DNA from: Betaproteobacteria bacterium
GTDB taxonomy: Bacteria > Pseudomonadota > Gammaproteobacteria > Burkholderiales > Thiobacteraceae
Length of the DNA stretch: 58,917 nt
Assembly: GCA_024641855.1 (NCBI GenBank)
Contig: JAHECG010000010.1
Span: 1 to 58,917 of the forward strand
Direction: 5' to 3'
The position numbers were made by a program, and so were the translations under genes. Shown piece by piece: positions 1 to 58,917 of this stretch (position 1 is the stretch's first letter; each line of letters opens with the position of its first letter). The notes below the pieces were generated by a model. It searched no databases. It had not been told where the DNA came from and saw nothing but the letters and a program-made list of their open reading frames with translations.

Positions 1-59
1 ATCGCGACATCGTAAACGCGGCTGGTGAGGATTTTCTTTAAGTAATCGGGGCTGGCCAT
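1..59 (-). CDS. ilvA: Threonine ammonia-lyase (threonine deaminase), 5' end only
   Basis: This is the first 19 codons of a minus-strand gene that runs off the left edge. The visible start reads Met-Ala-Ser-Pro-Asp-Tyr-Leu-Lys-Lys-Ile-Leu-Thr-Ser-Arg-Val-Tyr-Asp-Val-Ala, which matches the typical N-terminus of biosynthetic threonine deaminase (PDYLxxILTxRVYDVA). That enzyme is PLP-dependent, converts threonine to 2-oxobutyrate and commits carbon to isoleucine. The PLP lysine and the regulatory domain lie outside the window. The gene is divergent from rpiA across 95 bases, which must hold both promoters. The short fragment is the main limit on confidence. Confidence 0.75.
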   Translation of the reverse strand, partial: MASPDYLKKILTSRVYDVA

Positions 60-154
60 ATTCTGGGTTTCAAAGCACGAAAACCCCTATTCTAATTGAG
101 AAAATCCGCCTTAGGCGCTATCCTTCATGGTTTAGCCGATTTTGAAAGACTTTC

Positions 155-814
155 ATGACGCAAGACGAACTGAAAAAAGCCACGGCGATTGCCGCCCTGG
201 AGTATGTTGAAGCTGGGATTATTGGTGTGGGCACAGGCTCTACCGCCAACCATTTCATTGATGCTTTAGCCAAAATTAAGCATAAGATCGACGGTGCGGT
301 CGCCAGCTCAGAGGCTACGGCCCAGCGCTTAAAGGGCCACGGTATCGAAGTATTCGAGCTCAATAACGTGGGTGAGATGCCGGTTTATATCGATGGTGCC
401 GACGAGATTACCGAGCACATGCACATGATCAAAGGCGGTGGCGGGGCGTTGACGCGTGAGAAGATCGTCGCCGCTTGCGCCAAAAAGTTCGTGTGTATCG
501 CCGACGAAAGCAAGCTGGTAGACCGTTTAGGCAAGTTTCCTTTGCCGGTCGAAGTCATTCCCATGGCGCGCAGCTATGTTGCACGTGAACTGGTACGACT
601 CGGCGGGCAACCAAAATTGCGCGAAGGATTCACGACAGATAACGGGAATGTCATCCTGGACGTGCATAACTTGGATATCATGAACCCAGTAGAGTTGGAA
701 ACCGCGATCAACCAGATTACCGGTGTGGTGACCAATGGCTTGTTTGCGCGTCGCCCGGCCGATATATTTTTGATGGGCACGCCCAATGGCGTCACGGTGA
801 TTAAACCGAGCTAG
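155..814 (+). CDS. rpiA: Ribose-5-phosphate isomerase A
   Basis: A 219-residue protein, the normal length for RpiA. It interconverts ribose 5-phosphate and ribulose 5-phosphate in the cytoplasm, serving the pentose phosphate pathway and, given the phosphoribulokinase elsewhere in the window, probably the Calvin cycle. Visible family motifs are the phosphate-binding [12 protein letters not shown] near residue 25, the DGADEI motif near 83, the [11 protein letters not shown] loop near 95 and ADESK near 118. The ATG is chosen because MTQDELKK(A) is the usual family start, although the ribosome-binding site is weak. It is divergent from ilvA and is followed 72 bases later by phoU. Confidence 0.96.
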
Positions 815-886
815 TCCTAACGCCATACAACTGTCACAATGAACCATTACCTTTTTAAGGTTTAAGGCTAAACGCCGGAGCGCAAC

Positions 887-1588
887 ATGCCAGAACATAC
901 TTCAAAACAGTTTGACCAAGAATTAGAAACCGTCCGTGCCCGCGTGTTGCAGATGGGCGGCTTGGTCGAAGAGCAAATCATCAATGCGATGGAGGCGCTG
1001 TCCACGGGCAATGTCGATCTAGCGAATACGGTGATGGCCAATGACCATCGAGTGAATGCGCTGGAAGTGGCCTTGGATGAAGAATGCAGCATGATCATCG
1101 CGCGCCGTCAGCCCACTGCCGGTGACTTGCGCATGCTGCTAACGGTGATCAAAACCATTACCGACTTAGAACGTATCGGTGACGAAGCGGCCAAAGTGGC
1201 GCGGATGGCCACCTTGATCTATGGTAATGATCGCATCGTGTCGCCACGTTTCACCGAAATTAAACACATGGCCACCATTGTGCTGGATATGTTGCGTAAA
1301 GCCTTAGATGGTTTTGCGCGTTTGGAAGTCAGTAATGCCACACAGATTGCGCGCTTTGATGAAGCGGTGGACGAAGAGTACCGCATGGTGTTGCGCCATC
1401 TCATCACCTACATGATGGAAGATCCGCGCACGATCTCCATGTTCATCGAAATCATCTTCGCCGCCAAAGCCATCGAGCGCATGGGCGACCACGCCAAAAA
1501 CATGTCGGAGTACGTGGTGTATATGGTTAAAGGTAAGGATGTACGCCATACCACGGTGGAAGAGATCGAGCGAGAAGTCTCACGTTAA
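887..1588 (+). CDS. phoU: Phosphate-specific transport system accessory protein PhoU
   Basis: A 233-residue, all-helical PhoU protein with two repeated three-helix domains. Each carries the metal-binding E/DxxxD-type signature, here in the segments ending LERIGDEA (near 97) and IERMGDHA (near 198). PhoU is a cytoplasmic peripheral protein that links the Pst phosphate transporter to the PhoR sensor and restrains the Pho response. A GGAG ribosome-binding site lies just ahead of the ATG. The pst and phoBR genes are not in the window. Instead phoU is followed 14 bases later by ppx, suggesting a phosphate/polyphosphate operon. A CTGTCAC motif at 830-836 resembles half of a Pho box. Confidence 0.96.
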   Translation: MPEHTSKQFDQELETVRARVLQMGGLVEEQIINAMEALSTGNVDLANTVMANDHRVNALEVALDEECSMIIARRQPTAGDLRMLLTVIKTITDLERIGDEAAKVARMATLIYGNDRIVSPRFTEIKHMATIVLDMLRKALDGFARLEVSNATQIARFDEAVDEEYRMVLRHLITYMMEDPRTISMFIEIIFAAKAIERMGDHAKNMSEYVVYMVKGKDVRHTTVEEIEREVSR

Positions 1589-1602
1589 GTTAAGTATTAC
1601 CC

Positions 1603-3090
1603 GTGCAGGAATATTCCACTATTGCAGCCGTTGATCTGGGTTCGAATAGTTTTCGACTCCAGATCGTACGTATTGTCGACGACCAGCTTTATCCGCTCGA
1701 TTCCCTCAAAGAAACCGTCCGTCTCGCCTCTGGTTTAAGCGCTGACAAAAAACTCGATGACGCAGCACAAGGGCGTGCCATCGCCTGCTTAAAGCGCTTT
1801 AACGAACGTTTACGCGACTTGCCACCTGGGGCGGTGCGTGCAGTCGGCACGAACACGTTTCGCGTGGTGAAAAATGCTCAGCAGTTTTTAGCGGATGCTG
1901 AAGCGGCCTTGGGTTTTCCGATCGATGTGATTGCCGGGCGCGAAGAAGCACGTCTTATCTACGTTGGCGTTTCGCATGGCTTGCCGCCGTCTGCGGTAAA
2001 ACGCTTAGTCGTCGATATTGGTGGCGGGTCTACCGAATGCATCATCGGCGAAGGCTATCAGCCACACGAGATGGAAAGCTTGTATATGGGCTGTGTGAAC
2101 TTCACACAGCGCTTTTTTGCCGATGGAAAAATCACCAAATCCGCGATTCAACAAGCCGAATTGGCTGCACGGGCCGAGGCGCAGAGCATCGCTGCCAATT
2201 TTGTCGCGGGCCATTGGACTGAAGCCATCGGCTCATCCGGGACTGCACGGGCACTGGCCGATGTGTTGCAACAAAATGGCTGGGGCGATGGTGGGATTAC
2301 GGCGCAAGGCTTGGAAAAATTGCGTGGCCTGTTGATTAAAGCCGGCGATGTCAAAAACTTAGTGGTACCTGGTTTGCAGGCAGATCGCATTCCCGTACTG
2401 CCGGGTGGTTTTGCCATTATGGCCGGCGTGTTCGCCGAATTTGAAATTGAAAATATGATCGTGGCTGGCGGCGCGTTGCGCGAAGGTGTGTTGTACGATT
2501 TACTGGGTCGCTTCCATCATCACGATCAGCGCGATCTGACAGTGACGCATTTCATGAGCCGCTATCATGTGGATGCCAAACAGGCGGCGCGGGTGGAAGC
2601 GTTGGCGATTAACCTGTTGGAGCAGGCCGGCGGACAAAACGAAAATAATTTAGAGATGGCTAGCCATTTACTGGCTTGGGCGGCGCGCTTGCATGAGACT
2701 GGAATCTCCATCGCCCATGCTGGATACCACAAGCATTCTGCTTATATTCTTGCGAATGCTGATATGCCGGGTTTTTCCAAACTCGATCAAGCGCGTCTGT
2801 CTCTGTTGGTACGGGCGCATCGCGGCAGTCTGGCCAAAGTCGCGCGCGAGCAAACATTGGTTGATGCGGATTGGGAACTGATCGCCATCTTGCGATTGGC
2901 GGTGTTGCTGTGCCGCAATCGTCGCGACTTAGAACATGGCGCCATCAGCTTTCAGCGCAAGCCGAGTAAGGTCAAGCTGACCCTGGCGCCACAATGGCTC
3001 GCCGAAAATCCCTTGAGCGAATATCTGTTGCAAGACGAAATCAAGCAATGGAAGGCGATCAGCCGCGAGCTGGCGGTCGTGTTTTCTTGA
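1603..3090 (+). CDS. ppx: Exopolyphosphatase (Ppx/GppA family)
   Basis: A 495-residue protein of the ASKHA-fold Ppx/GppA family, close to the roughly 510 residues of typical Ppx. It releases orthophosphate from polyphosphate chain ends; a pppGpp phosphohydrolase role is the alternative within the family. Motifs include the phosphate-1 loop DLGSNSFRLQ at residues 11-20 and the phosphate-2 loop DIGGGSTE near 142-149. The C-terminal half (about 310-495) fits the HD-like helical domain. The start is GTG, chosen because it lies 14 bases after the phoU stop and gives the expected N-terminus. Co-transcription with phoU fits phosphate homeostasis. Its stop overlaps the start of the next gene by four bases. 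Confidence 0.94.
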   Translation: MQEYSTIAAVDLGSNSFRLQIVRIVDDQLYPLDSLKETVRLASGLSADKKLDDAAQGRAIACLKRFNERLRDLPPGAVRAVGTNTFRVVKNAQQFLADAEAALGFPIDVIAGREEARLIYVGVSHGLPPSAVKRLVVDIGGGSTECIIGEGYQPHEMESLYMGCVNFTQRFFADGKITKSAIQQAELAARAEAQSIAANFVAGHWTEAIGSSGTARALADVLQQNGWGDGGITAQGLEKLRGLLIKAGDVKNLVVPGLQADRIPVLPGGFAIMAGVFAEFEIENMIVAGGALREGVLYDLLGRFHHHDQRDLTVTHFMSRYHVDAKQAARVEALAINLLEQAGGQNENNLEMASHLLAWAARLHETGISIAHAGYHKHSAYILANADMPGFSKLDQARLSLLVRAHRGSLAKVAREQTLVDADWELIAILRLAVLLCRNRRDLEHGAISFQRKPSKVKLTLAPQWLAENPLSEYLLQDEIKQWKAISRELAVVFS

Positions 3091-3662
3091 TTCGCAGAAT
3101 TATCTTTTTGCTATCGCTACTGTGCCTGAGTGCGGCGGCCCATGCCGATTTGCAATCCGGACTCGACGCCTACAAGGCAGGAAATTACGCCGCAGCGTTA
3201 AAAGAATTTAAGCCGCTGGCCGCCCAAGGCAATGCTGATGCCCAAGTGAATTTGGGATTTCTGTATGCGCGCGGCCATGGCGTGCCGCAAGACTACAAAG
3301 AAGCCGCGAGTTGGTATCGTAAAGCTGCCGAGCAAGGCCAATCCGATGCCCAATTCAACCTGGGCAGTTTGTATTACGATGGCTTGGGCGTGAAGCGCGA
3401 TTTCAATCAAGCAGCCGAGTGGTACCACAAGGCGGCCGAGCTCGGGCAGATCGATGCCCAATATAATCTAGGTTTGATGTATGCCACTGCCCAGGGCGTT
3501 CAGGAATCGCTGGTGCAATCCTACAAATGGCTAGCCATCGCTGCCGCGCTTGGGGATAAGGAAGCGGAAGAGAGTAAAAAGCTTGCGGAAGCCAAAATGA
3601 GCTTCGAACAAATCAATGAAGCGCAAGCCTTGGTTCAGGCCTGGTGGGCGAAGCGTAAGTGA
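3087..3662 (+). CDS. Exported Sel1-repeat (tetratricopeptide-like) protein
   Basis: The likely start is a TTG at 3087 whose TTGA overlaps the ppx stop, giving 191 residues. A longer reading frame extends upstream inside ppx, but only the TTG start produces a clean signal peptide, with Ile-Arg-Arg followed by a hydrophobic core ending Ala-Ala-His-Ala before Asp. The mature part holds about four Sel1-like repeats of 36 residues, with recurrent A(D/Q)AQxNLGxLYxxGxGVxxD and AAxWYxKAAEQG segments between residues 35 and 165. Sel1 repeats form superhelical protein-binding scaffolds, usually periplasmic. Specific partners are unknown; its position behind ppx suggests co-transcription rather than a phosphate role. 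Confidence 0.88.
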   Translation: MIRRIIFLLSLLCLSAAAHADLQSGLDAYKAGNYAAALKEFKPLAAQGNADAQVNLGFLYARGHGVPQDYKEAASWYRKAAEQGQSDAQFNLGSLYYDGLGVKRDFNQAAEWYHKAAELGQIDAQYNLGLMYATAQGVQESLVQSYKWLAIAAALGDKEAEESKKLAEAKMSFEQINEAQALVQAWWAKRK

Positions 3663-3669
3663 GCCGCTG

Positions 3670-4437
3670 TTAACCCAAGCGTCGTAGCGGATCTTGACGA
3701 TAAAATAAGTTCAGTTGTTCATAGACCTTAGGGTAATCGCTTACCAGCGCTAAGGGATTTTCAAAAAATACTTCGCTCAGCACCGCAAAAAATTCAGCCG
3801 GTGTTTCTGCCGCATAGGCATCGATGGACGAGGTATGCCCCATAGTGATGCGATGGCAAAAGTCCTGGAAGGCTGTGCTAAAAGTGGTACTCCAAGCCAA
3901 CCGATCCATGTTCGCATGCAAGGGTGGGAAGCCATCGGCAGGGCCGTTCAACATATCCAATTTATGCGCGAATTCGTGCACGACGACATTATGGCCGTGT
4001 GCCGTGTGGATATTCTCGGCATCGTGCCACGATAAAATCAATGGTCCGCCATGCCAGGCTTCTCCACTCAAAGGTGTGCGGGTATGGTGCACGAGCCCAA
4101 TTTCGTCGCGATACTCACGTGCCGGTACGAACGTATCCGGATAGACAATAATCTCAACCCAGCCATCGTAATAATCCAGATCGAGATTCAAAATCGGCAA
4201 GCAGGCTTGGGCCGCGATGATCATGCGCATGCTATCGGTGAGCACTAGCCCGCCGGCAGCATTCATACTTTTACGCTGCAAAAACAACGTGACCCAGCGA
4301 CGCAAGCGCGCCAACTCTTCAGCGGTCAGCCCATGCAATAAATGCAGCCGTGACACCGTCTCCTGCCAAAGCGCATCGTTCAATGGATAGCGTTTTAGCA
4401 GGTGGTTGCGCCGCCAGTTTTTGAAGAATATGAACAT
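3670..4437 (-). CDS. mtfA: MtfA-type zinc metallopeptidase
   Basis: A 255-residue cytoplasmic protein of the MtfA (YeeI, DgsA/Mlc anti-repressor) family. The zinc motif is HEFAH with His154, Glu155 and His158. The surrounding GHNVVVHEFAHKLDMLNG block and the downstream AETPAEFFAVLSEVFFE segment (near 210-225), which supplies the third zinc ligand, are typical of the family. In E. coli MtfA binds the Mlc repressor and has aminopeptidase activity. No Mlc or PTS gene is visible here, so only the peptidase role is suggested. It converges with the Sel1-repeat gene, their ends separated by 7 bases. Confidence 0.93.
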   Translation of the reverse strand: MFIFFKNWRRNHLLKRYPLNDALWQETVSRLHLLHGLTAEELARLRRWVTLFLQRKSMNAAGGLVLTDSMRMIIAAQACLPILNLDLDYYDGWVEIIVYPDTFVPAREYRDEIGLVHHTRTPLSGEAWHGGPLILSWHDAENIHTAHGHNVVVHEFAHKLDMLNGPADGFPPLHANMDRLAWSTTFSTAFQDFCHRITMGHTSSIDAYAAETPAEFFAVLSEVFFENPLALVSDYPKVYEQLNLFYRQDPLRRLG

Positions 4438-4483
4438 TCAAACTTGTAAGGCGAAGTTAGTTGCTGACCGCGCAATCTGTAGC

Positions 4484-4501
4484 GCCGGCATCCTTGCCGG
4501 C
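4484..4501. repeat. REP-like GC-rich hairpin
   Basis: A perfect 7-base stem, GCCGGCA and TGCCGGC, with loop TCCT, lies between the acetyltransferase stop and the mtfA start. There is no T tract on either side, so it is more like a dispersed REP-type palindrome than a classical terminator. Only one copy is visible in the window. Confidence 0.4.
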
Positions 4502-4569
4502 AACAGACGCGGCCAAAAATACAACGATAGTGCAATCCCGTTGCATGCGATATTTTAGGCGATATTCAG

Positions 4570-5049
4570 CTACAACTTCTTTTGCCAAAACAGCGCCTTC
4601 CCATTTTTGGGGTCGAGTTCGTATCCGGCAAAACCGCAGGCTTGATAAGCAGCCTGTGCAACGGTATTGCCTTCCAACACCTCCAGCGTCAGCTTGCAGC
4701 AACCCAAGCGCAGCGCAATTTCCTCTGCTTTGGATAGCAGTTGCTTCGAAATGCCGCGCCCGCGATACGCGGCAAGAACAACGATGTCGTGAATGTTTAG
4801 CAATGGCTTGCAGGCAAAGGTGGAGAAACCCTCCAGGCAAATGGTCAAGCCCACCGGTTGGTTTTCTACGAAGGCCAGAATGACATGTGCGCCTGGCCTT
4901 TTTTGCAGCGCGGGGACTAGATTTTGTTTTGCAAATTCAGAGAGCGGTGCTTTTCCGCCCATCTCATCTTTCGCATATTCGTTTAACAAAAAGACAAGCG
5001 CTTCGGCATGCGAAGGGTTGGATAAATCTGCGATCGTAATTTCCAGCAT
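4570..5049 (-). CDS. GNAT-family N-acetyltransferase
   Basis: A 159-residue single-domain GNAT protein. The acetyl-CoA pyrophosphate-binding motif A is VVLAAYRGRGISKQLL near residues 90-105, with the R-G-R-G-I core. The conserved beta strand LLNIHDIVV precedes it and motif B with AAYQACGF lies near 134-141. The substrate cannot be told: small molecules, amines and protein N-termini are all possible. It is transcribed towards mtfA with a 130-base gap that contains a GC-rich hairpin, so the two are probably separate transcripts. The gene is followed upstream by an AT-rich stretch. Confidence 0.88.
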   Translation of the reverse strand: MLEITIADLSNPSHAEALVFLLNEYAKDEMGGKAPLSEFAKQNLVPALQKRPGAHVILAFVENQPVGLTICLEGFSTFACKPLLNIHDIVVLAAYRGRGISKQLLSKAEEIALRLGCCKLTLEVLEGNTVAQAAYQACGFAGYELDPKNGKALFWQKKL

Positions 5050-5218
5050 TGTTAGCGTAGAGAGATTTGAAGCCGTTGGCGGAAAGTCCGAGTGGGCGAA
5101 AAAAACACCTCAAATAAACTGTTAAGTGGCCAGTGTATTTAACTTGAAGCATATTATATTCGAGTAATTCAGTATCTTACTCATTGTAAATTTGGCTTCT
5201 ATCTATTCGATTAAAGGA

Positions 5219-5434
5219 TTATCCGACTAGCTTGTTGAGTTGTGCATTGGAAAGACCAGAGCGAACTTCTTGAGCGATTGAACCACAGGATGCAAGCGAT
5301 ACACTTACAACGATGATAGCCGAGATATGGGCAAAATTTCTTATTTGTTTAACGAAATTGGACAAGTTTTTCTTCTGGTTGATATAGTTAACGACTGGCA
5401 TTGGTGGTGTCGGGAACGTCGCTAAAAACAACAT
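5219..5434 (-). CDS. Possible small lipoprotein
   Basis: A short AT-rich reading frame that ends in a convincing lipoprotein signal: a basic stretch (Lys-Gln-Ile-Arg-Asn), a hydrophobic core and the lipobox Leu-Ala-Ser-Cys, then only about 22 mature residues. The start is uncertain. The ATG at 5434 has an AAGGTG just ahead of it. A TTG at 5365 would give the most compact signal peptide, and a GTG at 5473 is also in frame. I recognise no family. The lipobox is the only argument that this is a gene, and its low GC relative to neighbours may mean intergenic DNA or recent acquisition. Confidence 0.4.
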   Translation of the reverse strand: MLFLATFPTPPMPVVNYINQKKNLSNFVKQIRNFAHISAIIVVSVSLASCGSIAQEVRSGLSNAQLNKLVG

Positions 5435-5565
5435 CACCTTTGATCCAAATTTGTAATCGTTTATGAGGAACACGGCATATCACTTTCCACTAACTCAATT
5501 CTGGAGAAGAACACTCTAATGTCTAATAAATTAACAATTTATTTTTAATGACCCTCAACATAACG

Positions 5566-6009
5566 ATGAGCGACAAAATCACCAAGAGCAAACAAGAATG
5601 GCGACTCGAACTCACGCCCGAGCAATATCGCGTTTGCCGCGAAAAAGATACCGAGCGCCCCTTCAGCGGGCAATATTGGAATCACCACCTCAAAGGTCGC
5701 TATCGCTGTGTTTGCTGTGGTGAGCCATTGTTCAGTTCAGAATCAAAATTTGATGCTGGCTGTGGTTGGCCTAGTTTTTCGGCACCGCTCGCGGCGCAAA
5801 GCATCGCCACAGAAGCCGATTCTAGCCACAACATGCAACGCACTGAGGTGCTCTGCAGCAAATGCGGCGCTCATCTTGGACACGTGTTCACGGACGGCCC
5901 GCAACCGACGGGTTTGCGATATTGCATCAATTCCGTGGCGTTGGAGTTTCAAGGGGATCAAGCCAGCCCGTTTCAAAAAATATTGGATGCGAAGCGCGGT
6001 CGTGAATGA
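5566..6009 (+). CDS. msrB: Peptide-methionine (R)-S-oxide reductase MsrB, copy 1
   Basis: A complete MsrB of 147 residues, which reduces the R-epimer of methionine sulfoxide in oxidised proteins. Two CxxC zinc pairs (Cys48/Cys51 and Cys97/Cys100), the GCGWPSF motif and the catalytic Cys120 in RYCINS are all present, as is the His-Asn-Met-Gln-Arg-Thr-Glu segment. An upstream in-frame ATG at 5548 exists, but the start at 5566 gives MSDK, which aligns with the first residue of the second MsrB encoded at 10889. There is no signal peptide, so it is cytoplasmic. The upstream 130 bases are AT-rich. Confidence 0.95.
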
Positions 6010-6109
6010 GACCCGGGTATTTGACCTCATACCAATAGGCGATGCGCTTTAGCAATCCGATGGCGTTGCCGATAAGATATATAGCACGGAGCTTGGGTAA
6101 ACTAAGCAA

Positions 6110-7219
6110 ATGGTTATTAAGGGAGTAAGGCATTTGTTGCTAGGGGTGAATAGGGTGGTAGGCTTGCGCGCATGCTTGCTTTTACTTGGGGCAGGAAGCT
6201 TGCTCGGCGGTTGCGCCAATTTAAGCTACTACGCCCAAGCGGTAGGCGGGCAAATGGATTTATTGCGCCGTGCCGAACCGGTGAACGAGGTGATCGAAGA
6301 TCCTCGCGTGAGTCCAAGTATTAAGCAGGCATTGTCTAAAGCGGTGCAATTACGAGCATTCGCCAGCCACGACTTGCGCTTGCCCGATAATCAAACTTTT
6401 ACCCGCTATGCCGATTTGCAGCGGCCTTATGTGGTGTGGAATGTGTTTGCGGCGGAAGAGTTCTCGACCATGCCTAAGCAGTGGTGCTTTATCGGCGTGG
6501 GTTGCGTTAGTTATCGTGGATTTTTTGATCAAGCCGATGCTGAAGCGTTTGCCGCTGAGTTACGTGGCAGCGGGAATGATGTGTATCTGGGCGGCGTTCC
6601 GGCTTACTCGACCTTGGGTTGGTTTAACGACCCCTTGCTCAATACGTTTATCGGTTACGCCGAAACTGAGTTAGCGCAGTTGATCTTTCACGAACTCGCG
6701 CACCAAGTGGTGTTTGTGCGCGACGATAGTGTCTTCAACGAATCGTTTGCGACGGCCGTCGAACTGGAGGGCGTGAACCGATGGTTGAGTCTGCATGGTA
6801 CGGCCGAACAACGCGCCGCATTCGAGGCCGGGCAGCAGCGCAAAGCCGCTTACATTGAAAGTTTTTTGAACACGCGTAAACAGTTGGAAATGCTGTATGC
6901 CTCAAGCGCAAGCGTGGCCGATAAGCGCGCAGCCAAAGCGCAGCTATTGGATGCATTGCGTGCGAAGTTGGCGCATGGCAGCAAGCACCCTGAACGTTGG
7001 CTGACGCAGCAATTGAATAATGCCCAATTAGCTTCGGTTGCCACCTATACGCAACTTGTCCCGGCATTCCGTGCATTGTTGGCGCAGCAGCAGGGGGATA
7101 TGGAGCGGTTTTATCGTGCGGTGAAGGACTTGAGCGAACTACCGCAGGTCGAGCGTAATGCTATGTTGCAAACAGCACTGGTACAAAGCACCAAAAAGCT
7201 GGCTGCTAATCAACCTTAA
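6110..7219 (+). CDS. Lipoprotein zinc aminopeptidase-like protein (PF10023-type)
   Basis: A 369-residue putative metallopeptidase. The N-terminus carries a basic region, a hydrophobic stretch and the lipobox Leu-Gly-Gly-Cys with Cys35, so it is probably membrane-anchored in the periplasm. The zinc motif HELAHQ has His194, Glu195 and His198, and NESFATAVELEG near 210-221 supplies the likely third ligand. The block with RPYVVWNVFAAEEFS and CVSYRGFF is typical of the 'putative aminopeptidase' family. The ATG at 6110 gives an unusually long n-region; a TTG about 8 codons downstream would be more compact. Substrate unknown. It converges with slyX, overlapping it by four bases. Confidence 0.85.
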   Translation: MVIKGVRHLLLGVNRVVGLRACLLLLGAGSLLGGCANLSYYAQAVGGQMDLLRRAEPVNEVIEDPRVSPSIKQALSKAVQLRAFASHDLRLPDNQTFTRYADLQRPYVVWNVFAAEEFSTMPKQWCFIGVGCVSYRGFFDQADAEAFAAELRGSGNDVYLGGVPAYSTLGWFNDPLLNTFIGYAETELAQLIFHELAHQVVFVRDDSVFNESFATAVELEGVNRWLSLHGTAEQRAAFEAGQQRKAAYIESFLNTRKQLEMLYASSASVADKRAAKAQLLDALRAKLAHGSKHPERWLTQQLNNAQLASVATYTQLVPAFRALLAQQQGDMERFYRAVKDLSELPQVERNAMLQTALVQSTKKLAANQP

Positions 7220-7422
7220 TAATGCGGCGGACGTTCGTTACCTACGGGTCGATCGGGTGCTGCGTCTTCCAACTCCCGTACGTGTTCTACCAAGGAATCA
7301 ATTAACGCCCGTTGGTGGTCGATTTGCATTTGCTGGCTGTGCACGACTTTGTTGAGTTCTTCGACCATGTCTTCCAGATAGACGATTTTGATTTCGATGT
7401 TTTCAAGACGGGCTTCGGGCAT
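7216..7422 (-). CDS. slyX: SlyX-family coiled-coil protein
   Basis: A 68-residue acidic protein that is almost entirely heptad-like coiled coil (LENIEIKIVYLEDMVEELN onward) and ends in Arg-Pro-Pro-Pro-His-Tyr-like residues (ERPPHY), the characteristic SlyX tail. Function of SlyX is not established. The reading frame extends 26 codons further upstream, but the start at 7422 matches the usual MPEARLENIE-type beginning. Its stop overlaps the convergent metallopeptidase stop at TTAA. Confidence 0.85.
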   Translation of the reverse strand: MPEARLENIEIKIVYLEDMVEELNKVVHSQQMQIDHQRALIDSLVEHVRELEDAAPDRPVGNERPPHY

Positions 7423-7627
7423 ACGATTTACCTTAACTGTTTTCAGTATCCTAGCATGGGTGCCGAGCCTTTTTACGATGCATAGATTTCCAACCGGCAT
7501 TATCGATGGGTACAGTTGTGTTTATCGGGAAGCTAGGGCGGGTTGATTTTTGCGGCCCTCATCTAAAGTTTGCCCGCTGCCTGGGATCGGCTAACATAGG
7601 GCCTTCTATTTTTAAGGCGTATTTCCC

Positions 7628-8791
7628 ATGCAATCCGGCCCTAGAGAAATCACTAACGCATTTCGCCCCATCCCGCTTGATGTACCCGAAGGGATGAAGC
7701 CAAACGAATTTTTTAACAGTGCTGAAAATCTCAATGATTTGGTGCACAACAATGGCTTGCTGCAAAACCCAGAAGGTTTGCTGCTGTATCGCAAAGCGTT
7801 AGGCCATAGCAACGAATTCGATTGCTCGATCATCTACAACACGTCGCAAAGCATTCTTGACCCACTGGGCCGTCCGGTACGGCGCACGCAAGTACCGGAG
7901 CAGGTGAAGAATGTTTGGAACCGCATGAATCAGGTGATTATCGCCTACATGTTGGAGCGTTATCCGGATCCGGATGAGACGCTGGTGCTGGCAGGTGAGG
8001 CGAGTCTGGATGCGACCTGGCCACTGACTTCGCCGGGTGTGCCGAGTATCCGCATGCTGCACAATCACTTCATCGTGTTTAATAAATCTGAATTGCGTGA
8101 TGCACCGTTGGCGGATTTAAATAATCCCAATCTCACTGATGGTGGTCAGCATTCGTTGTTTCAGTCTTATATGCGCGATGTGTATCGGGCCTTCTTCGAC
8201 GAGTTGGATTTGCAAATTCTGCGCCCATGCCAAGACGGTAGTTGCAAGATCGCGCTCACTGGTTATCCACAGGGATTGCCAAGCTGGGAAGTGCAGGGCG
8301 GCGTCGATGCACTGAAAGAAGTGCGCTTCTGGAAAGAGTACGACACGATTCTGAAAGGCTTCATCGACTTTTACCGTACCTTTTTCACGCAAGTGTCGAC
8401 GCGTAATGCGGCACTACCGCGTGATATCAATTTTTCGGAATTGGTCGAATCCAAATTGCAATTCAACAACGATTTTCTTAAGACAGCGAAGATGGTGCGG
8501 GACCGCTGCATCAAGGATGCAAAGTACGCTAACTCCATCCGCTGGCAGCCGGCTTTCAAGCAACTGATTTATCGCAATGACCAAGGTAAATTGATTGTGA
8601 CCATCAGCCAAAACTCCATCGGTAATGCGATTACCGAATTGCTGGGCGTGGTGGTCAAGCGTACACCCGATGCCGAGGCCTATGCGCGTGCCGAACCGGC
8701 ATTGATTGAAAAGCTTATAGCGGTACGGCAGCGTTTGGTGGAAGCAGATTTAGGCGCGGGGATCGCTACGCCGCACTGGGCTGCGGCTTAA
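7628..8791 (+). CDS. Conserved-looking hypothetical protein, possible HIT-like phosphorylase
   Basis: A 387-residue soluble protein with no signal peptide or membrane segment. I do not recognise the family with confidence. A segment near residue 140 reads Arg-Met-Leu-His-Asn-His-Phe-Ile-Val-Phe, which resembles the first two histidines of the HIT superfamily HxHxH motif, but the third histidine is replaced by Ile/Val. The preceding WPLTSPGVPSIRM segment also recalls GalT-like nucleotide phosphorylases. A C-terminal block contains VTISQNSIGNAITELLGVVVKR. The gene stands as first of a run of plus-strand genes, with a 19-base gap to the DsrE-like gene. Confidence 0.7.
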   Translation: MQSGPREITNAFRPIPLDVPEGMKPNEFFNSAENLNDLVHNNGLLQNPEGLLLYRKALGHSNEFDCSIIYNTSQSILDPLGRPVRRTQVPEQVKNVWNRMNQVIIAYMLERYPDPDETLVLAGEASLDATWPLTSPGVPSIRMLHNHFIVFNKSELRDAPLADLNNPNLTDGGQHSLFQSYMRDVYRAFFDELDLQILRPCQDGSCKIALTGYPQGLPSWEVQGGVDALKEVRFWKEYDTILKGFIDFYRTFFTQVSTRNAALPRDINFSELVESKLQFNNDFLKTAKMVRDRCIKDAKYANSIRWQPAFKQLIYRNDQGKLIVTISQNSIGNAITELLGVVVKRTPDAEAYARAEPALIEKLIAVRQRLVEADLGAGIATPHWAAA

Positions 8792-8810
8792 GCTTATACG
8801 GGAGGGTAAG

Positions 8811-9260
8811 ATGAACCGCAACAGAAGACAGTTTATGCTTGGGTGTGCTGCACTGACGGCGCTTAGTATTTTTTCTCCCTTATCTGTAGCAGCTAGACCG
8901 AAAGCCAAAAGTGCTGCCAAGGAGAAAGTTGCGTTTCAAATCAGCGAAGCGGATCCAAAAAAGCTCTATATGGCCCTCAATGCCGCCCAAAATGTGCAAA
9001 ACACTTACGGTAAAAATAATGCTGTAATCGAAGTCGTCGCCTTTGGTCCCGGCGTGAGTTTGTTTACACTGGAATCGCCAGCCGGGCAGCGTATCGATGA
9101 GGCGATCAAAGCCGGCATCAAAGTCGTGATTTGCGAAAATACGCTGAAAAGTCAGAATATGAGCGAAGCGGATTTGTTGCCGGGTCTCAGTTATGTGCCG
9201 GGGGGTATTCTAGAATTGATGCAGAAACAAAAAGAAGGTTATTCATACATTCTGCCGTGA
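8811..9260 (+). CDS. Tat-exported DsrE/DsrF-like protein
   Basis: A 149-residue protein beginning with a twin-arginine signal (Asn-Arg-Arg-Gln-Phe-Met, then a hydrophobic stretch) that predicts export of a folded domain through Tat. The mature part has the DsrE/YchN alpha/beta fold pattern: a strand AVIEVVAFGPGVSLF, then IKVVICENTLKSQNM with a single cysteine in the position of the sulfur-carrying cysteine of DsrE proteins, and a final GILELMQKQKEGYSYI. DsrE-fold proteins carry or relay sulfur, so a periplasmic sulfur-transfer role is plausible in a lithotroph, but that is inference. A GGAGGG ribosome-binding site precedes the ATG. Confidence 0.87.
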   Translation: MNRNRRQFMLGCAALTALSIFSPLSVAARPKAKSAAKEKVAFQISEADPKKLYMALNAAQNVQNTYGKNNAVIEVVAFGPGVSLFTLESPAGQRIDEAIKAGIKVVICENTLKSQNMSEADLLPGLSYVPGGILELMQKQKEGYSYILP

Positions 9261-9310
9261 ACTCCCAGCGCGCGCCGGGTGTATGCCATACCTAATTAGT
9301 CAGGAGCGTC

Positions 9311-9916
9311 ATGAACGACACCATTCGCAATCTTCTTGGGCAAATCACTGCGCTCGAAGACCAGTTACGTATCGCCGTACGGGAACACGAAGAAAAGTTG
9401 CGCTATACCATTGAGGGTCGGCGCATTGCCTTTGAGCAATCCGTCAGAGAAGCGCATGCCAAGTTAAAGATGAGCGTGTTTCGTTGGGTCATCTCGATTC
9501 GCCCGCAAAACTATTTAACCGCGCCAATTATTTACGGCATGATCGTGCCGCTGGTATTTGCGGATTTGTTTGTCTCGTTCTATCAGGCCACGTGTTTCCC
9601 GATCTACAAAATCGCCAAGGTGCGGCGTCGCGACTATATTGTTTACGATCACCGGCACTTGGCGTATCTCAACTGGTTTGAGAAGTTTCATTGTCTGTAC
9701 TGTTCCTACGCCAACGGCTTGCTGGCTTACGCACGCGAAATCGTTGCGCGTACCGAACAGTATTTCTGCCCAATCAAACACGCGCATAACATTTTGCACG
9801 CCCACGAGCGCTATCGCCATTTTCTGTCTTATGGCGAGGCCGACGCATATCATGTACATCTGGAAGAATTTCGCACCGAACTGGCGCGGGAAAAAGCACA
9901 AAGCGAAACGGCTTAG
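9311..9916 (+). CDS. Hypothetical membrane-associated protein with Cys/His-rich segment
   Basis: A 201-residue protein without a recognised family. An N-terminal amphipathic coiled coil (residues 8-55) is followed by one or two hydrophobic segments around residues 72-100 (APIIYGMIVPLVFADLFVSFY). A C-terminal part contains a CxxC pair near 131-134 (FHCLYCSYANG), a further Cys in EQYFCPIKHAHN and several His residues, which could form a metal site. The AGGAGCGTC ahead of the ATG is a good ribosome-binding site. The gap of 50 bases from the DsrE-like gene allows co-transcription. It looks like a conserved proteobacterial protein, but this is only an impression. Confidence 0.75.
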   Translation: MNDTIRNLLGQITALEDQLRIAVREHEEKLRYTIEGRRIAFEQSVREAHAKLKMSVFRWVISIRPQNYLTAPIIYGMIVPLVFADLFVSFYQATCFPIYKIAKVRRRDYIVYDHRHLAYLNWFEKFHCLYCSYANGLLAYAREIVARTEQYFCPIKHAHNILHAHERYRHFLSYGEADAYHVHLEEFRTELAREKAQSETA

Positions 9917-10079
9917 TTTTTTGGGGTAGTGGTTAATCCCGACAGCCTAAAGGGGACATCCTGAGCCCAACTCCTGTATACTAGCGCGAGGGGTTTGACG
10001 CTAGTCACTCAATTGCAGTTCATCCGCCCCCTTACTAACCCTGCAAGCAACTTACAATGCGAAGCGGACAACTCCGTGT

Positions 10080-10103
10080 TTTAAGCACGGGAGGTCAATA
10101 CAG
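10080..10103 (+). promoter_or_regulatory. Hairpin next to the infA ribosome-binding site
   Basis: CCGTG at 10075-10079 and CACGG at 10087-10091 form a small stem with a 7-base loop immediately before the GGGAGGT Shine-Dalgarno of infA, so folding could influence ribosome access. Further upstream a TATACT at about 9976-9981 is a candidate -10 element. Confidence 0.35.
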
Positions 10104-10373
10104 ATGGCAAAAGAAGAGTTAATTGAAATGGAAGGCGTGGTAGACGAAGTTCTGCCAGATACGCGTTATCGCGTCACGCTGACTAACGGTGTTAGTGTTT
10201 CGGCTTACGCTTCGGGGAAAATTCGTAAAAATCACATCCGTATCTTGGCTGGCGATAAAGTTTCCTTGGAGATGTCACCCTACGATCTGACCAAAGCGCG
10301 TATCAGCTTTCGGCATAAGGATGAGAAGGCGCCGAGCTTTACACCGTCTAAGCCACAATTTCGGCGGCGCTAG
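10104..10373 (+). CDS. infA: Translation initiation factor IF-1, orphan copy
   Basis: An 89-residue S1/OB-fold protein with the IF-1 pattern [24 protein letters not shown] near the start and [30 protein letters not shown] centrally. IF-1 binds the 30S A site and assists start-site selection. Compared with the usual 72 residues it has a basic Ser/Pro-rich tail of about 15 residues. It lies outside any ribosomal protein cluster; betaproteobacteria often have such a second IF-1. It shares a bidirectional terminator with the convergent cold-shock gene, and a GGGAGGT ribosome-binding site is present. Confidence 0.95.
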
Positions 10374-10401
10374 GTTATTAGCGGTGCAGTCATTGCAGGC
10401 A

Positions 10402-10432
10402 TAAAAAAACCCCGGCATGCCGGGGTTTTTTA
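10402..10432. terminator. Bidirectional intrinsic terminator between infA and cspA
   Basis: The perfect 16-base palindrome CCCCGGCATGCCGGGG at 10410-10425 is flanked by seven A on the left and six or more T on the right. It therefore works as a rho-independent terminator on both strands, ending infA from the left and the cold-shock gene from the right. Confidence 0.93.
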
Positions 10433-10449
10433 TTACCGAGACTACGTGA

Positions 10450-10653
10450 TTACGCAGCTTGGATGTTTGATGCCTGTTTGCCTTTTGGGCCAGCGGTCAC
10501 TTCAAAAGACACGCGCTGATTTTCTTGCAGGGATTTAAAGCCTTCTGCACGAATTTCGGAGAAGTGCGCGAAAAGATCATCGCCTCCGCCATCCGGTGTA
10601 ATAAAACCAAAACCTTTAGCATCGTTGAACCACTTGACTATACCTGTTGCCAT
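10450..10653 (-). CDS. Cold-shock protein, CspA family
   Basis: A 67-residue cold-shock domain protein, full length. It carries the RNA-binding motifs KGFGFI (RNP1) near residues 13-18 and DLFAHF (RNP2) near 26-31, and ends in SNIQAA. Such proteins bind single-stranded RNA and DNA and melt secondary structure during cold adaptation or normal growth. The upstream region on this strand has about 235 bases to the divergent msrB, room for the long leader typical of cold-regulated csp mRNAs. It shares its terminator with infA, another small OB-fold translation protein. Confidence 0.95.
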
Positions 10654-10775
10654 TTTTCATTCCTTAAATAAACATTTGAGCGACATGCTCGGATCTATCG
10701 AATATCAAGGAAAAGGAGGTCAACTACTATTGGAGAAGATACCGCGATTTGAGTCTTGAATCCCACAGACCAAGC

Positions 10776-10787
10776 TAGGATATCCTA
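10776..10787. promoter_or_regulatory. 12-base perfect palindrome between cspA-family gene and msrB
   Basis: TAGGATATCCTA is a perfect palindrome in the divergent intergenic region. A second inverted repeat, GTTGGTTT at 10838-10845 with AAACCAAC at 10863-10870, spans the likely msrB promoter. Either could be an operator; no known regulator is assigned. Confidence 0.35.
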
Positions 10788-10888
10788 AAACTCATTAAGT
10801 TCAAGATAATTCTCATTTATTTTTGGCGTAAGCCGAGGTTGGTTTTTGCGACTACTATAGCGAAACCAACGCAACAGGAGTTTTTGCC

Positions 10889-11287
10889 ATGAGCGACAAA
10901 GTTAATAAGACCCCGGAGCAGTGGAAAGCTGAACTCACGCCAGAGGAATTTCAAGTGTGCCGTGCAAAAGGTACCGAGCGCGCTTTTACCGGGCAATACT
11001 GGGATAACCACGAAAAAGGTCAATACCATTGCACTTGCTGCGGTGAGCCACTATTTAACGCCGACACCAAATTTGATTCGGGCACCGGATGGCCTAGCTT
11101 CTGGGCGCCCGTTGCCGAAGAGCATATCGCCACTGAAACTGACAACAGCTTGTGGATGAGTCGTACCGAAGTGATGTGCAAAAAATGCGGCGCGCACCTT
11201 GGGCACGTGTTTAACGATGGCCCTAAACCCACGGGGTTACGTTATTGCATCAATTCAGTTTCGTTGAAATTCGAGCAGGAAAAATAA
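10889..11287 (+). CDS. msrB: Peptide-methionine (R)-S-oxide reductase MsrB, copy 2
   Basis: A second MsrB of 132 residues, closely similar to the copy at 5566. Zinc cysteines are Cys48/Cys51 and Cys97/Cys100 and the catalytic cysteine is Cys120 in RYCINS. The segment that in the first copy reads His-Asn-Met-Gln-Arg-Thr-Glu here reads Leu-Trp-Met-Ser-Arg-Thr-Glu, so the active-site surroundings differ. The C-terminus is shorter. It is cytoplasmic by lack of a signal peptide. A CAGGAG ribosome-binding site lies well placed. It has its own promoter region divergent from the cold-shock gene. Confidence 0.96.
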
Positions 11288-11306
11288 CGCCAATATCTCC
11301 CGAACT

Positions 11307-11332
11307 CCCCTCTCCAAACAGCGGGAGAGGGG
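11307..11332. terminator. Strong hairpin after msrB copy 2
   Basis: CCCCTCTCC at 11307-11315 pairs with GGAGAGGGG at 11324-11332 around an 8-base loop, with a further partial extension on both sides. No T tract follows, so it may be a factor-independent pause or a dispersed CCCTCTCC-type palindrome between the convergent genes. Confidence 0.5.
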
Positions 11333-11360
11333 CGGGAGCGGCAGGGGAGCTTAATCTAGA

Positions 11361-12041
11361 TTACGGTGCTGAAGGTGGCGTATGCGTAACGATGGTGCAG
11401 TTCGATTCGCCAGTCAGGGCATACGGATTGGTCGCGTCAAAATGGAACACGCCGTTGAAACAAATCGTTCCGACCTTGCCGGCCAACTTGCCTACGCCGG
11501 CGACTTCATGCAGGCCTGAACAACCCGCCATGCGAATGGTGAGAATGTTGGGTGTGGTGGGGTCGAAAGCAACAGGGCCATACGCAAAGATGGCGCGACC
11601 TTGCAATGGTACGCTTGGATCAGACGTCAGCGTGGAGCCATCTGGATATTTGAGCATGCAACCATCGCAGGTGAAATTGACGATGGCTGGGAATGGTTGT
11701 TGATTGAAGTCGAAAGGGTCGAAGGAAATTTTGGCGCCGGTGAGTTCTACGGTGTAAGCATCGTCGTCTTTACCTTTATTGTTGCCCTTTTCTTTCTCTG
11801 GGGTGTCAACAACGATTAACCCATTTTCCTTAACGCGAGGTGCACGACCTGTGGCGCTGATGTCATAAGTCGGTCTCCCATTTGTTGCAGTTGCAGGGCC
11901 GTTAAACGTGCCGGTGGCTTGAAAATTGTACAGTTGGTCGACAGGGTCGGTTGTTGCCGCGCCAGCGTTGGAAAAAGCGAATAAGCTGGAAGCGCATAGT
12001 GCAAGACTACCGAGGGTGTTAACCCATTTGATTTCATTCAT
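11361..12041 (-). CDS. Secreted hypothetical protein
   Basis: A 226-residue protein with a signal peptide (hydrophobic stretch, cleavage after Asn-Ala-Gly-Ala-Ala). The mature part has beta-rich character, a charged Lys/Asp-rich linker near residues 85-95 (KEKGNNKGKDDDAYTVELTG), four cysteines in the second half, including a CDGC pair, that could form disulfides, and a FHFDATNPYALTGESNCTIV tail segment. I recognise no family. It stands alone between a hairpin and a 220-base divergent promoter region, and is probably exported to the periplasm or outside. The function cannot be told. Confidence 0.7.
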   Translation of the reverse strand: MNEIKWVNTLGSLALCASSLFAFSNAGAATTDPVDQLYNFQATGTFNGPATATNGRPTYDISATGRAPRVKENGLIVVDTPEKEKGNNKGKDDDAYTVELTGAKISFDPFDFNQQPFPAIVNFTCDGCMLKYPDGSTLTSDPSVPLQGRAIFAYGPVAFDPTTPNILTIRMAGCSGLHEVAGVGKLAGKVGTICFNGVFHFDATNPYALTGESNCTIVTHTPPSAP

Positions 12042-12263
12042 GATGACTCCAAGATTATTGTTTAGATTTTTAGTAGGGTAAAAATGCGACTTGGGTGAAG
12101 CTTAGGCACCACTACTGGAGTATAAGCTGAAATAACTAATAAAATATGTTACATAAGTACTATATCGAAAGTGGTGTTTCTATTTTAACTGCCTAATTTT
12201 TTGTAAATAACAATATAAAACAACTGATTGCGATTTTTCGCGCTTGCGCTCACTGGAGTGAAA

Positions 12264-12674
12264 ATGATGTTCGCGATATCAAAACAAGCATCGACAGACG
12301 AACTTGAATTAAATACCAGGTTGGAAGGTAAAAATTTTCGTCTGACGATGACTGAAGCTGCACATCGGGCTTTGGCGCAACGTACGACACCGCTGATAGC
12401 CGAGATGGAGTTTTATTTTTCTTGCTTGATTCGTCTACAAGTGCGCTTTTATGAAAGCGACGAATCTGCAACCGCTACGCCCATGACGCCAACACTCTCG
12501 GTTCGATTTCGCCCCGTGATGAGCCGTATCTGTGATGTGCACGTTGTTAAGGGGAGATCGCCCCTAGAGGATTTCCCCATCGTTAAGCGCGCGCCGTATG
12601 TGCCACACTGGTTACATCTTGATTACAAAAAAGGCGCGTGGGTCGGTTCGTTCGGTTATCAGTCCACGCGTTAA
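12264..12674 (+). CDS. Hypothetical protein
   Basis: A 136-residue soluble protein of unknown family. The frame is open from a TTG at 12228, but ATG at 12264 has a GGAG six bases upstream and is preferred. It contains a mixed segment LTMTEAAHRALAQRTTPLIAEMEFYFSCLI and then a region rich in Arg, Pro and aromatic residues ending in YVPHWLHLDYKKGAWVGSFGY. No signal peptide or transmembrane segment is clear. It is divergent from the secreted hypothetical and followed by 240 bases of gene-free DNA. Confidence 0.6.
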   Translation: MMFAISKQASTDELELNTRLEGKNFRLTMTEAAHRALAQRTTPLIAEMEFYFSCLIRLQVRFYESDESATATPMTPTLSVRFRPVMSRICDVHVVKGRSPLEDFPIVKRAPYVPHWLHLDYKKGAWVGSFGYQSTR

Positions 12675-12915
12675 TAACCGAGCACGATAACGATAGATTC
12701 CCGCATTTCGCTGGGGGGAGATACAGCACGCTTTTTTGCCGTATGCCTGGCAAATCTTGCCGCTTGGTTCTGAGGCTAACGCAGGTCGGCGCCCCTACCA
12801 ATACCTTCTCTGTGCTAACTATATGCTTTTACTTGAAAAAAAATATCGTGATGTTTTTTCCCTTATCAGGCACGCGGTTTGCTCTAACAATCCTTATAAA
12901 AAGGAGTAAATCGTC

Positions 12916-13830
12916 ATGGATATTGCAAACGCCAGTGTTTTGTACAGCAATGCTTTGTTTCAAACCCAAGTGCTTGGCTCGCTCTTCGGGACCAATTCAC
13001 CTAGGCTAGGTGCGCAAACAAACGGATCCGGTATTGACGATCTATTTTCTTCCTTGCTGTCGCAGCAAAAGGAAAAAAGCAAGCCACAGACTGCGCTTGA
13101 TTCTTTGTTGAATCAAACCAAGACGAAAGGCGGTCTCTCGGCGAACGGCCGCAATTTGTCGTTGTTTGACCCCGAGTCAGCGTACAACTTAGTGAGTTTT
13201 ATCAATAGTCGCGATGTATTGTACAAAGCGCAATTTTCCGAGCTCAGTCAAATTCAATCGGGTGTTAGCCAGTTGAAGATTGCGGGCGCGGGGTTAAGTG
13301 AAATCAACGCCAATACCCAGCCCGCAGGTGTAGAGGCATTGCTGCAAAACTTTGTTGGTCGGTATAACCACTGGCGCGAGTCCTTCAACGCCGATGTCGA
13401 AACAGGCGGGCTACTGGATAATGTGCAAGCCGCCGAGGTCTCGCTGTTCGAACTTGAGGAGAGTGTGAACAATCGTTTCTTTGGCGCTACAAAAGGCATC
13501 AACGGACTCGGCGATTTGGGAATCAGCATTGATCCCAAGACCCACTTTGCGACGCTGGATAGCAAACAACTCATAGCCACTCTGACTGCCAATCCACAAG
13601 GTGCGGTAAATGCCATTCACGAATTCAGCGCAAATTTTGCACAGTCTGCGGCGCTCCTGAATTCGGATCACAATTTCATTCCCAACCAACTCGATAATCT
13701 TAGCCGCGCGATCCACTATATCAAGGACAACATCACGGCTTTGAAACAAGAGTTCGGTACGGGTGATGCCGCGCAACCGTCTGGGAAAATTGCGCAAGCA
13801 CTTGCGGCTTATAACCAGACATACGCTTGA
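12916..13830 (+). CDS. FliD C-terminal-like protein
   Basis: A 304-residue protein without a signal peptide. The first 80 residues are Ser/Gln/Asn-rich and look disordered. From about residue 140 to the end the sequence follows the FliD (hook-associated protein 2) C-terminal pattern: LLQNFVGRYNHWRESFN, a GGLLDN motif, then a variable region, a GINGLGDLGISIDP segment and a coiled C-terminal helix after NQLDNLSRAIHYI. FliD caps the flagellar filament, but no other flagellar gene is near and the protein is shorter than FliD. It may be a FliD-derived protein of other function. AAAGGAG precedes the ATG. Confidence 0.65.
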   Translation: MDIANASVLYSNALFQTQVLGSLFGTNSPRLGAQTNGSGIDDLFSSLLSQQKEKSKPQTALDSLLNQTKTKGGLSANGRNLSLFDPESAYNLVSFINSRDVLYKAQFSELSQIQSGVSQLKIAGAGLSEINANTQPAGVEALLQNFVGRYNHWRESFNADVETGGLLDNVQAAEVSLFELEESVNNRFFGATKGINGLGDLGISIDPKTHFATLDSKQLIATLTANPQGAVNAIHEFSANFAQSAALLNSDHNFIPNQLDNLSRAIHYIKDNITALKQEFGTGDAAQPSGKIAQALAAYNQTYA

Positions 13831-13990
13831 ACAGGATAATGCACTCTCGTCGCCAGAAGGTACTGGCAGCGTGAGTGCTGAGAACATAAAGTCCGAACAA
13901 TGTGCAAGAGCCGTTGCTATTGCATGAATCATGAATTCAGACCAGAGCAAACAAGGTCGCACGCGTTACATGCGACCTTAGTTTTGCCGA

Positions 13991-14380
13991 TTACTTCTTC
14001 TCCACAATTAGAACCTGACATACGTGGTCGCTGATATTCTCGAGGGAGTGCGACTTGACGGGTTTTTGTAGAATGACAGAACCGGCTTTTACTTCACCCG
14101 GGGGCCGAGCCAGTGTGCCATCCGCTTTGAACACTTGGTTTTTGCAGTCGGTAATACGATAAGCCACATTCGACGGATGCCCATGATAGGCGTCGCGTTG
14201 ACCGGGTTGCCAAGTCGCAAGTATGACTCGAAACTCGTCGTTCTCGGCGATGACTTTGTAAACGCCAGGTTCGGCCACCATCGCCAACGGCACATCCTCT
14301 GCTTGGGTCGCCATCGGAGCCACGAGCATCATCATGGCCGTTGCTGCGCCCGTCAAAGTTAATTTGTTGTGAATGTTCAT
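13991..14380 (-). CDS. Secreted cupin-like protein
   Basis: A 129-residue protein with a signal peptide ending Ala-Thr-Gln-Ala before Glu. The mature domain of about 100 residues has the short beta-barrel cupin pattern, with AYHGHPSNVAYRI supplying two histidines of motif 1 and a later GSVILQKPVKSHSLENIS with a His for motif 2. It could bind a metal ion in the periplasm. The frame extends 25 codons upstream, but the ATG at 14380 has an AGGAGGTCAAC ribosome-binding site. The substrate is not known and the gene is monocistronic. Confidence 0.78.
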   Translation of the reverse strand: MNIHNKLTLTGAATAMMMLVAPMATQAEDVPLAMVAEPGVYKVIAENDEFRVILATWQPGQRDAYHGHPSNVAYRITDCKNQVFKADGTLARPPGEVKAGSVILQKPVKSHSLENISDHVCQVLIVEKK

Positions 14381-14684
14381 GTTGACCTCCTTTGCTGCGC
14401 CCCTGTTTTGGCAGTCAGCGGGTAGGGCGCATTGTCCCCATCTTCCTGCCTGCATCTTGTTAACTTAGCTTCGCATTAAGACGCTTCTCAAAGAGCGATT
14501 TAAGGGAGTAAATCCATCTAATTATTTATCCCTTAATACATATATAGATCATAATATCTCAATAGTGAAAGCAATATTTAATCAATATGTTATATGGTTT
14601 GTTGGCTAGAGAATTAGAAGCGATCAGCGTTGTGGATAAGGCTCGTATTAAATCCGTGAAGTGCTGCAAAGTATATGGATAAGC

Positions 14685-15500
14685 TTAGTTTGCGCGGCCG
14701 CTCGCAAATAGGACCGATACGTTCAGCGGAATACCTTGTTCGGTGCTAAGTGCGGCAATTTCCGACAGATGTTGTTGCTTGAATTCGGTTAATTGCGTCG
14801 CGCTCAATTGCGCTACTAAGCCACGAAAACCGGCATACCAAATAATGCGCCACCAATCCTCGGGATCATTCAAAAAATAGCCAACATCGAAGCGATGAAT
14901 TTGGATGTCACGCAAGCCTGCGCTGGCGTATAACGCATGTAAACGGTCTTCCGTGCTGATGCTGTTCCATCCAAAAGCAGGCGGCGTAATGTTGTAACGC
15001 TGTATACGTGTCAAAAACAGATCAAGATTCGGTTGGAATGCGTTTTGGTAAAACGAGCTGATCACGACTTGCCCACCGGGTTTGACTTTGCTGGTGATGT
15101 GTTGCAGCAGGCTTTGCATATCAGGTAAAAAGAAAATGCCGAACGAACAATTGGCGGCGTCGAAAGAAGCGTTTTCAAAGGTGATATGTTGCATATCCAT
15201 GGCGTACGTTTCGATATTGCTAATCCCCAGTAATTGCGCTCGGGCACGCGCTTGGGCCAGCATCCCTTCGGAAAGATCGATGCCGATGACTTTGCCGTGC
15301 GGTAAATGCGGAGCAATGGCTGTCGATGCAATACCGGTGCCGGTGGCAACATCGAGCAGATGCTCGTTGCCTTGTAGCTGGAAGATACGCGGCAGATGCG
15401 CGGCAGCATGGTGAAAAAATTCCATACCCGTCGTACCGTAACCTTCGGCAACAGTATCGAACGTTTTTTTGAGTTGAATTTTGCGTTGTTGGTCGTCCAT
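14685..15500 (-). CDS. Class I SAM-dependent methyltransferase (UbiE/MenG-like)
   Basis: A 271-residue methyltransferase with the seven-strand Rossmann-like fold. Motif I is LLDVATGTGIAS near residues 47-58, the acidic loop after strand 2 is VIGIDLSEGMLAQAR, motif post-II is AANCSFGIFFLPD and motif post-III is VKPGGQVVISSF. The C-terminal third, with YFLNDPEDWWRIIWYAGFRGLV, probably shapes the substrate pocket. A small-molecule substrate such as a quinone or lipid precursor is possible, but it is not UbiE itself by sequence features. It is transcribed alone and preceded by a 140-base gap to the small hypothetical gene on the other strand. Confidence 0.85.
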   Translation of the reverse strand: MDDQQRKIQLKKTFDTVAEGYGTTGMEFFHHAAAHLPRIFQLQGNEHLLDVATGTGIASTAIAPHLPHGKVIGIDLSEGMLAQARARAQLLGISNIETYAMDMQHITFENASFDAANCSFGIFFLPDMQSLLQHITSKVKPGGQVVISSFYQNAFQPNLDLFLTRIQRYNITPPAFGWNSISTEDRLHALYASAGLRDIQIHRFDVGYFLNDPEDWWRIIWYAGFRGLVAQLSATQLTEFKQQHLSEIAALSTEQGIPLNVSVLFASGRAN

Positions 15501-15637
15501 GTTTGGCCTTCCGGTATTTGCCTTTTTTCGGCTTCAGTGTTTTGATGGAACTCTACGGTATTTGATCGGACTAATTTTAAGCTGTCATTTACTTTAATTC
15601 CTGGAACCGATATTGAAACACGTTAACATCAACTAAC

Positions 15638-15958
15638 ATGCGTTTTCCCATTGATCCACCACAAGCGATTAGTGTGACCGATAACCCGTACGAGATACAG
15701 GAAACTGCGGGCATTAAGCCCTTGCGTCCATTAGGTCCAAGTCCAAAGCAGGAATTGATTGCGCGGCCACATGCCAGCCCTGTTCCGGAGCCGCGGGATG
15801 CCAGTGACGATACGCGAAACAAAGAAGATCGTCGTCAGGGAAACCGTCGCCAGTATGTCCAAGCGGTATTGGTCGATACGCGCTTAGGCCGAGATCGTCG
15901 TCTTGGACGGCGTCGCCCGGATGATCCGCCTCCGATGGGAATCGACGAAAAAGTTTAA
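15638..15958 (+). CDS. Small Arg/Pro-rich hypothetical protein
   Basis: A 106-residue hydrophilic, probably disordered protein. The N-terminal half is proline-rich (PIDPPQ, PLRPLGPSPKQ, SPVPEPRD) and the second half contains two basic repeats, EDRRQGNRRQ and RLGRDRRLGRRRPDD. Its stop is 9 bases from the end of the convergent WYL regulator. No known domain is visible. The two basic blocks could contact nucleic acid or a partner protein, which is inference from composition only. Confidence 0.55.
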   Translation: MRFPIDPPQAISVTDNPYEIQETAGIKPLRPLGPSPKQELIARPHASPVPEPRDASDDTRNKEDRRQGNRRQYVQAVLVDTRLGRDRRLGRRRPDDPPPMGIDEKV

Positions 15959-15966
15959 GTGGTCGA

Positions 15967-16950
15967 TCAGACTTTACGATAGTGCGCTAGGTTTTGCTGC
16001 ACGCATGCACAAATTCGTTCCCGTAATTTTAGCGGGGCCAAGACTTCGACTTCCGGGCCGTGTTTAAGGATGTCCATCACCAACTCACGATCATCCGCGT
16101 AGGGAATCTCCAGTAAGTAACTTCCATCATTCAGGAATTGGCTTTTTTGTTGTGGGTGCCATTGTTCATAGGCCACCCAACGTGCGCGTAGCGCGCTGAA
16201 CTTGAGTTTGGCCCATTGCACTTTTTTGCCGGAGAAAATGCCGTAGCCGGTACCGAGCACTTCATCCAAGGTTTTTTCTGCGAGCGCCTTGGCAGCAGTT
16301 TCAAGAATCTCGGCCTTCAAAATAGAATCGACGGCGAAGCTACGCAATTCTTGCCGTAGGTGGCACCATGCATCCAGGTACCAGTTATCACGATAGTGCA
16401 CCAAGCGTTGCGGTGAGATTTCACGCGCGGTGGTTTGGTTGTTGCCGCGTGCACGGTAAGAGATGAACAGACGCTTACGTCGTAACAGCGCTGAACCGAC
16501 TTGCTCGAAATGATGCAACTGCATATGTCGTGCGCCAACGCCAATAATGCGCACGCGTTTGCGGACTTCCTCTACCGTGTTGTCGGCAGTGCCGAGTAAC
16601 CCATTCAGGCGCGCCATCAGCGGCTGAATGTGCGGCCCGAGTAGGCCGCCCTGTCCCAAGGTGGAAAGTAAGTGCTGCATCGTGAGTAGGGCATGGATTT
16701 CCGGGGCATTGAACCACAGGCCGGGCAATTCAAATTGGCTGCCGATCGACGCGTTGCTCTTTTCATAACGGTAACCGCCGGCGGCACGATCCCAGAGAAT
16801 GGGCGCATTGAGCCGATTGCGTAGATATTCAAGATCGCGCTTGATAGTGGCAGGAGAGACTTCGAGGTTGTCTATAAAGGTCTGAAACGAAACCACGCGG
16901 CGTTCGGTAATGAGTTGATCGATTTTGTAGAAGCGTTCGGTGCGGTCCAC
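15967..16950 (-). CDS. WYL-domain transcriptional regulator
   Basis: A 327-residue regulator. Residues 1-60 hold a DeoR/HTH_11-type winged helix (RFYKIDQLITERRVVSFQTFIDNLEVSPATIKRDLEYLRNRL split over the helices), and residues 135-225 hold a WYL domain with RLFISYRARG, PQRLVHYRDNWYLDAWCH and a C-terminal WCX extension ending the protein near VLAPLKLRERI. WYL domains sense nucleic acid or nucleotide ligands and occur in regulators of stress and defence genes. A palindrome at 16995-17010, just before its start codon, also occurs upstream of the operon at 21389, suggesting autoregulation and control of that operon. Confidence 0.9.
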   Translation of the reverse strand: MDRTERFYKIDQLITERRVVSFQTFIDNLEVSPATIKRDLEYLRNRLNAPILWDRAAGGYRYEKSNASIGSQFELPGLWFNAPEIHALLTMQHLLSTLGQGGLLGPHIQPLMARLNGLLGTADNTVEEVRKRVRIIGVGARHMQLHHFEQVGSALLRRKRLFISYRARGNNQTTAREISPQRLVHYRDNWYLDAWCHLRQELRSFAVDSILKAEILETAAKALAEKTLDEVLGTGYGIFSGKKVQWAKLKFSALRARWVAYEQWHPQQKSQFLNDGSYLLEIPYADDRELVMDILKHGPEVEVLAPLKLRERICACVQQNLAHYRKV

Positions 16951-16994
16951 AGCGTCCCCTCATATTGTTATGGCGATAGCCTACCAAAAACGCA

Positions 16995-17010
16995 GGCTCA
17001 CGTCATGAGC
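16995..17010. promoter_or_regulatory. Candidate WYL operator, copy 1
   Basis: GGCTCACGTCATGAGC, an imperfect palindrome with arms GCTCA and TGAGC around CGTCA, lies 45 bases upstream of the WYL regulator start codon. An identical 16-base sequence occurs at 21328-21343. I found no third copy by eye. Confidence 0.5.
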
Positions 17011-17136
17011 GAGTACGCGCATGGCGCTAGTTTTATGAGAGGGGGAAAATCTGCGCAGGTAGTAACGACAGGAAGCGGTGACCCGTGCGTGCGATGGGGC
17101 GGCAATTGCGTTTCATTGCCGCCCACATTCGCGAGA

Positions 17137-20100
17137 CTATTTTGTCGTGCGCGTACCCCGGAAGTTTTGGCGCCAGCTGTCTTTATCGACGCCGATGTGC
17201 GTTGAATATGGCCCACTCCCTTTGAGGATGAAGCTGCGCTGATAGCTGCCGTCGAGCAGGTCGATGAGCGGCGAGATTGGGCGCGCACCTTCCGGTTCGA
17301 TGGTGATTGTGCTCCCTTGACCTGGCCCAAGTAAGTTGCCGAACGCATCGACTGGTTTGACTCGGACTGTGACAGCGCCACGTGGGCCGAGCTTGGTACT
17401 CACCACGGTTTTTTGGCGATCAATTTTTCCGAAGGCAACAACCAGTCCAGTGATCTCTTGTCGCTGGATAGGCCCGCAAGCACTCGCCCCCGATATTTGC
17501 CATGTCACCTGGTAATTTCCGACGCGGCTGAGCTGGTTGATGTTTGCCAAGTAGCGCGTTTCCCCGAGCAACTCGGGTTTCAGCCATGGGTGCAGTGTGG
17601 GCTTGATTTCGATCGGAAGGACTTGCGTGCGGCTGGTTTGCTGGGTGAATTCCTGGTTGCGGCTCAACTCAGCGATTGCAGCTTCAAGCGTGGCACTGGC
17701 GCTCGGCAATTGGCCCCACTTGCCGGCGCGTACTTGCGTGAGATAGCGCCGTCCCGCGCGGGTTGTGGGAACCGCTTTTGCCAATAGATTGCCGATGGAG
17801 TGGAGTGGTGCGGTGACGTGTGCCCGTACGCTCATCGCGGGTGCCGGTCGCCCAGCCTCGGTCAGTTGCGCGTTCATCTTAAATGGCTCGCCGAGTTTCA
17901 CGTAGCTGGGTGTGGCTACGTTGTAGTGAAAGCATGACTCATCTGCGATCACCGACAGCTGGTAATTTAGCGCCGGTGAGGCATCGCGCGTGAGCGCGAG
18001 GCGCCAAGTGCCGGCTGTTGCGGGAGAATTGCTCGCTAAATCAAATTTAAGCACGGTGAAGTAAGCTTTGTGCCGTACTTGAGTCGGGGTAAGGAGTGCG
18101 CCGCCTGGACCGCGCATCCGTGCGGTTAAGGCGTTGACTTGGTTCAGGCCGCGCCACGATAGCACCACGGTCACGGAACGGCTGGTGGAGTTCACCGGGA
18201 AGCTGATCTCCTTGGGGATGTTGGCACTGACGCTGCCAGAATCGCTGGCGATGATTTCGAGGGTGTTCGATTTCAGTGCGCGCACCAAGTCGTTGATGTA
18301 TAGCAGATCAAGGTCGCTATCGGGCGTGGTGGTGAAATGATGAATGCCATGATTCTCACTGGCAAGCCGCTGCACCACTTGCTGAAAACCCGCACCATTG
18401 ACGCCCACGCCAATGGCGTTGATCTCTACGCCATGGGCCGACACATCCATGCCATCTGGCACGATCGGCGTACCGCTGGGGCCATTGGCGCTAGTGGTGG
18501 TACAGAAAAAGGCATCGAATGGCAGTGTCGCACCCGTGGTCGGGAAGCTCTGGATACGCAGCTTGGCTGGCGCGCCGACTTCACCTACGAAGGGATTGGC
18601 GGATTGCATGCCATCGGTGATGACCAACAACGAGCGCTTATTGCTGGATGCTGGGTCATAGCTGCTGAATGCGGTTTGTAGCGCACCGCCAAGCGCAGTA
18701 CAACCGGAAGCGTTCAGGCCGGCCGCCGTGGCATCGACGGCGGCAACGTTGGCCTGAAATGGCTGTAAGGCTGGGATGGCGGGTGGCGTTGTTGCCACGT
18801 TGCTGCTGAACGTGGCTAGGCCGATACGGTCTGTGGAGATGGCGTGCAAGTTCCAGGTTCCGAGCAGCAAACTCACGGAACGGCGCAAGATTTCGATTTT
18901 CGTTAGCCCGCCTGCGGTGGCCGGACTGTTCATGCTGTCCGAGGTATCAAGTGCGAGAATCAGGTCGACCGGCTGGCGCGTGAAACCAGTTGGTGTAACC
19001 AGCGAGAAATTCTGTCGTCCACTCGTCACGCTGTGGCCACGCACGACCACACTCCAACTACCGGCGGTGGGAGCATCGACTTGTACCTGTTCCAGATTGT
19101 TGATGTGATCTTCGCCAGTACGCACGGCATCATTACTGGGATGCAAGGGGTCGAGCGTCCAAGGATAACGGCGCACGCCGCTGGGATCGGTTACCACGAG
19201 ATCGAGGTCATTCACCAAGGTGGGGCTGGCGCCCGACACGGCGGCTTCATCGTCCCAAGCCAGCGTGATACGCAAAGGCCCAGCACCCGCTGCGACATTG
19301 ATGAAATAGTGCGCCTCGCCGCCATGTGCGACTGAACCTTCGATGGCATCGCCGCGCTCTAGCGACCGCACCGAATCGTTGATGCGCACTAGGCCATAGC
19401 CAGAAGCGTAATCTGGGCCGGGGTTGAACCAGGTGGTCGCATCATCTAAATCCATGGCATTGTTGACCAGTGCCGCGCGCAGGGTGGAGGGCAACGGATC
19501 GGCACGACCCATGAAGGCGGTGCGCCAGCCATTGAGCATCAAGGCCAAGCCGCCGGAAACTTCGGCCGAAGCGGCGGAAGTTTGTGCATACCAGCCATAA
19601 ACGTATGTCGTATCAAAAATTGGTATGCGATAGTCTTGTTGATTTGCGGCACCCGTGGGCATACCGAAGGCATTGGTGATATCGCTGACGTTGCTGGTCA
19701 CGGTGCCGTTATGGTGTCCGGCGGCAACGACGTCTGGCTTGATGCGGCCATCGAGTGTTGGCCCCCAACTGCTATACACGCTCATTCGGTTGTTAGCGGA
19801 GTCCATTGCACCAACGGAGATAACATTTTTTGCGCTTTTTGGATGATTGAGAGTGAAATAGTTGGCGAATGGGGCGGCTGCGTTGGCAATACAACTCGGA
19901 TTGTTCTGGTCGGCATTTGAAACGTAGTAGCCGTCGCGTTCGTTGCCTGCGGAAAACACGATAGGTACAGGACGTCCAAGTGAGCCTCTGATCACGCCAT
20001 CCAAAAATGGTGCGCGACCGACATAAGCACCATAGGGATTGGTGGCACAACCTGCGTCACCCCAGGAGTTGTTTAATAGATTCACACCATCGTTCTGCAC

Positions 20101-21135
20101 CGCATTCGTCACATCATTGATGTAATCGGTAATGGCGTCACCTCCTGCGGGATAGTTCAGGTAGTTGTAGCTGCGCACACTGGCGCCGGGCGCAAAGCCG
20201 CGCCATTGGTTGGCCGTAGTCGCACCATTGGCAACGGACTGGGCGCCACTACCGGCAATCATGCCGGCAGTCATCGTCGTATGTCCGGCAGGGGTGAATG
20301 CACCGGTGTCGCCTTGCGTGACGCGCCCACCAAAATCGGGGTGGGTGGTTTGTGCATGTCCGCCTTCGAATATCCCCACAACCACGCCGGCCCCGTTGGG
20401 GCGACCCGCAGGAATGGCACCCGCGTCGGCAACAAGATAGTTACGCGCACGTTCACTCTCTTCTCTTCCCGGTGGGGATGTAGGCTCGATGTAGCGTACC
20501 CCATCAAGTTGGGCGAGCGTATGTTGTTGCGAGGCGGGTAGGGAGACAGTGATGATATGTGCGGCGCGCGCCTCGCCAATGATATTGGCGCCGAGCGCTT
20601 TGATTTGATGGATGGCGTCACTCATGTCGGTATCGTCGAAAAGAGTGACAACCAGTTCGAGTTGTCCCGCGTTACGGCTGGCCCAATGTAATGCTGTTTT
20701 ACGCGCTAGATTGGGAGAATGTTTGTCCGCAGCCCGATATGCATCGGCCCAACGCACATTGGCCAATACCGCCGCTTGAGCATTGAAATTCGGTCGCAGC
20801 AGTGCCAGATAAGCCGTGCCGGTGAGGGGTTGGCCTAGGGACATCCCTGCTTCAGCGAGTGCGGCACGCGTATCGAGATCGGGAATCGAGTTCAATTGCA
20901 CAACTACGTGTACGCCATGCTGGTCGCCCTTGGCCAGTAGCGCACGCCACTCCGGGCGCGCAGCCTGTGGCACGAAATGGCGCGAGGCAAATCGTATTTC
21001 ATACGGCGCCGGTAGCGGTGCGATAACCGGCGCTATTGGGCCAACTTCAGGCGCTGGTTTTATTTTTAGTGGGGCACATGCGGCGCTCAGCAGTGTCAAT
21101 ACGATGGAAAAAAGACGTAAATGAGATGTGCGCAT
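17137..21135 (-). CDS. Giant lipoprotein subtilisin-like protease with von Willebrand A domain
   Basis: A 1332-residue extracytoplasmic protein with lipobox Leu-Ser-Ala-Ala-Cys at residue 20. After a proline-rich linker and an inhibitor-like region (to about 240) comes an S8 peptidase domain (about 245-590). His285 in GHTTMTAG and Ser520 in QTSAASAEVSGG fit the catalytic His and Ser, and Asn398 in SAGN the oxyanion hole. The aspartate position is Glu257 in VGIFEGGH. Residues 600-715 resemble a beta-sandwich pro-protein convertase-like domain. A VWA domain follows (about 723-940) with MIDAS residues Asp730, Ser732 and Ser734. The C-terminal 350 residues look like Ig-like beta domains. It may bind or cleave surface proteins; the regulatory neighbours are divergent. 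Confidence 0.85.
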   Translation of the reverse strand: MRTSHLRLFSIVLTLLSAACAPLKIKPAPEVGPIAPVIAPLPAPYEIRFASRHFVPQAARPEWRALLAKGDQHGVHVVVQLNSIPDLDTRAALAEAGMSLGQPLTGTAYLALLRPNFNAQAAVLANVRWADAYRAADKHSPNLARKTALHWASRNAGQLELVVTLFDDTDMSDAIHQIKALGANIIGEARAAHIITVSLPASQQHTLAQLDGVRYIEPTSPPGREESERARNYLVADAGAIPAGRPNGAGVVVGIFEGGHAQTTHPDFGGRVTQGDTGAFTPAGHTTMTAGMIAGSGAQSVANGATTANQWRGFAPGASVRSYNYLNYPAGGDAITDYINDVTNAVQNDGVNLLNNSWGDAGCATNPYGAYVGRAPFLDGVIRGSLGRPVPIVFSAGNERDGYYVSNADQNNPSCIANAAAPFANYFTLNHPKSAKNVISVGAMDSANNRMSVYSSWGPTLDGRIKPDVVAAGHHNGTVTSNVSDITNAFGMPTGAANQQDYRIPIFDTTYVYGWYAQTSAASAEVSGGLALMLNGWRTAFMGRADPLPSTLRAALVNNAMDLDDATTWFNPGPDYASGYGLVRINDSVRSLERGDAIEGSVAHGGEAHYFINVAAGAGPLRITLAWDDEAAVSGASPTLVNDLDLVVTDPSGVRRYPWTLDPLHPSNDAVRTGEDHINNLEQVQVDAPTAGSWSVVVRGHSVTSGRQNFSLVTPTGFTRQPVDLILALDTSDSMNSPATAGGLTKIEILRRSVSLLLGTWNLHAISTDRIGLATFSSNVATTPPAIPALQPFQANVAAVDATAAGLNASGCTALGGALQTAFSSYDPASSNKRSLLVITDGMQSANPFVGEVGAPAKLRIQSFPTTGATLPFDAFFCTTTSANGPSGTPIVPDGMDVSAHGVEINAIGVGVNGAGFQQVVQRLASENHGIHHFTTTPDSDLDLLYINDLVRALKSNTLEIIASDSGSVSANIPKEISFPVNSTSRSVTVVLSWRGLNQVNALTARMRGPGGALLTPTQVRHKAYFTVLKFDLASNSPATAGTWRLALTRDASPALNYQLSVIADESCFHYNVATPSYVKLGEPFKMNAQLTEAGRPAPAMSVRAHVTAPLHSIGNLLAKAVPTTRAGRRYLTQVRAGKWGQLPSASATLEAAIAELSRNQEFTQQTSRTQVLPIEIKPTLHPWLKPELLGETRYLANINQLSRVGNYQVTWQISGASACGPIQRQEITGLVVAFGKIDRQKTVVSTKLGPRGAVTVRVKPVDAFGNLLGPGQGSTITIEPEGARPISPLIDLLDGSYQRSFILKGSGPYSTHIGVDKDSWRQNFRGTRTTK

Positions 21136-21327
21136 GATGCCTCCTCGAAAAATGCGCTTAAAACCTCAGCGCGTTATCGTTTGTCGTTAGATGCGAAAAC
21201 ACTGTTTCTAAATACAGCCTAGGTCGGGTTACGGAAAACTAAAGGCGACTTTGGTAACTCGGTGAAACTGTAATGCAGCAGATCGCACCAAACTTTTCGT
21301 TGTAGAGGTGGTGAAACTAACTGAACT

Positions 21328-21343
21328 GGCTCACGTCATGAGC
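21328..21343. promoter_or_regulatory. Candidate WYL operator, copy 2
   Basis: The same GGCTCACGTCATGAGC as at 16995-17010, here in the 253-base divergent region between the protease gene and the DUF4258 operon, 46 bases before the latter's start codon. Confidence 0.5.
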
Positions 21344-21358
21344 TAGTCACCGCTTTAT

Positions 21359-21382
21359 CCTGGTTTCACACTAACCAGGAGG
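21359..21382 (+). promoter_or_regulatory. Hairpin overlapping the DUF4258 ribosome-binding site
   Basis: CCTGGTT at 21359-21365 pairs perfectly with AACCAGG at 21373-21379. The right arm covers the first three bases of the AGGAGG Shine-Dalgarno at 21377-21382, so folding would partly hide the ribosome-binding site. Confidence 0.45.
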
Positions 21383-21388
21383 TGGTCT

Positions 21389-21649
21389 ATGAAACTCGGT
21401 AAAATCAGCACATTGGCATTGGCGCGCATGAAGCAACGTGGAATTTCACTTGCCACGGTGCGCTATTTGCTGGCGCACGGGCGGGTAGAGAAAAAATGCG
21501 ATGGCGCACGGCTGGTCTATCTGGAATGTGCGCCGTGCAGCGGCGGGCGCACGCTATATGCCTTGTTGGATGCGGCGGGTGAAGTGATTACGGTTGAGCG
21601 GCGGGTGCGGCGCGAGAGCGCATCCTGTGTAACGCGTGCGGCGGCTTGA
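21389..21649 (+). CDS. DUF4258-like small protein
   Basis: An 86-residue protein fitting the DUF4258 pattern: LARMKQRGISLATVRYLLAHG with the R-G-I-S motif, then a beta segment RLVYLEC and a strand GRTLYALLDAAGEVITVERRVRRE. Some DUF4258 proteins resemble RelE/BrnT-type toxins, so a role in regulated growth or RNA cleavage is possible, but no antitoxin is recognised. An AGGAGG ribosome-binding site is partly in a hairpin. The gene overlaps the next by one base (TGATG). The operator-like palindrome 46 bases upstream hints at control by the WYL regulator at 15967. Confidence 0.7.
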   Translation: MKLGKISTLALARMKQRGISLATVRYLLAHGRVEKKCDGARLVYLECAPCSGGRTLYALLDAAGEVITVERRVRRESASCVTRAAA

Positions 21650-22071
21650 TGGACGCGTTTGCGTCTTGTCGGGAACCGAATGTTGGCTATGCGGCCTTCG
21701 ATTTTTACGATGGCTTGGCGGCACTGTTGCATATCTGCGATATCGTGACTGACCCAGTGCCATCGGTATTGAACGCGTGGCTGCCGCGTGCCCAGGGTTA
21801 TCTTAATGTGGCGCTGAAGCATTTGCCGGATATCGGTGGTGAAGATTACACCCAGTGCGGCTTGGCCGCGCAATGGCGTGCTGCAAATTTGTTGGACTGC
21901 GCCGCGCCGATCAGCGGTCGCTGGTTGCAACAGCAATTGATCGTGGAATGCGACATTCTCACCGCACATCCCGGATTTTATTATTTTCGTGCAGCGTTGC
22001 CGGAGGCAGCAGCAGTCGTGGTTTTTTTCGCGCGGCAGCGTGCAGGAATATCTGGTTTATTCGGGGCTTGA
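21649..22071 (+). CDS. Hypothetical protein, partner of the DUF4258-like gene
   Basis: A 140-residue protein translated from an ATG that overlaps the preceding stop codon by one base (TGATG), indicating translational coupling. It is mainly helical by composition ([39 protein letters not shown]), with five Cys and several Trp, and a hydrophobic C-terminal stretch ([15 protein letters not shown]). I recognise no family. Its last 91 bases overlap the convergent GIY-YIG gene in antisense. If the DUF4258 product is a toxin, this could be its regulator or antitoxin, which is speculative. Confidence 0.6.
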
Positions 22072-22322
22072 GTTTCGATTAATTGCCGCTTGTCGCTGGC
22101 GCGCATTTTTTTTATGGCATGTTCGCGTTTTAGTGCGGCGCCTCTATTTTCCGCGCTTTCCTGATACAACAGCGCCACCGGTAACCGGCCGCGCGTGTAT
22201 TTGGCGCCTTTACCGGCGTTATGCGTGGCTAGCCGTGCAACCACATCGGTCGCCACGCCGGTATAGAGCGTGTGGTCCGCACACTGCAAAATATAGACGT
22301 ACCAATCGCTCTTGTTGGGCAT
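21981..22322 (-). CDS. GIY-YIG nuclease-family protein (UPF0213/YhbQ-like)
   Basis: A 113-residue protein with the compact GIY-YIG domain. [20 protein letters not shown] at the start supplies the two Tyr-containing strands, [17 protein letters not shown] the helix with the catalytic Arg region, and [19 protein letters not shown] the Glu-containing segment. YhbQ-type proteins are thought to act on branched or damaged DNA. The start at 22322 (MPNKSDWYV) is preferred over an in-frame ATG nine codons upstream. A basic, Ala/Thr-rich tail of about 30 residues extends past the domain and overlaps the opposite-strand gene. Confidence 0.88.
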
Positions 22323-22472
22323 GGGGTTGAACCCGTTGATAAAACGCAAATCCTAGCATGGGGGCCAGTGTGGGTAGGTTTTTGTCATGAGAATATTGTA
22401 AAGTACAGGCTCGCTGCACGACGAATGCATTGCCCTAGGCAACTCGTATAACACCACCACAGGAGAACCTGA

Positions 22473-22925
22473 ATGAAATCACTAATTTTTGGCATGATGA
22501 TGGCGTGTATTTCCACGTTGAGCTTGGCAGCCGATTCCGGTTTAATCACTAAGAAAAGTCAGTTCGGATTTCAAGAAACACAAGAGCGGCTGGAAGCAGC
22601 CATTAAAGCCAAAGGATTGACGCTGTTTGCCAAAGTGGATCATGGCGACAACGCAGCGAAATCGAATTTGAAAATGTTGCCCTCGATCGTATCGATTTTT
22701 GGCGCGGCTAAAGGGGGTACACCGTTTATGGTTGCCTCGCCGAGCGCCGGGATTGATTTCCCTTTGAAAGCGTTGGTGTGGGAAGACGCCTCCAAGCAAG
22801 TCTTTATCAGTTATAACACCGTAGACTATGTAAAAACCCGGCACAACATTACCGGCTTAGATGAATTGACTGGCAAGCTCACTGGCCTGCTGGCTGGATT
22901 GGCTAAAGCCGCGACCGAGAAATAA
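22473..22925 (+). CDS. Secreted DUF302 protein
   Basis: A 150-residue protein with a signal peptide (cleavage after Ser-Leu-Ala-Ala). The mature part fits the DUF302 fold: the SQFGFQETQERLEAAIKAKGLTLFAKVDHG start, a middle LPSIVSIFGAAKGGTPFM and the C-terminal YNTVDYVKTRHNI. DUF302 domains occur in small periplasmic or cytoplasmic proteins of unknown action. A good AGGAGAACCTG ribosome-binding site precedes the ATG. It is monocistronic, with a GC-rich hairpin (22950-22974) soon after the stop. Confidence 0.87.
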   Translation: MKSLIFGMMMACISTLSLAADSGLITKKSQFGFQETQERLEAAIKAKGLTLFAKVDHGDNAAKSNLKMLPSIVSIFGAAKGGTPFMVASPSAGIDFPLKALVWEDASKQVFISYNTVDYVKTRHNITGLDELTGKLTGLLAGLAKAATEK

Positions 22926-22949
22926 GCAATCTGCTAGCTTGTCTTTGAT

Positions 22950-22974
22950 CCGGCCGTACACGTGTTGCGGCCGG
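22950..22974 (+). terminator. GC-rich hairpin after the DUF302 gene
   Basis: CCGGCCG at 22950-22956 pairs with CGGCCGG at 22968-22974 around an 11-base loop, 25 bases after the stop codon. There is no T run, so it is a weak or Rho-aided terminator at best. Confidence 0.45.
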
Positions 22975-23081
22975 AAATCGATGTATCTTAGCTAGTTGCT
23001 GAATGAGCTGTATGCTCCATCTTATATACACATGAACTTCTCAACACTTACGAAAGTGTTATGGTGCAATCACGATGGCTC

Positions 23082-23110
23082 TTTGCGCATTTGGCCTACA
23101 AATGCGCAAA
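23082..23110. repeat. Perfect 12-base inverted repeat
   Basis: TTTGCGCATTTG pairs with CAAATGCGCAAA around a 5-base loop GCCTA. No T tract follows directly. It lies in the gene-free stretch between a plus-strand and a minus-strand gene. Confidence 0.6.
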
Positions 23111-23228
23111 TGCCGACGTTCACATCCTTCGCTGATTTAACGCGAAAAATAACTTCTTGGATAAACATTCAAAGTGATAAATAGGGTGGCATGGAGAAAC
23201 AGCCTCCTAAAAGCGCCTGCAAATAGAG

Positions 23229-23873
23229 CTAACGTACTGGAACGATGATAGGGATTGTGATTATGGCTGAACTGGCCCCACCAAGCCCGTGGGTAAGGGT
23301 GTTGCTCTCAATCGCCGTTGTTACAGTAGAGGACTCGATGCCGTTATATTTCTTTTGGAGAATACCGATATCACGATTTGATTCGTCGCGATATTGAACA
23401 TCGACAGCGATAATCGTACCGCCAAGGCCTGATTTCCGCTCGAACTTGAAGTTTCCAAGGTAGACCGCGTTTCCAGGGGTAATGCTGAATGGGATACTGA
23501 AATCATTCTGTGGGCGCACATGCGAATATCCACTTGCGACGCGCCATGAAAAAAACTCATAGTCGCCCGCGGGCAACTCAACTGCGAATACATTGCCGCG
23601 TAAGCCGCGTTGTTTTATATCCCAGTCGAGCATTCCTGGAGGTAAGAATGCAGTGCCGGTGCCTATCGTCAACTCTTTAAATTGATTGTCGTCAATTCTT
23701 CTAAATAAAATGGAATAGCCTGAGTACGTTCCGTGGTAGGTCACGGAGCTGACAAGGATTCCTTTGTCCGAGAGGGGGTTTAATACGAAATTATTGGGGA
23801 TGCTTTCTACCGAAGTGCAGGCCGCTAAAATAAACGTCATCCACACTAGTAGCAAAATTCTAGAAACTGTCAT
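23229..23873 (-). CDS. Hypothetical lipoprotein
   Basis: A 214-residue protein with a lipoprotein signal (Thr-Val-Ser-Arg, hydrophobic stretch, lipobox Leu-Ala-Ala-Cys). The start at 23873 is chosen because it leaves a normal n-region; the frame is open 11 codons further. The mature part is beta-rich with a YEFFSWRVASGYSHV segment and an Arg-rich C-terminus, ending in a hydrophobic stretch (SSAIITIPIIVPVR). It resembles a carboxypeptidase-regulatory or DUF2846-like beta-sandwich only in outline. The membrane-anchored periplasmic location is predicted; the function is unknown. Confidence 0.65.
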   Translation of the reverse strand: MTVSRILLLVWMTFILAACTSVESIPNNFVLNPLSDKGILVSSVTYHGTYSGYSILFRRIDDNQFKELTIGTGTAFLPPGMLDWDIKQRGLRGNVFAVELPAGDYEFFSWRVASGYSHVRPQNDFSIPFSITPGNAVYLGNFKFERKSGLGGTIIAVDVQYRDESNRDIGILQKKYNGIESSTVTTAIESNTLTHGLGGASSAIITIPIIVPVR

Positions 23874-23951
23874 TTTCTGATGTCCTGTTGAATGATATAT
23901 GCACAATGGGTGCCATTTTAATGGAACGGTTCTTCTATGAAGGCGATTGAT

Positions 23952-25478
23952 TTACCCCGTCAGCAAACCCTGTCGCGCAAAGGTCCAGAGCATTTGCATG
24001 CAGGCGTTTTCCAACACCGCAGAATCAACTTCTTGTCCTTGTGCTTGCAGTGCGGTGGCCATTAATGTTGCGAGCTCGGGAACGCTGCGCGTGCCATCCA
24101 AGTAAGAGAGTAAGGTGGTACTCAGTGCATCGAGTTCGACGGCCGTGTGTCGCACTGAGGCAACGATCCGTCCCCGTACGGCCTGGGCGCGCGCCAACGC
24201 ATGCGCGCAAGCTCGTTCCGGGAGACTGTCGATACCTGTTTCCGTTTCCAAAGTTGGCCGCAGCGCTTGATAAGCGAGCAGGCTGAAGAGTTCAGTGCGA
24301 TAGGTGTGGAGCGCATCGTGGGCGAGGCTGCCGCCATGTTCGGTCACCAACGCCTCGGCACGCTGTTGTAATGTATCCCAGCTCATGGCTTGAGGGTAAT
24401 GCATGGCTAGCAACATCAATGCAGCTTTGGTCAGCGGTTGACTTACGCTGTAACGATTGCCGGAAGGCCCAATGAAGTCTTGCTGCGTGGGATGACTCAG
24501 ATCAATTTCTTCATCGGAAGATAACTCCGAAAAGTAACTAAGCGTTTCCAAGACGGTAAGGTCGGGTGTGGTTCGTGCTTTGAGATTGCTACGTACCAAT
24601 AAGCTGCGGCGAAATTTACGCAGGCGGGCCAGATCGAGCATTTGCTCTTGCTGGAGGCGATCCGGGATCGCGGCAAAGGGCGCGGCGGCCTCGGCACCCA
24701 ATGTGTCGGGAAACATAGTCCACGGCTCTGCATCGGCTAAATAGGCCAAGCCAGCGGACGTGGCGCGCTGCATAAATGCACTGAAGTGCAGTGGCTCGTT
24801 AATGTCTTCCAGATATTCGTGATAAACGTAAGACGGCGCGGCACGGCGTAGATACTCAATTTCTTTTAACGCCAGTTGGGCATCTAAATTGGGTTGCGCG
24901 CGCAATGCGGGCTCCAACAAATCGAATAGGGTGTGCGCTTGCGCCAGCCGCTCCGAGGCACGACCACCAGGCGCGCAATAACTCAGTAGTGCATCGCGAA
25001 GGAGACCTCGCACATGCCAGCCGGGCAGGGTGTTGTAGCTGATATAGGCGATCCCTTGGGGGGTGAGATGTTTGCCGCAAATTTCCAGCAAGCGATCTTG
25101 CACCGAGCGCGGCACCCAAGAAAACACGCCATGCGCGATGATGTAATCGAATTCGCCCAGATCATCGGTCGGGTCGGTGATGCTGCGATGCAAGACCTGG
25201 GCGTTGTTAAGACCCAACGCAGTGATGAGCGCGTTGGCCTCATCGACATGTCCGCGTGCCAACTCCACCCCTGTGCATTGGCTATTGGGGAAGTACCAGG
25301 CCAGCGGTAACAAATTGCCACCACCCGCACAGCCTAATTCCAACACGCGGCAAGACTGAGCCGACGCCGCTTCCACCCCATAGAGCCGTGCAATGGCACG
25401 TAAATAATCCGGGTGCGTGTCGGCCAGCGGTAAGCTTTCATAGGGCAGGTCGTCGTAACTGTCGAGAGTCGGTGGCAT
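23952..25478 (-). CDS. Methyltransferase with C-terminal regulatory domain (protein-lysine MTase-like)
   Basis: A 508-residue protein. Residues 40-170 hold a SAM-binding fold with motif I RVLELGCAGGGNLLPLA, the acidic loop CTGVELARGHV and a post-II GEFDYIIAHGVFSWVP. Residues 210-310 (SYVYHEYLEDINEPLHFSAFM) match the methyltransferase regulatory domain found in outer-membrane protein lysine methyltransferases of Rickettsia and related proteins. The remainder looks like a helical C-terminal domain with QPLTKAALMLLAMHYPQAMSWDTL. Substrates are probably proteins. It is divergent from a small gene pair at 25528; a TGGGGTCAGAGTC repeat lies in the 49-base gap. Confidence 0.85.
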   Translation of the reverse strand: MPPTLDSYDDLPYESLPLADTHPDYLRAIARLYGVEAASAQSCRVLELGCAGGGNLLPLAWYFPNSQCTGVELARGHVDEANALITALGLNNAQVLHRSITDPTDDLGEFDYIIAHGVFSWVPRSVQDRLLEICGKHLTPQGIAYISYNTLPGWHVRGLLRDALLSYCAPGGRASERLAQAHTLFDLLEPALRAQPNLDAQLALKEIEYLRRAAPSYVYHEYLEDINEPLHFSAFMQRATSAGLAYLADAEPWTMFPDTLGAEAAAPFAAIPDRLQQEQMLDLARLRKFRRSLLVRSNLKARTTPDLTVLETLSYFSELSSDEEIDLSHPTQQDFIGPSGNRYSVSQPLTKAALMLLAMHYPQAMSWDTLQQRAEALVTEHGGSLAHDALHTYRTELFSLLAYQALRPTLETETGIDSLPERACAHALARAQAVRGRIVASVRHTAVELDALSTTLLSYLDGTRSVPELATLMATALQAQGQEVDSAVLENACMQMLWTFARQGLLTG

Positions 25479-25487
25479 ATAGTCAAT

Positions 25488-25500
25488 TGGGGTCAGAGTC
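25488..25500 (+). repeat. TGGGGTCAGAGTC repeat, copy 1
   Basis: TGGGGTCAGAGTC directly upstream of the gene at 25528. A near-copy, TGGGGTCAGCGTC, lies at 26747-26759 after the methyltransferase, so the two flank a two-gene module. Similar sequences are known as dispersed repeats in related genomes (from memory). Confidence 0.45.
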
Positions 25501-25527
25501 GATTTATTCTTCTGCTAGACTGTGTTT

Positions 25528-25923
25528 ATGGAAAAACAGCTTGCGCAGTTTCAAGCCACATTGGCGGCCAGTGGCGAGGATTTTATGTTACTTTCGCCGT
25601 TGCCAAAGGATATTGTACACGCGCGTTTCAGCGGTTGCTTCGAAGGTCGTGAGGTTGTGTGGGATATGTTTCTTTATACGCTGGTACGCTATGCTCAAGA
25701 GCTGCGTAAACTACCGCTTGCGCCAAGTCTTGCATTGCGTGGACTGATGTATATTGAACCCGGCGTAGACCAGCTTTACCCTCTTAAAGTAGCACTCAAT
25801 GTGCCGTTGATCGATGTACCCACGCTCAAGAAAACCATCACGATGATGCGCAACTACCGCCAGCTTCGTCTTGGGTTGCACACTTGGGGTGCTGCGGTCG
25901 AACCTAGCGAAAACCAATCATGA
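25528..25923 (+). CDS. Hypothetical protein upstream of a methyltransferase
   Basis: A 131-residue soluble protein. The ATG at 25528 is used; a GTG two codons upstream is in frame. It has no clear family. Features are a basic segment VRYAQELRKLPLAPSL and a C-terminal KKTITMMRNYRQLRLGLHTWG. Its stop overlaps the start of the next gene in ATGA, so translation is probably coupled to the methyltransferase and the two proteins may act together. It lies between two copies of a GGGGTCAG repeat. Confidence 0.6.
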   Translation: MEKQLAQFQATLAASGEDFMLLSPLPKDIVHARFSGCFEGREVVWDMFLYTLVRYAQELRKLPLAPSLALRGLMYIEPGVDQLYPLKVALNVPLIDVPTLKKTITMMRNYRQLRLGLHTWGAAVEPSENQS

Positions 25924-26735
25924 GCGGTAATCGCCCGAGCATTTTGGGGGTCGGCCTCATTGCGTTGTTGGACACGCTACCGGCTTTACGCCCCCATCTC
26001 TGGCGTTGGTGGTACGACGTGCTCGCACGGCGCGATCAAGCCGGTGATTTGCTGTTAATGAACTTTGGCTACGATGGCAAGACACCCTTGACCTTGAGCG
26101 AACCAGAAGAACCTTATCGTTTTCCTTTGCAACTCTATGATCGTCTTGCTGCATCAACCAGACTGGAAAACCAGCACGTACTCGAAGTCGGTTGCGGTCG
26201 CGGCGGCGGTGCCGCATTTTTAACGCGCCGCCATCATCCGTCCAGCTACCTGGGCGTCGATCTTTCGCCCCAGGCCGTTGCCGCATGCCGTGCTCTGCAC
26301 CATGAATCCGGATTGTCATTCGCCGAAGGTAGCGCCGACGCGTTGCCTTGTGAAGATGCCGCCTTGGATGTCGTGCTCAATGTGGAATCCTCACACTGTT
26401 ATCCGAGTATGCCGCGTTTTTTACGCGAAGTCCGCCGTGTACTCAAGCCGGGTGGTTGCTTCGCTTACTGCGATATGCGCACGGCCAGTAGTTGGAAGAA
26501 GCTGCAAAAAATGTTCGCCGAGGCTGGATTCAAGATTATCGAAGAAGAATGTATCAATGAACAAGTACTGCGCGCGCTGGATCAAGTCGCTGCACAGCGC
26601 GTGGTGCGCATCCATGCCGAAGTGCCGCGGTTTTGGCAGCACGCCTTCCGCGACTTCGTGGGTGTCCAAGACGGTGCGCTGTACGCCATGCTTAAGCGCG
26701 GGCAGCTACGCTATATGCGGGTATTGGCCGCTTAA
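25920..26735 (+). CDS. SAM-dependent methyltransferase (type 11, phthiotriol/rifamycin MTase-like)
   Basis: A 271-residue methyltransferase. Motif I is HVLEVGCGRGGGAAFLTRR near residues 88-106, then YLGVDLSPQAVAACR, the post-II ALDVVLNVESSHCYPSM and motif III RRVLKPGGCFAYCD. The VLNVESSHCYP segment is seen in natural-product O-methyltransferases such as those for phthiotriol and rifamycin. The substrate is likely a small or lipid molecule. It starts in the ATGA overlap with the preceding hypothetical protein and has no own promoter region. Confidence 0.85.
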   Translation: MSGNRPSILGVGLIALLDTLPALRPHLWRWWYDVLARRDQAGDLLLMNFGYDGKTPLTLSEPEEPYRFPLQLYDRLAASTRLENQHVLEVGCGRGGGAAFLTRRHHPSSYLGVDLSPQAVAACRALHHESGLSFAEGSADALPCEDAALDVVLNVESSHCYPSMPRFLREVRRVLKPGGCFAYCDMRTASSWKKLQKMFAEAGFKIIEEECINEQVLRALDQVAAQRVVRIHAEVPRFWQHAFRDFVGVQDGALYAMLKRGQLRYMRVLAA

Positions 26736-26746
26736 ATTTCCTTAAC

Positions 26747-26759
26747 TGGGGTCAGCGTC
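26747..26759 (+). repeat. TGGGGTCAGCGTC repeat, copy 2
   Basis: Differs at one position from the copy at 25488-25500 and lies 12 bases after the methyltransferase stop. Together the copies bracket the 25528-26735 gene pair. Confidence 0.45.
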
Positions 26760-26774
26760 AAATAGGTAAATACA

Positions 26775-27062
26775 ATGACACGCAAGCAACAGGTACTCTC
26801 AATCTGCACTGCAGTTTCGACACTGCAATTCGTGTTTGCATTTATAGCCGCCCCACATTCTTGTGAGTGGGGGTTGGCTGCTTATTTCTGGTTAGGCTTG
26901 GCTTCTTTGCTGACGTTGTTTGTCACGCCGATTCTCTTGCGCACGGATTGTTCTGTTTCGATGCGTGCGGCCTATAGTCTTGGATTCGTCGTACTGGGTA
27001 TAGCGGTATGGATGGTGGGGTTAATTGCAGCGAATGTACGTATTCTGTGCCGTTTGTTTTGA
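26775..27062 (+). CDS. Small integral membrane protein
   Basis: A 95-residue hydrophobic protein with three likely membrane helices: residues 8-25, 32-54 (GLAAYFWLGLASLLTLFVTPILL) and 68-92 (YSLGFVVLGIAVWMVGLIAANV). It has four cysteines but no motif I recognise. An AGGT sits 8 bases before the ATG. It stands alone behind the repeat copy at 26747. The function is unknown. Confidence 0.6.
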   Translation: MTRKQQVLSICTAVSTLQFVFAFIAAPHSCEWGLAAYFWLGLASLLTLFVTPILLRTDCSVSMRAAYSLGFVVLGIAVWMVGLIAANVRILCRLF

Positions 27063-27140
27063 CCGTTTGCGCAGCCATATCTGTTATGCGTCATGCTTTA
27101 ATGCAAGACATCGGCGATGGAATTAAAGTCGCTACAGTGT

Positions 27141-27839
27141 TTAATCAGCAGAGATGCAAGACATCCAAGTACTGATCACGGTGGCTAGAAATGGCACGGG
27201 GATAATATCGATGGGATGCGCTTTCCCGGCAAAGGTGAAGCCCTGTCCGTGCGGTAGGCGATAAGCTAGCTTCAAAGATTCAGTCCACGGAACCAGTTGG
27301 TCTTCGTTGGCCGAAATGATGAGTGAGGGAATGGTGATCGCGCTTAAATCCGTTTCGGTGAGCGCGGGTGTTTGGCCTAGTTCCCGATATAGATCTGCCA
27401 AGCCGCGCACCAAATGATCCCAATTTTGACCAGGGTGGCGCTGATCCATCAGTTCTTTCTGTTTGCTGCGGATGCGCTCGACACTCGACAAATGGGTAAA
27501 TAAATCTACGGTATGTTGGTCGAATAAAAATTTAACCGCCAGCGTGCAAACGCCCAAGATACGTTCCGGTGCGTGTTTTGCCAGATAAAGTGCAATGTAG
27601 CCACCAAAACTGTAGCCGAACAGATAAGTGGATTTGATGCCGTGTACATCCATTTGCGCCAAAATATCTTGTGCCATGTCCGGCACCGAAAATTTATCTG
27701 GAATCGGCCTGCCGCCATGCCCTAATAAATTGGGTAGGATTGGGTTGCAGGTGTTTACCATGCTCTGGGCAAACGGTAGCAATTCCTGCGTAGAACCACG
27801 GGAACCGTGCAGCATGATGATGGTAGGTAAAGGATTCAT
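27141..27839 (-). CDS. Alpha/beta hydrolase
   Basis: A 232-residue cytoplasmic alpha/beta-hydrolase. The oxyanion strand is IIMLHGSRGS near the start, the nucleophile elbow is GYSFGG with Ser77, the acid is probably Asp in ANEDQLVPW and the base is His in GKAHPIDIIP. The cap region (SSVERIRSKQKELMDQRHPGQNWDHLVRGLADLY) is short. Such proteins hydrolyse esters or lipids, or make C-C bond cleavages; the substrate is unknown. The gene is divergent, with a 209-base gap, from the exported hydrolase-like gene at 28049. Confidence 0.87.
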   Translation of the reverse strand: MNPLPTIIMLHGSRGSTQELLPFAQSMVNTCNPILPNLLGHGGRPIPDKFSVPDMAQDILAQMDVHGIKSTYLFGYSFGGYIALYLAKHAPERILGVCTLAVKFLFDQHTVDLFTHLSSVERIRSKQKELMDQRHPGQNWDHLVRGLADLYRELGQTPALTETDLSAITIPSLIISANEDQLVPWTESLKLAYRLPHGQGFTFAGKAHPIDIIPVPFLATVISTWMSCISAD

Positions 27840-28048
27840 GATTCTTGTTGGCCTTTTCTTCGCCTGGATTGATGCGTCAACTTCGAATCATAAAACAATA
27901 CCGGAAAATCTAAGCATAAAAATGGCCTTGGTTTGTCGCAAGCAATGTGGCCTGCGTGCATTGTGCTACCTTAAGCTAGTGCTTTTTTAGCCGTTAGGTC
28001 TATTGCAATTGGCGGTCTAGGGATGGCAATCATGCGAGGAGGTCAAAA

Positions 28049-28909
28049 ATGCACGTATCGATTTTCGGCATAGGCTTGTTGTTATGGTCAGTAGCAGGCC
28101 ATGCGCAATCACCACCCGAATCAGCTTCAAATGTGCGTTGCGGCGAGGCCGTGACCATTGCTACACACAATGACAGCACGACACGTTATGCATTTATACC
28201 GCCATCTCAAAGTCAATCAGGCGGTTCAGTGACGCTGGTATTGCTTGCGGGAGGTTCGGGTTATGTCAACCTTAATGATCAGGGATGTCCCCAAGAGCTC
28301 ACGGGTAATTCGTTGGTGCGCGCCATTCCAATATTTAATGCGGCTGGTTTTGGCACCGCTTTGGTCGATGCGCCCTCTAACTATCAGGGTGAAGACGGTC
28401 TTGGTGGATTTCGAATCGATTCAAAGCATGCGGATGATCTCGGAAAAGTGATTGCAGATTTACGGGTGCGCACGCAGGGCGCTGTCTGGCTGGTTGGTAC
28501 CAGCCGCGGCACGATTTCCGCTGTGAATGCGGCTTCACGTCTAAGCGGCCCCTGGGCGGCGGATGGCTTGGTGCTGACTTCTGCGTTGATGTCGGGCCAA
28601 AGTGGTATGAAAAAATCATGGGTGGCGAACACCGTATTCGATCTGCCTTTAGAAAATATTCACCTGCCCACACTCATCGTCGGTCATGTTGAAGATAAGT
28701 GCACACGCTCGCCGGCGAGCCTGATGGAGGAAATCAGTGCACGCCTCACCGATATACGTAAGCAGGTGGTCAAGGTTAGTGGCGGTCCAGGCTTCCCGGG
28801 TACGGTAAGTCTTAACGCCTGCATCGGTCACGCCCCACATGGTTATGAAGCTCAAGAGTCGGAAGTGGCTGCTGGCATCGCGCGATTTATTCGTGGTGGA
28901 AAATACTAG
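28049..28909 (+). CDS. Secreted alpha/beta hydrolase-like protein
   Basis: A 286-residue protein with a signal peptide cleaved after Gly-His-Ala. The mature part carries a strand VTLVLLAGGSGYV in the oxyanion position, a nucleophile elbow GTSRGT with Ser152 and a C-terminal GHAPHGYE with the possible base. A cysteine pair (near 31 and 80) and another in the C-terminal half suggest disulfides. The substrate is unknown. An AGGAGG ribosome-binding site six bases before the ATG supports the start. The gene is monocistronic. Confidence 0.8.
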   Translation: MHVSIFGIGLLLWSVAGHAQSPPESASNVRCGEAVTIATHNDSTTRYAFIPPSQSQSGGSVTLVLLAGGSGYVNLNDQGCPQELTGNSLVRAIPIFNAAGFGTALVDAPSNYQGEDGLGGFRIDSKHADDLGKVIADLRVRTQGAVWLVGTSRGTISAVNAASRLSGPWAADGLVLTSALMSGQSGMKKSWVANTVFDLPLENIHLPTLIVGHVEDKCTRSPASLMEEISARLTDIRKQVVKVSGGPGFPGTVSLNACIGHAPHGYEAQESEVAAGIARFIRGGKY

Positions 28910-28951
28910 AGCTAAGATGACGTGTAAAGGTATCGATTGGGATAGTTCTGG

Positions 28952-28995
28952 CAAAAAAAAACCAGCAGCACACGATCCAAAGATCCAGCTGCTGG
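28952..28995 (-). terminator. Intrinsic terminator for the FNR-type regulator
   Basis: On the minus strand CCAGCAGC and GCTGCTGG (28962-28969 and 28988-28995) form a stem with an 18-base loop that can pair internally (GATC/GATC), followed by about nine T. It therefore ends the transcript of the regulator at 29062-29775 reading leftwards. Confidence 0.8.
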
Positions 28996-29061
28996 CGATA
29001 AAGCCCCTGCGAGACAGGGACTGGGGATCGATTGCCCCCAACGGGCTACCAAGCTAAAGCA

Positions 29062-29775
29062 TTAAGCGGTGCTAACTGCATCAATTCGCACACGTCGTCT
29101 ATGAACGTGAATCAAGCCTACAGTATGTAGTTTAGTAAATGCGCGGCTGACAGTCTCCATTTTTAGCCCCAGATACCCCGCGATATCATCGCGCGACATG
29201 GGGAGATCAAAATCGTTTGTGGACATCCCGCGCATGGCAAACTGCTGCGATAACTCTTGCAGAAATGCCAGTAAGCGTTCTTCCGCGGGTAGGTTACCCA
29301 ACATCAGCATGGATTTCTGATTACGTGAAATTTCGCGGCTCATGATCCGGTGCAGGATTTGCTGCATGGGTGGGTAGTTGAAACTCAGATCATTTAAGGT
29401 TTCAAATGAGATTTCACACAATGTGCTGTCCTGTAGCGCTATGGACTGACTTCGATAGTAGCCATCGGCGCAGCCATCCAAGCCCAAGACATCGCCGGGC
29501 ATTGGAAATCCGGTGATGAATTCTTGGCCATCTTCATTGAGCACGACATTCTTAAAAAATCCCTGGTGAATAAAATATAAGGCATTAAATGGTTCGCACA
29601 AACGATAAGCATAGGTTCCACGCGCAACACGGCGCGTTGAAATGCTCTTTTCAATGACGTCTAGAACCTCCGTATCCAACCGTTGCGTAAAGCAGTGGGT
29701 TTGGAGTGCACAGGAAGCGCATGCCACGCGAGTGGATTGCGAGGTTATTGCGCTAACAGTCGTTGGCATCAGCAT
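29062..29775 (-). CDS. fnr: FNR-family oxygen-responsive transcriptional regulator
   Basis: A 237-residue CRP/FNR protein. Cys19, Cys22 and Cys28 have the C-x2-C-x5-C spacing of E. coli FNR, and Cys120 in STLCEISFETLNDL matches E. coli Cys122, so a 4Fe-4S cluster is expected. Residues 30-140 form the cyclic-nucleotide-type beta-roll, followed by the dimer helix and a helix-turn-helix with DDIAGYLGLKMETVSRAFTKL, in which Glu-Thr-Val-Ser-Arg is the FNR recognition helix. It should switch anaerobic gene expression through TTGAT-N4-ATCAA sites. I found no convincing full site in the window. A terminator follows. Confidence 0.93.
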   Translation of the reverse strand: MLMPTTVSAITSQSTRVACASCALQTHCFTQRLDTEVLDVIEKSISTRRVARGTYAYRLCEPFNALYFIHQGFFKNVVLNEDGQEFITGFPMPGDVLGLDGCADGYYRSQSIALQDSTLCEISFETLNDLSFNYPPMQQILHRIMSREISRNQKSMLMLGNLPAEERLLAFLQELSQQFAMRGMSTNDFDLPMSRDDIAGYLGLKMETVSRAFTKLHTVGLIHVHRRRVRIDAVSTA

Positions 29776-29799
29776 CGAAAAATCTCATCAATCGCTTGG

Positions 29800-31143
29800 T
29801 TAAATTACACTATGTTGTGGTCGTGGCGACAGGCGCGTGGAGCGCGCAGCCATGCCGCGTTGTCGATGAAAATGATAGCCATCCCCACCGCTTTTTTTGG
29901 CGCGGTACATGGCGATATCCGCAAATTTCAGCAGCGTGTCGATGTTCATACTGTCATCAGGGTAAAAGACTGCGCCGATACTGACATGCGTAGGAATTTC
30001 GTATCCCTCTAATGTGAGCGGTTGATGCAGCGTGTTGCTGATTTTTTCCAGCACGATCATGACATCTTCTGCGGAAGCAGTTTCGGCCAGTATGATGGCG
30101 AATTCATCACCGCCTAGGCGGGCGACCGTATCCTCTTCCCGAACGCAATGTTGGAGTCGGTTGGCAACCGCAATCAACAATGCATCTCCTGCGCTATGGC
30201 CGAGTTTGTCATTGACCGACTTGAAGTGATCCATATCTAATAGTAGTAAAGAAAAACCACTATTTCGCCGCAGCGCCTGTACCGTGGCTTGGCGCAAACG
30301 ATCCATAAATAGATTGCGGTTAGGTAAGCTGGTTAAACTGTCATGATTGGCCAGATGCTCCAGGCGTCGAAAAATACGTTCCCGATCGCTGACATCGCGA
30401 CCACTAAAAATATAATGCGTGGTCTGCCCTAACGTATCGATAAATGGCCGAATGACACGTTCTTCATGAAACTGTCGGCTATTTTTTAAATGATTGATAA
30501 AGGTGCCGCGAAACGGCTTACCGGTTCGTAACGTGGCCCACATATTGGCAAACAGTTCGGGCGAATGTCCCAGGCCGAGTTGTTCGTGGGTGCGTCCAAT
30601 TGCCTCATTTCGGAGATAACCGGTGATTTGCTCGAAGGCGCAATTCACATATTCAATTTTGCCTTCGATGTTGGTGATGGCCGCGACTTCGCTACTCATA
30701 TCCAAGTTCTGCATTAGTTTTTGTAATGCATGCCGCGACCGATTCAGCAAGGGAGAACGAATTTCCAGCGTGACGTAAGCCGCATCGAGCAGGGCCATTC
30801 GATTAAATCTGATTTCAACCGGCGCGGCGTGAGTTTGAAAAGTCTGCCAATGATCGTTGCGAGACCAAAAGCCGATATAGGCTAAGTTATAACCACTGGT
30901 TGCTTCTTTCAACGGCAACGAGGGAATAAAATCGGCAATGGAGTGTCCTGCGAGCGTTCCTTCCTGTGCGCCAAGGAGGCGGGGCGCATCGGGGCTGCAA
31001 AACAAAATTTGTCCATTAAGGTCAAGGATTACAAATGCGGACGTTGGTTGAGCACGAACGCTTTTGCTATGTCCGGAAATGATAGGACTCGTCGGTGTAG
31101 ATGTTGGGGTATTTAACATGACGCGGTCTTGATCGCTACTCAT
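29800..31143 (-). CDS. PAS-PAS-GGDEF diguanylate cyclase
   Basis: A 447-residue signalling protein with two PAS domains (about 32-130 and 147-252) and a GGDEF domain (about 270-430). The GGDEF signature is intact (residues 344-348) and an RxxD inhibitory site (Arg-Glu-Glu-Asp) lies five residues before it, so the enzyme is predicted to make cyclic di-GMP under product feedback. No EAL domain follows. The start at 31143 has AGGAG five bases upstream; a longer in-frame start at 31182 lacks one. It is soluble and lies 24 bases upstream of fnr, on the same strand, so co-transcription with fnr is possible. Confidence 0.93.
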   Translation of the reverse strand: MSSDQDRVMLNTPTSTPTSPIISGHSKSVRAQPTSAFVILDLNGQILFCSPDAPRLLGAQEGTLAGHSIADFIPSLPLKEATSGYNLAYIGFWSRNDHWQTFQTHAAPVEIRFNRMALLDAAYVTLEIRSPLLNRSRHALQKLMQNLDMSSEVAAITNIEGKIEYVNCAFEQITGYLRNEAIGRTHEQLGLGHSPELFANMWATLRTGKPFRGTFINHLKNSRQFHEERVIRPFIDTLGQTTHYIFSGRDVSDRERIFRRLEHLANHDSLTSLPNRNLFMDRLRQATVQALRRNSGFSLLLLDMDHFKSVNDKLGHSAGDALLIAVANRLQHCVREEDTVARLGGDEFAIILAETASAEDVMIVLEKISNTLHQPLTLEGYEIPTHVSIGAVFYPDDSMNIDTLLKFADIAMYRAKKSGGDGYHFHRQRGMAARSTRLSPRPQHSVI

Positions 31144-31480
31144 ACGCGCTCCTAAAGCGGTTTTAAAAGATTCGCCGACCATGGTTGGCGTGAATTATCT
31201 TCATCCATCATAGACACAATATGCCGTATTTGTGATGTTTTAAAAATACTGACATGTATTAAATTGATTACCCGAATTGAGTACGAAAAATTACAAATGA
31301 GACTTCGCTTAACTGTCATCTTCAGGACATCAAAAGCGTGATCGTCGGAAAATGCAGTGTGCGTCAATAGAGGTGTGACGCGATCTAACAGCAGCTAAGG
31401 ATTTTTAGTACCAGATTCTAGAGAGTGCCATTTTGAGAAAAATTCAGTCTCAAAAAAAGACTTTTTGATGACGAGTGAAA
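31144..31480. other. AT-rich promoter region upstream of the diguanylate cyclase
   Basis: This 337-base stretch contains no coding frame I believe in. It holds TTTTGAGA at 31432-31439 and TCTCAAAA at 31449-31456, an 8-base stem near the end of the response regulator transcript. I see a TTGAT half-site near 31264 but no full FNR box. Confidence 0.4.
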
Positions 31481-32125
31481 TTAATACGACGTCAGCCCTT
31501 CTCGGATGGCGAATTTTGTTAATTCAGCCACGGAGTGGATATCCAGTTTGCGCATGATGTTGCGCCGGTGTACATCCACCGTGCTGGGGGCGATATGTAA
31601 TTGGTCGCCAATTTCCGGCGAAGTTTTTCCATCAGCCAGCAAACCCAGTACCTCACGCTCGCGTCGTCCCAAGTGCGTCTTACCCATGGATCGAGCGGAC
31701 TTGGCGCTGCGCATTGAGTCGAGTAAAGCCGCTGATACCTCAGGACACAAGTAGGATTTTCCTTGTGCGGTGCTATGAATCGCTTCCAGCAGTTTTTCGC
31801 TGGCGGCACTTTTGGCGACATAACTGATAGCGCCTGCATCCATCATTTCGGTTACAAAACGTTTATCCGTGTAAGCCGACAGTGCTAGCACTTTGGCCTT
31901 AGGGTTTGAGCGCATTAAGCGACGTGTAGCTTCTGCACCGCCCATGCCGGGCATGGCAGCGTCCATTAAGATGATGTCCGGTTTATGCTGTGTAGCAAGG
32001 TCGATTGCAGTCTGACCATCGCCTGCTTCGGCAACGATTTCGAGATCGTCTTCCTGTTCTAGCATTACGCGCAAGGCATCTCGCAAAATGGCGTGGTCAT
32101 CGACAAGTAAAATGCGAATCTTCAT
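31481..32125 (-). CDS. NarL/LuxR-type response regulator
   Basis: A 214-residue two-domain regulator. The receiver domain (1-120) has acidic residues Asp9/Asp10, phosphoacceptor Asp55 in LMDAAMPG, and Thr/Ser and Lys in the usual places (AKVLALSAY and SYVAKSAA). A LuxR-type helix-turn-helix (about 148-208) shows LGRREREVLGLLADGKTSPEIGDQLHIAPSTVDVHRRNIMRKL, split over the helices. It should bind DNA after phosphorylation by the kinase encoded just upstream, with which it shares an ATGA overlap. Confidence 0.95.
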   Translation of the reverse strand: MKIRILLVDDHAILRDALRVMLEQEDDLEIVAEAGDGQTAIDLATQHKPDIILMDAAMPGMGGAEATRRLMRSNPKAKVLALSAYTDKRFVTEMMDAGAISYVAKSAASEKLLEAIHSTAQGKSYLCPEVSAALLDSMRSAKSARSMGKTHLGRREREVLGLLADGKTSPEIGDQLHIAPSTVDVHRRNIMRKLDIHSVAELTKFAIREGLTSY

Positions 32126-33333
32126 TTTTGCTTTACCGGGGTTCGTGTAATAGACAGCGGAGCGGTCAGGGTCACAATGGTGCCATCTCCTGGCACACTT
32201 TGCATTTGCATCTCTCCTCCAATATAGCGCAATCTTTCGCGCACACTTAACAGACCAAATCCTTCCATCTCGGATTTTTTGGCTTTTCTGGCGCGACTGG
32301 GTTCCTGCAAGCCAATACCTTTGTCCATGACTTGGATGACGATATGCTTGTCTTGATGTTGCAGCGTTACTTTAGCGTAGCTAATTTTGGCATGCTTGGC
32401 GACATTGATCAGCAATTCGCGTGCCGCACGAAATAAGATAGTACTGACTGAAGTGTCCAATTTCTTCTTGATGCCGTCATCGAATATTTTGATTTTTAAA
32501 TCGTAAAGTCGATGCATTTCATCCGCCAGCCATTCTAGGGCAGGCACCAAGCCCAACTCAAACAAAACCGGCGGACTTAATTGAAACGTCAGTGAACGTA
32601 CCGAGGTGTGTGCTTGATCCAGTAAATCCCCGACTTCCTGAATGCGTTTTTTCAATGCTTGCGCGTGCTCGAGCTTGTTTAGTGTTGAGACCTTGATTTT
32701 GGCTGCCGCTAATACTTGCCCTAAATCGTCGTGCAAGTCCTGCGCTAGCGCACGCCGTTCGCGTTCTTCAGCCAAAGAAAGTTCTACGGTGAGTGCGCGT
32801 AATTGTGCAGTACGTTCTAGCACACGTTTTTCTAATGTCTCCGCATTGTGCTTACTCTCCGTGATATCGGCAAAGGTGATGATTACACCGTCAATGCGAC
32901 CGGCTTCGGTGCGACTGGGTAACATGCGCCTCAAATACCAACGGGCGTTCAAGTTCACTTCTTTTTCGACCGGGGAGCGCCTTTTCAGCATTTTTTTTGC
33001 TTCGGTGATCAAGTCATCCCCGATTAATGCCTCAGAAAAATCGCTGATCGGCCTACTGATATCGACATTTTCTAGTTTCAATATGCGCTGCATACCCTGG
33101 GTTATCCATTTGATATGTAGATGGCGATCCAGGCTTAAAGTGGCAATATCGCTGCACGAAAGTAAGTTTTTCAAGTCGTTATTTGTGCTTTCGAGTTCCA
33201 GTATCTTGTGCTGATATTGCTTTTTGAAGTTTTCTAATTCTTCAATATAAGCCTTCAATTCATCGTTGGCGTCTTCTATCCGGTCGATAGCGCCGACTTT
33301 GATTGTAGAGCGCGGTTTTTTAGGTTGGGTCAT
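32122..33333 (-). CDS. PAS-containing HisKA_3 sensor histidine kinase (NarX/DegS class)
   Basis: A 403-residue cytoplasmic kinase. Residues 20-60 are coiled coil, residues 60-160 a PAS domain of the PAS_10 type seen in CheB/CheR fusions (IATLSLDRHLHIKWITQGM, IDGVIITFADITE), residues 185-260 a HisKA_3 dimerisation domain with His201 in ALAQDLHDDLGQ, and residues 285-395 an HATPase with N box RELLINVAKHA and G box MDKGIGL and GFGLLSVRERL. No membrane segment is visible, so the signal is probably intracellular. It partners the overlapping NarL-type regulator. Confidence 0.94.
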   Translation of the reverse strand: MTQPKKPRSTIKVGAIDRIEDANDELKAYIEELENFKKQYQHKILELESTNNDLKNLLSCSDIATLSLDRHLHIKWITQGMQRILKLENVDISRPISDFSEALIGDDLITEAKKMLKRRSPVEKEVNLNARWYLRRMLPSRTEAGRIDGVIITFADITESKHNAETLEKRVLERTAQLRALTVELSLAEERERRALAQDLHDDLGQVLAAAKIKVSTLNKLEHAQALKKRIQEVGDLLDQAHTSVRSLTFQLSPPVLFELGLVPALEWLADEMHRLYDLKIKIFDDGIKKKLDTSVSTILFRAARELLINVAKHAKISYAKVTLQHQDKHIVIQVMDKGIGLQEPSRARKAKKSEMEGFGLLSVRERLRYIGGEMQMQSVPGDGTIVTLTAPLSITRTPVKQK

Positions 33334-33474
33334 TATTAGGCGGCAAAACGGAATGGATATCTTTTAATTATAGGCGGGATGGCTGCACACCGTGCATCCT
33401 CAGACACATGATGCAGAACCAGTTGGCGAGCAGGACGGAAAGTAGGTTTTTCTATTCCATTTTTGCCGGGTGTG

Positions 33475-36024
33475 TTATGGGTGATTACGCTTTCTGCGTA
33501 AGATCAGCTTAAAGAGTTCAAACCACAAAATGCTAGCCAGTCCGGCGGCGAAACATAAAGCTAAATCGTTGGCATGCAAGGGTGTGAAGTGGAATAAGTC
33601 ACGTAAGCCCGGCAGATATAGTACGAGTACGAGTAACGTCAGTGCACCGCCTTGCACCCACCATAAAGCCCGATTCGGACTCCATAAAGCCGTATAGAGG
33701 CTGCGCGTCCAAGATCGATTGACCAATATCAAACTCAAATTACCGATCACTAAGGTGGTAAATGCTAATGCACGCGATTCTTCCGCGCCTTGACCACGAT
33801 GCAGGGCGATGGCGTAGACCGCAGCGACGGTGAGTAATACTCCCGCGCCTTGCGCTAACGAAACGAGCAGGGTGCGCAGGCTGAACAAGGGCTCATCCGG
33901 GCGGCGTGGCGGGCGCTGCATGATGCCGATTTCTTCGGGTTCCGCTTCGAACACGATGGCGCAGGCAGAATTGATGATCAGTTCCAAGAACACGATGTGT
34001 GCTGGTGAGAATGCCAACGGTAAACCGAATAGCAAGGGGAGCAATGCCATGCCGACAATCGGCACATGCGCAGCGATGATGTAGGCCATGGCCTTATGCA
34101 AATTATCGAAGATGCGCCGACCGAGGCGAATGGCGCTGACAATGGTGGCGAAGTTGTCGTCCAGCAGCACCAGCGCCGCGGCTTCACGTGCGACATCGGT
34201 GCCGCGTCCACCCATGGCGATGCCGATGTGCGCGGCTTTGAGCGCGGGCGCATCGTTGACGCCATCGCCGGTCATCGCCACGATTTCGCCATTCGCTTGA
34301 TAGGCTTGGACTAGGCGCAGTTTTTGTTCCGGCGCGATGCGGGCGAAGATGCGTGTTGTTTGGATGCGTTGTTGCAATTCTGTCGCGTTCAATGTTGCGA
34401 TCTCAGCGCCACTGAGAATGCCGCCGCTGAGATCGATGCCGGCCTCGCGCGCCACAGCTTGTGCGGTAGCCGGGTAGTCACCGGTGATCATGGCGACTTT
34501 GATGCCGGCACGTTGCGCCAGCGCGATCGCTTCCGGCACTGCTGCGCGCACTGGGTCGGCGAGTGCGATCATGCCTAAAAAAGTGAAGGGAATGTCGTGC
34601 TGAATCGGCGGCCACGCTGCACCGTTGTAACTGGCTTTAGCCATGGCCAATACACGCAGGCCCTGTGCGGCGAGTTGATCGACTTGTGCGGCGATGGCAT
34701 CGCGCGCTTCGGACGGCAGATGGCACAGATCGGCAATCGCTTCGGGCGCGCCCTTAGCGGCGACTACATATTCATCACGCTGCGTGGCTTTCCAGCCGTG
34801 CGACATGGCCAATAAGTCGCGGCTAAGCGGATACTGCTGCACCAAGGTCCAGTCGCTGTGCAAGTGTTCGGTGTTGGCGAGCGTGTTCTCGGCCAGATGT
34901 ATAAAAGCTTTTTCCATTGAGTCGAAGGGATCCGCCGCGCTCGCCAGTACGCTGAATTCGACCAACTCGTGAAAGGCTTCCGGTAGGGTTTGGTTTTTGG
35001 CATCAATCACGTCGAAGCGTGCTTCTGGCGTGACCAGTTGCGTGACGGTCATGCGGTTTTCGGTGATGGTGCCGGTTTTATCGGCGCATAGCACAGTTGC
35101 GCTGCCGAGCGTTTCCAGTGCGGATACGCGGCGCGTCAACACTTGCTGGCGCGCGATACGCCAAGCGCCTAGGGCCATGAATACCGTCAATACAAAAGGG
35201 AACTCCTCCGGCAAGATCGACATGGCGAGGGTAATGCCAGCGAGTAAGGCTTGCAGCCAGTCGTCGTGAGTGAAGCCAAAGAGCAGCACGACGGTGGCGC
35301 ATAGCAGCACACCGATCATGGCGACGATTTTGACGATGCGCCGCGTCTCACGCTGCAACGGGCTGGCTTCGATTGTTAGCTGTTGTAGTGATTGGCCAAT
35401 TTCGCCGATGGCACTGTCCGCACCGATGGCCGTGACGCGTGCAATGCCTTGGCCTTGCACCACCAAGGTACCGGAGAAGAGTTGCGGCGTATCTTCACCG
35501 CCGAGCTGGATGACGTAGGGCACGCCATCCCAAGCCTGTTTGCGTACCGCAGCAGCTTCTCCGGTGAGGAGTGATTCATCGGCATGCAAACTGGTGCTCA
35601 CCAATAACACGGCGTCCGCTGGAACGCGGTCGCCTTCGGATAACAGAACGATGTCGTCAACGACTAGTTCACGCCCAGCGATGCGCTGCTTTTCACCATC
35701 GCGTAGGACCAATGCACGCGGGCTGCTTAAATCGCGCAATGCTTGCAGCACGCGATCAGTTTTACGTTCTTGATAAAACGTAATGCCGACCACGACCGCC
35801 ACAAAAAACAACAGCATGAAAGCTTCTTGTAAATCTCCCAGCAGCAGATAAATGCTGCCGGCGCCGATCAGTAACAGAAACATCGGTTCGCGAATGACTT
35901 CGCGTAACAGGGCCATAGGGCCGCGCGGCTGATCGCTCGGCAGTTCATTTAGGCCACGTTGCGCTTGGCGCGTGCGGACTTCTGCCGCGCTTAACCCATT
36001 CAGGGATGAGGATTGTTGATCCAT
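33475..36024 (-). CDS. Cation-translocating P-type ATPase (P2-like)
   Basis: An 849-residue membrane ATPase. The phosphorylation site DKTGT has Asp315, the dephosphorylation loop is LLTGEAAAV near 152-160, the hinge motif is TGDGVNDAPAL and the nucleotide domain contains KGAPEAI. Ion-binding TM4 carries Pro-Glu-Glu-Phe-Pro (272-276) where calcium pumps have PEGLP. Ten membrane segments are expected. It is similar to the proteins annotated as Ca2+ or Mg2+ P2 ATPases; the ion cannot be fixed. It lies 141 bases downstream of the sensor kinase on the same strand. Confidence 0.92.
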   Translation of the reverse strand: MDQQSSSLNGLSAAEVRTRQAQRGLNELPSDQPRGPMALLREVIREPMFLLLIGAGSIYLLLGDLQEAFMLLFFVAVVVGITFYQERKTDRVLQALRDLSSPRALVLRDGEKQRIAGRELVVDDIVLLSEGDRVPADAVLLVSTSLHADESLLTGEAAAVRKQAWDGVPYVIQLGGEDTPQLFSGTLVVQGQGIARVTAIGADSAIGEIGQSLQQLTIEASPLQRETRRIVKIVAMIGVLLCATVVLLFGFTHDDWLQALLAGITLAMSILPEEFPFVLTVFMALGAWRIARQQVLTRRVSALETLGSATVLCADKTGTITENRMTVTQLVTPEARFDVIDAKNQTLPEAFHELVEFSVLASAADPFDSMEKAFIHLAENTLANTEHLHSDWTLVQQYPLSRDLLAMSHGWKATQRDEYVVAAKGAPEAIADLCHLPSEARDAIAAQVDQLAAQGLRVLAMAKASYNGAAWPPIQHDIPFTFLGMIALADPVRAAVPEAIALAQRAGIKVAMITGDYPATAQAVAREAGIDLSGGILSGAEIATLNATELQQRIQTTRIFARIAPEQKLRLVQAYQANGEIVAMTGDGVNDAPALKAAHIGIAMGGRGTDVAREAAALVLLDDNFATIVSAIRLGRRIFDNLHKAMAYIIAAHVPIVGMALLPLLFGLPLAFSPAHIVFLELIINSACAIVFEAEPEEIGIMQRPPRRPDEPLFSLRTLLVSLAQGAGVLLTVAAVYAIALHRGQGAEESRALAFTTLVIGNLSLILVNRSWTRSLYTALWSPNRALWWVQGGALTLLVLVLYLPGLRDLFHFTPLHANDLALCFAAGLASILWFELFKLILRRKRNHP

Positions 36025-36086
36025 GGGAAAAGCATAAAGTGATTTAGCGGATGAGGCGAATTTGTTTTATTGCGCTAAAATTCATG

Positions 36087-36248
36087 ATGGCTAATAAAAC
36101 ACTCAATACGCGTCAAAAGCAGGTATTTCGTGCGCCGACAAAGTTGCCTGTGGCAGCGCGTGGCCAAACGACTGAACAACGCGGTAATGTTAAGCGCGGT
36201 GGGCCACCGCCTAAGCCGGTTGTGCCTAGTGCGCAACGTGAGTCCTGA
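36087..36248 (+). CDS. Small basic hypothetical protein
   Basis: A 53-residue basic protein (MANKTLNTRQKQVFRAPTKL onward, ending in Pro-rich GGPPPKPVV). The start could be ATG 36084 or 36087, or the frame's upstream ATG at 36051. No strong ribosome-binding site and no recognised family. It might be a nucleic-acid-binding peptide by composition, or not a gene. It is followed 17 bases later by DUF2461. Confidence 0.42.
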   Translation: MANKTLNTRQKQVFRAPTKLPVAARGQTTEQRGNVKRGGPPPKPVVPSAQRES

Positions 36249-36265
36249 GCGCAGACGTCTTCGAT

Positions 36266-36952
36266 ATGGCGCATCCGTACTTTACTCAGCAAACGTTTGA
36301 TTTCCTCTCGGCATTAGCGGCCAATAACCGGCGCGAATGGTTTGCCGAGCACAAACAAGACTATGAAGCGGTCGTGCGACAGCCAGCCTTGAATTTTATT
36401 CACGATATAGCCGGTGAGCTGCGCATGATCTCGCCGCACTTTCAGGCCTTGCCGAAAAAAGTCGGCGGCTCCTTAATGCGCGTGCAGCGCGACATCCGTT
36501 TTGGTTTAGATAAACGGCCATACAAAACGAATATCGGCATCCAGTTTCGCCACGAAATCGGCAAGGATGTGCACGCCCCAGGGTTTTATATTCACCTTGA
36601 ACCCGGGGATTGTTTTATCGGCGTTGGCGTTTGGCGACCCGATTATGCCGCGCTCGGCAAAATACGCGACGCGTTGGTTGAACATGGTGATGCGTGGACC
36701 GCTGCGCGCGACGACAAAAACTTTACGCGGAAATTTTTACTGGCGGGCGATATGTTGACTAACCCGCCGCGCGGCTTTGCCAAAGACCACCCCTTAATAC
36801 AAGATCTCAAGCGCAAGGATTTTATCGCGCTGGCGTCGATCAGCGATGCTGCCGTGCGCTCGAAAAATTTCCATTCCCATGTGATGGAGCATTTTAGTCA
36901 GGCCGTCCCATTGATGCGTTTTTTGTGTCGGGCGTTGGCGCTGCGATTTTAA
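36266..36952 (+). CDS. DUF2461 family protein
   Basis: A 228-residue protein with the typical DUF2461 blocks: FDFLSALAANNRREWFAEHK near the start, QRDIRFGLDKRPYKTNIGIQF near 75-95 and the GFYIHLEPGDCFIGVGVWRPD segment. DUF2461 proteins are cytoplasmic and their reaction is unknown. The sequence is complete and ends 24 bases before the convergent PP-loop ATPase gene. The small basic gene lies just upstream and may share a promoter. Confidence 0.9.
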   Translation: MAHPYFTQQTFDFLSALAANNRREWFAEHKQDYEAVVRQPALNFIHDIAGELRMISPHFQALPKKVGGSLMRVQRDIRFGLDKRPYKTNIGIQFRHEIGKDVHAPGFYIHLEPGDCFIGVGVWRPDYAALGKIRDALVEHGDAWTAARDDKNFTRKFLLAGDMLTNPPRGFAKDHPLIQDLKRKDFIALASISDAAVRSKNFHSHVMEHFSQAVPLMRFLCRALALRF

Positions 36953-36976
36953 GGCAGCGTTAATCTGGCGCTGCGT

Positions 36977-37648
36977 TCAGCTGGATCGTGGCAACAGGTC
37001 TGTGAATACAAAACCATCGCGGAGCACGGTTTCTCCCAGCGAAATTTCGACGGGGAATTGAAACATAGGGCCATCGAAGGCAAAGCTATGAAATTCGCCA
37101 TACTCGCCGCACGGGTCAACATCTGCGGGAAGGTCATTCAAAAAAGAGGTGTTGAATTCTCGTCCGGCAAATGATTCCGAAATCTTTTTTGGATCCAAGC
37201 AAGTGATCGCGGCTTTTAAGCCGCTGGCGACCATTGTTCTGGATAGTGTCTTTGTGGGCATGCCCCAAAGTGGGAAGAGGGGCGTGATACCGGTGTCTTT
37301 CAGACGATCTTCACGATACTTCCGAATATCTTCAAGAAATAGATCGCCAAAGGCAAAGCACTGGATATTTTCCTGTTTTGCTTCCGCAACAAAAGCCGTC
37401 ATGATTTCTGCATACGCTTCGTTACTGCAAGGGTAGGGAATGGAAATAATCTGTAGCGGGAGGCCGACATTTTTGGCTTGTTGTAGCAATAGCTCGACTC
37501 GGACGCCATGCATGGCGACACGATCGAAGGCCTGATTCACAGTACAAAATAGGCCGACTACATCCACCTGCGGGTCTTGTCGCAGGGTATGCAGTGCCCA
37601 TGCGCTATCTTTGCCGCTGCTCCACGAAAGAAGGGTTTTTTGAGGCAT
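36977..37648 (-). CDS. PP-loop ATP-binding protein (diphthamide synthetase/MJ0570-like)
   Basis: A 223-residue adenine-nucleotide alpha-hydrolase protein. The PP-loop SSGKDSAW near residues 10-17 starts the domain, LYSR-like strands follow, and the central CFAFGDLFLEDIRKYREDRL segment with GITPLFPLWG is typical of the Dph6/MJ0570-like family, as is CGEYGEFHSFAFDGPMF. Bacteria do not make diphthamide, so the true substrate is unknown; ATP-dependent amidation or thiolation of an acidic group is possible. It is 50 bases from the next gene on the same strand. Confidence 0.88.
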   Translation of the reverse strand: MPQKTLLSWSSGKDSAWALHTLRQDPQVDVVGLFCTVNQAFDRVAMHGVRVELLLQQAKNVGLPLQIISIPYPCSNEAYAEIMTAFVAEAKQENIQCFAFGDLFLEDIRKYREDRLKDTGITPLFPLWGMPTKTLSRTMVASGLKAAITCLDPKKISESFAGREFNTSFLNDLPADVDPCGEYGEFHSFAFDGPMFQFPVEISLGETVLRDGFVFTDLLPRSS

Positions 37649-37697
37649 CTATGGACGCCTATCCCGATTATCGCAATGCGATCTGAGGCGAGAAAAA

Positions 37698-37979
37698 TTA
37701 GAGGATGCCACGTTCTATTTCCTCTAGATAGATAAACGTTGGTGCTTTCACGCCTGCCTTGCGCCGAATCTCGATCAACGCGGGCGACTCGAAGAAGCGT
37801 TTGGCATTGTCCAATGAGGACCACTCTGAAAAGTGGACGATGTTGTTTGCGTTGTTGTCGTAGCGTAACAACTGATAACTAATTTCCCCCGCGCGCTTTC
37901 GAATATCCGCAGCTTGGTCAAAGATGTTTTTCCATGCCGGATAAGCTTCGACTTCGTGGATGATTAAAACGTGTTGCAT
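37698..37979 (-). CDS. ABM-like dimeric alpha-beta barrel protein
   Basis: A 93-residue protein fitting the small ferredoxin-like dimeric alpha-beta barrel (antibiotic biosynthesis monooxygenase-like) pattern: HVLIIHEVEAYPAWKNIFDQA, then YQLLRYDNNANNIVHFSEWSSLDNAKRFFESPALIEIR. Functions range from monooxygenase to stress protein; this one cannot be assigned. It is followed by the PP-loop gene on the same strand with a short gap, so may be in an operon. Confidence 0.78.
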   Translation of the reverse strand: MQHVLIIHEVEAYPAWKNIFDQAADIRKRAGEISYQLLRYDNNANNIVHFSEWSSLDNAKRFFESPALIEIRRKAGVKAPTFIYLEEIERGIL

Positions 37980-38162
37980 AGTCGTACCTTTGAGGAAGCT
38001 TTAAGATCGGTTGGGCTGCATATTCGATTGGCAGGCATTAGGGCGAATGGGGAATGCCATGGCAAGCGCAAAGCCGATTAACAATTATTGTGTTTGGAGT
38101 TCGCTAGAAACAGTAACAAACAATTGCGCATTGCAATCAGTGGTTAGAGCTAGGTTGAAGCT

Positions 38163-38591
38163 TTAGTTGGCAGCTTGCTTGCGCTCGCACCGAATGACGC
38201 CTTCCGTTACGCGCTGCGTCATGTTTAAAAAATCAGAAGTTAGCGATTCGTTGTATTCAAGTGTGGTGTAACCGCTGCAGCCTTGTACGCTGCTAATCTC
38301 TTCGGCACGGCGCTGGAAATATTGTCTAGCTTCACCTTGGCCGGTGCTTTTGAGTTTGCCTTGTTTTACGGTGAGTCGATAGGTGTCGGGGGCGATCATG
38401 CGATCTTCGACTTCCCAGATAAATCCATCCTTGGCGTAATACACGACAATGGCACCGATGACCACTTGTTTAAATTTCAGGGGGGTGCTCAGACCAAGTT
38501 CTGTTTTGATGTCCGAAGGGCTGGGAATGAGCGAGCAGGCCGTTAATGGCACGAGCAGGCTGGCGGTGGCAAAGCTGTGCCAGCCGATCAT
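38163..38591 (-). CDS. Hypothetical lipoprotein after phosphoribulokinase
   Basis: A 142-residue protein with a lipobox Leu-Thr-Ala-Cys after a short hydrophobic stretch. The mature part has beta character (FKQVVIGAIVVYYAKDGFIWEVED), one further Cys near the middle and one in the C-terminal RCERKQ. Its start codon overlaps the phosphoribulokinase stop in ATGA, so the two are translationally coupled although a lipoprotein has no obvious link to the Calvin cycle. Family unknown. Confidence 0.7.
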   Translation of the reverse strand: MIGWHSFATASLLVPLTACSLIPSPSDIKTELGLSTPLKFKQVVIGAIVVYYAKDGFIWEVEDRMIAPDTYRLTVKQGKLKSTGQGEARQYFQRRAEEISSVQGCSGYTTLEYNESLTSDFLNMTQRVTEGVIRCERKQAAN

Positions 38592-39538
38592 GCGCGACTC
38601 TTAGCGGATTTGTTTGCCATTAATTCACGGATCAGTGGCGTACAGATCACTCTGAGTGCCAAGCGCATTTTTCCGCCGGGGGCGACTAGGGTGTTTGGGC
38701 GCGACATGAAAGAGTCGGGGATGCGGCGCTGTATTTCCGGGAAGTCGAAACGATGTGGATCGCGGAAGTGGATCACAACGATGCTTTCATCCTCGGTTGG
38801 GATATCACGCGCGATAAAGGGATGCGAAGTATCCACCAGCGGCATGCGCTGAAAATTGATATCGGTCATCGCGAATTGCGGCGTAATGAAATGGATGTAA
38901 TCGCGCATACGGCGCAGAATGGTTGCGGTGGTTTTTTCGACCGTGCAGCCATCGCGGCTGCAATCGCGGTGAATTTTTTGAATCCATTCCAAATTGACGG
39001 CAGGGACGATACCAATGAGCAAATCGACATGCTGTGCAGCATTTACGCCTTTGCCGCCTTTGCCGCGGCGCTCTTTGCCTTGGGGGAGATGCGATGGGTT
39101 GGCTTTGCGTCGGGTCCAACTGTGTGCCGCTGCGCCACCGTGCATGCCTTCGTAAAACAGCAAATCGGAACCGGCGTCCATTTTTTTCCATGGCGTAAAG
39201 CTGCCAATGGCATGTCCGTATTCAATGGCGTCATCTTTATCTTTAATGTAGTGGCGCATTTCAGCCTGGCCGGTTTTCGCGTATTGCGCAAACACGGCTT
39301 CTTGCTTGTCGAACATATTGGCCTCAGGGCCAAAGTAAGTGAGGGGGTTTCCGCTCTGGGTGGATTGCGCAATCAAGCGATCCATCTCGGCTTTTTCGTG
39401 GCGGTGGAAACTATCGCCTTTGATGATTTGTGGCGTTACGCCTTGGCGGCGAAATATGTCGGAAAAAACATGGCGCACTGTTGTAGTGCCGGCCCCTGCG
39501 GAGCCGGTAATCGCGATGATGGGGTGTTTTTTGGACAT
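38588..39538 (-). CDS. prk: Phosphoribulokinase, class I
   Basis: A 316-residue phosphoribulokinase. It phosphorylates ribulose 5-phosphate to ribulose 1,5-bisphosphate, the RuBisCO substrate. The P-loop GSAGAGTTT is at 12-20, the KGDSFHRH segment at 40-47, the lysine/aspartate block LEWIQKIHRD at 183-192 and TDINFQRMPLVDTSHPFIARDIP at 225-247. Class I enzymes of proteobacteria are about 290 residues. The extra length is an apparent insertion at about 136-164 (Trp-Thr-Arg-Arg-Lys to Lys-Gly-Gly-Lys), rich in Lys, Arg and Gly, where related enzymes have only a few residues after Glu-Gly-(Leu/Met)-His-Gly. The Calvin cycle is implied; no RuBisCO genes are in the window. Confidence 0.94.
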   Translation of the reverse strand: MSKKHPIIAITGSAGAGTTTVRHVFSDIFRRQGVTPQIIKGDSFHRHEKAEMDRLIAQSTQSGNPLTYFGPEANMFDKQEAVFAQYAKTGQAEMRHYIKDKDDAIEYGHAIGSFTPWKKMDAGSDLLFYEGMHGGAAAHSWTRRKANPSHLPQGKERRGKGGKGVNAAQHVDLLIGIVPAVNLEWIQKIHRDCSRDGCTVEKTTATILRRMRDYIHFITPQFAMTDINFQRMPLVDTSHPFIARDIPTEDESIVVIHFRDPHRFDFPEIQRRIPDSFMSRPNTLVAPGGKMRLALRVICTPLIRELMANKSAKSRA

Positions 39539-39614
39539 GTGTCAGGACTCTTCAGGATAAGTTTTTGCAACAGGATATGCCGCTTGTGACTGATTTACAA
39601 TGCTTTCAACTGCG

Positions 39615-39872
39615 CTAGTCACGAAAATGCCATTTTAAGATCAGGATCAATAACGCCAGCGCTAAGGTAATGCCATTGGCCAAAATGATGGGCCAAGATC
39701 CGATGCGTAGCCCATAAATGAGCCATAGCCCCACGCCGGTGCTGAACAGGGCGAAGGTGGCTAGTGAAATGTCGTGCGCATGCTTGGAGGCCCAGATTTT
39801 TAATACTTGCGGTACAAAGGCAAGGGTGGTGAGCGTGCCTGCGACTAAACCTACGAGTTCGGTTGTATTCAT
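39615..39872 (-). CDS. SemiSWEET sugar transporter
   Basis: An 85-residue membrane protein of the SemiSWEET/PQ-loop family. It has three helices, the PQ motif in TM1 (FVPQVLKIW) and a GVGLWLIYGLRIGSWPI turn. SemiSWEETs dimerise to form a sucrose/glucose-type facilitator. The gene is 76 bases upstream of phosphoribulokinase on the same strand; a shared transcript is possible but unproven. Sugar specificity is unknown. Confidence 0.88.
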   Translation of the reverse strand: MNTTELVGLVAGTLTTLAFVPQVLKIWASKHAHDISLATFALFSTGVGLWLIYGLRIGSWPIILANGITLALALLILILKWHFRD

Positions 39873-40008
39873 TAATAATATGAAGTGAGGGGTTGTTTAA
39901 TAAAGTATAACTGAGCAGACTGTGGTTCAGTACGTTTGCGGTGATCAAGCTGCGCGTGGAAATGCCGATAAATAGCTTAACGTGGTAGGCGTGCTATCGG
40001 AGGTCATC

Positions 40009-41064
40009 ATGCGGTGCACACAGGCTTTGAATTGCATAATCGCCATGCTTTGCTGCATGGGTGGTGCAGTGGCGGCAGAAAAGCCGGCAGCGCAGGAAGC
40101 GTATACCCCAATTTTTCTGATGTACTCCGGCGAGCCTTCGGCCGAACGCTTGCAAGGTTTGCGGCAATTTTTGGCCGCCAACAATACCCCAAAGCATATT
40201 GTCGCAGACACCTTGGAATCGGTGATTCATAAATTGAACACGTATAAGGCGGGGTTCGCTTTCCCGGTATTTTTCTCCGAAAACAGCAAAGTCGGTAACG
40301 CTTGTGTGGTTGCCGACAGTCATCATAGCCTTAAGGATCCGGTTATCACGCTGATGACGAATCCGTCTATTCATCAATTTGTGATGGGTGGACATACACC
40401 AGCAATGGATGCGCAATCCGTCTTGGATACGGTGCTGCATCATGAGATGTTCCATTGCTATGATTTGTTGCGGCAGACGCAAATTGAAATCGGTGCGCAA
40501 GTCGCCCAGCATGGATCGGCATACTTTTCAAACTGGAGTGAAGTTGGAGCGGACGCCTTTGCGGCGCTCGATCATTTGCGGAATGGCGGCAATAAACAAC
40601 TCATCCGCCAAATCCGTGATTTTCGTACGCTAAATTTGTTGAATGGCGATGCCCTACATTACACCGCGCGCACCTTGGATTACATCGTGTGGCATTACGA
40701 TCAAAAGCGTTTACAAAAGCTCAATATGCAGCAACTGGTGGACTTGGCCTATGCGATTCGCGAACAAACGGCTTTGTCCCCGGAGGAATTCGCTGCTGTT
40801 GAGCAGGTGTCTGGACGTTTTGAGGCGCAGCTAAAGCTCTTGCTTCGCCCCGCGGATAGTGAGTCGAATGCGGCCTGGTTACAAACGCTGCAATACAATG
40901 TCCCCAGCCCTGAATATTTCGCACGCTACATGCTGCAAGTCCGTGCAGCTTTGTATGATTTGGGCGGCGATATTTCCACGGCAAATGCCTATTTCTATCC
41001 CATCATGAAGCAATATGATCGGATCAGGCAATTGCGTGTTGAGCGGGCGGACGCCGCGCACTAA
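40009..41064 (+). CDS. Secreted putative zinc metallopeptidase
   Basis: A 351-residue protein with a signal peptide (Cys-rich core ending Ala-Val-Ala-Ala). The zinc motif HHEMFHC has His145, Glu146 and His149, and the downstream SEVGADAFAAL with Glu178 is a candidate third ligand, a gluzincin-like arrangement. The C-terminal half is helical. An AGGAGG-like GGAGG seven bases before the ATG supports the start at 40009 rather than the upstream GTG. I do not recognise the family. It heads a run of five plus-strand genes that include a radical SAM protein and an ATP-grasp ligase. Confidence 0.75.
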   Translation: MRCTQALNCIIAMLCCMGGAVAAEKPAAQEAYTPIFLMYSGEPSAERLQGLRQFLAANNTPKHIVADTLESVIHKLNTYKAGFAFPVFFSENSKVGNACVVADSHHSLKDPVITLMTNPSIHQFVMGGHTPAMDAQSVLDTVLHHEMFHCYDLLRQTQIEIGAQVAQHGSAYFSNWSEVGADAFAALDHLRNGGNKQLIRQIRDFRTLNLLNGDALHYTARTLDYIVWHYDQKRLQKLNMQQLVDLAYAIREQTALSPEEFAAVEQVSGRFEAQLKLLLRPADSESNAAWLQTLQYNVPSPEYFARYMLQVRAALYDLGGDISTANAYFYPIMKQYDRIRQLRVERADAAH

Positions 41065-41115
41065 TTTCATCTTTGCCCTCTTGCGAGCGCACTGCATTCT
41101 GTCTAGCATGGCGCC

Positions 41116-41658
41116 ATGTCACGCTATTTGATGTTGTTTCTATCCCTCTGGATGTCTCCGCTGTTTGCAGCCGATGCTAAATTGGCACGCGATGGCGTCG
41201 AGTTCTATGTTTCGATTCATACGCCGGAGCAGATGCGTGCATTTTATGGGGCGCGCGGCATGCCCTCAGCTGCCTTGCAGGAAATTGCGAAGGCCTGCTT
41301 CATGACCGTAGGTGTGCGGAACAAGCGTACTGATACGTTGTGGCTGGAACCGGTGACCTGGCGGTTTATGGATGCAAACGGCCAGCCGGTTGCCGCTATT
41401 TCCCGCCAAGCATGGAAGGCGCTGTGGACGAAGTTGCAAGTTCCGCTCGCCGCGCAATCGACTTTCGGTTGGACGCAGTTACCCGAATCACGCGATTTAT
41501 ATCCGGACGAAGCGGTGGGCGGCAACACGACGATTTTGCCGCCGACCGGCAATTTCAGCTTAGTTGCGTATTTTCGTACCGGTGCTAAAGGGGATGGGCC
41601 AACGATTGAATTGACGTTGCCAAATTTATCTTGCGCGCCTAAAGGAGCCGATAAATGA
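41116..41658 (+). CDS. Secreted hypothetical protein
   Basis: A 180-residue protein with a signal peptide (cleavage after Leu-Phe-Ala). Mature sequence is beta-rich with segments VEFYVSIHTPEQMRAFYGARG, CFMTVGVRNKRTDTLWLEPV and a conserved-looking C-terminal NLSCAPKG. It has two cysteines that may form a disulfide. Its stop overlaps the following thioredoxin gene in ATGA, so the two are coupled and the thioredoxin may act on it. Family unknown. Confidence 0.75.
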   Translation: MSRYLMLFLSLWMSPLFAADAKLARDGVEFYVSIHTPEQMRAFYGARGMPSAALQEIAKACFMTVGVRNKRTDTLWLEPVTWRFMDANGQPVAAISRQAWKALWTKLQVPLAAQSTFGWTQLPESRDLYPDEAVGGNTTILPPTGNFSLVAYFRTGAKGDGPTIELTLPNLSCAPKGADK

Positions 41659-42164
41659 AGCGTTGGATCGTTGCATCTGTGCTGTTGTTCGCGACTGCCA
41701 CCGTTTCTGCAGTCGATTTACCGCCAGGGGTGATCACGCTGGATAGCCGCCCGGCACCGGCCTTGAAACTGAGTGATATGGATGGAAAATCCGTAGATCT
41801 CGCACAACGTCGTGGCCATTGGGTGCTGGTGCATTTTTGGGCGACTTGGTGCGGTCCTTGCCGCAAGGAAATGCCGACCTTGGCGCAATTGATGCAAGTC
41901 TTGCCCGCGGAAAAGCTCCAAGTGGTGTTGGTGAACACCGCCGACAGCGAGGATGAAGTGTTTACCTTTTTAGCTTCGGTATCGCCGGATTTGAATACGT
42001 TCCTGGATCGCGATGGCCAAGCGACCGAACGTTGGCAGCCCCGTGGCTTGCCAGCCTCGTTTCTGGTCGATCCACAAGGACGCTTACGCTATATAGTGCT
42101 AGGTGGGCGTAAATGGGCGAGCGAACCCTATTTGGGTTTCTTGAGAGAGTTAACCGCAAAATAA
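41655..42164 (+). CDS. TlpA-type periplasmic thioredoxin-like protein
   Basis: A 169-residue exported thioredoxin with signal peptide ending Thr-Val-Ser-Ala. The redox motif is TWCGPCRKE with Cys66 and Cys69, and the cis-Pro segment is GLPASFLVDPQG. TlpA/ResA proteins reduce disulfides of apocytochrome c or other exported proteins. It starts in the ATGA overlap with the preceding gene. Ninety-two bases separate it from the radical SAM gene. The likely target in this setting is the neighbouring secreted proteins or the window's cytochromes, by inference. Confidence 0.92.
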   Translation: MKRWIVASVLLFATATVSAVDLPPGVITLDSRPAPALKLSDMDGKSVDLAQRRGHWVLVHFWATWCGPCRKEMPTLAQLMQVLPAEKLQVVLVNTADSEDEVFTFLASVSPDLNTFLDRDGQATERWQPRGLPASFLVDPQGRLRYIVLGGRKWASEPYLGFLRELTAK

Positions 42165-42256
42165 ACCGTTGGCATTATTTTTTAGGTGGGTGCGTTTGCT
42201 GCTCAGAAGCAATCCGGGTACCCTTGCCATTCTTAGATTTCCACGTCGTAAAACCC

Positions 42257-43726
42257 ATGTTAGAACAATCGCCGCCACTGGCTGATCAGGGGCATTCTTG
42301 TTGCGGCACCGCGCAGTCGCCAGCAGCAAAATCCTTTAATTTGGTGCTAATCAATCCTTATGAGCTTGGACGGCAGCCGTTTGCTTTGGCCGAGGCCAGC
42401 GCTTGGTTAAAGCGTGCCGGGTATCCGGTGCATTGCCTCGATCTGGCTTTGCAGAAATTGGATCCGACGCTGTTGGCTACGGCCGATGGCGTGGCAATTT
42501 ATTTGGGGATGCATACCGCGACCAGAATCGCGATGGAAGCCTTGCCCCGTATTCGCCAATTGGCGCCCAACGCACAGATGGCCGCCTTTGGTTTGTATGC
42601 GCCGATGAATGCGGATTTATTGCGTGGCTCTGGTGTGTCTGCGATTTTTGGCGGTGAATCGGAGCCGGATTTGGTGGCTTGGGCCAATACACTTTGTACG
42701 GAACCGGGTGTAATCGTTGACCAAGCCACGATTGTGCGTCACGACAAAATCGAATTTTTGCCACCGGATCGCAGTGATTTACCGCAACTGGAACGCTATG
42801 CGCATTTGGTGTTGCCCGATGGCAGCACGCGCGTTGCCGGGTTCGTCGATAGCACGCGCGGTTGCAAGCATGTGTGCCGCCATTGCCCGGTAGTGCCAGT
42901 GTATGAAGGGAAATTTCGCGTGGTGCCGGTGGATATCGTGCTGGGGGATATCGAACAACAAATCGCGGCGGGCGCACGACACATTTCGTTTGGCGATCAC
43001 GACTTTTTCAATGGTCCGACCCATGCGCTAAACGTAGTGCGCGCATTGCATGCGCGTTGGCCGGACGTGAGCTTCGATGCCACGATCAAGATTCAACATT
43101 TACTGGATCATGCGGATTTATTGCCCGAACTCAAGCGCAACAATTGCTTGTTCATTATTGCGGCAGTCGAATCGGTAGATGATCATGTGCTCGGCTATTT
43201 GGCGAAGAATCATACCCGTGCAGATTTTTATCGTGCAGTCGATTTAGTGCGTGCTGCCGGTATTGCGCTGGCGCCGACCTGGGTGGCGTTTCATCCGTGG
43301 ACGACGCTGGAAGCGTATCTCGATTTGCTCAAGAGTCTAGTGGATTTGCGATTAGTGCAGGCCGTGCCGCCGGTACAGTTGTCGATTCGCTTATTGGTTC
43401 CGGCGGGATCCAAACTATTGGAATTGCCTGGATTTACCGATTTGATTAGCCCCTTCGATGCGAAATTATTAGGGTATCCCTGGCGCAATCCAGATGCACG
43501 CGTCGATGCGTTACAGACTGAAATTCAGCAGTCTGTGATGCAAGCAGAGAAAGCCAATACACCGCGCCGAGACGTGTTTGCATCGATTTGGCGTATGGCG
43601 CATGCGGCATTGGGTTTATCGGCACCAGATTTAGACGGCAGCGAACTGGGTTCCGCTGTACCGCACATGTCCGAGCCTTGGTATTGCTGTGCTGAGCCGA
43701 CCGAAGCGCAGCTACAGAACTTTTAA
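42257..43726 (+). CDS. CUAEP/CCAEP-tail radical SAM protein
   Basis: A 489-residue protein with an N-terminal cobalamin-binding-like region (about 25-150) and a radical SAM core. The 4Fe-4S motif C-x3-C-x2-C is Cys203, Cys207 and Cys210 (GCKHVCRHC), followed by RHISFGDHDFFNG, typical of the Gly-containing SAM site. The C-terminus carries Trp-Tyr-Cys-Cys-Ala-Glu-Pro at 475-481, the tail seen in the family named CUAEP/CCAEP-tail radical SAM (seleno)protein; here both positions are ordinary cysteine codons. A second Cys-Cys pair is at 15-16. The ATG at 42257 has no clear ribosome-binding site; an in-frame ATG at 42113, inside the thioredoxin gene, would add 48 residues. An ATP-grasp gene follows. 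Confidence 0.85.
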   Translation: MLEQSPPLADQGHSCCGTAQSPAAKSFNLVLINPYELGRQPFALAEASAWLKRAGYPVHCLDLALQKLDPTLLATADGVAIYLGMHTATRIAMEALPRIRQLAPNAQMAAFGLYAPMNADLLRGSGVSAIFGGESEPDLVAWANTLCTEPGVIVDQATIVRHDKIEFLPPDRSDLPQLERYAHLVLPDGSTRVAGFVDSTRGCKHVCRHCPVVPVYEGKFRVVPVDIVLGDIEQQIAAGARHISFGDHDFFNGPTHALNVVRALHARWPDVSFDATIKIQHLLDHADLLPELKRNNCLFIIAAVESVDDHVLGYLAKNHTRADFYRAVDLVRAAGIALAPTWVAFHPWTTLEAYLDLLKSLVDLRLVQAVPPVQLSIRLLVPAGSKLLELPGFTDLISPFDAKLLGYPWRNPDARVDALQTEIQQSVMQAEKANTPRRDVFASIWRMAHAALGLSAPDLDGSELGSAVPHMSEPWYCCAEPTEAQLQNF

Positions 43727-43749
43727 CGCGGCACGAAAAATTCTCCAAT

Positions 43750-45000
43750 ATGAAATCCATCCTATTACTTCTCCCGGTTTCCAGTTATCGCAACGAAGAC
43801 TTTCTGATTGCCGCTGATAAGCTCGGCGTGCAAGTGATCGCGGTGGCGGATAATTGTCCGCAGTTAGCGCCTGGGTGGGGCATGGGCGCGCTTTCCGCGG
43901 TGCCCTTCGATCAACCTTTGCTGGCTGCACAAACGATTTTAGAAAATTTGTCCGGCAAGCCGAATGCCGTCTTGGCAGTCGATGATCATGGTTTGGAGTT
44001 GGCGGCTTTGCTGCGCGAACAATTGAAATTGGCGGGCAATAGCCCCGCAGTGGTTGGCTTGACCCGCGACAAGCTGGCGTTTCGTCATTTGCTGCAAGAG
44101 CATGGGATGCTGTGTCCGGATTTCATGAGCTTAGCGGATGAGATCGATGCGCATGAACTTGAAGAATTGGCACGCAAACTTAGCTACCCAGTGGTGGTGA
44201 AAGCGCGTCGCTTGTCTGCCAGTCGTGGCGTGGTGCGCGCCAACAATGCGATGGAGTTTATCGGCGCCGTGCGTTGGGTACGTGCCATACAAGCGCGTGC
44301 CGATCGCGAAAGCCAAGAGTTGGGTTTGGTGGTGGAATCTTTCATTGCGGGCCGTGAATATGCGCTGGAAGCGTTGCTGAACGATGGCAAGCTACAAGTC
44401 TTAGCACTATTCGATAAACCGGATCCGCTCAATGGCCCGTATTTTGAAGAGACGATTTATGTCACGCCATCGCATTTGCCGCAAACCGCGCAAACGCAGA
44501 TTACCGAGCAAGTTGAGCGTGCTTGTTGCCTTGCGGGGCTGAGCACGGGCCCAGTGCATGCTGAGATGCGGATCAATGATCGCGGTATTTGGTTGCTGGA
44601 AGTGGCAGCACGTTCCATTGGTGGTCTCTGTGGGCGTATGTTGAAACACGCGCTTGGCATGAGCTTGGAAGAGGTGTTGTTGCGGCATGCTTTAGGAGAG
44701 GCTGTGCCCGATGCTACCGCACGTAACGCTTCAGCTGTGATGATGATCCCGATTCCTAAGCGCGGTATTTATCAGGGCGTAGCGGGGTTGAATGCGGCAT
44801 TGGCCGTGACGCACGTGCAATCGGTTTTGATTACGGCGGAACCCGGTGCGCTGCTGTTGCCGGCACCGGAAGGTGCGAGCTACCTGGGTTTTATCTTCGC
44901 GCAGGCTGACGATCCCGCATCCGCTGAATTGGCATTGCGCCAAGCGCATCGACGCTTGGTGTTCGAGATTCAAACCGAAGTGCCTTTAGCCTTGGCGTAA
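43750..45000 (+). CDS. ATP-grasp ligase beside the radical SAM protein
   Basis: A 416-residue ATP-grasp protein. It has a pre-ATP-grasp region (to about 100) with LLPVSSYRNEDFLIAADKLG, a central ATP-grasp fold with LSYPVVVKARRLSASRGVVR and FIAGREYALEALLNDGKL and a catalytic Mg-binding HAEMRINDRGIWLLEVAARSIGGLCGRML near 265-295. Such enzymes join a carboxylate to an amine or thiol using ATP. The substrate may be connected to the radical SAM enzyme, whose gene ends 23 bases upstream; carboxylate-amine ligases of this type (like those making carnosine or dapdiamide) are the closest class. The tight spacing points to an operon. Confidence 0.9.
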   Translation: MKSILLLLPVSSYRNEDFLIAADKLGVQVIAVADNCPQLAPGWGMGALSAVPFDQPLLAAQTILENLSGKPNAVLAVDDHGLELAALLREQLKLAGNSPAVVGLTRDKLAFRHLLQEHGMLCPDFMSLADEIDAHELEELARKLSYPVVVKARRLSASRGVVRANNAMEFIGAVRWVRAIQARADRESQELGLVVESFIAGREYALEALLNDGKLQVLALFDKPDPLNGPYFEETIYVTPSHLPQTAQTQITEQVERACCLAGLSTGPVHAEMRINDRGIWLLEVAARSIGGLCGRMLKHALGMSLEEVLLRHALGEAVPDATARNASAVMMIPIPKRGIYQGVAGLNAALAVTHVQSVLITAEPGALLLPAPEGASYLGFIFAQADDPASAELALRQAHRRLVFEIQTEVPLALA

Positions 45001-45062
45001 ACAACGCCAGATAATCTAGAAAATGCCTTGTCTCAGCCGCTATGCTCGCTTAGCATAAGCCG

Positions 45063-45683
45063 ATGCAATCTACCGATATGACACGCGTTGGCATCACATT
45101 GTTGATAGCGCTTATTTTTTCGTCACCCGTATCGGCCGATATTTTTGGCTATACCGACGCGGCGGGCACACTCGTGTTGTCCGACACCAAAAACGACAAT
45201 CGTTATGCACTTTTGTTGCGTACGGAAATCGAAAAGAACGCGGAACTTGCGGTGCCGTTTGCCGGTGGACGCATTAACTGGGAAAATCAAAAGCGCTTTG
45301 CACCTTTGGTGGCGCAAGCGGCGCGCACTTATCATCTCGACGAAGCTTTACTACACGCCGTAATTTCCACGGAATCCGGTTATGAGCCACGCGCGGTTTC
45401 TCCGAAAGGGGCGATCGGCTTGATGCAGGTGATGCCGGATACTGGAAAACGCTTTGGGGTTTCGAATTTGAATGATCCGGCACAAAACGTGGAAGCGGGC
45501 GCCCGTTATTTACGTGTTTTGCTAAAGCAATTCGATAATGATTTACAGCTGGTGCTGGCGGCGTATAACGCGGGCGAGAATGCAGTGTTGCGCCATGGAA
45601 AGCGCATTCCACCTTATCGTGAAACGCGTCAGTATGTTCCGCGTGTGCTGGCGCTGTATAAGAAATTTCAAACTAAAATTTAG
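45063..45683 (+). CDS. Exported lytic transglycosylase (SLT domain)
   Basis: A 206-residue periplasmic muramidase-like protein. A signal peptide ends near Val-Ser-Ala; a short DUF4124-like strand segment (IFGYTDAAGTLVLSDT) follows, then the SLT domain (about 80-200) with catalytic Glu104 in AVISTESGYEPRAVSPKGAIGL and the AAYNAGENAV block. It cleaves the murein MurNAc-GlcNAc bond. The start is ATG 45063, with an alternative ATG five codons later. It is followed 12 bases later by rfbC, suggesting co-transcription with rhamnose genes. Confidence 0.9.
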   Translation: MQSTDMTRVGITLLIALIFSSPVSADIFGYTDAAGTLVLSDTKNDNRYALLLRTEIEKNAELAVPFAGGRINWENQKRFAPLVAQAARTYHLDEALLHAVISTESGYEPRAVSPKGAIGLMQVMPDTGKRFGVSNLNDPAQNVEAGARYLRVLLKQFDNDLQLVLAAYNAGENAVLRHGKRIPPYRETRQYVPRVLALYKKFQTKI

Positions 45684-45695
45684 AAGAATCGTTTT

Positions 45696-46241
45696 ATGAA
45701 TGTGACCCCCACAGCATTGCCGGATGTTTTGCTTATCGAACCCAAAGTCTTTGGCGACACGCGTGGTTTTTTTTATGAGAGCTATAACCGCAAAGCTTTT
45801 CAAATTGCCACGGGCCTTGATGTAGATTTCGTGCAGGACAATCATTCGCGTTCGGCGCAAGGTGTGCTGCGCGGCTTGCATTATCAGATTCAACAGCCGC
45901 AAGGCAAGTTGGTGCGCGCAGTTGTTGGCGCGGTGTTTGATGTGGCGGTGGATATGCGCGCTAGCTCGCCGACTTTCGGAAAGTGGGTCGGCGTGGAACT
46001 GTCCGCCGAGAATAAAAAAATGTTGTGGGTACCCCCTGGTTTTGCGCATGGATTTTTAGTGTTGAGCGAATTCGCGGAGTTTTTATATAAAACCACTGAC
46101 TACTATGCGCCATCGTCTGAGCGCTCGGTGGCTTGGAATGATGCGCAAATCGGCATTGTTTGGCCACTATCGGGCCCACCGTTACTGTCGGCGAAGGATC
46201 AGGCCGGTACCCGGTTTGCGGACGCGGAAGTGTTTCCATGA
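45696..46241 (+). CDS. rfbC: dTDP-4-dehydrorhamnose 3,5-epimerase
   Basis: A 181-residue RmlC-type epimerase with the jelly-roll fold. FVQDNHSRSAQGVLRGLHYQ holds the catalytic His62 and Arg59; a later segment WVPPGFAHGFLVLSE and DYYAPSSER complete the site. It converts dTDP-4-keto-6-deoxyglucose to the 4-keto-rhamnose, which the next enzyme reduces. The stop overlaps the rfbD start by four bases. rfbA and rfbB are not in the window and may lie elsewhere. dTDP-L-rhamnose feeds surface polysaccharide. Confidence 0.96.
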   Translation: MNVTPTALPDVLLIEPKVFGDTRGFFYESYNRKAFQIATGLDVDFVQDNHSRSAQGVLRGLHYQIQQPQGKLVRAVVGAVFDVAVDMRASSPTFGKWVGVELSAENKKMLWVPPGFAHGFLVLSEFAEFLYKTTDYYAPSSERSVAWNDAQIGIVWPLSGPPLLSAKDQAGTRFADAEVFP

Positions 46242-47110
46242 AAGTATTGATTACCGGCGCCAACGGTCAAGTCGGCTGGGAGTTGCAGCGCGCGCTCGCG
46301 CCCTTAGGTGAGGTATTGGCGTTGGGGCATGCGCAGTTGGATTTAGCGAACGCCGATGCAATTCGCCAAATGCTGCGCCATGCAGCGCCAGATTTAATCG
46401 TCAATGCGGCGGCCTACACGGCAGTCGATCGCGCCGAGCAAGAGCCAGTGTTAGCGCAAGCTATCAATGGAGATGCGCCCGGCATCCTGGCCGAAGAAGC
46501 GCAGCGCTTGAATGCGGCTTTGATCCATTTTTCCACCGATTATGTGTTCGATGGCAGCAAGGGCGCACCGTATGAAGAGATCGATGCGACCAATCCGTTG
46601 GGTGTGTATGGCGCGACCAAGTTGGCGGGTGAGAAGGCGATTAGCGCGGTTAATTGCGCGCATCTGATCTTACGCACCAGTTGGGTTTACGGTGCGCGCG
46701 GCAAAAACTTCTTGCTCACGATGCAGCGCTTGGCGCGGGAGCGCGATGAATTACGCGTGGTAGACGATCAAATCGGTGCGCCGACTTGGAGCCGTATGCT
46801 GGCCGAAGCCACCGGTTTGATGCTTGCACAGTGTCTGCATAAAGGTACGGTTGCGGATCGATTGCGTGATAAGAGTGGCCTCTATCATCTCAGTGCAGGC
46901 GGACAAACCAGTTGGTTCGGCTTCGCGAGTGCGATCGTGCAGCACCATGAAAACCCGCCGCAGATGACCCCGATCTCGACCAGCGACTATCCGCTACCAG
47001 CGGCACGCCCGGCTTACTCAGTCCTCGCTAATGACAAGATGGCGCGTCATTTCGGTGTCTCTTTGCCTGATTGGCGGCATAGCCTTGGACAGTGTTTGAC
47101 GCAAAATTGA
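46238..47110 (+). CDS. rfbD: dTDP-4-dehydrorhamnose reductase
   Basis: A 290-residue RmlD short-chain dehydrogenase. The NAD(P) loop GANGQVGWEL is at residues 7-16, STDYVFDG is near 100-107 and the catalytic YxxxK is YGATK near 125-129. It completes dTDP-L-rhamnose synthesis. A longer frame opens inside rfbC, but ATG 46238 in ATGA overlap gives the normal length. The next gene begins 100 bases later. Confidence 0.96.
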   Translation: MKVLITGANGQVGWELQRALAPLGEVLALGHAQLDLANADAIRQMLRHAAPDLIVNAAAYTAVDRAEQEPVLAQAINGDAPGILAEEAQRLNAALIHFSTDYVFDGSKGAPYEEIDATNPLGVYGATKLAGEKAISAVNCAHLILRTSWVYGARGKNFLLTMQRLARERDELRVVDDQIGAPTWSRMLAEATGLMLAQCLHKGTVADRLRDKSGLYHLSAGGQTSWFGFASAIVQHHENPPQMTPISTSDYPLPAARPAYSVLANDKMARHFGVSLPDWRHSLGQCLTQN

Positions 47111-47210
47111 CGTATATTCGATTAGTGATGTACGTTTCAAACAGTTTGCTTTCGCCAGAAAATTGGCGCTACTATGACGTCATTTTGACCGTCTTGACAG
47201 GGAATAGGGA

Positions 47211-48335
47211 ATGACGCAACAAGTCAGTATTTTGATCGTAGACGACGACCCCTTTATGCGCGAATTAATTTGCAATGCGTTAGAGGATTTTAATCACCTA
47301 ACGGCTGAGAGTGGTGAAGCCTGCTTGGCTGCCGTAGCACAATCTTTACCGGAATTAATTTTGCTTGATGTAGAAATGCCGGGCGTTGATGGTTACGAAA
47401 CCTGTCGCCGACTAAAGGCTGACGTTGCCGCTGCGGTCCCAGTCATATTTCTTTCTGCGCATGATGAAATAGAAGATCGTTTACGTGGTTATGAAGCGGG
47501 TGCCGATGATTATCTGGTAAAGCCTTTTGATCCAATCGAGTTACGCGCCAAGATCGCCAATCTCCTTCAAGCGCGTGCAGATAAAAGTCAGTTGCAAGAA
47601 CGGGCAGATTACGCCGGTCGCACGGCGATGACCGCGATGACTACGTTGGGCGAATTGGGCGCTTTGCTGCAAGCGATACAGCGCTTCAACACCTGCGTGA
47701 ATAACACGTCGCTTGCGGATGAAGTGTTGTTCGGTATAGCGCTTTATGATTTGGGGGGCGTGGTGCAAATTCGCTTACCGAATGCAACGATTTCGCGTTC
47801 CGCCCATGGTGCGGCAAGCCCGTTGGAAATTTCCGTGATTGGCCACATGGCCGGCATGGAACGCATTGTGCAATTCAAAACCAGGCTGTCGATTACTTAC
47901 GATCATGTCTCCCTGTTGATCAATAACATGCCGGTCACAGACCCTGATCGGTGCGGACGATTGCGCGATCATTTGGCTGCGCTGGTTGATAGCGCAGAAA
48001 TGCGTGTGCGAAGCTTGCTGGTGACGGAGCAATCCGATCGGCGCGGTGTGGCGATTGCGCGCGCCGTTCAGTCCGCTACGCTGGCACTCGACGAAATCGA
48101 TCACGCCCACCGCGAAAGTGGTGCCGCCCTGAATGTAGCCATTCATGAACTCGTGGATGCCATCGAACGCGCTTATATTGGACTAGGGCTGACGGATGGC
48201 CAGGAAGCGATGCTCTCGGAATTCGTACGATCAGGAGTGGATAAGATTCTGAGCGCGCATGCCCTGGGAACGGATATTGGCGATCGTTTGACCGGTCTCG
48301 TTGCCGAATTAAAAAATGCAGCAGCTACATCCTGA
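47211..48335 (+). CDS. Response regulator with uncharacterised output domain
   Basis: A 374-residue protein. The receiver domain (1-125) has Asp11-13, phosphoacceptor Asp53 in LLDVEMPG, and Lys in KPFDPIEL. The remaining 250 residues are mainly helical and contain LLITYDHVSL-like and TEQSDRRGVAIARAVQSATLALDEIDHAHR segments; I recognise no named output domain. No DNA-binding motif is evident, so it may act by protein interaction. The convergent 1613-residue hybrid kinase ends 97 bases away and may be its partner. An AGGGAATAGGG region precedes the ATG. Confidence 0.85.
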   Translation: MTQQVSILIVDDDPFMRELICNALEDFNHLTAESGEACLAAVAQSLPELILLDVEMPGVDGYETCRRLKADVAAAVPVIFLSAHDEIEDRLRGYEAGADDYLVKPFDPIELRAKIANLLQARADKSQLQERADYAGRTAMTAMTTLGELGALLQAIQRFNTCVNNTSLADEVLFGIALYDLGGVVQIRLPNATISRSAHGAASPLEISVIGHMAGMERIVQFKTRLSITYDHVSLLINNMPVTDPDRCGRLRDHLAALVDSAEMRVRSLLVTEQSDRRGVAIARAVQSATLALDEIDHAHRESGAALNVAIHELVDAIERAYIGLGLTDGQEAMLSEFVRSGVDKILSAHALGTDIGDRLTGLVAELKNAAATS

Positions 48336-48347
48336 AGCTTTTTGGTT

Positions 48348-48384
48348 GAGATTTCGAATTGACTCGAACCTGTTTTGAAATCTC
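48348..48384. terminator. Inverted repeat between convergent regulator and hybrid kinase
   Basis: GAGATTTC at 48348-48355 pairs with GAAATCTC at 48377-48384 with a 21-base loop. It has no strong T tract, but its position between two convergent genes is consistent with a bidirectional stop. Confidence 0.4.
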
Positions 48385-48432
48385 TGCGCGCCGGTAAGGG
48401 GCATGCTTCGTACCTTAGTTACGTACCCTGTT

Positions 48433-51400
48433 TTAGTGAATTTCTTGCTGTGCAATCGCGTTTAAGGTTTCGATCAGCTGGCGTTCTGCTGCAGAGACTA
48501 ACGATTCTGTTTCCCCGGATTCGTGCTTGAGCGCGGTTTCAAGCGATGCAGCGGCTTTTTGCAACGGCTTGGCTCCGATCGAACCTGCAATCCCTTTGAG
48601 TGAATGAACTTGTCGTGTGGCGGTGGTGATGTCGCCATCGGCGATCAACGTTTTCAATAGCGCGATGTTGGTAGAGGGGCTGTCTTGGAACATTTTTAGC
48701 ATACGTGCGTAGAATGTTTGATTGCCGTTTGCCGAAATCATGCCGGCGGCGATGTCGAGCGTAATTTCGCTCGACGTCGTTGACTCTTCTTCTTGGCTGG
48801 CTTCAGCCGTTTGCACTTCTGCATGTGCAAGGTGGGGGGGCGCGATGTTTGTTTGTGTGCTTGCATTCTTCGTGAGCCAGTGCAGAAGACCAGCATAGAG
48901 CGCTTCCGGCAGAATGGGTTTTGTTAAAATATCATTCATGCCGACGTCGAGTACGCGCTGTCGTTCTTCAATCATGGCATGGGCCGTCAGGGCAATAATG
49001 GGCAGGTTGGGTTGCGTATCCCGAATAACGCGCGTGGCTGCGTAACCATCCATGACCGGCATTTGTAAATCCATGAGAACCAGATCATAGGATTTGATAG
49101 CGACGGCCTGCACGGCCTGTAGGCCATCCTCGGCCATATCGATGCGCGCTCCAGTGAGAGCGATCAATTCGCTGGCCACTTGCCGATTAAAATCGTTGTC
49201 ATCCACCAGCAAAATCAGCTTACCGTCCAGTATGGGTACGGTATCTTTCGGTATGGTCTTTATCGGCGGACGGGATGCCCCAAGGAGGTTGGCCAGGGTA
49301 TCGTAGAGCGTCGAGCGAGAGATCGGCTTGGAGAGAAAGGCTTGAATATCACCGGCTTGCGATTGCGTCTGTGCTTCATTCATATTCTTGCCCGTGATGA
49401 GAATGATGGGCGTGGCCATGCCGCATTCTCGAATGCGACGAGCCAGCGCTACGCCATCCATTTCTACCAAGTGCCAATCCGTCAAGATAATGTCGAATTG
49501 ATTATTTTCCTTTAGTCGTTTTAGGGCGGCCTCTCCTGAATGGACGGCTTGCGTCACATAACCGAACGTATTCAGGATTCTGGTCAAGAGTTCACGCATG
49601 TTTTCATTGTCATCTACGATCAGGGCTTGCTTGCGATCTTTGGCAGGCTGCGATAGCTCTGGTGAATCCTGTTGCGCGATACCAAAGCGCGCAGTGAAGG
49701 AGAAAGTACTGCCGCTACCCAACTGGCTATCGATGCTGATGTCTCCACCCATGCGTTCTACCAATTGCCGACAAATCACCAGGCCGAGGCCGGTGCCGCC
49801 AAATTTTCGAGTGGTGGAACTGTCGGCCTGGGTGAACGGTGTGAACAATGTTGCTTGTTGTTCGGGCGTCATCCCTAGTCCGGTATCGCGCACGATAAAG
49901 CGCAGCACGGCCGATGCGTCGGAGACGTTCAGCGGTTCTACGATAAGGCTGATTTCCCCTTGTTGGGTGAATTTGATGGCATTCCCAATTAGATTCACCA
50001 GGATTTGATTTAAACGTGTGGGATCGCCCAGTAGCCAATGCGGCGCATCGGGCCGTGCGGTCACCACAAACTCAATGTTTTTCTCGCGGCTTTTGGCGCT
50101 GAATAAAGCATTCACCGTGCCTAGAACGTCATCTAAGTTGAACGGGGTGATTTCCATGACCAACTTGCCGGCTTCAATCTTGGAAAAATCCAAAATGTCA
50201 TTGATGATCCCAAGCAGGGATTCGGCCGACATCCGCATCTTGGATACATAATCGGTTTGCTGTGGATCAAGCTTGGTGTTTAGACAGAGATAGGCAAAAC
50301 CCAACAGTGCATTAATGGGCGTGCGGATTTCATGACTCATATTAGCCAGGAAATGGCTTTTTGCCACATCCGCAGCCTCGGCTTGTATTTTGGATTCCAT
50401 GAGGGCTTGGTTTAACTGGCGGCGGTTGACGCCCATGGCGACGATTTCAGCAACCTGTTCCAGAAAGTTAAGTTCCTGCGACGATTTGTGATGATCGGGG
50501 TCGAGGTACAGCACAATTTCGCCAAGCACGACGTCGTGCATTAAGAGCGGAATGCGATAGCTGTTAGTTAGGTCATTGACATCAGGCACAAGTGGGCGGG
50601 CGGGGTTGGCCGCCACATCTTCCAAGGTGTTCGGGTCGTTTGACGCGGGCACAAGCAGCGGTGGCGTTTCCTTCAAGCCATATTCGGAGATTAATCGCAT
50701 CGTATTGCCGTGCGTATGTTCGGTTAACAATATCGCACCTTTAGCCACGGATTGCAGCCATGAAATTTTCGTGATCAATACGCGCAGCGTGATATCAATG
50801 AATTCATCGAGTGGCAGCGCCATTAAAGCTAGCCGCAACAGTTCAGCCAGGATATGTTCTTCGGAAGCTTGTTTTGCCAGCTGAGTTTTCTGCTGTTTCA
50901 GCATCGCGAGGATGTGTTTCCGTTCCCGTTCTTTGCTCACGGCATCAATCAGTTGGGCGCAGGTAGCGAGCACCGGCGTCAGCAAGTCGACCACACTTTT
51001 ATCGTAGCCATTTGGCCGATTCGCTAAGCCGACCATGCCGATAAATTGCTTGCCCAGAATGACGGGTATACCGAGAAAAGAATGCAGCGGAGGATGCCCG
51101 TCGGGGGTGCCGCCGCTACGCGTATCGTTGGCGGGGTCATTACTGATCACAATTTCGCAGGTTCGTATGACATGGCCGAATAGCGTATCGAGATTGCGAA
51201 ACTCTATCCCTTGTTGTTTATTCTCCGCATAGCGTTTTTGGCTGACGTCGTCCCAAGCAATATTGGTCAGGGAAAAAATTTTAAGATAAGGGTTGCTATT
51301 CTCATCATGCAGAATTTCACCGATGAAACCGAATTGACTTCCGGTCAGCTCAAGAATATTAGGTAACATGCTTTCAAAAAAAGCATTCGAATCTTCGCTA

Positions 51401-53274
51401 GTGATAAATCGAGATAGCGCGTCGTTGATGGTTTGAATCTGATGGCGCTGAAGATTCAGGGCATTCAGATTTTCCTTTTCTTTGGAGATATCGCGGATCA
51501 GGCCGATAAAGGTATTACCTTCGTCATCCATCATTTCGCTCACCGAGAGCTCAATGGGGAATAGGTAACCGTTTTTGTGTCGGCCTTGTAGTTCCCGGCG
51601 ATTGCCGATGATGTGGGCCGCACGAGTTTGCGCATATTGTTGCAAATAGCCGTCGTGCGCCGAGGCGTGGTGTTCTGGCATCAGCATGCGGACATTCTGT
51701 CCGATGAGTTCATCTTCCTCGTAACCGAATAAGTTCGATACGGCATGATTGGTGGTTAAGATGGTGCCGCGATTGTCGATATGCACGACCCCGGCAAGCA
51801 TGGTTTTCTGAATGGCGCGGCTCCGCGCTTCGCTCATGCTCAATTCGCGTGTGCGTTGTCGAACACCTGCTTCAAGAAGTTGCTGCGCTTCGAGGCGCAT
51901 GCTGGCATCGGTAATCATGGCGGCAACGATGGGTATATTGTCGATTTGCATGGTCGAGCAATTAACGTCGGCAATAAACAGCGTGCCGTTAGCGCGCAGA
52001 AACGTTATCTCTTTAATCGAGTTGGTTACGGTGTGTGCATCCGCAAGGGGGGGCGTATGGAGATCGGCAGCATGTTGCGCCGGTCGCAGGTCGGCTTCGG
52101 TTAATTTGAGAATTTCCGCTGAAGTGTAGCCGAGCATTTTGCACAGCGCGGGATTAGCATCTTGTACTGAACCGCTTTCAGCATTCAAAATCAAAACGCC
52201 TTCGGTGGCATTTTCGAACAGTGTCGAAAAACGGGATTCGGCCCTGCGTAATGCTTGGGTACGAACGGCGACTTCCTCTGAGATTTGTTGCTGTCGTTGA
52301 CGGTTTTGCCAAGCGATAAAACTAAAGGCGCTGGACAGGAGTAATCCCATGGCCAAAGCACCCCAGGAGGCCTGATGCGTGCGGCTGTTGTGCAACGAAG
52401 GTCCGGCGACAAAATCGAGTTGCCATTGACGATTTCCAGCCTGGATTGTGCGGCTGAGCATAGGCATCTTGCTGTTCTGGTGAAATCCAGAATCCGTATG
52501 CAATAGCGTGCCGTTTCTATCGTGAATTTCCAGCAACGTGTCTTCAGTAGTTCCGGCTGTTGCGTATTTGGAAAGACTTTCGCCGCTGAGGGCGGCAAAA
52601 GAAAATCCGAGTAGACGTTCTCGTCGCAATAAAATACTGTCCGGGGTTACGCCGCCAGCATAGACGGGTGCAACCACGACGATGCCGACCCCGCCCAGCG
52701 CAAGGGGTATCGGTTCGGTAATGGTGGTTCGACCGGTATCGCGCGCTGTTTCCAGCGCGTCGTTGCGTCTGCGTTCAGCACTTAAATCCCAGCCGAGCAT
52801 GGATTTTTGCGCAGTGTAGGGCTCGATCAGACGTAATGGAAAGTATTCTGTTTTTTTGCGTGCAGATGCATTGTTTGTGGGGTCGAGTATGTCGTATCCA
52901 TCTAGGCCGTCGGCGATGGCATCCAGTACAAAATCATTGCGTGCTCGGTCTTGTACTCGCGGCACCCAAGCAAATAGTGTGACCAGCGGGTTGTCGGTTA
53001 GCTCTGCGCGGGAAAAAGCAGAAAACTTCTCGGCATGAATGCCGCTGGCTTGAATAAAGTGGGCAAGTGCACCGACATCCCCCGTGACCTGATGCAATAC
53101 CTTATCCAATAGTTGGGTACGTGCATCCGTCGAAGCGACAAGCTCTTGTTGTATTTTTTCCGTTTCCCATGTGCGCATCCCAATGACCAGCACTGTGGTA
53201 AGCGCTAGACAGAAAATGAGCACAGTTACATAGAAGGGCGGTAAGTATCGCGATGGCGTTTTGATAGAAGTCAT
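48433..53274 (-). CDS. Hybrid sensor histidine kinase (CHASE, PAS, GAF, HK, two REC, Hpt)
   Basis: A 1613-residue membrane sensor with the whole phosphorelay. TM1 at about 14-34, an extracytoplasmic CHASE domain (about 60-295), TM2 at about 303-322, PAS1 (345-465), PAS2 (485-600), GAF-like domains (620-780 and 805-950), HisKA with His981, HATPase (about 1080-1200) with N box LVNLIGNAIKFT and G boxes, REC1 with Asp1266, REC2 with Asp1402 and Hpt with His1557. PAS2 holds a FixL-like block with His540 in the position of the heme ligand. The Hpt probably passes phosphate to one of the separate regulators at 47211 or 53330. The latter lies directly upstream on the same strand. Confidence 0.94.
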   Translation of the reverse strand: MTSIKTPSRYLPPFYVTVLIFCLALTTVLVIGMRTWETEKIQQELVASTDARTQLLDKVLHQVTGDVGALAHFIQASGIHAEKFSAFSRAELTDNPLVTLFAWVPRVQDRARNDFVLDAIADGLDGYDILDPTNNASARKKTEYFPLRLIEPYTAQKSMLGWDLSAERRRNDALETARDTGRTTITEPIPLALGGVGIVVVAPVYAGGVTPDSILLRRERLLGFSFAALSGESLSKYATAGTTEDTLLEIHDRNGTLLHTDSGFHQNSKMPMLSRTIQAGNRQWQLDFVAGPSLHNSRTHQASWGALAMGLLLSSAFSFIAWQNRQRQQQISEEVAVRTQALRRAESRFSTLFENATEGVLILNAESGSVQDANPALCKMLGYTSAEILKLTEADLRPAQHAADLHTPPLADAHTVTNSIKEITFLRANGTLFIADVNCSTMQIDNIPIVAAMITDASMRLEAQQLLEAGVRQRTRELSMSEARSRAIQKTMLAGVVHIDNRGTILTTNHAVSNLFGYEEDELIGQNVRMLMPEHHASAHDGYLQQYAQTRAAHIIGNRRELQGRHKNGYLFPIELSVSEMMDDEGNTFIGLIRDISKEKENLNALNLQRHQIQTINDALSRFITSEDSNAFFESMLPNILELTGSQFGFIGEILHDENSNPYLKIFSLTNIAWDDVSQKRYAENKQQGIEFRNLDTLFGHVIRTCEIVISNDPANDTRSGGTPDGHPPLHSFLGIPVILGKQFIGMVGLANRPNGYDKSVVDLLTPVLATCAQLIDAVSKERERKHILAMLKQQKTQLAKQASEEHILAELLRLALMALPLDEFIDITLRVLITKISWLQSVAKGAILLTEHTHGNTMRLISEYGLKETPPLLVPASNDPNTLEDVAANPARPLVPDVNDLTNSYRIPLLMHDVVLGEIVLYLDPDHHKSSQELNFLEQVAEIVAMGVNRRQLNQALMESKIQAEAADVAKSHFLANMSHEIRTPINALLGFAYLCLNTKLDPQQTDYVSKMRMSAESLLGIINDILDFSKIEAGKLVMEITPFNLDDVLGTVNALFSAKSREKNIEFVVTARPDAPHWLLGDPTRLNQILVNLIGNAIKFTQQGEISLIVEPLNVSDASAVLRFIVRDTGLGMTPEQQATLFTPFTQADSSTTRKFGGTGLGLVICRQLVERMGGDISIDSQLGSGSTFSFTARFGIAQQDSPELSQPAKDRKQALIVDDNENMRELLTRILNTFGYVTQAVHSGEAALKRLKENNQFDIILTDWHLVEMDGVALARRIRECGMATPIILITGKNMNEAQTQSQAGDIQAFLSKPISRSTLYDTLANLLGASRPPIKTIPKDTVPILDGKLILLVDDNDFNRQVASELIALTGARIDMAEDGLQAVQAVAIKSYDLVLMDLQMPVMDGYAATRVIRDTQPNLPIIALTAHAMIEERQRVLDVGMNDILTKPILPEALYAGLLHWLTKNASTQTNIAPPHLAHAEVQTAEASQEEESTTSSEITLDIAAGMISANGNQTFYARMLKMFQDSPSTNIALLKTLIADGDITTATRQVHSLKGIAGSIGAKPLQKAAASLETALKHESGETESLVSAAERQLIETLNAIAQQEIH

Positions 53275-53329
53275 CGATTGATCCCATATTGCCTAGAGAA
53301 GCGTAGGTCACTCATCGCCATCATCGTTT

Positions 53330-54238
53330 TCAGATGGTTTCATCCACTGCAACAGTAACGGTGACTTCGTTGCCGCAGCCACGGTATTCTATACTGGTAA
53401 AGGAAATTTTTCGTGCAAGCGCGATACCGCGTCCGTGGCTATCGAAAGCGCGTTCGGGGTCGATGTCGAGAAAATTGGACCAATCGAAGCCAGTGCCTTG
53501 GTCACGAATGCTAAAGCGCAAGTGATCGGATTCGCGTTGAAATTCCAGTTCTGCCCAGCGGCTTCCCAGTATGGGATCTAGGAGCCTACGGTCGAGCTCT
53601 TCCTCGAGTCGCCAATCCGCCATAAGGCGACTTTTGTCCCCATAGCCGATAGCTAAGTTGCCGTGCTCAATCGCATTAACCATTAATTCGGATAGCCCCA
53701 TGGCAACGGCTTCGGCATTAGGGCTGGTATTTGCCAGTACGCGTGCTAATTGGCGCGCTTCTTGTGGTGTGCGAAAGCGAAAATTGGCGGTGTGAACCAA
53801 GGCCAGCATGCCTTGCATTTCTGTATTCAGTCGAACGAGATCGTACTGTTTGAAATTGTCGGCCAGTGCTGCGGCGACGAGCTGACTGAGCATGTCGCTT
53901 CGAAAAGGTTTCGCTAAGTAATACCATGCGCCGGCCGCCAGTCCTTCTGCAACTTCTTCCGCCGAATCGGCCGCAGTTTGCATAATAACGGGAAGGTTTT
54001 TAAATTGGGGCGACGCCTTTATTTTTTGCAATGTTTCCATGCCATCCATGATGGGCATGAAGCGATCTAGGATGACCGCATCGAAGCGCTCTGGATTTTC
54101 AATCAGTGCTGCCCAGGCTTCGGCACCATCGGCCGTTTTGTGAAACGTATAGCCGCAGCCATCCAATGCGTTGGTAACGATCTCATGATAAAACGGCTCA
54201 TCATCCACAAGCAGGATGCAAGGGGTATCTCGGCTCAT
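53330..54238 (-). CDS. Response regulator with RsbW-like ATPase domain
   Basis: A 302-residue two-domain protein. Residues 1-125 form a receiver with phosphoacceptor Asp58 in VILDRFMP. Residues 150-300 form an anti-sigma-type HATPase with SELMVNAIEHGNLAIGYG (N box), RDQGTGFDW (G1) and SHGRGIALARK (G2). Such ATPases (RsbW/SpoIIAB) phosphorylate STAS partners or hold sigma factors, so the receiver may gate this. No STAS protein or sigma factor is encoded nearby. It is 55 bases upstream of the hybrid kinase, in the same direction. Confidence 0.92.
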   Translation of the reverse strand: MSRDTPCILLVDDEPFYHEIVTNALDGCGYTFHKTADGAEAWAALIENPERFDAVILDRFMPIMDGMETLQKIKASPQFKNLPVIMQTAADSAEEVAEGLAAGAWYYLAKPFRSDMLSQLVAAALADNFKQYDLVRLNTEMQGMLALVHTANFRFRTPQEARQLARVLANTSPNAEAVAMGLSELMVNAIEHGNLAIGYGDKSRLMADWRLEEELDRRLLDPILGSRWAELEFQRESDHLRFSIRDQGTGFDWSNFLDIDPERAFDSHGRGIALARKISFTSIEYRGCGNEVTVTVAVDETI

Positions 54239-54661
54239 TATTTGTTCTAACTCCCTGTTTATGGGTGCGGCATATTTTTTTGACCAAACTTCGGGGGCAA
54301 CCTTAATATTTAGCGGCTAAGCGTATTGTTTCTTTATAGATTATGCGCAAATCGACGCGATATTGACGGTGGCGTAGGGGTGTAAGTCCATTTTCATTAG
54401 GAATATATTTTTATGGTATTGTATTTATTGATAATTAATGGATAGCCCTGTTATATATATGGTTTTTTAAAGCTTATATCGAGGTGTGGTTGGGTGCTGG
54501 GCAAGGTTTTCCTTAAGGGTGGGGGATAGATTGGTACAGGTCGGCTTGCGACAAGCGGACTAGGCGTCTAAAATGCTGCGCTACATCGCGTTAAGCTGCA
54601 TAAAAAATCAACAGCGCGATCGGTCCGGTTTTTAAACCATCAAAATAGGTGAGTGAGGAAA
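54239..54661. other. Long AT-rich intergenic region
   Basis: This 423-base stretch lies between the divergent RsbW-like regulator and the cytochrome gene, so it holds both promoters. It is AT-rich around 54400-54470 and contains a TTGATAATTAATGG that resembles only half of an FNR site. A short GGTTTTTAAACC-like repeat lies near 54627. I see no gene, tRNA or riboswitch in it. Confidence 0.5.
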
Positions 54662-54979
54662 ATGAAGAAATACGCTATAGCCAGTCTGGTTTTGCTAGCT
54701 GCTGCAAGCGGCGCTGCTTTTGGCGCGGGCGATGCTGCTGCCGGCAAGAATAAAACATCCATGTGCGCCGGTTGCCACGGCATTCCCGGTTATCGCACCG
54801 TCTATCCTGAGACCTATCAAGTGCCGAAATTGGGCGGTCAACATGCCGACTATATCGTGGCGGCGTTGAAGGCCTATAAATCGGGCGAACGCAAATTCCC
54901 GACGATGCAGGCGATTGCCGGCAGTTTGTCTGATCAGGATATGGCTGACCTCGCAGCCTATTATGCCGAAGCTAAATAA
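54662..54979 (+). CDS. Cytochrome c (small monoheme, class I)
   Basis: A 105-residue exported cytochrome c with signal peptide ending near Gly-Ala-Ala-Phe-Gly-Ala. The heme site is Cys35, Cys38 and His39 in CAGCHG; Met near residue 81 (KFPTMQAIA) is the likely sixth ligand. It resembles one half of the cytochrome c4/c553 type. A GAGGAA lies ahead of the ATG. The second cytochrome gene follows 13 bases later, so both are co-transcribed and may serve as partner electron carriers. Confidence 0.93.
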   Translation: MKKYAIASLVLLAAASGAAFGAGDAAAGKNKTSMCAGCHGIPGYRTVYPETYQVPKLGGQHADYIVAALKAYKSGERKFPTMQAIAGSLSDQDMADLAAYYAEAK

Positions 54980-54992
54980 CAAGGTGATGACG

Positions 54993-55325
54993 ATGAATAA
55001 ATACTCAATGATGGCGGCCATGACCTTGAGCCTGGCACTGACGACTTCTGCATGGGCGGGGCACGGCAATGCCGATGCGGCCAAAGAAAAAGCAACCACG
55101 GTTTGCGCTGCTTGCCATGGTCCCGATGGCAATAGCCCGACACCAGCTTTTCCTAAGCTGGCTGGCCAGAGTGAAGATTATTTGAAAGCCATGCTGAAGC
55201 ATTACCGCAGCAAGCAACGCAGCAATGCGATCATGACCCCTCAAGCTGAAAAGCTGACGGATCAAGAGATTGCTGATCTGGCTGCGTATTTTGCGCAACA
55301 AAAGGGCTTGGAACTGAAGCGTTAA
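54993..55325 (+). CDS. Cytochrome c (small monoheme, paired copy)
   Basis: A 110-residue cytochrome c with signal peptide ending Ser-Ala-Trp-Ala. The heme motif is Cys38, Cys41 and His42 in CAACHG, with Met near 80 (NAIMTPQAEKL) as candidate axial ligand. It is related to the previous protein, so the pair may be a split version of diheme cytochrome c4. The AAGG eight bases before ATG 54993 supports this start; ATG 54987 is also in frame. A strong terminator follows. Confidence 0.93.
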   Translation: MNKYSMMAAMTLSLALTTSAWAGHGNADAAKEKATTVCAACHGPDGNSPTPAFPKLAGQSEDYLKAMLKHYRSKQRSNAIMTPQAEKLTDQEIADLAAYFAQQKGLELKR

Positions 55326-55343
55326 GTTTCACGCGTGCCCAAT

Positions 55344-55377
55344 AAAAAACCCGAAGCACTACGCTTCGGGTTTTTTT
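55344..55377. terminator. Bidirectional intrinsic terminator after the cytochrome pair
   Basis: CCCGAAGC at 55350-55357 pairs with GCTTCGGG at 55363-55370 with loop ACTAC, followed by TTTTTTT and preceded by AAAAAA. It ends the cytochrome operon on the plus strand and the DUF1841 operon on the minus strand. Confidence 0.95.
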
Positions 55378-55390
55378 ATGTGCGCAAGCT

Positions 55391-55825
55391 TTAAGTCGGT
55401 CTGATTTTGTGATCCAGGCACTCGAAATAAATACCGGCATCGGGTGCCGTTTGCTGGCGCTGGGCTTGCCAAATCATTTCCGCCAAGCATTCTATCAGCG
55501 CATGTTGCGCCGTGTGCGGTTCGCCGGTTTGGGTCAATAAAGCGGCGTAGCGCTGCTTAATGCCTGGTGGTTGGTCGATGGAATGTTGCTCGTTGATGGC
55601 CAGATGCAAGCTTAGGTGCAGGAAGGGATTGGTGGCGCCGAGTTCGGGTGGGTAATCGGCCACCAGGTATTGTTCGGGCTTGGACAATAGCGCATGGTAT
55701 TCCGGATGTTGCAAGATCACTTCCAGCACCATGGCTTCGATGCCGGTGACGGGTTCTTGAATTTGATATTTGCGCCAAGTTTCAAAAAATAATTGGCGCG
55801 CATCTTCGCGGCTGGGATTAAACAT
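55391..55825 (-). CDS. DUF1841 family protein
   Basis: A 144-residue cytoplasmic protein with the DUF1841 pattern: MFNPSREDARQLFFETWRKY at the start, ILQHPEYHALL and LHLSLHLAINEQHSIDQPPGIK centrally and HALIECLAEMIWQAQR near the end. Function is unknown; the family often lies near endonuclease III in betaproteobacteria. Its ATG overlaps the FIST stop by eight bases, so translation is probably coupled. Confidence 0.93.
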   Translation of the reverse strand: MFNPSREDARQLFFETWRKYQIQEPVTGIEAMVLEVILQHPEYHALLSKPEQYLVADYPPELGATNPFLHLSLHLAINEQHSIDQPPGIKQRYAALLTQTGEPHTAQHALIECLAEMIWQAQRQQTAPDAGIYFECLDHKIRPT

Positions 55826-56909
55826 GTTTGTTGAACAGCCCGAGTACGGCGGAGTATTGGAAGATTTCGTTTTCGTGATTCAAGGGACCGATTTCGCCAT
55901 TGCCGTAAAAACCGATGAGCGGCATGCCCGGATAACGGCCGGTCACTATATCCAGGTCGCGGTCGATGCCGCCATAAAAATAGGGGCCACGTCCCATGCA
56001 GGGGAAGAACAGTCCGAAATCAGGCGGCGTGGTTTGCGCTTGATCCATGCGATCTAGTGTCTTACGCATATCGCGCTCGGCTGCCAACGGTTGGCGCAAC
56101 GCCCAAAACAATCGCTCGCCCGGCATGAAGCGCGACGATAGTGTGACCGAGCGATCGTCGGCATTGGTGGATATGATCGGCGATAGGCGGTAGCGGCCTT
56201 CGGTGATGGCCTGTTCGGGATCGCCAAAGGTGATGCCCGCCAGTAATAAGTGCAAAGGCAAGTGCTCTTGATCGCGCACCTCCATCGGCAATTCGCGCGC
56301 TAGGAGATTGAGTGCGGGTTGTGCGTTGAGTGTGACGACGTCGTAACCACTGACCTGCGTAATTTCGAGTGGTTCGGATAAGGCGCGAATGCCTTGGGAT
56401 ACGCCGATCTGTCCGTGTGCACCATGGATCAGGGTTTCACAGCGCCCCAGCGATGATACTTTTGCGCCGCACCAGACTTTAAACGGGCCTTGACCGGTTG
56501 CATCGCCGGATATGCCGCCGAAGCGCTGGCCGGGTGCTTTAATCCAGGCGCTATTCATGGCGTTGGGTGCGGCGAGCGAGAAGATCAATGTTTCGGGATC
56601 GACTGCATGTGCAGGGGCAAGCGCAACATCGCCACCGAACACCATGGCGGCAGCGGCGGGCACGTCCAATACCCAATCTTCTTCGGTAAAAATACCCGCA
56701 GCAGAACAGCCAATGACTTGCATGCAGTTCGAGGCTTTTGAAGCGGCGAGCAAAGCCGGTTGTGGGTCGCGTGCAAATTCTGGTGTCAGGAATAGCAAGA
56801 CGCTGTTGGCGTGAGTTAACTGCGCGCGTGCCATCGCACTGGAGACCGCTTGATGCGCTAGATCTTCGTGGGCATTGAGGCCGCGCGCTAAAGAGGTTGC
56901 AATCGACAT
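55818..56909 (-). CDS. FIST-domain signal transduction protein
   Basis: A 363-residue protein with FIST_N (about 20-210) and FIST_C (about 215-340). The block SVLLFLTPEFARDPQPAL, a CMQVIGCSAAGIF segment and later LLLAGITFGDP and GLFFPCMGRGPYFYGG are typical. FIST domains are thought to bind small ligands such as amino acids and act with signalling proteins, but this copy has no fused sensor or effector. The frame opens 46 codons earlier inside nth; ATG 56909 gives a proper start 43 bases after the nth stop. Confidence 0.9.
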   Translation of the reverse strand: MSIATSLARGLNAHEDLAHQAVSSAMARAQLTHANSVLLFLTPEFARDPQPALLAASKASNCMQVIGCSAAGIFTEEDWVLDVPAAAAMVFGGDVALAPAHAVDPETLIFSLAAPNAMNSAWIKAPGQRFGGISGDATGQGPFKVWCGAKVSSLGRCETLIHGAHGQIGVSQGIRALSEPLEITQVSGYDVVTLNAQPALNLLARELPMEVRDQEHLPLHLLLAGITFGDPEQAITEGRYRLSPIISTNADDRSVTLSSRFMPGERLFWALRQPLAAERDMRKTLDRMDQAQTTPPDFGLFFPCMGRGPYFYGGIDRDLDIVTGRYPGMPLIGFYGNGEIGPLNHENEIFQYSAVLGLFNKHV

Positions 56910-56952
56910 CGTTAGAAACGATCCAGGTAAGGTGAAGATAAGCGGTGCTTTA

Positions 56953-57591
56953 TCAATTCGATACGGTTTTGCGCTTGTACTCGCATAAGTCGCGCAACAT
57001 ACATTCTGGGCAGTTTGGCTTGCGCGCTTTGCAGACATAGCGTCCATGCAAGATTAGCCAATGATGTGCGTCCTTGAGAAATTCTTGAGGCGTGAATTTT
57101 AGCAGCTTCCGCTCAACTTCCTGCACGGTTTTACCGGGCGCGAGTCCGATGCGGTTGGCAATGCGAAAGATGTGCGTATCGACCGCAATGGTTGGTTCGC
57201 CAAAGGCGGTATTGAGAATCACGTTTGCGGTTTTTCGGCCCACGCCCGGCAGGCTTTCCAGCGCTTCACGCGTGCGCGGCACTTCGCCGCCATATTGTGC
57301 CACCAAGATTTCACAGGCAGCGATGATGTGTTTGGCTTTGCTGTGATACAAGCCGATGGTTTGAATGTAGCGCTCCAAGCCTTCAATACCCAGCTGATAA
57401 ATTGCGGCAGGCGTATTGGCTTTGGGAAACAGCTTGCGGGTGGCGAGATTGACGCCTTTATCCGTGGCTTGCGCTGAAAGAATTACGGCGATCAATAATT
57501 CAAACGGCGTTTTGTATACGAGTTCTGTGGTGGGGTGCGGATTTAACTCGCGCAGGCGCGAGAATATTTCATGGCGTTTGGCGGGGTTCAT
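56953..57591 (-). CDS. nth: Endonuclease III
   Basis: A 212-residue DNA glycosylase/AP lyase. The helix-hairpin-helix is LPGVGRKTANVI with catalytic Lys120, the catalytic Asp138 is in AVDTHIFRIANR and the 4Fe-4S ligands are Cys187, Cys194, Cys197 and Cys203 with C-x6-C-x2-C-x5-C spacing. It removes oxidised pyrimidines. It heads the nth-FIST-DUF1841 operon on the minus strand; the 302 bases upstream hold its promoter. Confidence 0.97.
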   Translation of the reverse strand: MNPAKRHEIFSRLRELNPHPTTELVYKTPFELLIAVILSAQATDKGVNLATRKLFPKANTPAAIYQLGIEGLERYIQTIGLYHSKAKHIIAACEILVAQYGGEVPRTREALESLPGVGRKTANVILNTAFGEPTIAVDTHIFRIANRIGLAPGKTVQEVERKLLKFTPQEFLKDAHHWLILHGRYVCKARKPNCPECMLRDLCEYKRKTVSN

Positions 57592-57893
57592 GGTGCAGGA
57601 AATTGAAATAGAAATAACTTAAAGGATAACTCAAATTCAAATATTGAATGCAGTAATGAGCACTTGAATTCTGTTATTTCCGTGCCGCGCACGCCATGGT
57701 GTCGGGTATTCGGTGGCATTGGTCCAGACCGGTAGTGAATGCCAACGCAGCCAATTTTTGTTCCAGCAAGGCTCACGATAAGGGACAGGGCATAGATGGC
57801 AAAGACATATCAAAATACTTTACTGGCTTAAGCCCGCCTTAAGATTGCGCGGATATTGTGTACGCATGAGCAATCCATAAACAGGAGTCAGTC
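57592..57893. other. Divergent promoter region of nth and the SHP operon
   Basis: About 300 bases without a believable gene. The right end carries the CTTAAG direct repeat and the SHP promoter. The left part is AT-rich and includes TTCAAATATTGAA near 57637-57649, a palindrome of 13 bases. A short 62-codon minus-strand frame here looks non-coding. Confidence 0.5.
57827..57843 (+). promoter_or_regulatory. PmrA/QseB-like direct repeat before the SHP operon
   Basis: CTTAAG at 57827-57832 and CTTAAG at 57838-57843 are separated by five bases, the spacing of PmrA/QseB-type OmpR-family response regulator boxes. The site lies 50 bases ahead of the ATG, with a TATTGT-like -10 about 10 bases downstream. 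No such regulator is in the window. Confidence 0.6.
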
Positions 57894-58313
57894 ATGCGTA
57901 CCCTTCGAATATTTCAAACCAGCGCCTTTATTTTAGGAGCATCTCTTACTGCCTTTGCTGCGGCGGAAACCCCCGCTGATTTTCTGCAACAGTTCGAGAT
58001 GGCCGCCCGACAGGAATCTGCATCGAAGCAGGGTTTCTCTGCGCAACGTGGCGAAACATTCTTTCGCACTACGCATGGCCGCGAGTGGAGTTGTTCCTCT
58101 TGTCATACCCAAAACCCCAGTGCTGACGGCAAACATGCCAAGACCGAGAAGCGTATTGCGCCACTGGCCCCCGCAGCGAACGCCGAGCGCTTTACGAACC
58201 CAAGCAAAGTCGAAAAGTGGTTTAAACGTAATTGTAATGATGTGCTCGGCCGAGCCTGCAGCGCCCAAGAGAAGGGCGATGTGTTGACGTATTTAATATC
58301 CCTGAAGAAATAG
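57894..58313 (+). CDS. SHP-type cytochrome c (DUF1924)
   Basis: A 139-residue exported heme protein with signal peptide ending Phe-Ala-Ala-Ala. The heme-binding site is Cys67, Cys70 and His71 in SCSSCHTQN. A C-terminal segment with Lys-Arg-Asn-Cys-Asn-Asp (near 110) and a further Cys near 120 fits the disulfide and Asn-ligand region of Rhodobacter sphaeroides heme protein SHP. SHP binds oxygen or other small ligands and couples to the diheme DHC and cytochrome b561 encoded next. AGGAGTCAGTC precedes the ATG. Confidence 0.92.
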   Translation: MRTLRIFQTSAFILGASLTAFAAAETPADFLQQFEMAARQESASKQGFSAQRGETFFRTTHGREWSCSSCHTQNPSADGKHAKTEKRIAPLAPAANAERFTNPSKVEKWFKRNCNDVLGRACSAQEKGDVLTYLISLKK

Positions 58314-58322
58314 GAGATCGCA

Positions 58323-58790
58323 ATGAATAGCATAAAACGATTCGTCATCTTGACCTTGACCACCACTCTGGGTGTGGCCAGCTTAAATGCGATGGCCGAC
58401 AAACGGATTGCGGCTGCAAGTAATCAAACATGGAAAGCAGAGTGTGGCAGCTGCCATGTCGCATATCCGCCCTCTTTGTTACCCGCGGATTCGTGGCACG
58501 TGTTGATGTCAGGGCTGGATAAACATTTTGGTGTGGATGCCAGTGTGGACGCCAAAACAGCCGCCGAGATCGACAGCTTTTTACAGCGCAATGCGGGTAG
58601 AAATCGCGGGACGTCAGCCAAACCAATCTTGCGCATCACTGAGACTGCCTGGTTTCGGCACGAGCATGATGAGGTTGGCGCATCCGTATGGAAGAACCCG
58701 AAAGTAAAGACCGCTTCAAATTGTGCGGCATGCCATACCGGCGCCGAGCAGGGAAATTATAGTGAACGTGGCATACGCTTGCCGCGATAA
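58323..58790 (+). CDS. Diheme cytochrome c (DHC type)
   Basis: A 155-residue exported diheme cytochrome. The signal peptide ends near Asn-Ala-Met-Ala. Heme sites are Cys41, Cys44, His45 (CGSCH) and Cys134, Cys137, His138 (CAACH). The motif WHVLMSGLDKHFG and the C-terminal heme near the end are family features. It transfers electrons between the membrane cytochrome b561 and SHP. It starts nine bases after the SHP stop. Confidence 0.93.
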   Translation: MNSIKRFVILTLTTTLGVASLNAMADKRIAAASNQTWKAECGSCHVAYPPSLLPADSWHVLMSGLDKHFGVDASVDAKTAAEIDSFLQRNAGRNRGTSAKPILRITETAWFRHEHDEVGASVWKNPKVKTASNCAACHTGAEQGNYSERGIRLPR

Positions 58791-58804
58791 ACAGGAGAAT
58801 GATC

Positions 58805-58917
58805 ATGCGCAATAAAATTTTAGTATGGGATTTACCGACGCGCTTGTTTCACTGGCTGCTCGTGGCGTCATTCATCGGTGCTTTTTTGACGGCCGAGTCA
58901 GAGTACTGGCGCGATGT
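58805..58917 (+). CDS. Cytochrome b561-type membrane protein, 5' end only
   Basis: The first 37 codons of a membrane protein that runs off the right edge. It begins Met-Arg-Asn-Lys-Ile-Leu-Val-Trp-Asp-Leu-Pro-Thr-Arg-Leu-Phe-His-Trp, which matches the nickel-dependent hydrogenase/cytochrome b561 N-terminus where the first transmembrane His binds heme. It should accept quinol electrons and pass them to DHC and SHP. AGGAG lies seven bases before ATG 58805, favouring it over ATG 58799. Confidence 0.85.
   Translation, partial: MRNKILVWDLPTRLFHWLLVASFIGAFLTAESEYWRD

What the first reader, a model, noticed from the sequence alone, without database searches (positions are those of the whole stretch)
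40009..45000. CCAEP-tail radical SAM + ATP-grasp + thioredoxin cluster of unknown product
Five plus-strand genes in a row encode a secreted HExxH metallopeptidase, a secreted unknown, a TlpA-type thioredoxin coupled to it by ATGA, a B12-like radical SAM protein that ends Trp-Tyr-Cys-Cys-Ala-Glu-Pro, and an ATP-grasp ligase 23 bases later. The tail matches the family I know as CUAEP/CCAEP-tail radical SAM (seleno)protein, whose reaction is, to my knowledge, not described. A redox-active Cys-Cys tail next to a ligase suggests a modified peptide, cofactor or metabolite pathway. This is the strongest candidate for an undescribed system.
Basis: partly seen in the sequence, partly recalled or inferred. 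Interest (0 to 1): 0.78.

Follow-up and report, generated by a model that had tools for sequence, protein, structure and literature searches.

The report
ArsL-like radical enzyme with obligate amino-acid ligase
Two neighbouring genes encode a relative of the enzyme that builds the arsenic antibiotic arsinothricin and a peptide-bond-forming ligase; the two are found together in nearly every genome that has the first, so they probably make an unidentified unusual dipeptide.

Summary
The conserved unit is two genes: the CCAEP-tail radical SAM protein (RS, 42257-43726) and the ATP-grasp protein (AG, 43750-45000). RS passes the NCBIfam cut-off for the CUAEP/CCAEP family. [quoted passage not shown] The relation covers the whole chain, and both end in a Cys-Cys tail. 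AG is an L-amino-acid ligase by profile. AG lies within 1.2 kb of RS in 64 of 80 named loci. In 12 of the other 16 genomes it lies elsewhere; three of the last four loci are cut off just past RS. Relatives without RS lack AG. Several ArsL clusters also carry an ATP-grasp, of another subfamily. I infer that RS makes an unusual ACP-derived amino acid and AG turns it into a dipeptide; the acceptor atom is unknown. Arsenic is possible but unsupported here: almost no ars genes nearby, and no ArsM or ACR3 association. The peptidase, secreted protein and thioredoxin are local neighbours; the last two form a separate cassette.

The parts
42257..43726 (+). CCAEP-tail radical SAM protein (RS), 489 aa; start set by conservation
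   Evidence: NF040546 587 bits over cut-off 500, ArsL model NF040542 second at 232 bits; start conserved; AF2 model pLDDT 89
42863..42886 (+). CxxxCxxC motif for the [4Fe-4S]/SAM cluster (Cys203, Cys207, Cys210)
   Evidence: identical in 66/66 homologues; Radical_SAM PF04055
43685..43690 (+). tandem Cys477-Cys478 of the WYCCAEP tail; the second is encoded by TGA (presumed Sec) in Thermomicrobium roseum
   Evidence: 66/66 conserved; T. roseum reads WFC-TGA-AEP
43750..45000 (+). ATP-grasp protein (AG), L-amino-acid-ligase type, 416 aa
   Evidence: PF13535 and PF18603 LAL_C2 over their gathering scores; best solved relative BL00235 L-amino acid ligase, E 2.9e-52
41655..42164 (+). TlpA/ResA-like thioredoxin; neighbour, judged not part of the RS/AG unit
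   Evidence: occurs with the 41116 gene away from RS in L145 and L146
41116..41658 (+). secreted protein of unknown family; travels with TlpA, judged not part of the RS/AG unit
   Evidence: no family; conserved in its family; found without RS in G052 and unlinked in G037
40009..41064 (+). secreted putative HExxH metallopeptidase; neighbour only
   Evidence: HEMFH invariant; weak PF14891 hit below cut-off; genus-local among the loci examined

Best explanation
RS and AG form a two-enzyme pathway. [quoted passage not shown] Its [4Fe-4S] cluster cleaves SAM so that the 3-amino-3-carboxypropyl group, not the 5'-deoxyadenosyl group, is transferred to a soft acceptor held by the Cys-Cys (or Cys-Sec) tail, giving an unusual alpha-amino acid. 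Step 2 (inferred from family): AG, an L-amino-acid ligase, uses ATP to join that amino acid to a second amino acid. Shown here: the family and whole-length kinship of RS with ArsL, the invariant tail, the ligase family of AG, and an almost obligate RS/AG partnership. Not shown: the reaction, the acceptor atom, the second amino acid and the role in the cell.
For: Kinship: the ArsL model scores 232 bits on RS against 37 for the next family; profile-profile probability 100%, E 1.2e-63, 28% identity over 395 columns; shared ExGxQP, CxxxCxxC, (S/T)FxDxD(F/W) and PW motifs and a C-terminal Cys-Cys. In a tree the T. roseum CUAEP protein groups with ArsL, 88/100. ArsL is reported to transfer ACP to As(III) (PMC8552651; JACS 2024 work cited in PMC12159101). 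Partnership: AG within 1.2 kb of RS in 64/80 loci in three arrangements, 56 of them 5-104 bases downstream; AG elsewhere in 12 of the other 16 genomes; AG in 12 of 13 relatives with RS against 1 of 47 without; RS and AG distance matrices correlate, r 0.83, 0 of 2000 permutations. Ligase: LAL_C2, BL00235 kin. Parallel: ArsL clusters of Alicyclobacillus, Priestia, Pantoea and Klebsiella carry their own ATP-grasp.
Against: RS misses the ArsL cut-off (232 of 450) and its tail is not RCCLKC, so the reaction may have diverged; enzymes about 30% identical can differ in substrate. No ars genes lie near RS in 80 loci except one ArsM-like gene in L074. No structure coordinates were available, so whether the tail reaches the cluster was not tested. 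L112's genome has RS without a convincing AG, and no AG was found on the T. roseum plasmid (its chromosome was not searched). Gene co-occurrence counts are not corrected for phylogeny.
Confidence: 0.5

Rival explanations
1. RS uses ordinary 5'-deoxyadenosyl radical chemistry (hydrogen abstraction) on a small molecule, and the Cys-Cys/Sec tail is a redox or hydrogen-donor element; AG still ligates the product.
For: Most radical SAM enzymes work this way; best solved fold matches are AprD4, MgmA, OxsB, TsrM and MiaB, none of which is an ACP transferase. Cys/Sec swaps are typical of redox residues.
Against: The only close sequence relative is the ACP transferase ArsL, with 100% profile probability over 395 columns, and both families share a C-terminal Cys-Cys.
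Confidence: 0.27
2. The pathway is arsenic-specific: RS makes hydroxyarsinothricin or a close arsenical from As(III), and AG makes a peptide of it, as the ATP-grasp of Priestia or Pantoea arsL clusters might.
For: ArsL kinship; ATP-grasp beside arsL in four genera; another arsenic radical SAM family, TIGR04167 (ArsS by my own recollection of its name), is also a Cys/Sec family (PMC13188914).
Against: No ars genes around RS in 79 of 80 loci; ArsM absent from all RS-bearing relatives at the sensitivity used; ACR3 equally common with and without RS, 6/13 against 22/47, p = 1; in 55/80 loci RS sits by DUF971, in some with ubiE, a housekeeping setting.
Confidence: 0.13
3. The pair makes a metal- or thiol-handling small molecule that serves iron-sulfur homeostasis. 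The iron-sulfur genes around AG in Gammaproteobacteria are its users, not just suppliers of the RS cluster.
For: Unlinked AG lies beside an ErpA-like A-type carrier and a second YggX in several gammaproteobacterial genomes (the two YggX copies are 45-46% identical); YggX near RS in 18 loci.
Against: The carrier may simply load the RS cluster; Betaproteobacteria, including this genome, lack this setting; no metal-binding product is known.
Confidence: 0.07
4. One reading: peptidase, secreted protein, thioredoxin, RS and AG act together.
For: Order kept in the window's genus, and partly in the sister genus.
Against: RS/AG occur without the other three beside them in all other families examined; secreted protein plus TlpA occur without or away from RS in G052 and G037.
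Confidence: 0.03

Closest known systems
CUAEP/CCAEP-tail radical SAM (seleno)protein, NCBIfam NF040546
   Same: Full-length match over the curated cut-off; CxxxCxxC and WYCCAEP tail
   Different: Nothing; RS is a member. The family name states no reaction; its ArsL kinship and ATP-grasp partner are what this report adds
ArsL, arsinothricin biosynthesis radical SAM protein, NCBIfam NF040542
   Same: Whole-length homology, shared motifs, C-terminal Cys-Cys; some clusters also have an ATP-grasp
   Different: Below the ArsL cut-off; tail CCAEP instead of RCCLKC; about 40 extra residues before the tail; no ars operon
L-amino acid ligases: BL00235 (3vot), BacD, LAL_C2 family PF18603
   Same: ATP-grasp_4 plus LAL_C2 domains; BL00235 is the best solved relative
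   Different: Own subfamily; only 17-24% identical to the ATP-grasps of ArsL clusters; substrate unknown
ArsS-type radical SAM protein, TIGR04167
   Same: A radical SAM family listed with Sec variants; linked to arsenosugars by my recollection of its name
   Different: Not detected as a relative of RS by sequence; 5'-deoxyadenosyl transfer chemistry (PMC12159101)

Membership tests
CUAEP/CCAEP-tail radical SAM family NF040546 | Score over the curated cut-off of 500 bits along the full profile | tested here: met
   587.2 bits, profile 2-467 of 468
CUAEP/CCAEP-tail radical SAM family NF040546 | C-terminal C[CU]AEP tail | tested here: met
   WYCCAEP at 43679-43699; CC in 66/66, Sec form in T. roseum
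ArsL NF040542 | Score over the curated cut-off of 450 bits | tested here: not met
   232.2 bits
ArsL NF040542 | RCCLKC tail | tested here: not met
   YCCAEP instead; the Cys-Cys pair aligns
ArsL NF040542 | Arsenic operon with arsM and export gene | tested here: not met
   No ars genes at the locus; ArsM absent from RS-bearing relatives at E <= 1e-15
ArsL NF040542 | ACP transfer from SAM to As(III) | not testable with these tools
   Needs enzyme assay
L-amino acid ligase (ATP-grasp_4 + LAL_C2) | PF13535 and PF18603 over gathering scores | tested here: met
   101.6 and 51.6 bits against 27 and 29.4
L-amino acid ligase (ATP-grasp_4 + LAL_C2) | ATP-dependent dipeptide formation | not testable with these tools
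   Needs enzyme assay
Cobalamin-dependent radical SAM | DxHxxG cobalamin motif in the N-terminal domain | tested here: not met
   0 of 66 sequences; some cobalamin enzymes lack it, so binding itself is untested

The most novel reading that the evidence does not exclude
A widespread, chromosomally settled pathway in chemolithotrophic and groundwater bacteria makes a peptide around an amino acid with a carbon-metalloid or carbon-selenium bond (or another unusual ACP adduct), built by an ArsL-type enzyme whose Cys/Sec tail presents the acceptor. This would extend ACP radical chemistry beyond diphthamide and arsinothricin.
Probability: 0.2. Interest if true: 0.85.

Novelty: new variant of a known kind. 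Interest (0 to 1): 0.62.

Why it matters
At least 524 relatives of RS turned up among genomes of 84,980 bacterial and archaeal species, including culturable Thiobacillus and Sulfuriferula, yet the family has a name but no reaction. Tying it to ArsL and to one obligate ligase turns an unknown into a two-enzyme problem with a stated first assay. Only two ACP-transferring radical SAM systems (diphthamide, arsinothricin) are named in the papers read here.

Tried and rejected
1) Five-gene system: rejected. 2) DUF971 as a dedicated third partner: it lies upstream of RS in 55/80 loci, but it is a general gene present with or without RS, sole copy in most genomes tested, and in some loci ubiE sits between; read as a shared location. 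3) Arsenic resistance association: ACR3 not enriched, ArsM absent. 4) RiPP maturation: no room for a precursor gene between RS and AG in most loci (5-104 bases), and AG is an amino-acid ligase. 5) AG and the ATP-grasps of ArsL clusters as close sisters: rejected, 17-24% identity; the pairing looks independent, or very old. 6) Viral contigs: no relatives. 7) Sampling Pseudomonadota evenly gave only the window itself beside 397 genomes, so the family is rare and patchy. 8) Distance of the tail from the cluster in the AF2 model: coordinates not available. 9) Papers: no text with CUAEP or RCCLKC; two selenoprotein papers by Haft and colleagues that may mention the family are not held. 10) genome search could not be centred on other phyla, so Sec forms beyond T. 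roseum were not surveyed.

Full report
OBSERVATION. The five + strand ORFs exist. The TlpA gene starts at 41655 within the stop of the secreted-protein gene (ATGA). The ATP-grasp gene starts 23 bases after the radical SAM stop. The radical SAM start is 42257, because the N-terminus MLEQSPP is conserved in the genus while the upstream frame is not. The window lies on contig G000:C146 of a 3.19 Mb, 182-contig genome in which RS is single copy.

WHAT RS IS. RS scores 587 bits on NF040546 (cut-off 500) and 232 on NF040542, ArsL; the next family has 37 bits. Profile-profile comparison of 66 CCAEP proteins with 7 ArsL proteins gives probability 100%, E 1.2e-63, 28% identity over 395 columns, that is all of ArsL except its tail. 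Both families end in a Cys-Cys tail: YCCAEP in RS and RCCLKC in ArsL. Cys477 and Cys478 are identical in 66 of 66. In Thermomicrobium roseum the second is a TGA, WFC-TGA-AEP, and the annotated gene stops there; I read it as Sec by analogy with the family name. In a tree, ArsL is one clade and the T. roseum CUAEP protein joins it with 88/100; the outgroups are very long and the root is unsure. The AF2 model is good (pLDDT 89) and resembles AprD4, MgmA, OxsB, TsrM and MiaB. DxHxxG is absent in the N-terminal 200 residues of all 66.

WHAT AG IS. ATP-grasp_4 plus LAL_C2. Best solved relative: L-amino acid ligase BL00235, E 2.9e-52. It is not in a named NCBIfam equivalog.

THE PARTNERSHIP. A scan of genome contigs gave 524 relatives; the best 80 were read. 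AG lies within 1.2 kb of RS in 64: downstream on the same strand in 59 (56 at 5-104 bases), upstream on the same strand in 2, divergent in 3. The changed arrangements argue for selection on proximity, not mere descent. Of the 16 loci without a near AG, 12 genomes carry one elsewhere: ten of eleven (E <= 1e-111), G638, and G042, whose RS contig is the same as L106. In G629 it is on the same contig some 13 kb away. Of the remaining four, L047, L057 and L060 are cut off by the contig end 351, 46 and 5 bases after RS, where AG would be expected. Only L112 lacks AG despite room. Among 60 relatives, AG at E <= 1e-50 is in 12 of 13 with RS (the exception G004 has an RS fragment at a contig end) and in 1 of 47 without (G001, 66% complete) (Fisher on a similar table that also counts the window's genome p 3e-11, not corrected for phylogeny). 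RS and AG distances correlate at r 0.83 over 59 loci, no permutation of 2000 as high; shared descent contributes to this.

THE OTHER NEIGHBOURS. Peptidase, secreted protein and TlpA adjoin RS only in the window's family. The secreted protein and TlpA form their own two-gene cassette, seen without RS in G052 and on another contig in G037. DUF971 (PF06155) is upstream of RS in 55/80 loci, sometimes with ubiE between; it is a general gene, sole copy in most tested genomes. Where AG is unlinked in Gammaproteobacteria it mostly lies by an ErpA-like A-type iron-sulfur carrier and a YggX gene; in three genomes this YggX is a second paralogue, 45-46% identical to the one near RS.

THE PARALLEL IN ARSL CLUSTERS. 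Plasmid arsL clusters of Alicyclobacillus, Priestia, Pantoea and Klebsiella contain an ATP-grasp gene, with a CobW-type GTPase, aquaporin or MFS exporter, mostly arsM, and in several ArsN1. The B. gladioli paper describes only arsQML, and mentions no ATP-grasp. These ATP-grasps are also of the amino-acid-ligase superfamily but only 17-24% identical to AG. So both sister radical SAM families have acquired, apparently separately, a ligase partner.

HOW IT PROBABLY WORKS. ArsL breaks SAM to give the ACP group, which bonds to As(III) and gives an amino acid, hydroxyarsinothricin (PMC8552651; PMC12159101). By homology, RS should make an ACP-derived amino acid from an acceptor that its tail holds. 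An amino-acid ligase is then the natural next enzyme. The chemistry of both steps is inferred. Which acceptor is open: nearly all loci lack ars genes (one ArsM-like gene in L074), RS-bearing relatives lack ArsM, and ACR3 is as common without RS (22/47) as with it (6/13). The settled chromosomal position suggests a core or physiological role rather than an arsenic weapon.

MEMBERSHIP AND NOVELTY. RS is a member of NF040546. It is not a member of ArsL (cut-off, tail and operon not met), but may well work like ArsL. AG is a member of the LAL-type ATP-grasp group by domain. I found no paper on the family, but two likely papers are not held, so the link may have been noted elsewhere. Verdict: new variant of a known kind, interest 0.62.

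Noticed in passing
L128:2439-3671, L129:2480-3703, L130:6626-7831, L131:7766-8830, L132:7584-8789, L133:2738-3961: Plasmid arsL clusters in Alicyclobacillus, Priestia, Pantoea and Klebsiella carry an uncharacterised ATP-grasp ligase, often with a CobW-type GTPase and MFS exporter; they may make a peptidyl form of arsinothricin.
   Followed up: partly
L126:11935-13371: The Thermomicrobium roseum CUAEP gene is annotated to stop at a TGA that aligns with the second tail Cys; reading on gives AEP, so the record is probably truncated at a Sec codon.
   Followed up: yes
L163-L169, L084, L100, L101: In Gammaproteobacteria AG mostly lies next to an ErpA-like iron-sulfur carrier with an unusual CGGCGGGG end and often a divergent YggX gene.
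   Followed up: partly
window 41116-42164; L145:2497-3479; L146:1447-2438: A secreted protein of no known family and a TlpA thioredoxin form a conserved two-gene cassette independent of RS; distant paralogues of the secreted protein exist in the same genomes.
   Followed up: partly
window 36977-37648 (-): A Dph6-like ATP pyrophosphatase (PF01902) about 5 kb upstream of RS; diphthamide also uses ACP chemistry, but the gene was not seen with RS in the other loci examined.
   Followed up: no
L074:183-782: ArsM-like methyltransferase about 2 kb upstream of RS, the only arsenic-type gene found near RS in 80 loci.
   Followed up: no
L048:9396-10058: A DUF169 protein sits between RS and AG in one betaproteobacterial genome; in other loci a small lipoprotein-like gene sits there.
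   Followed up: no
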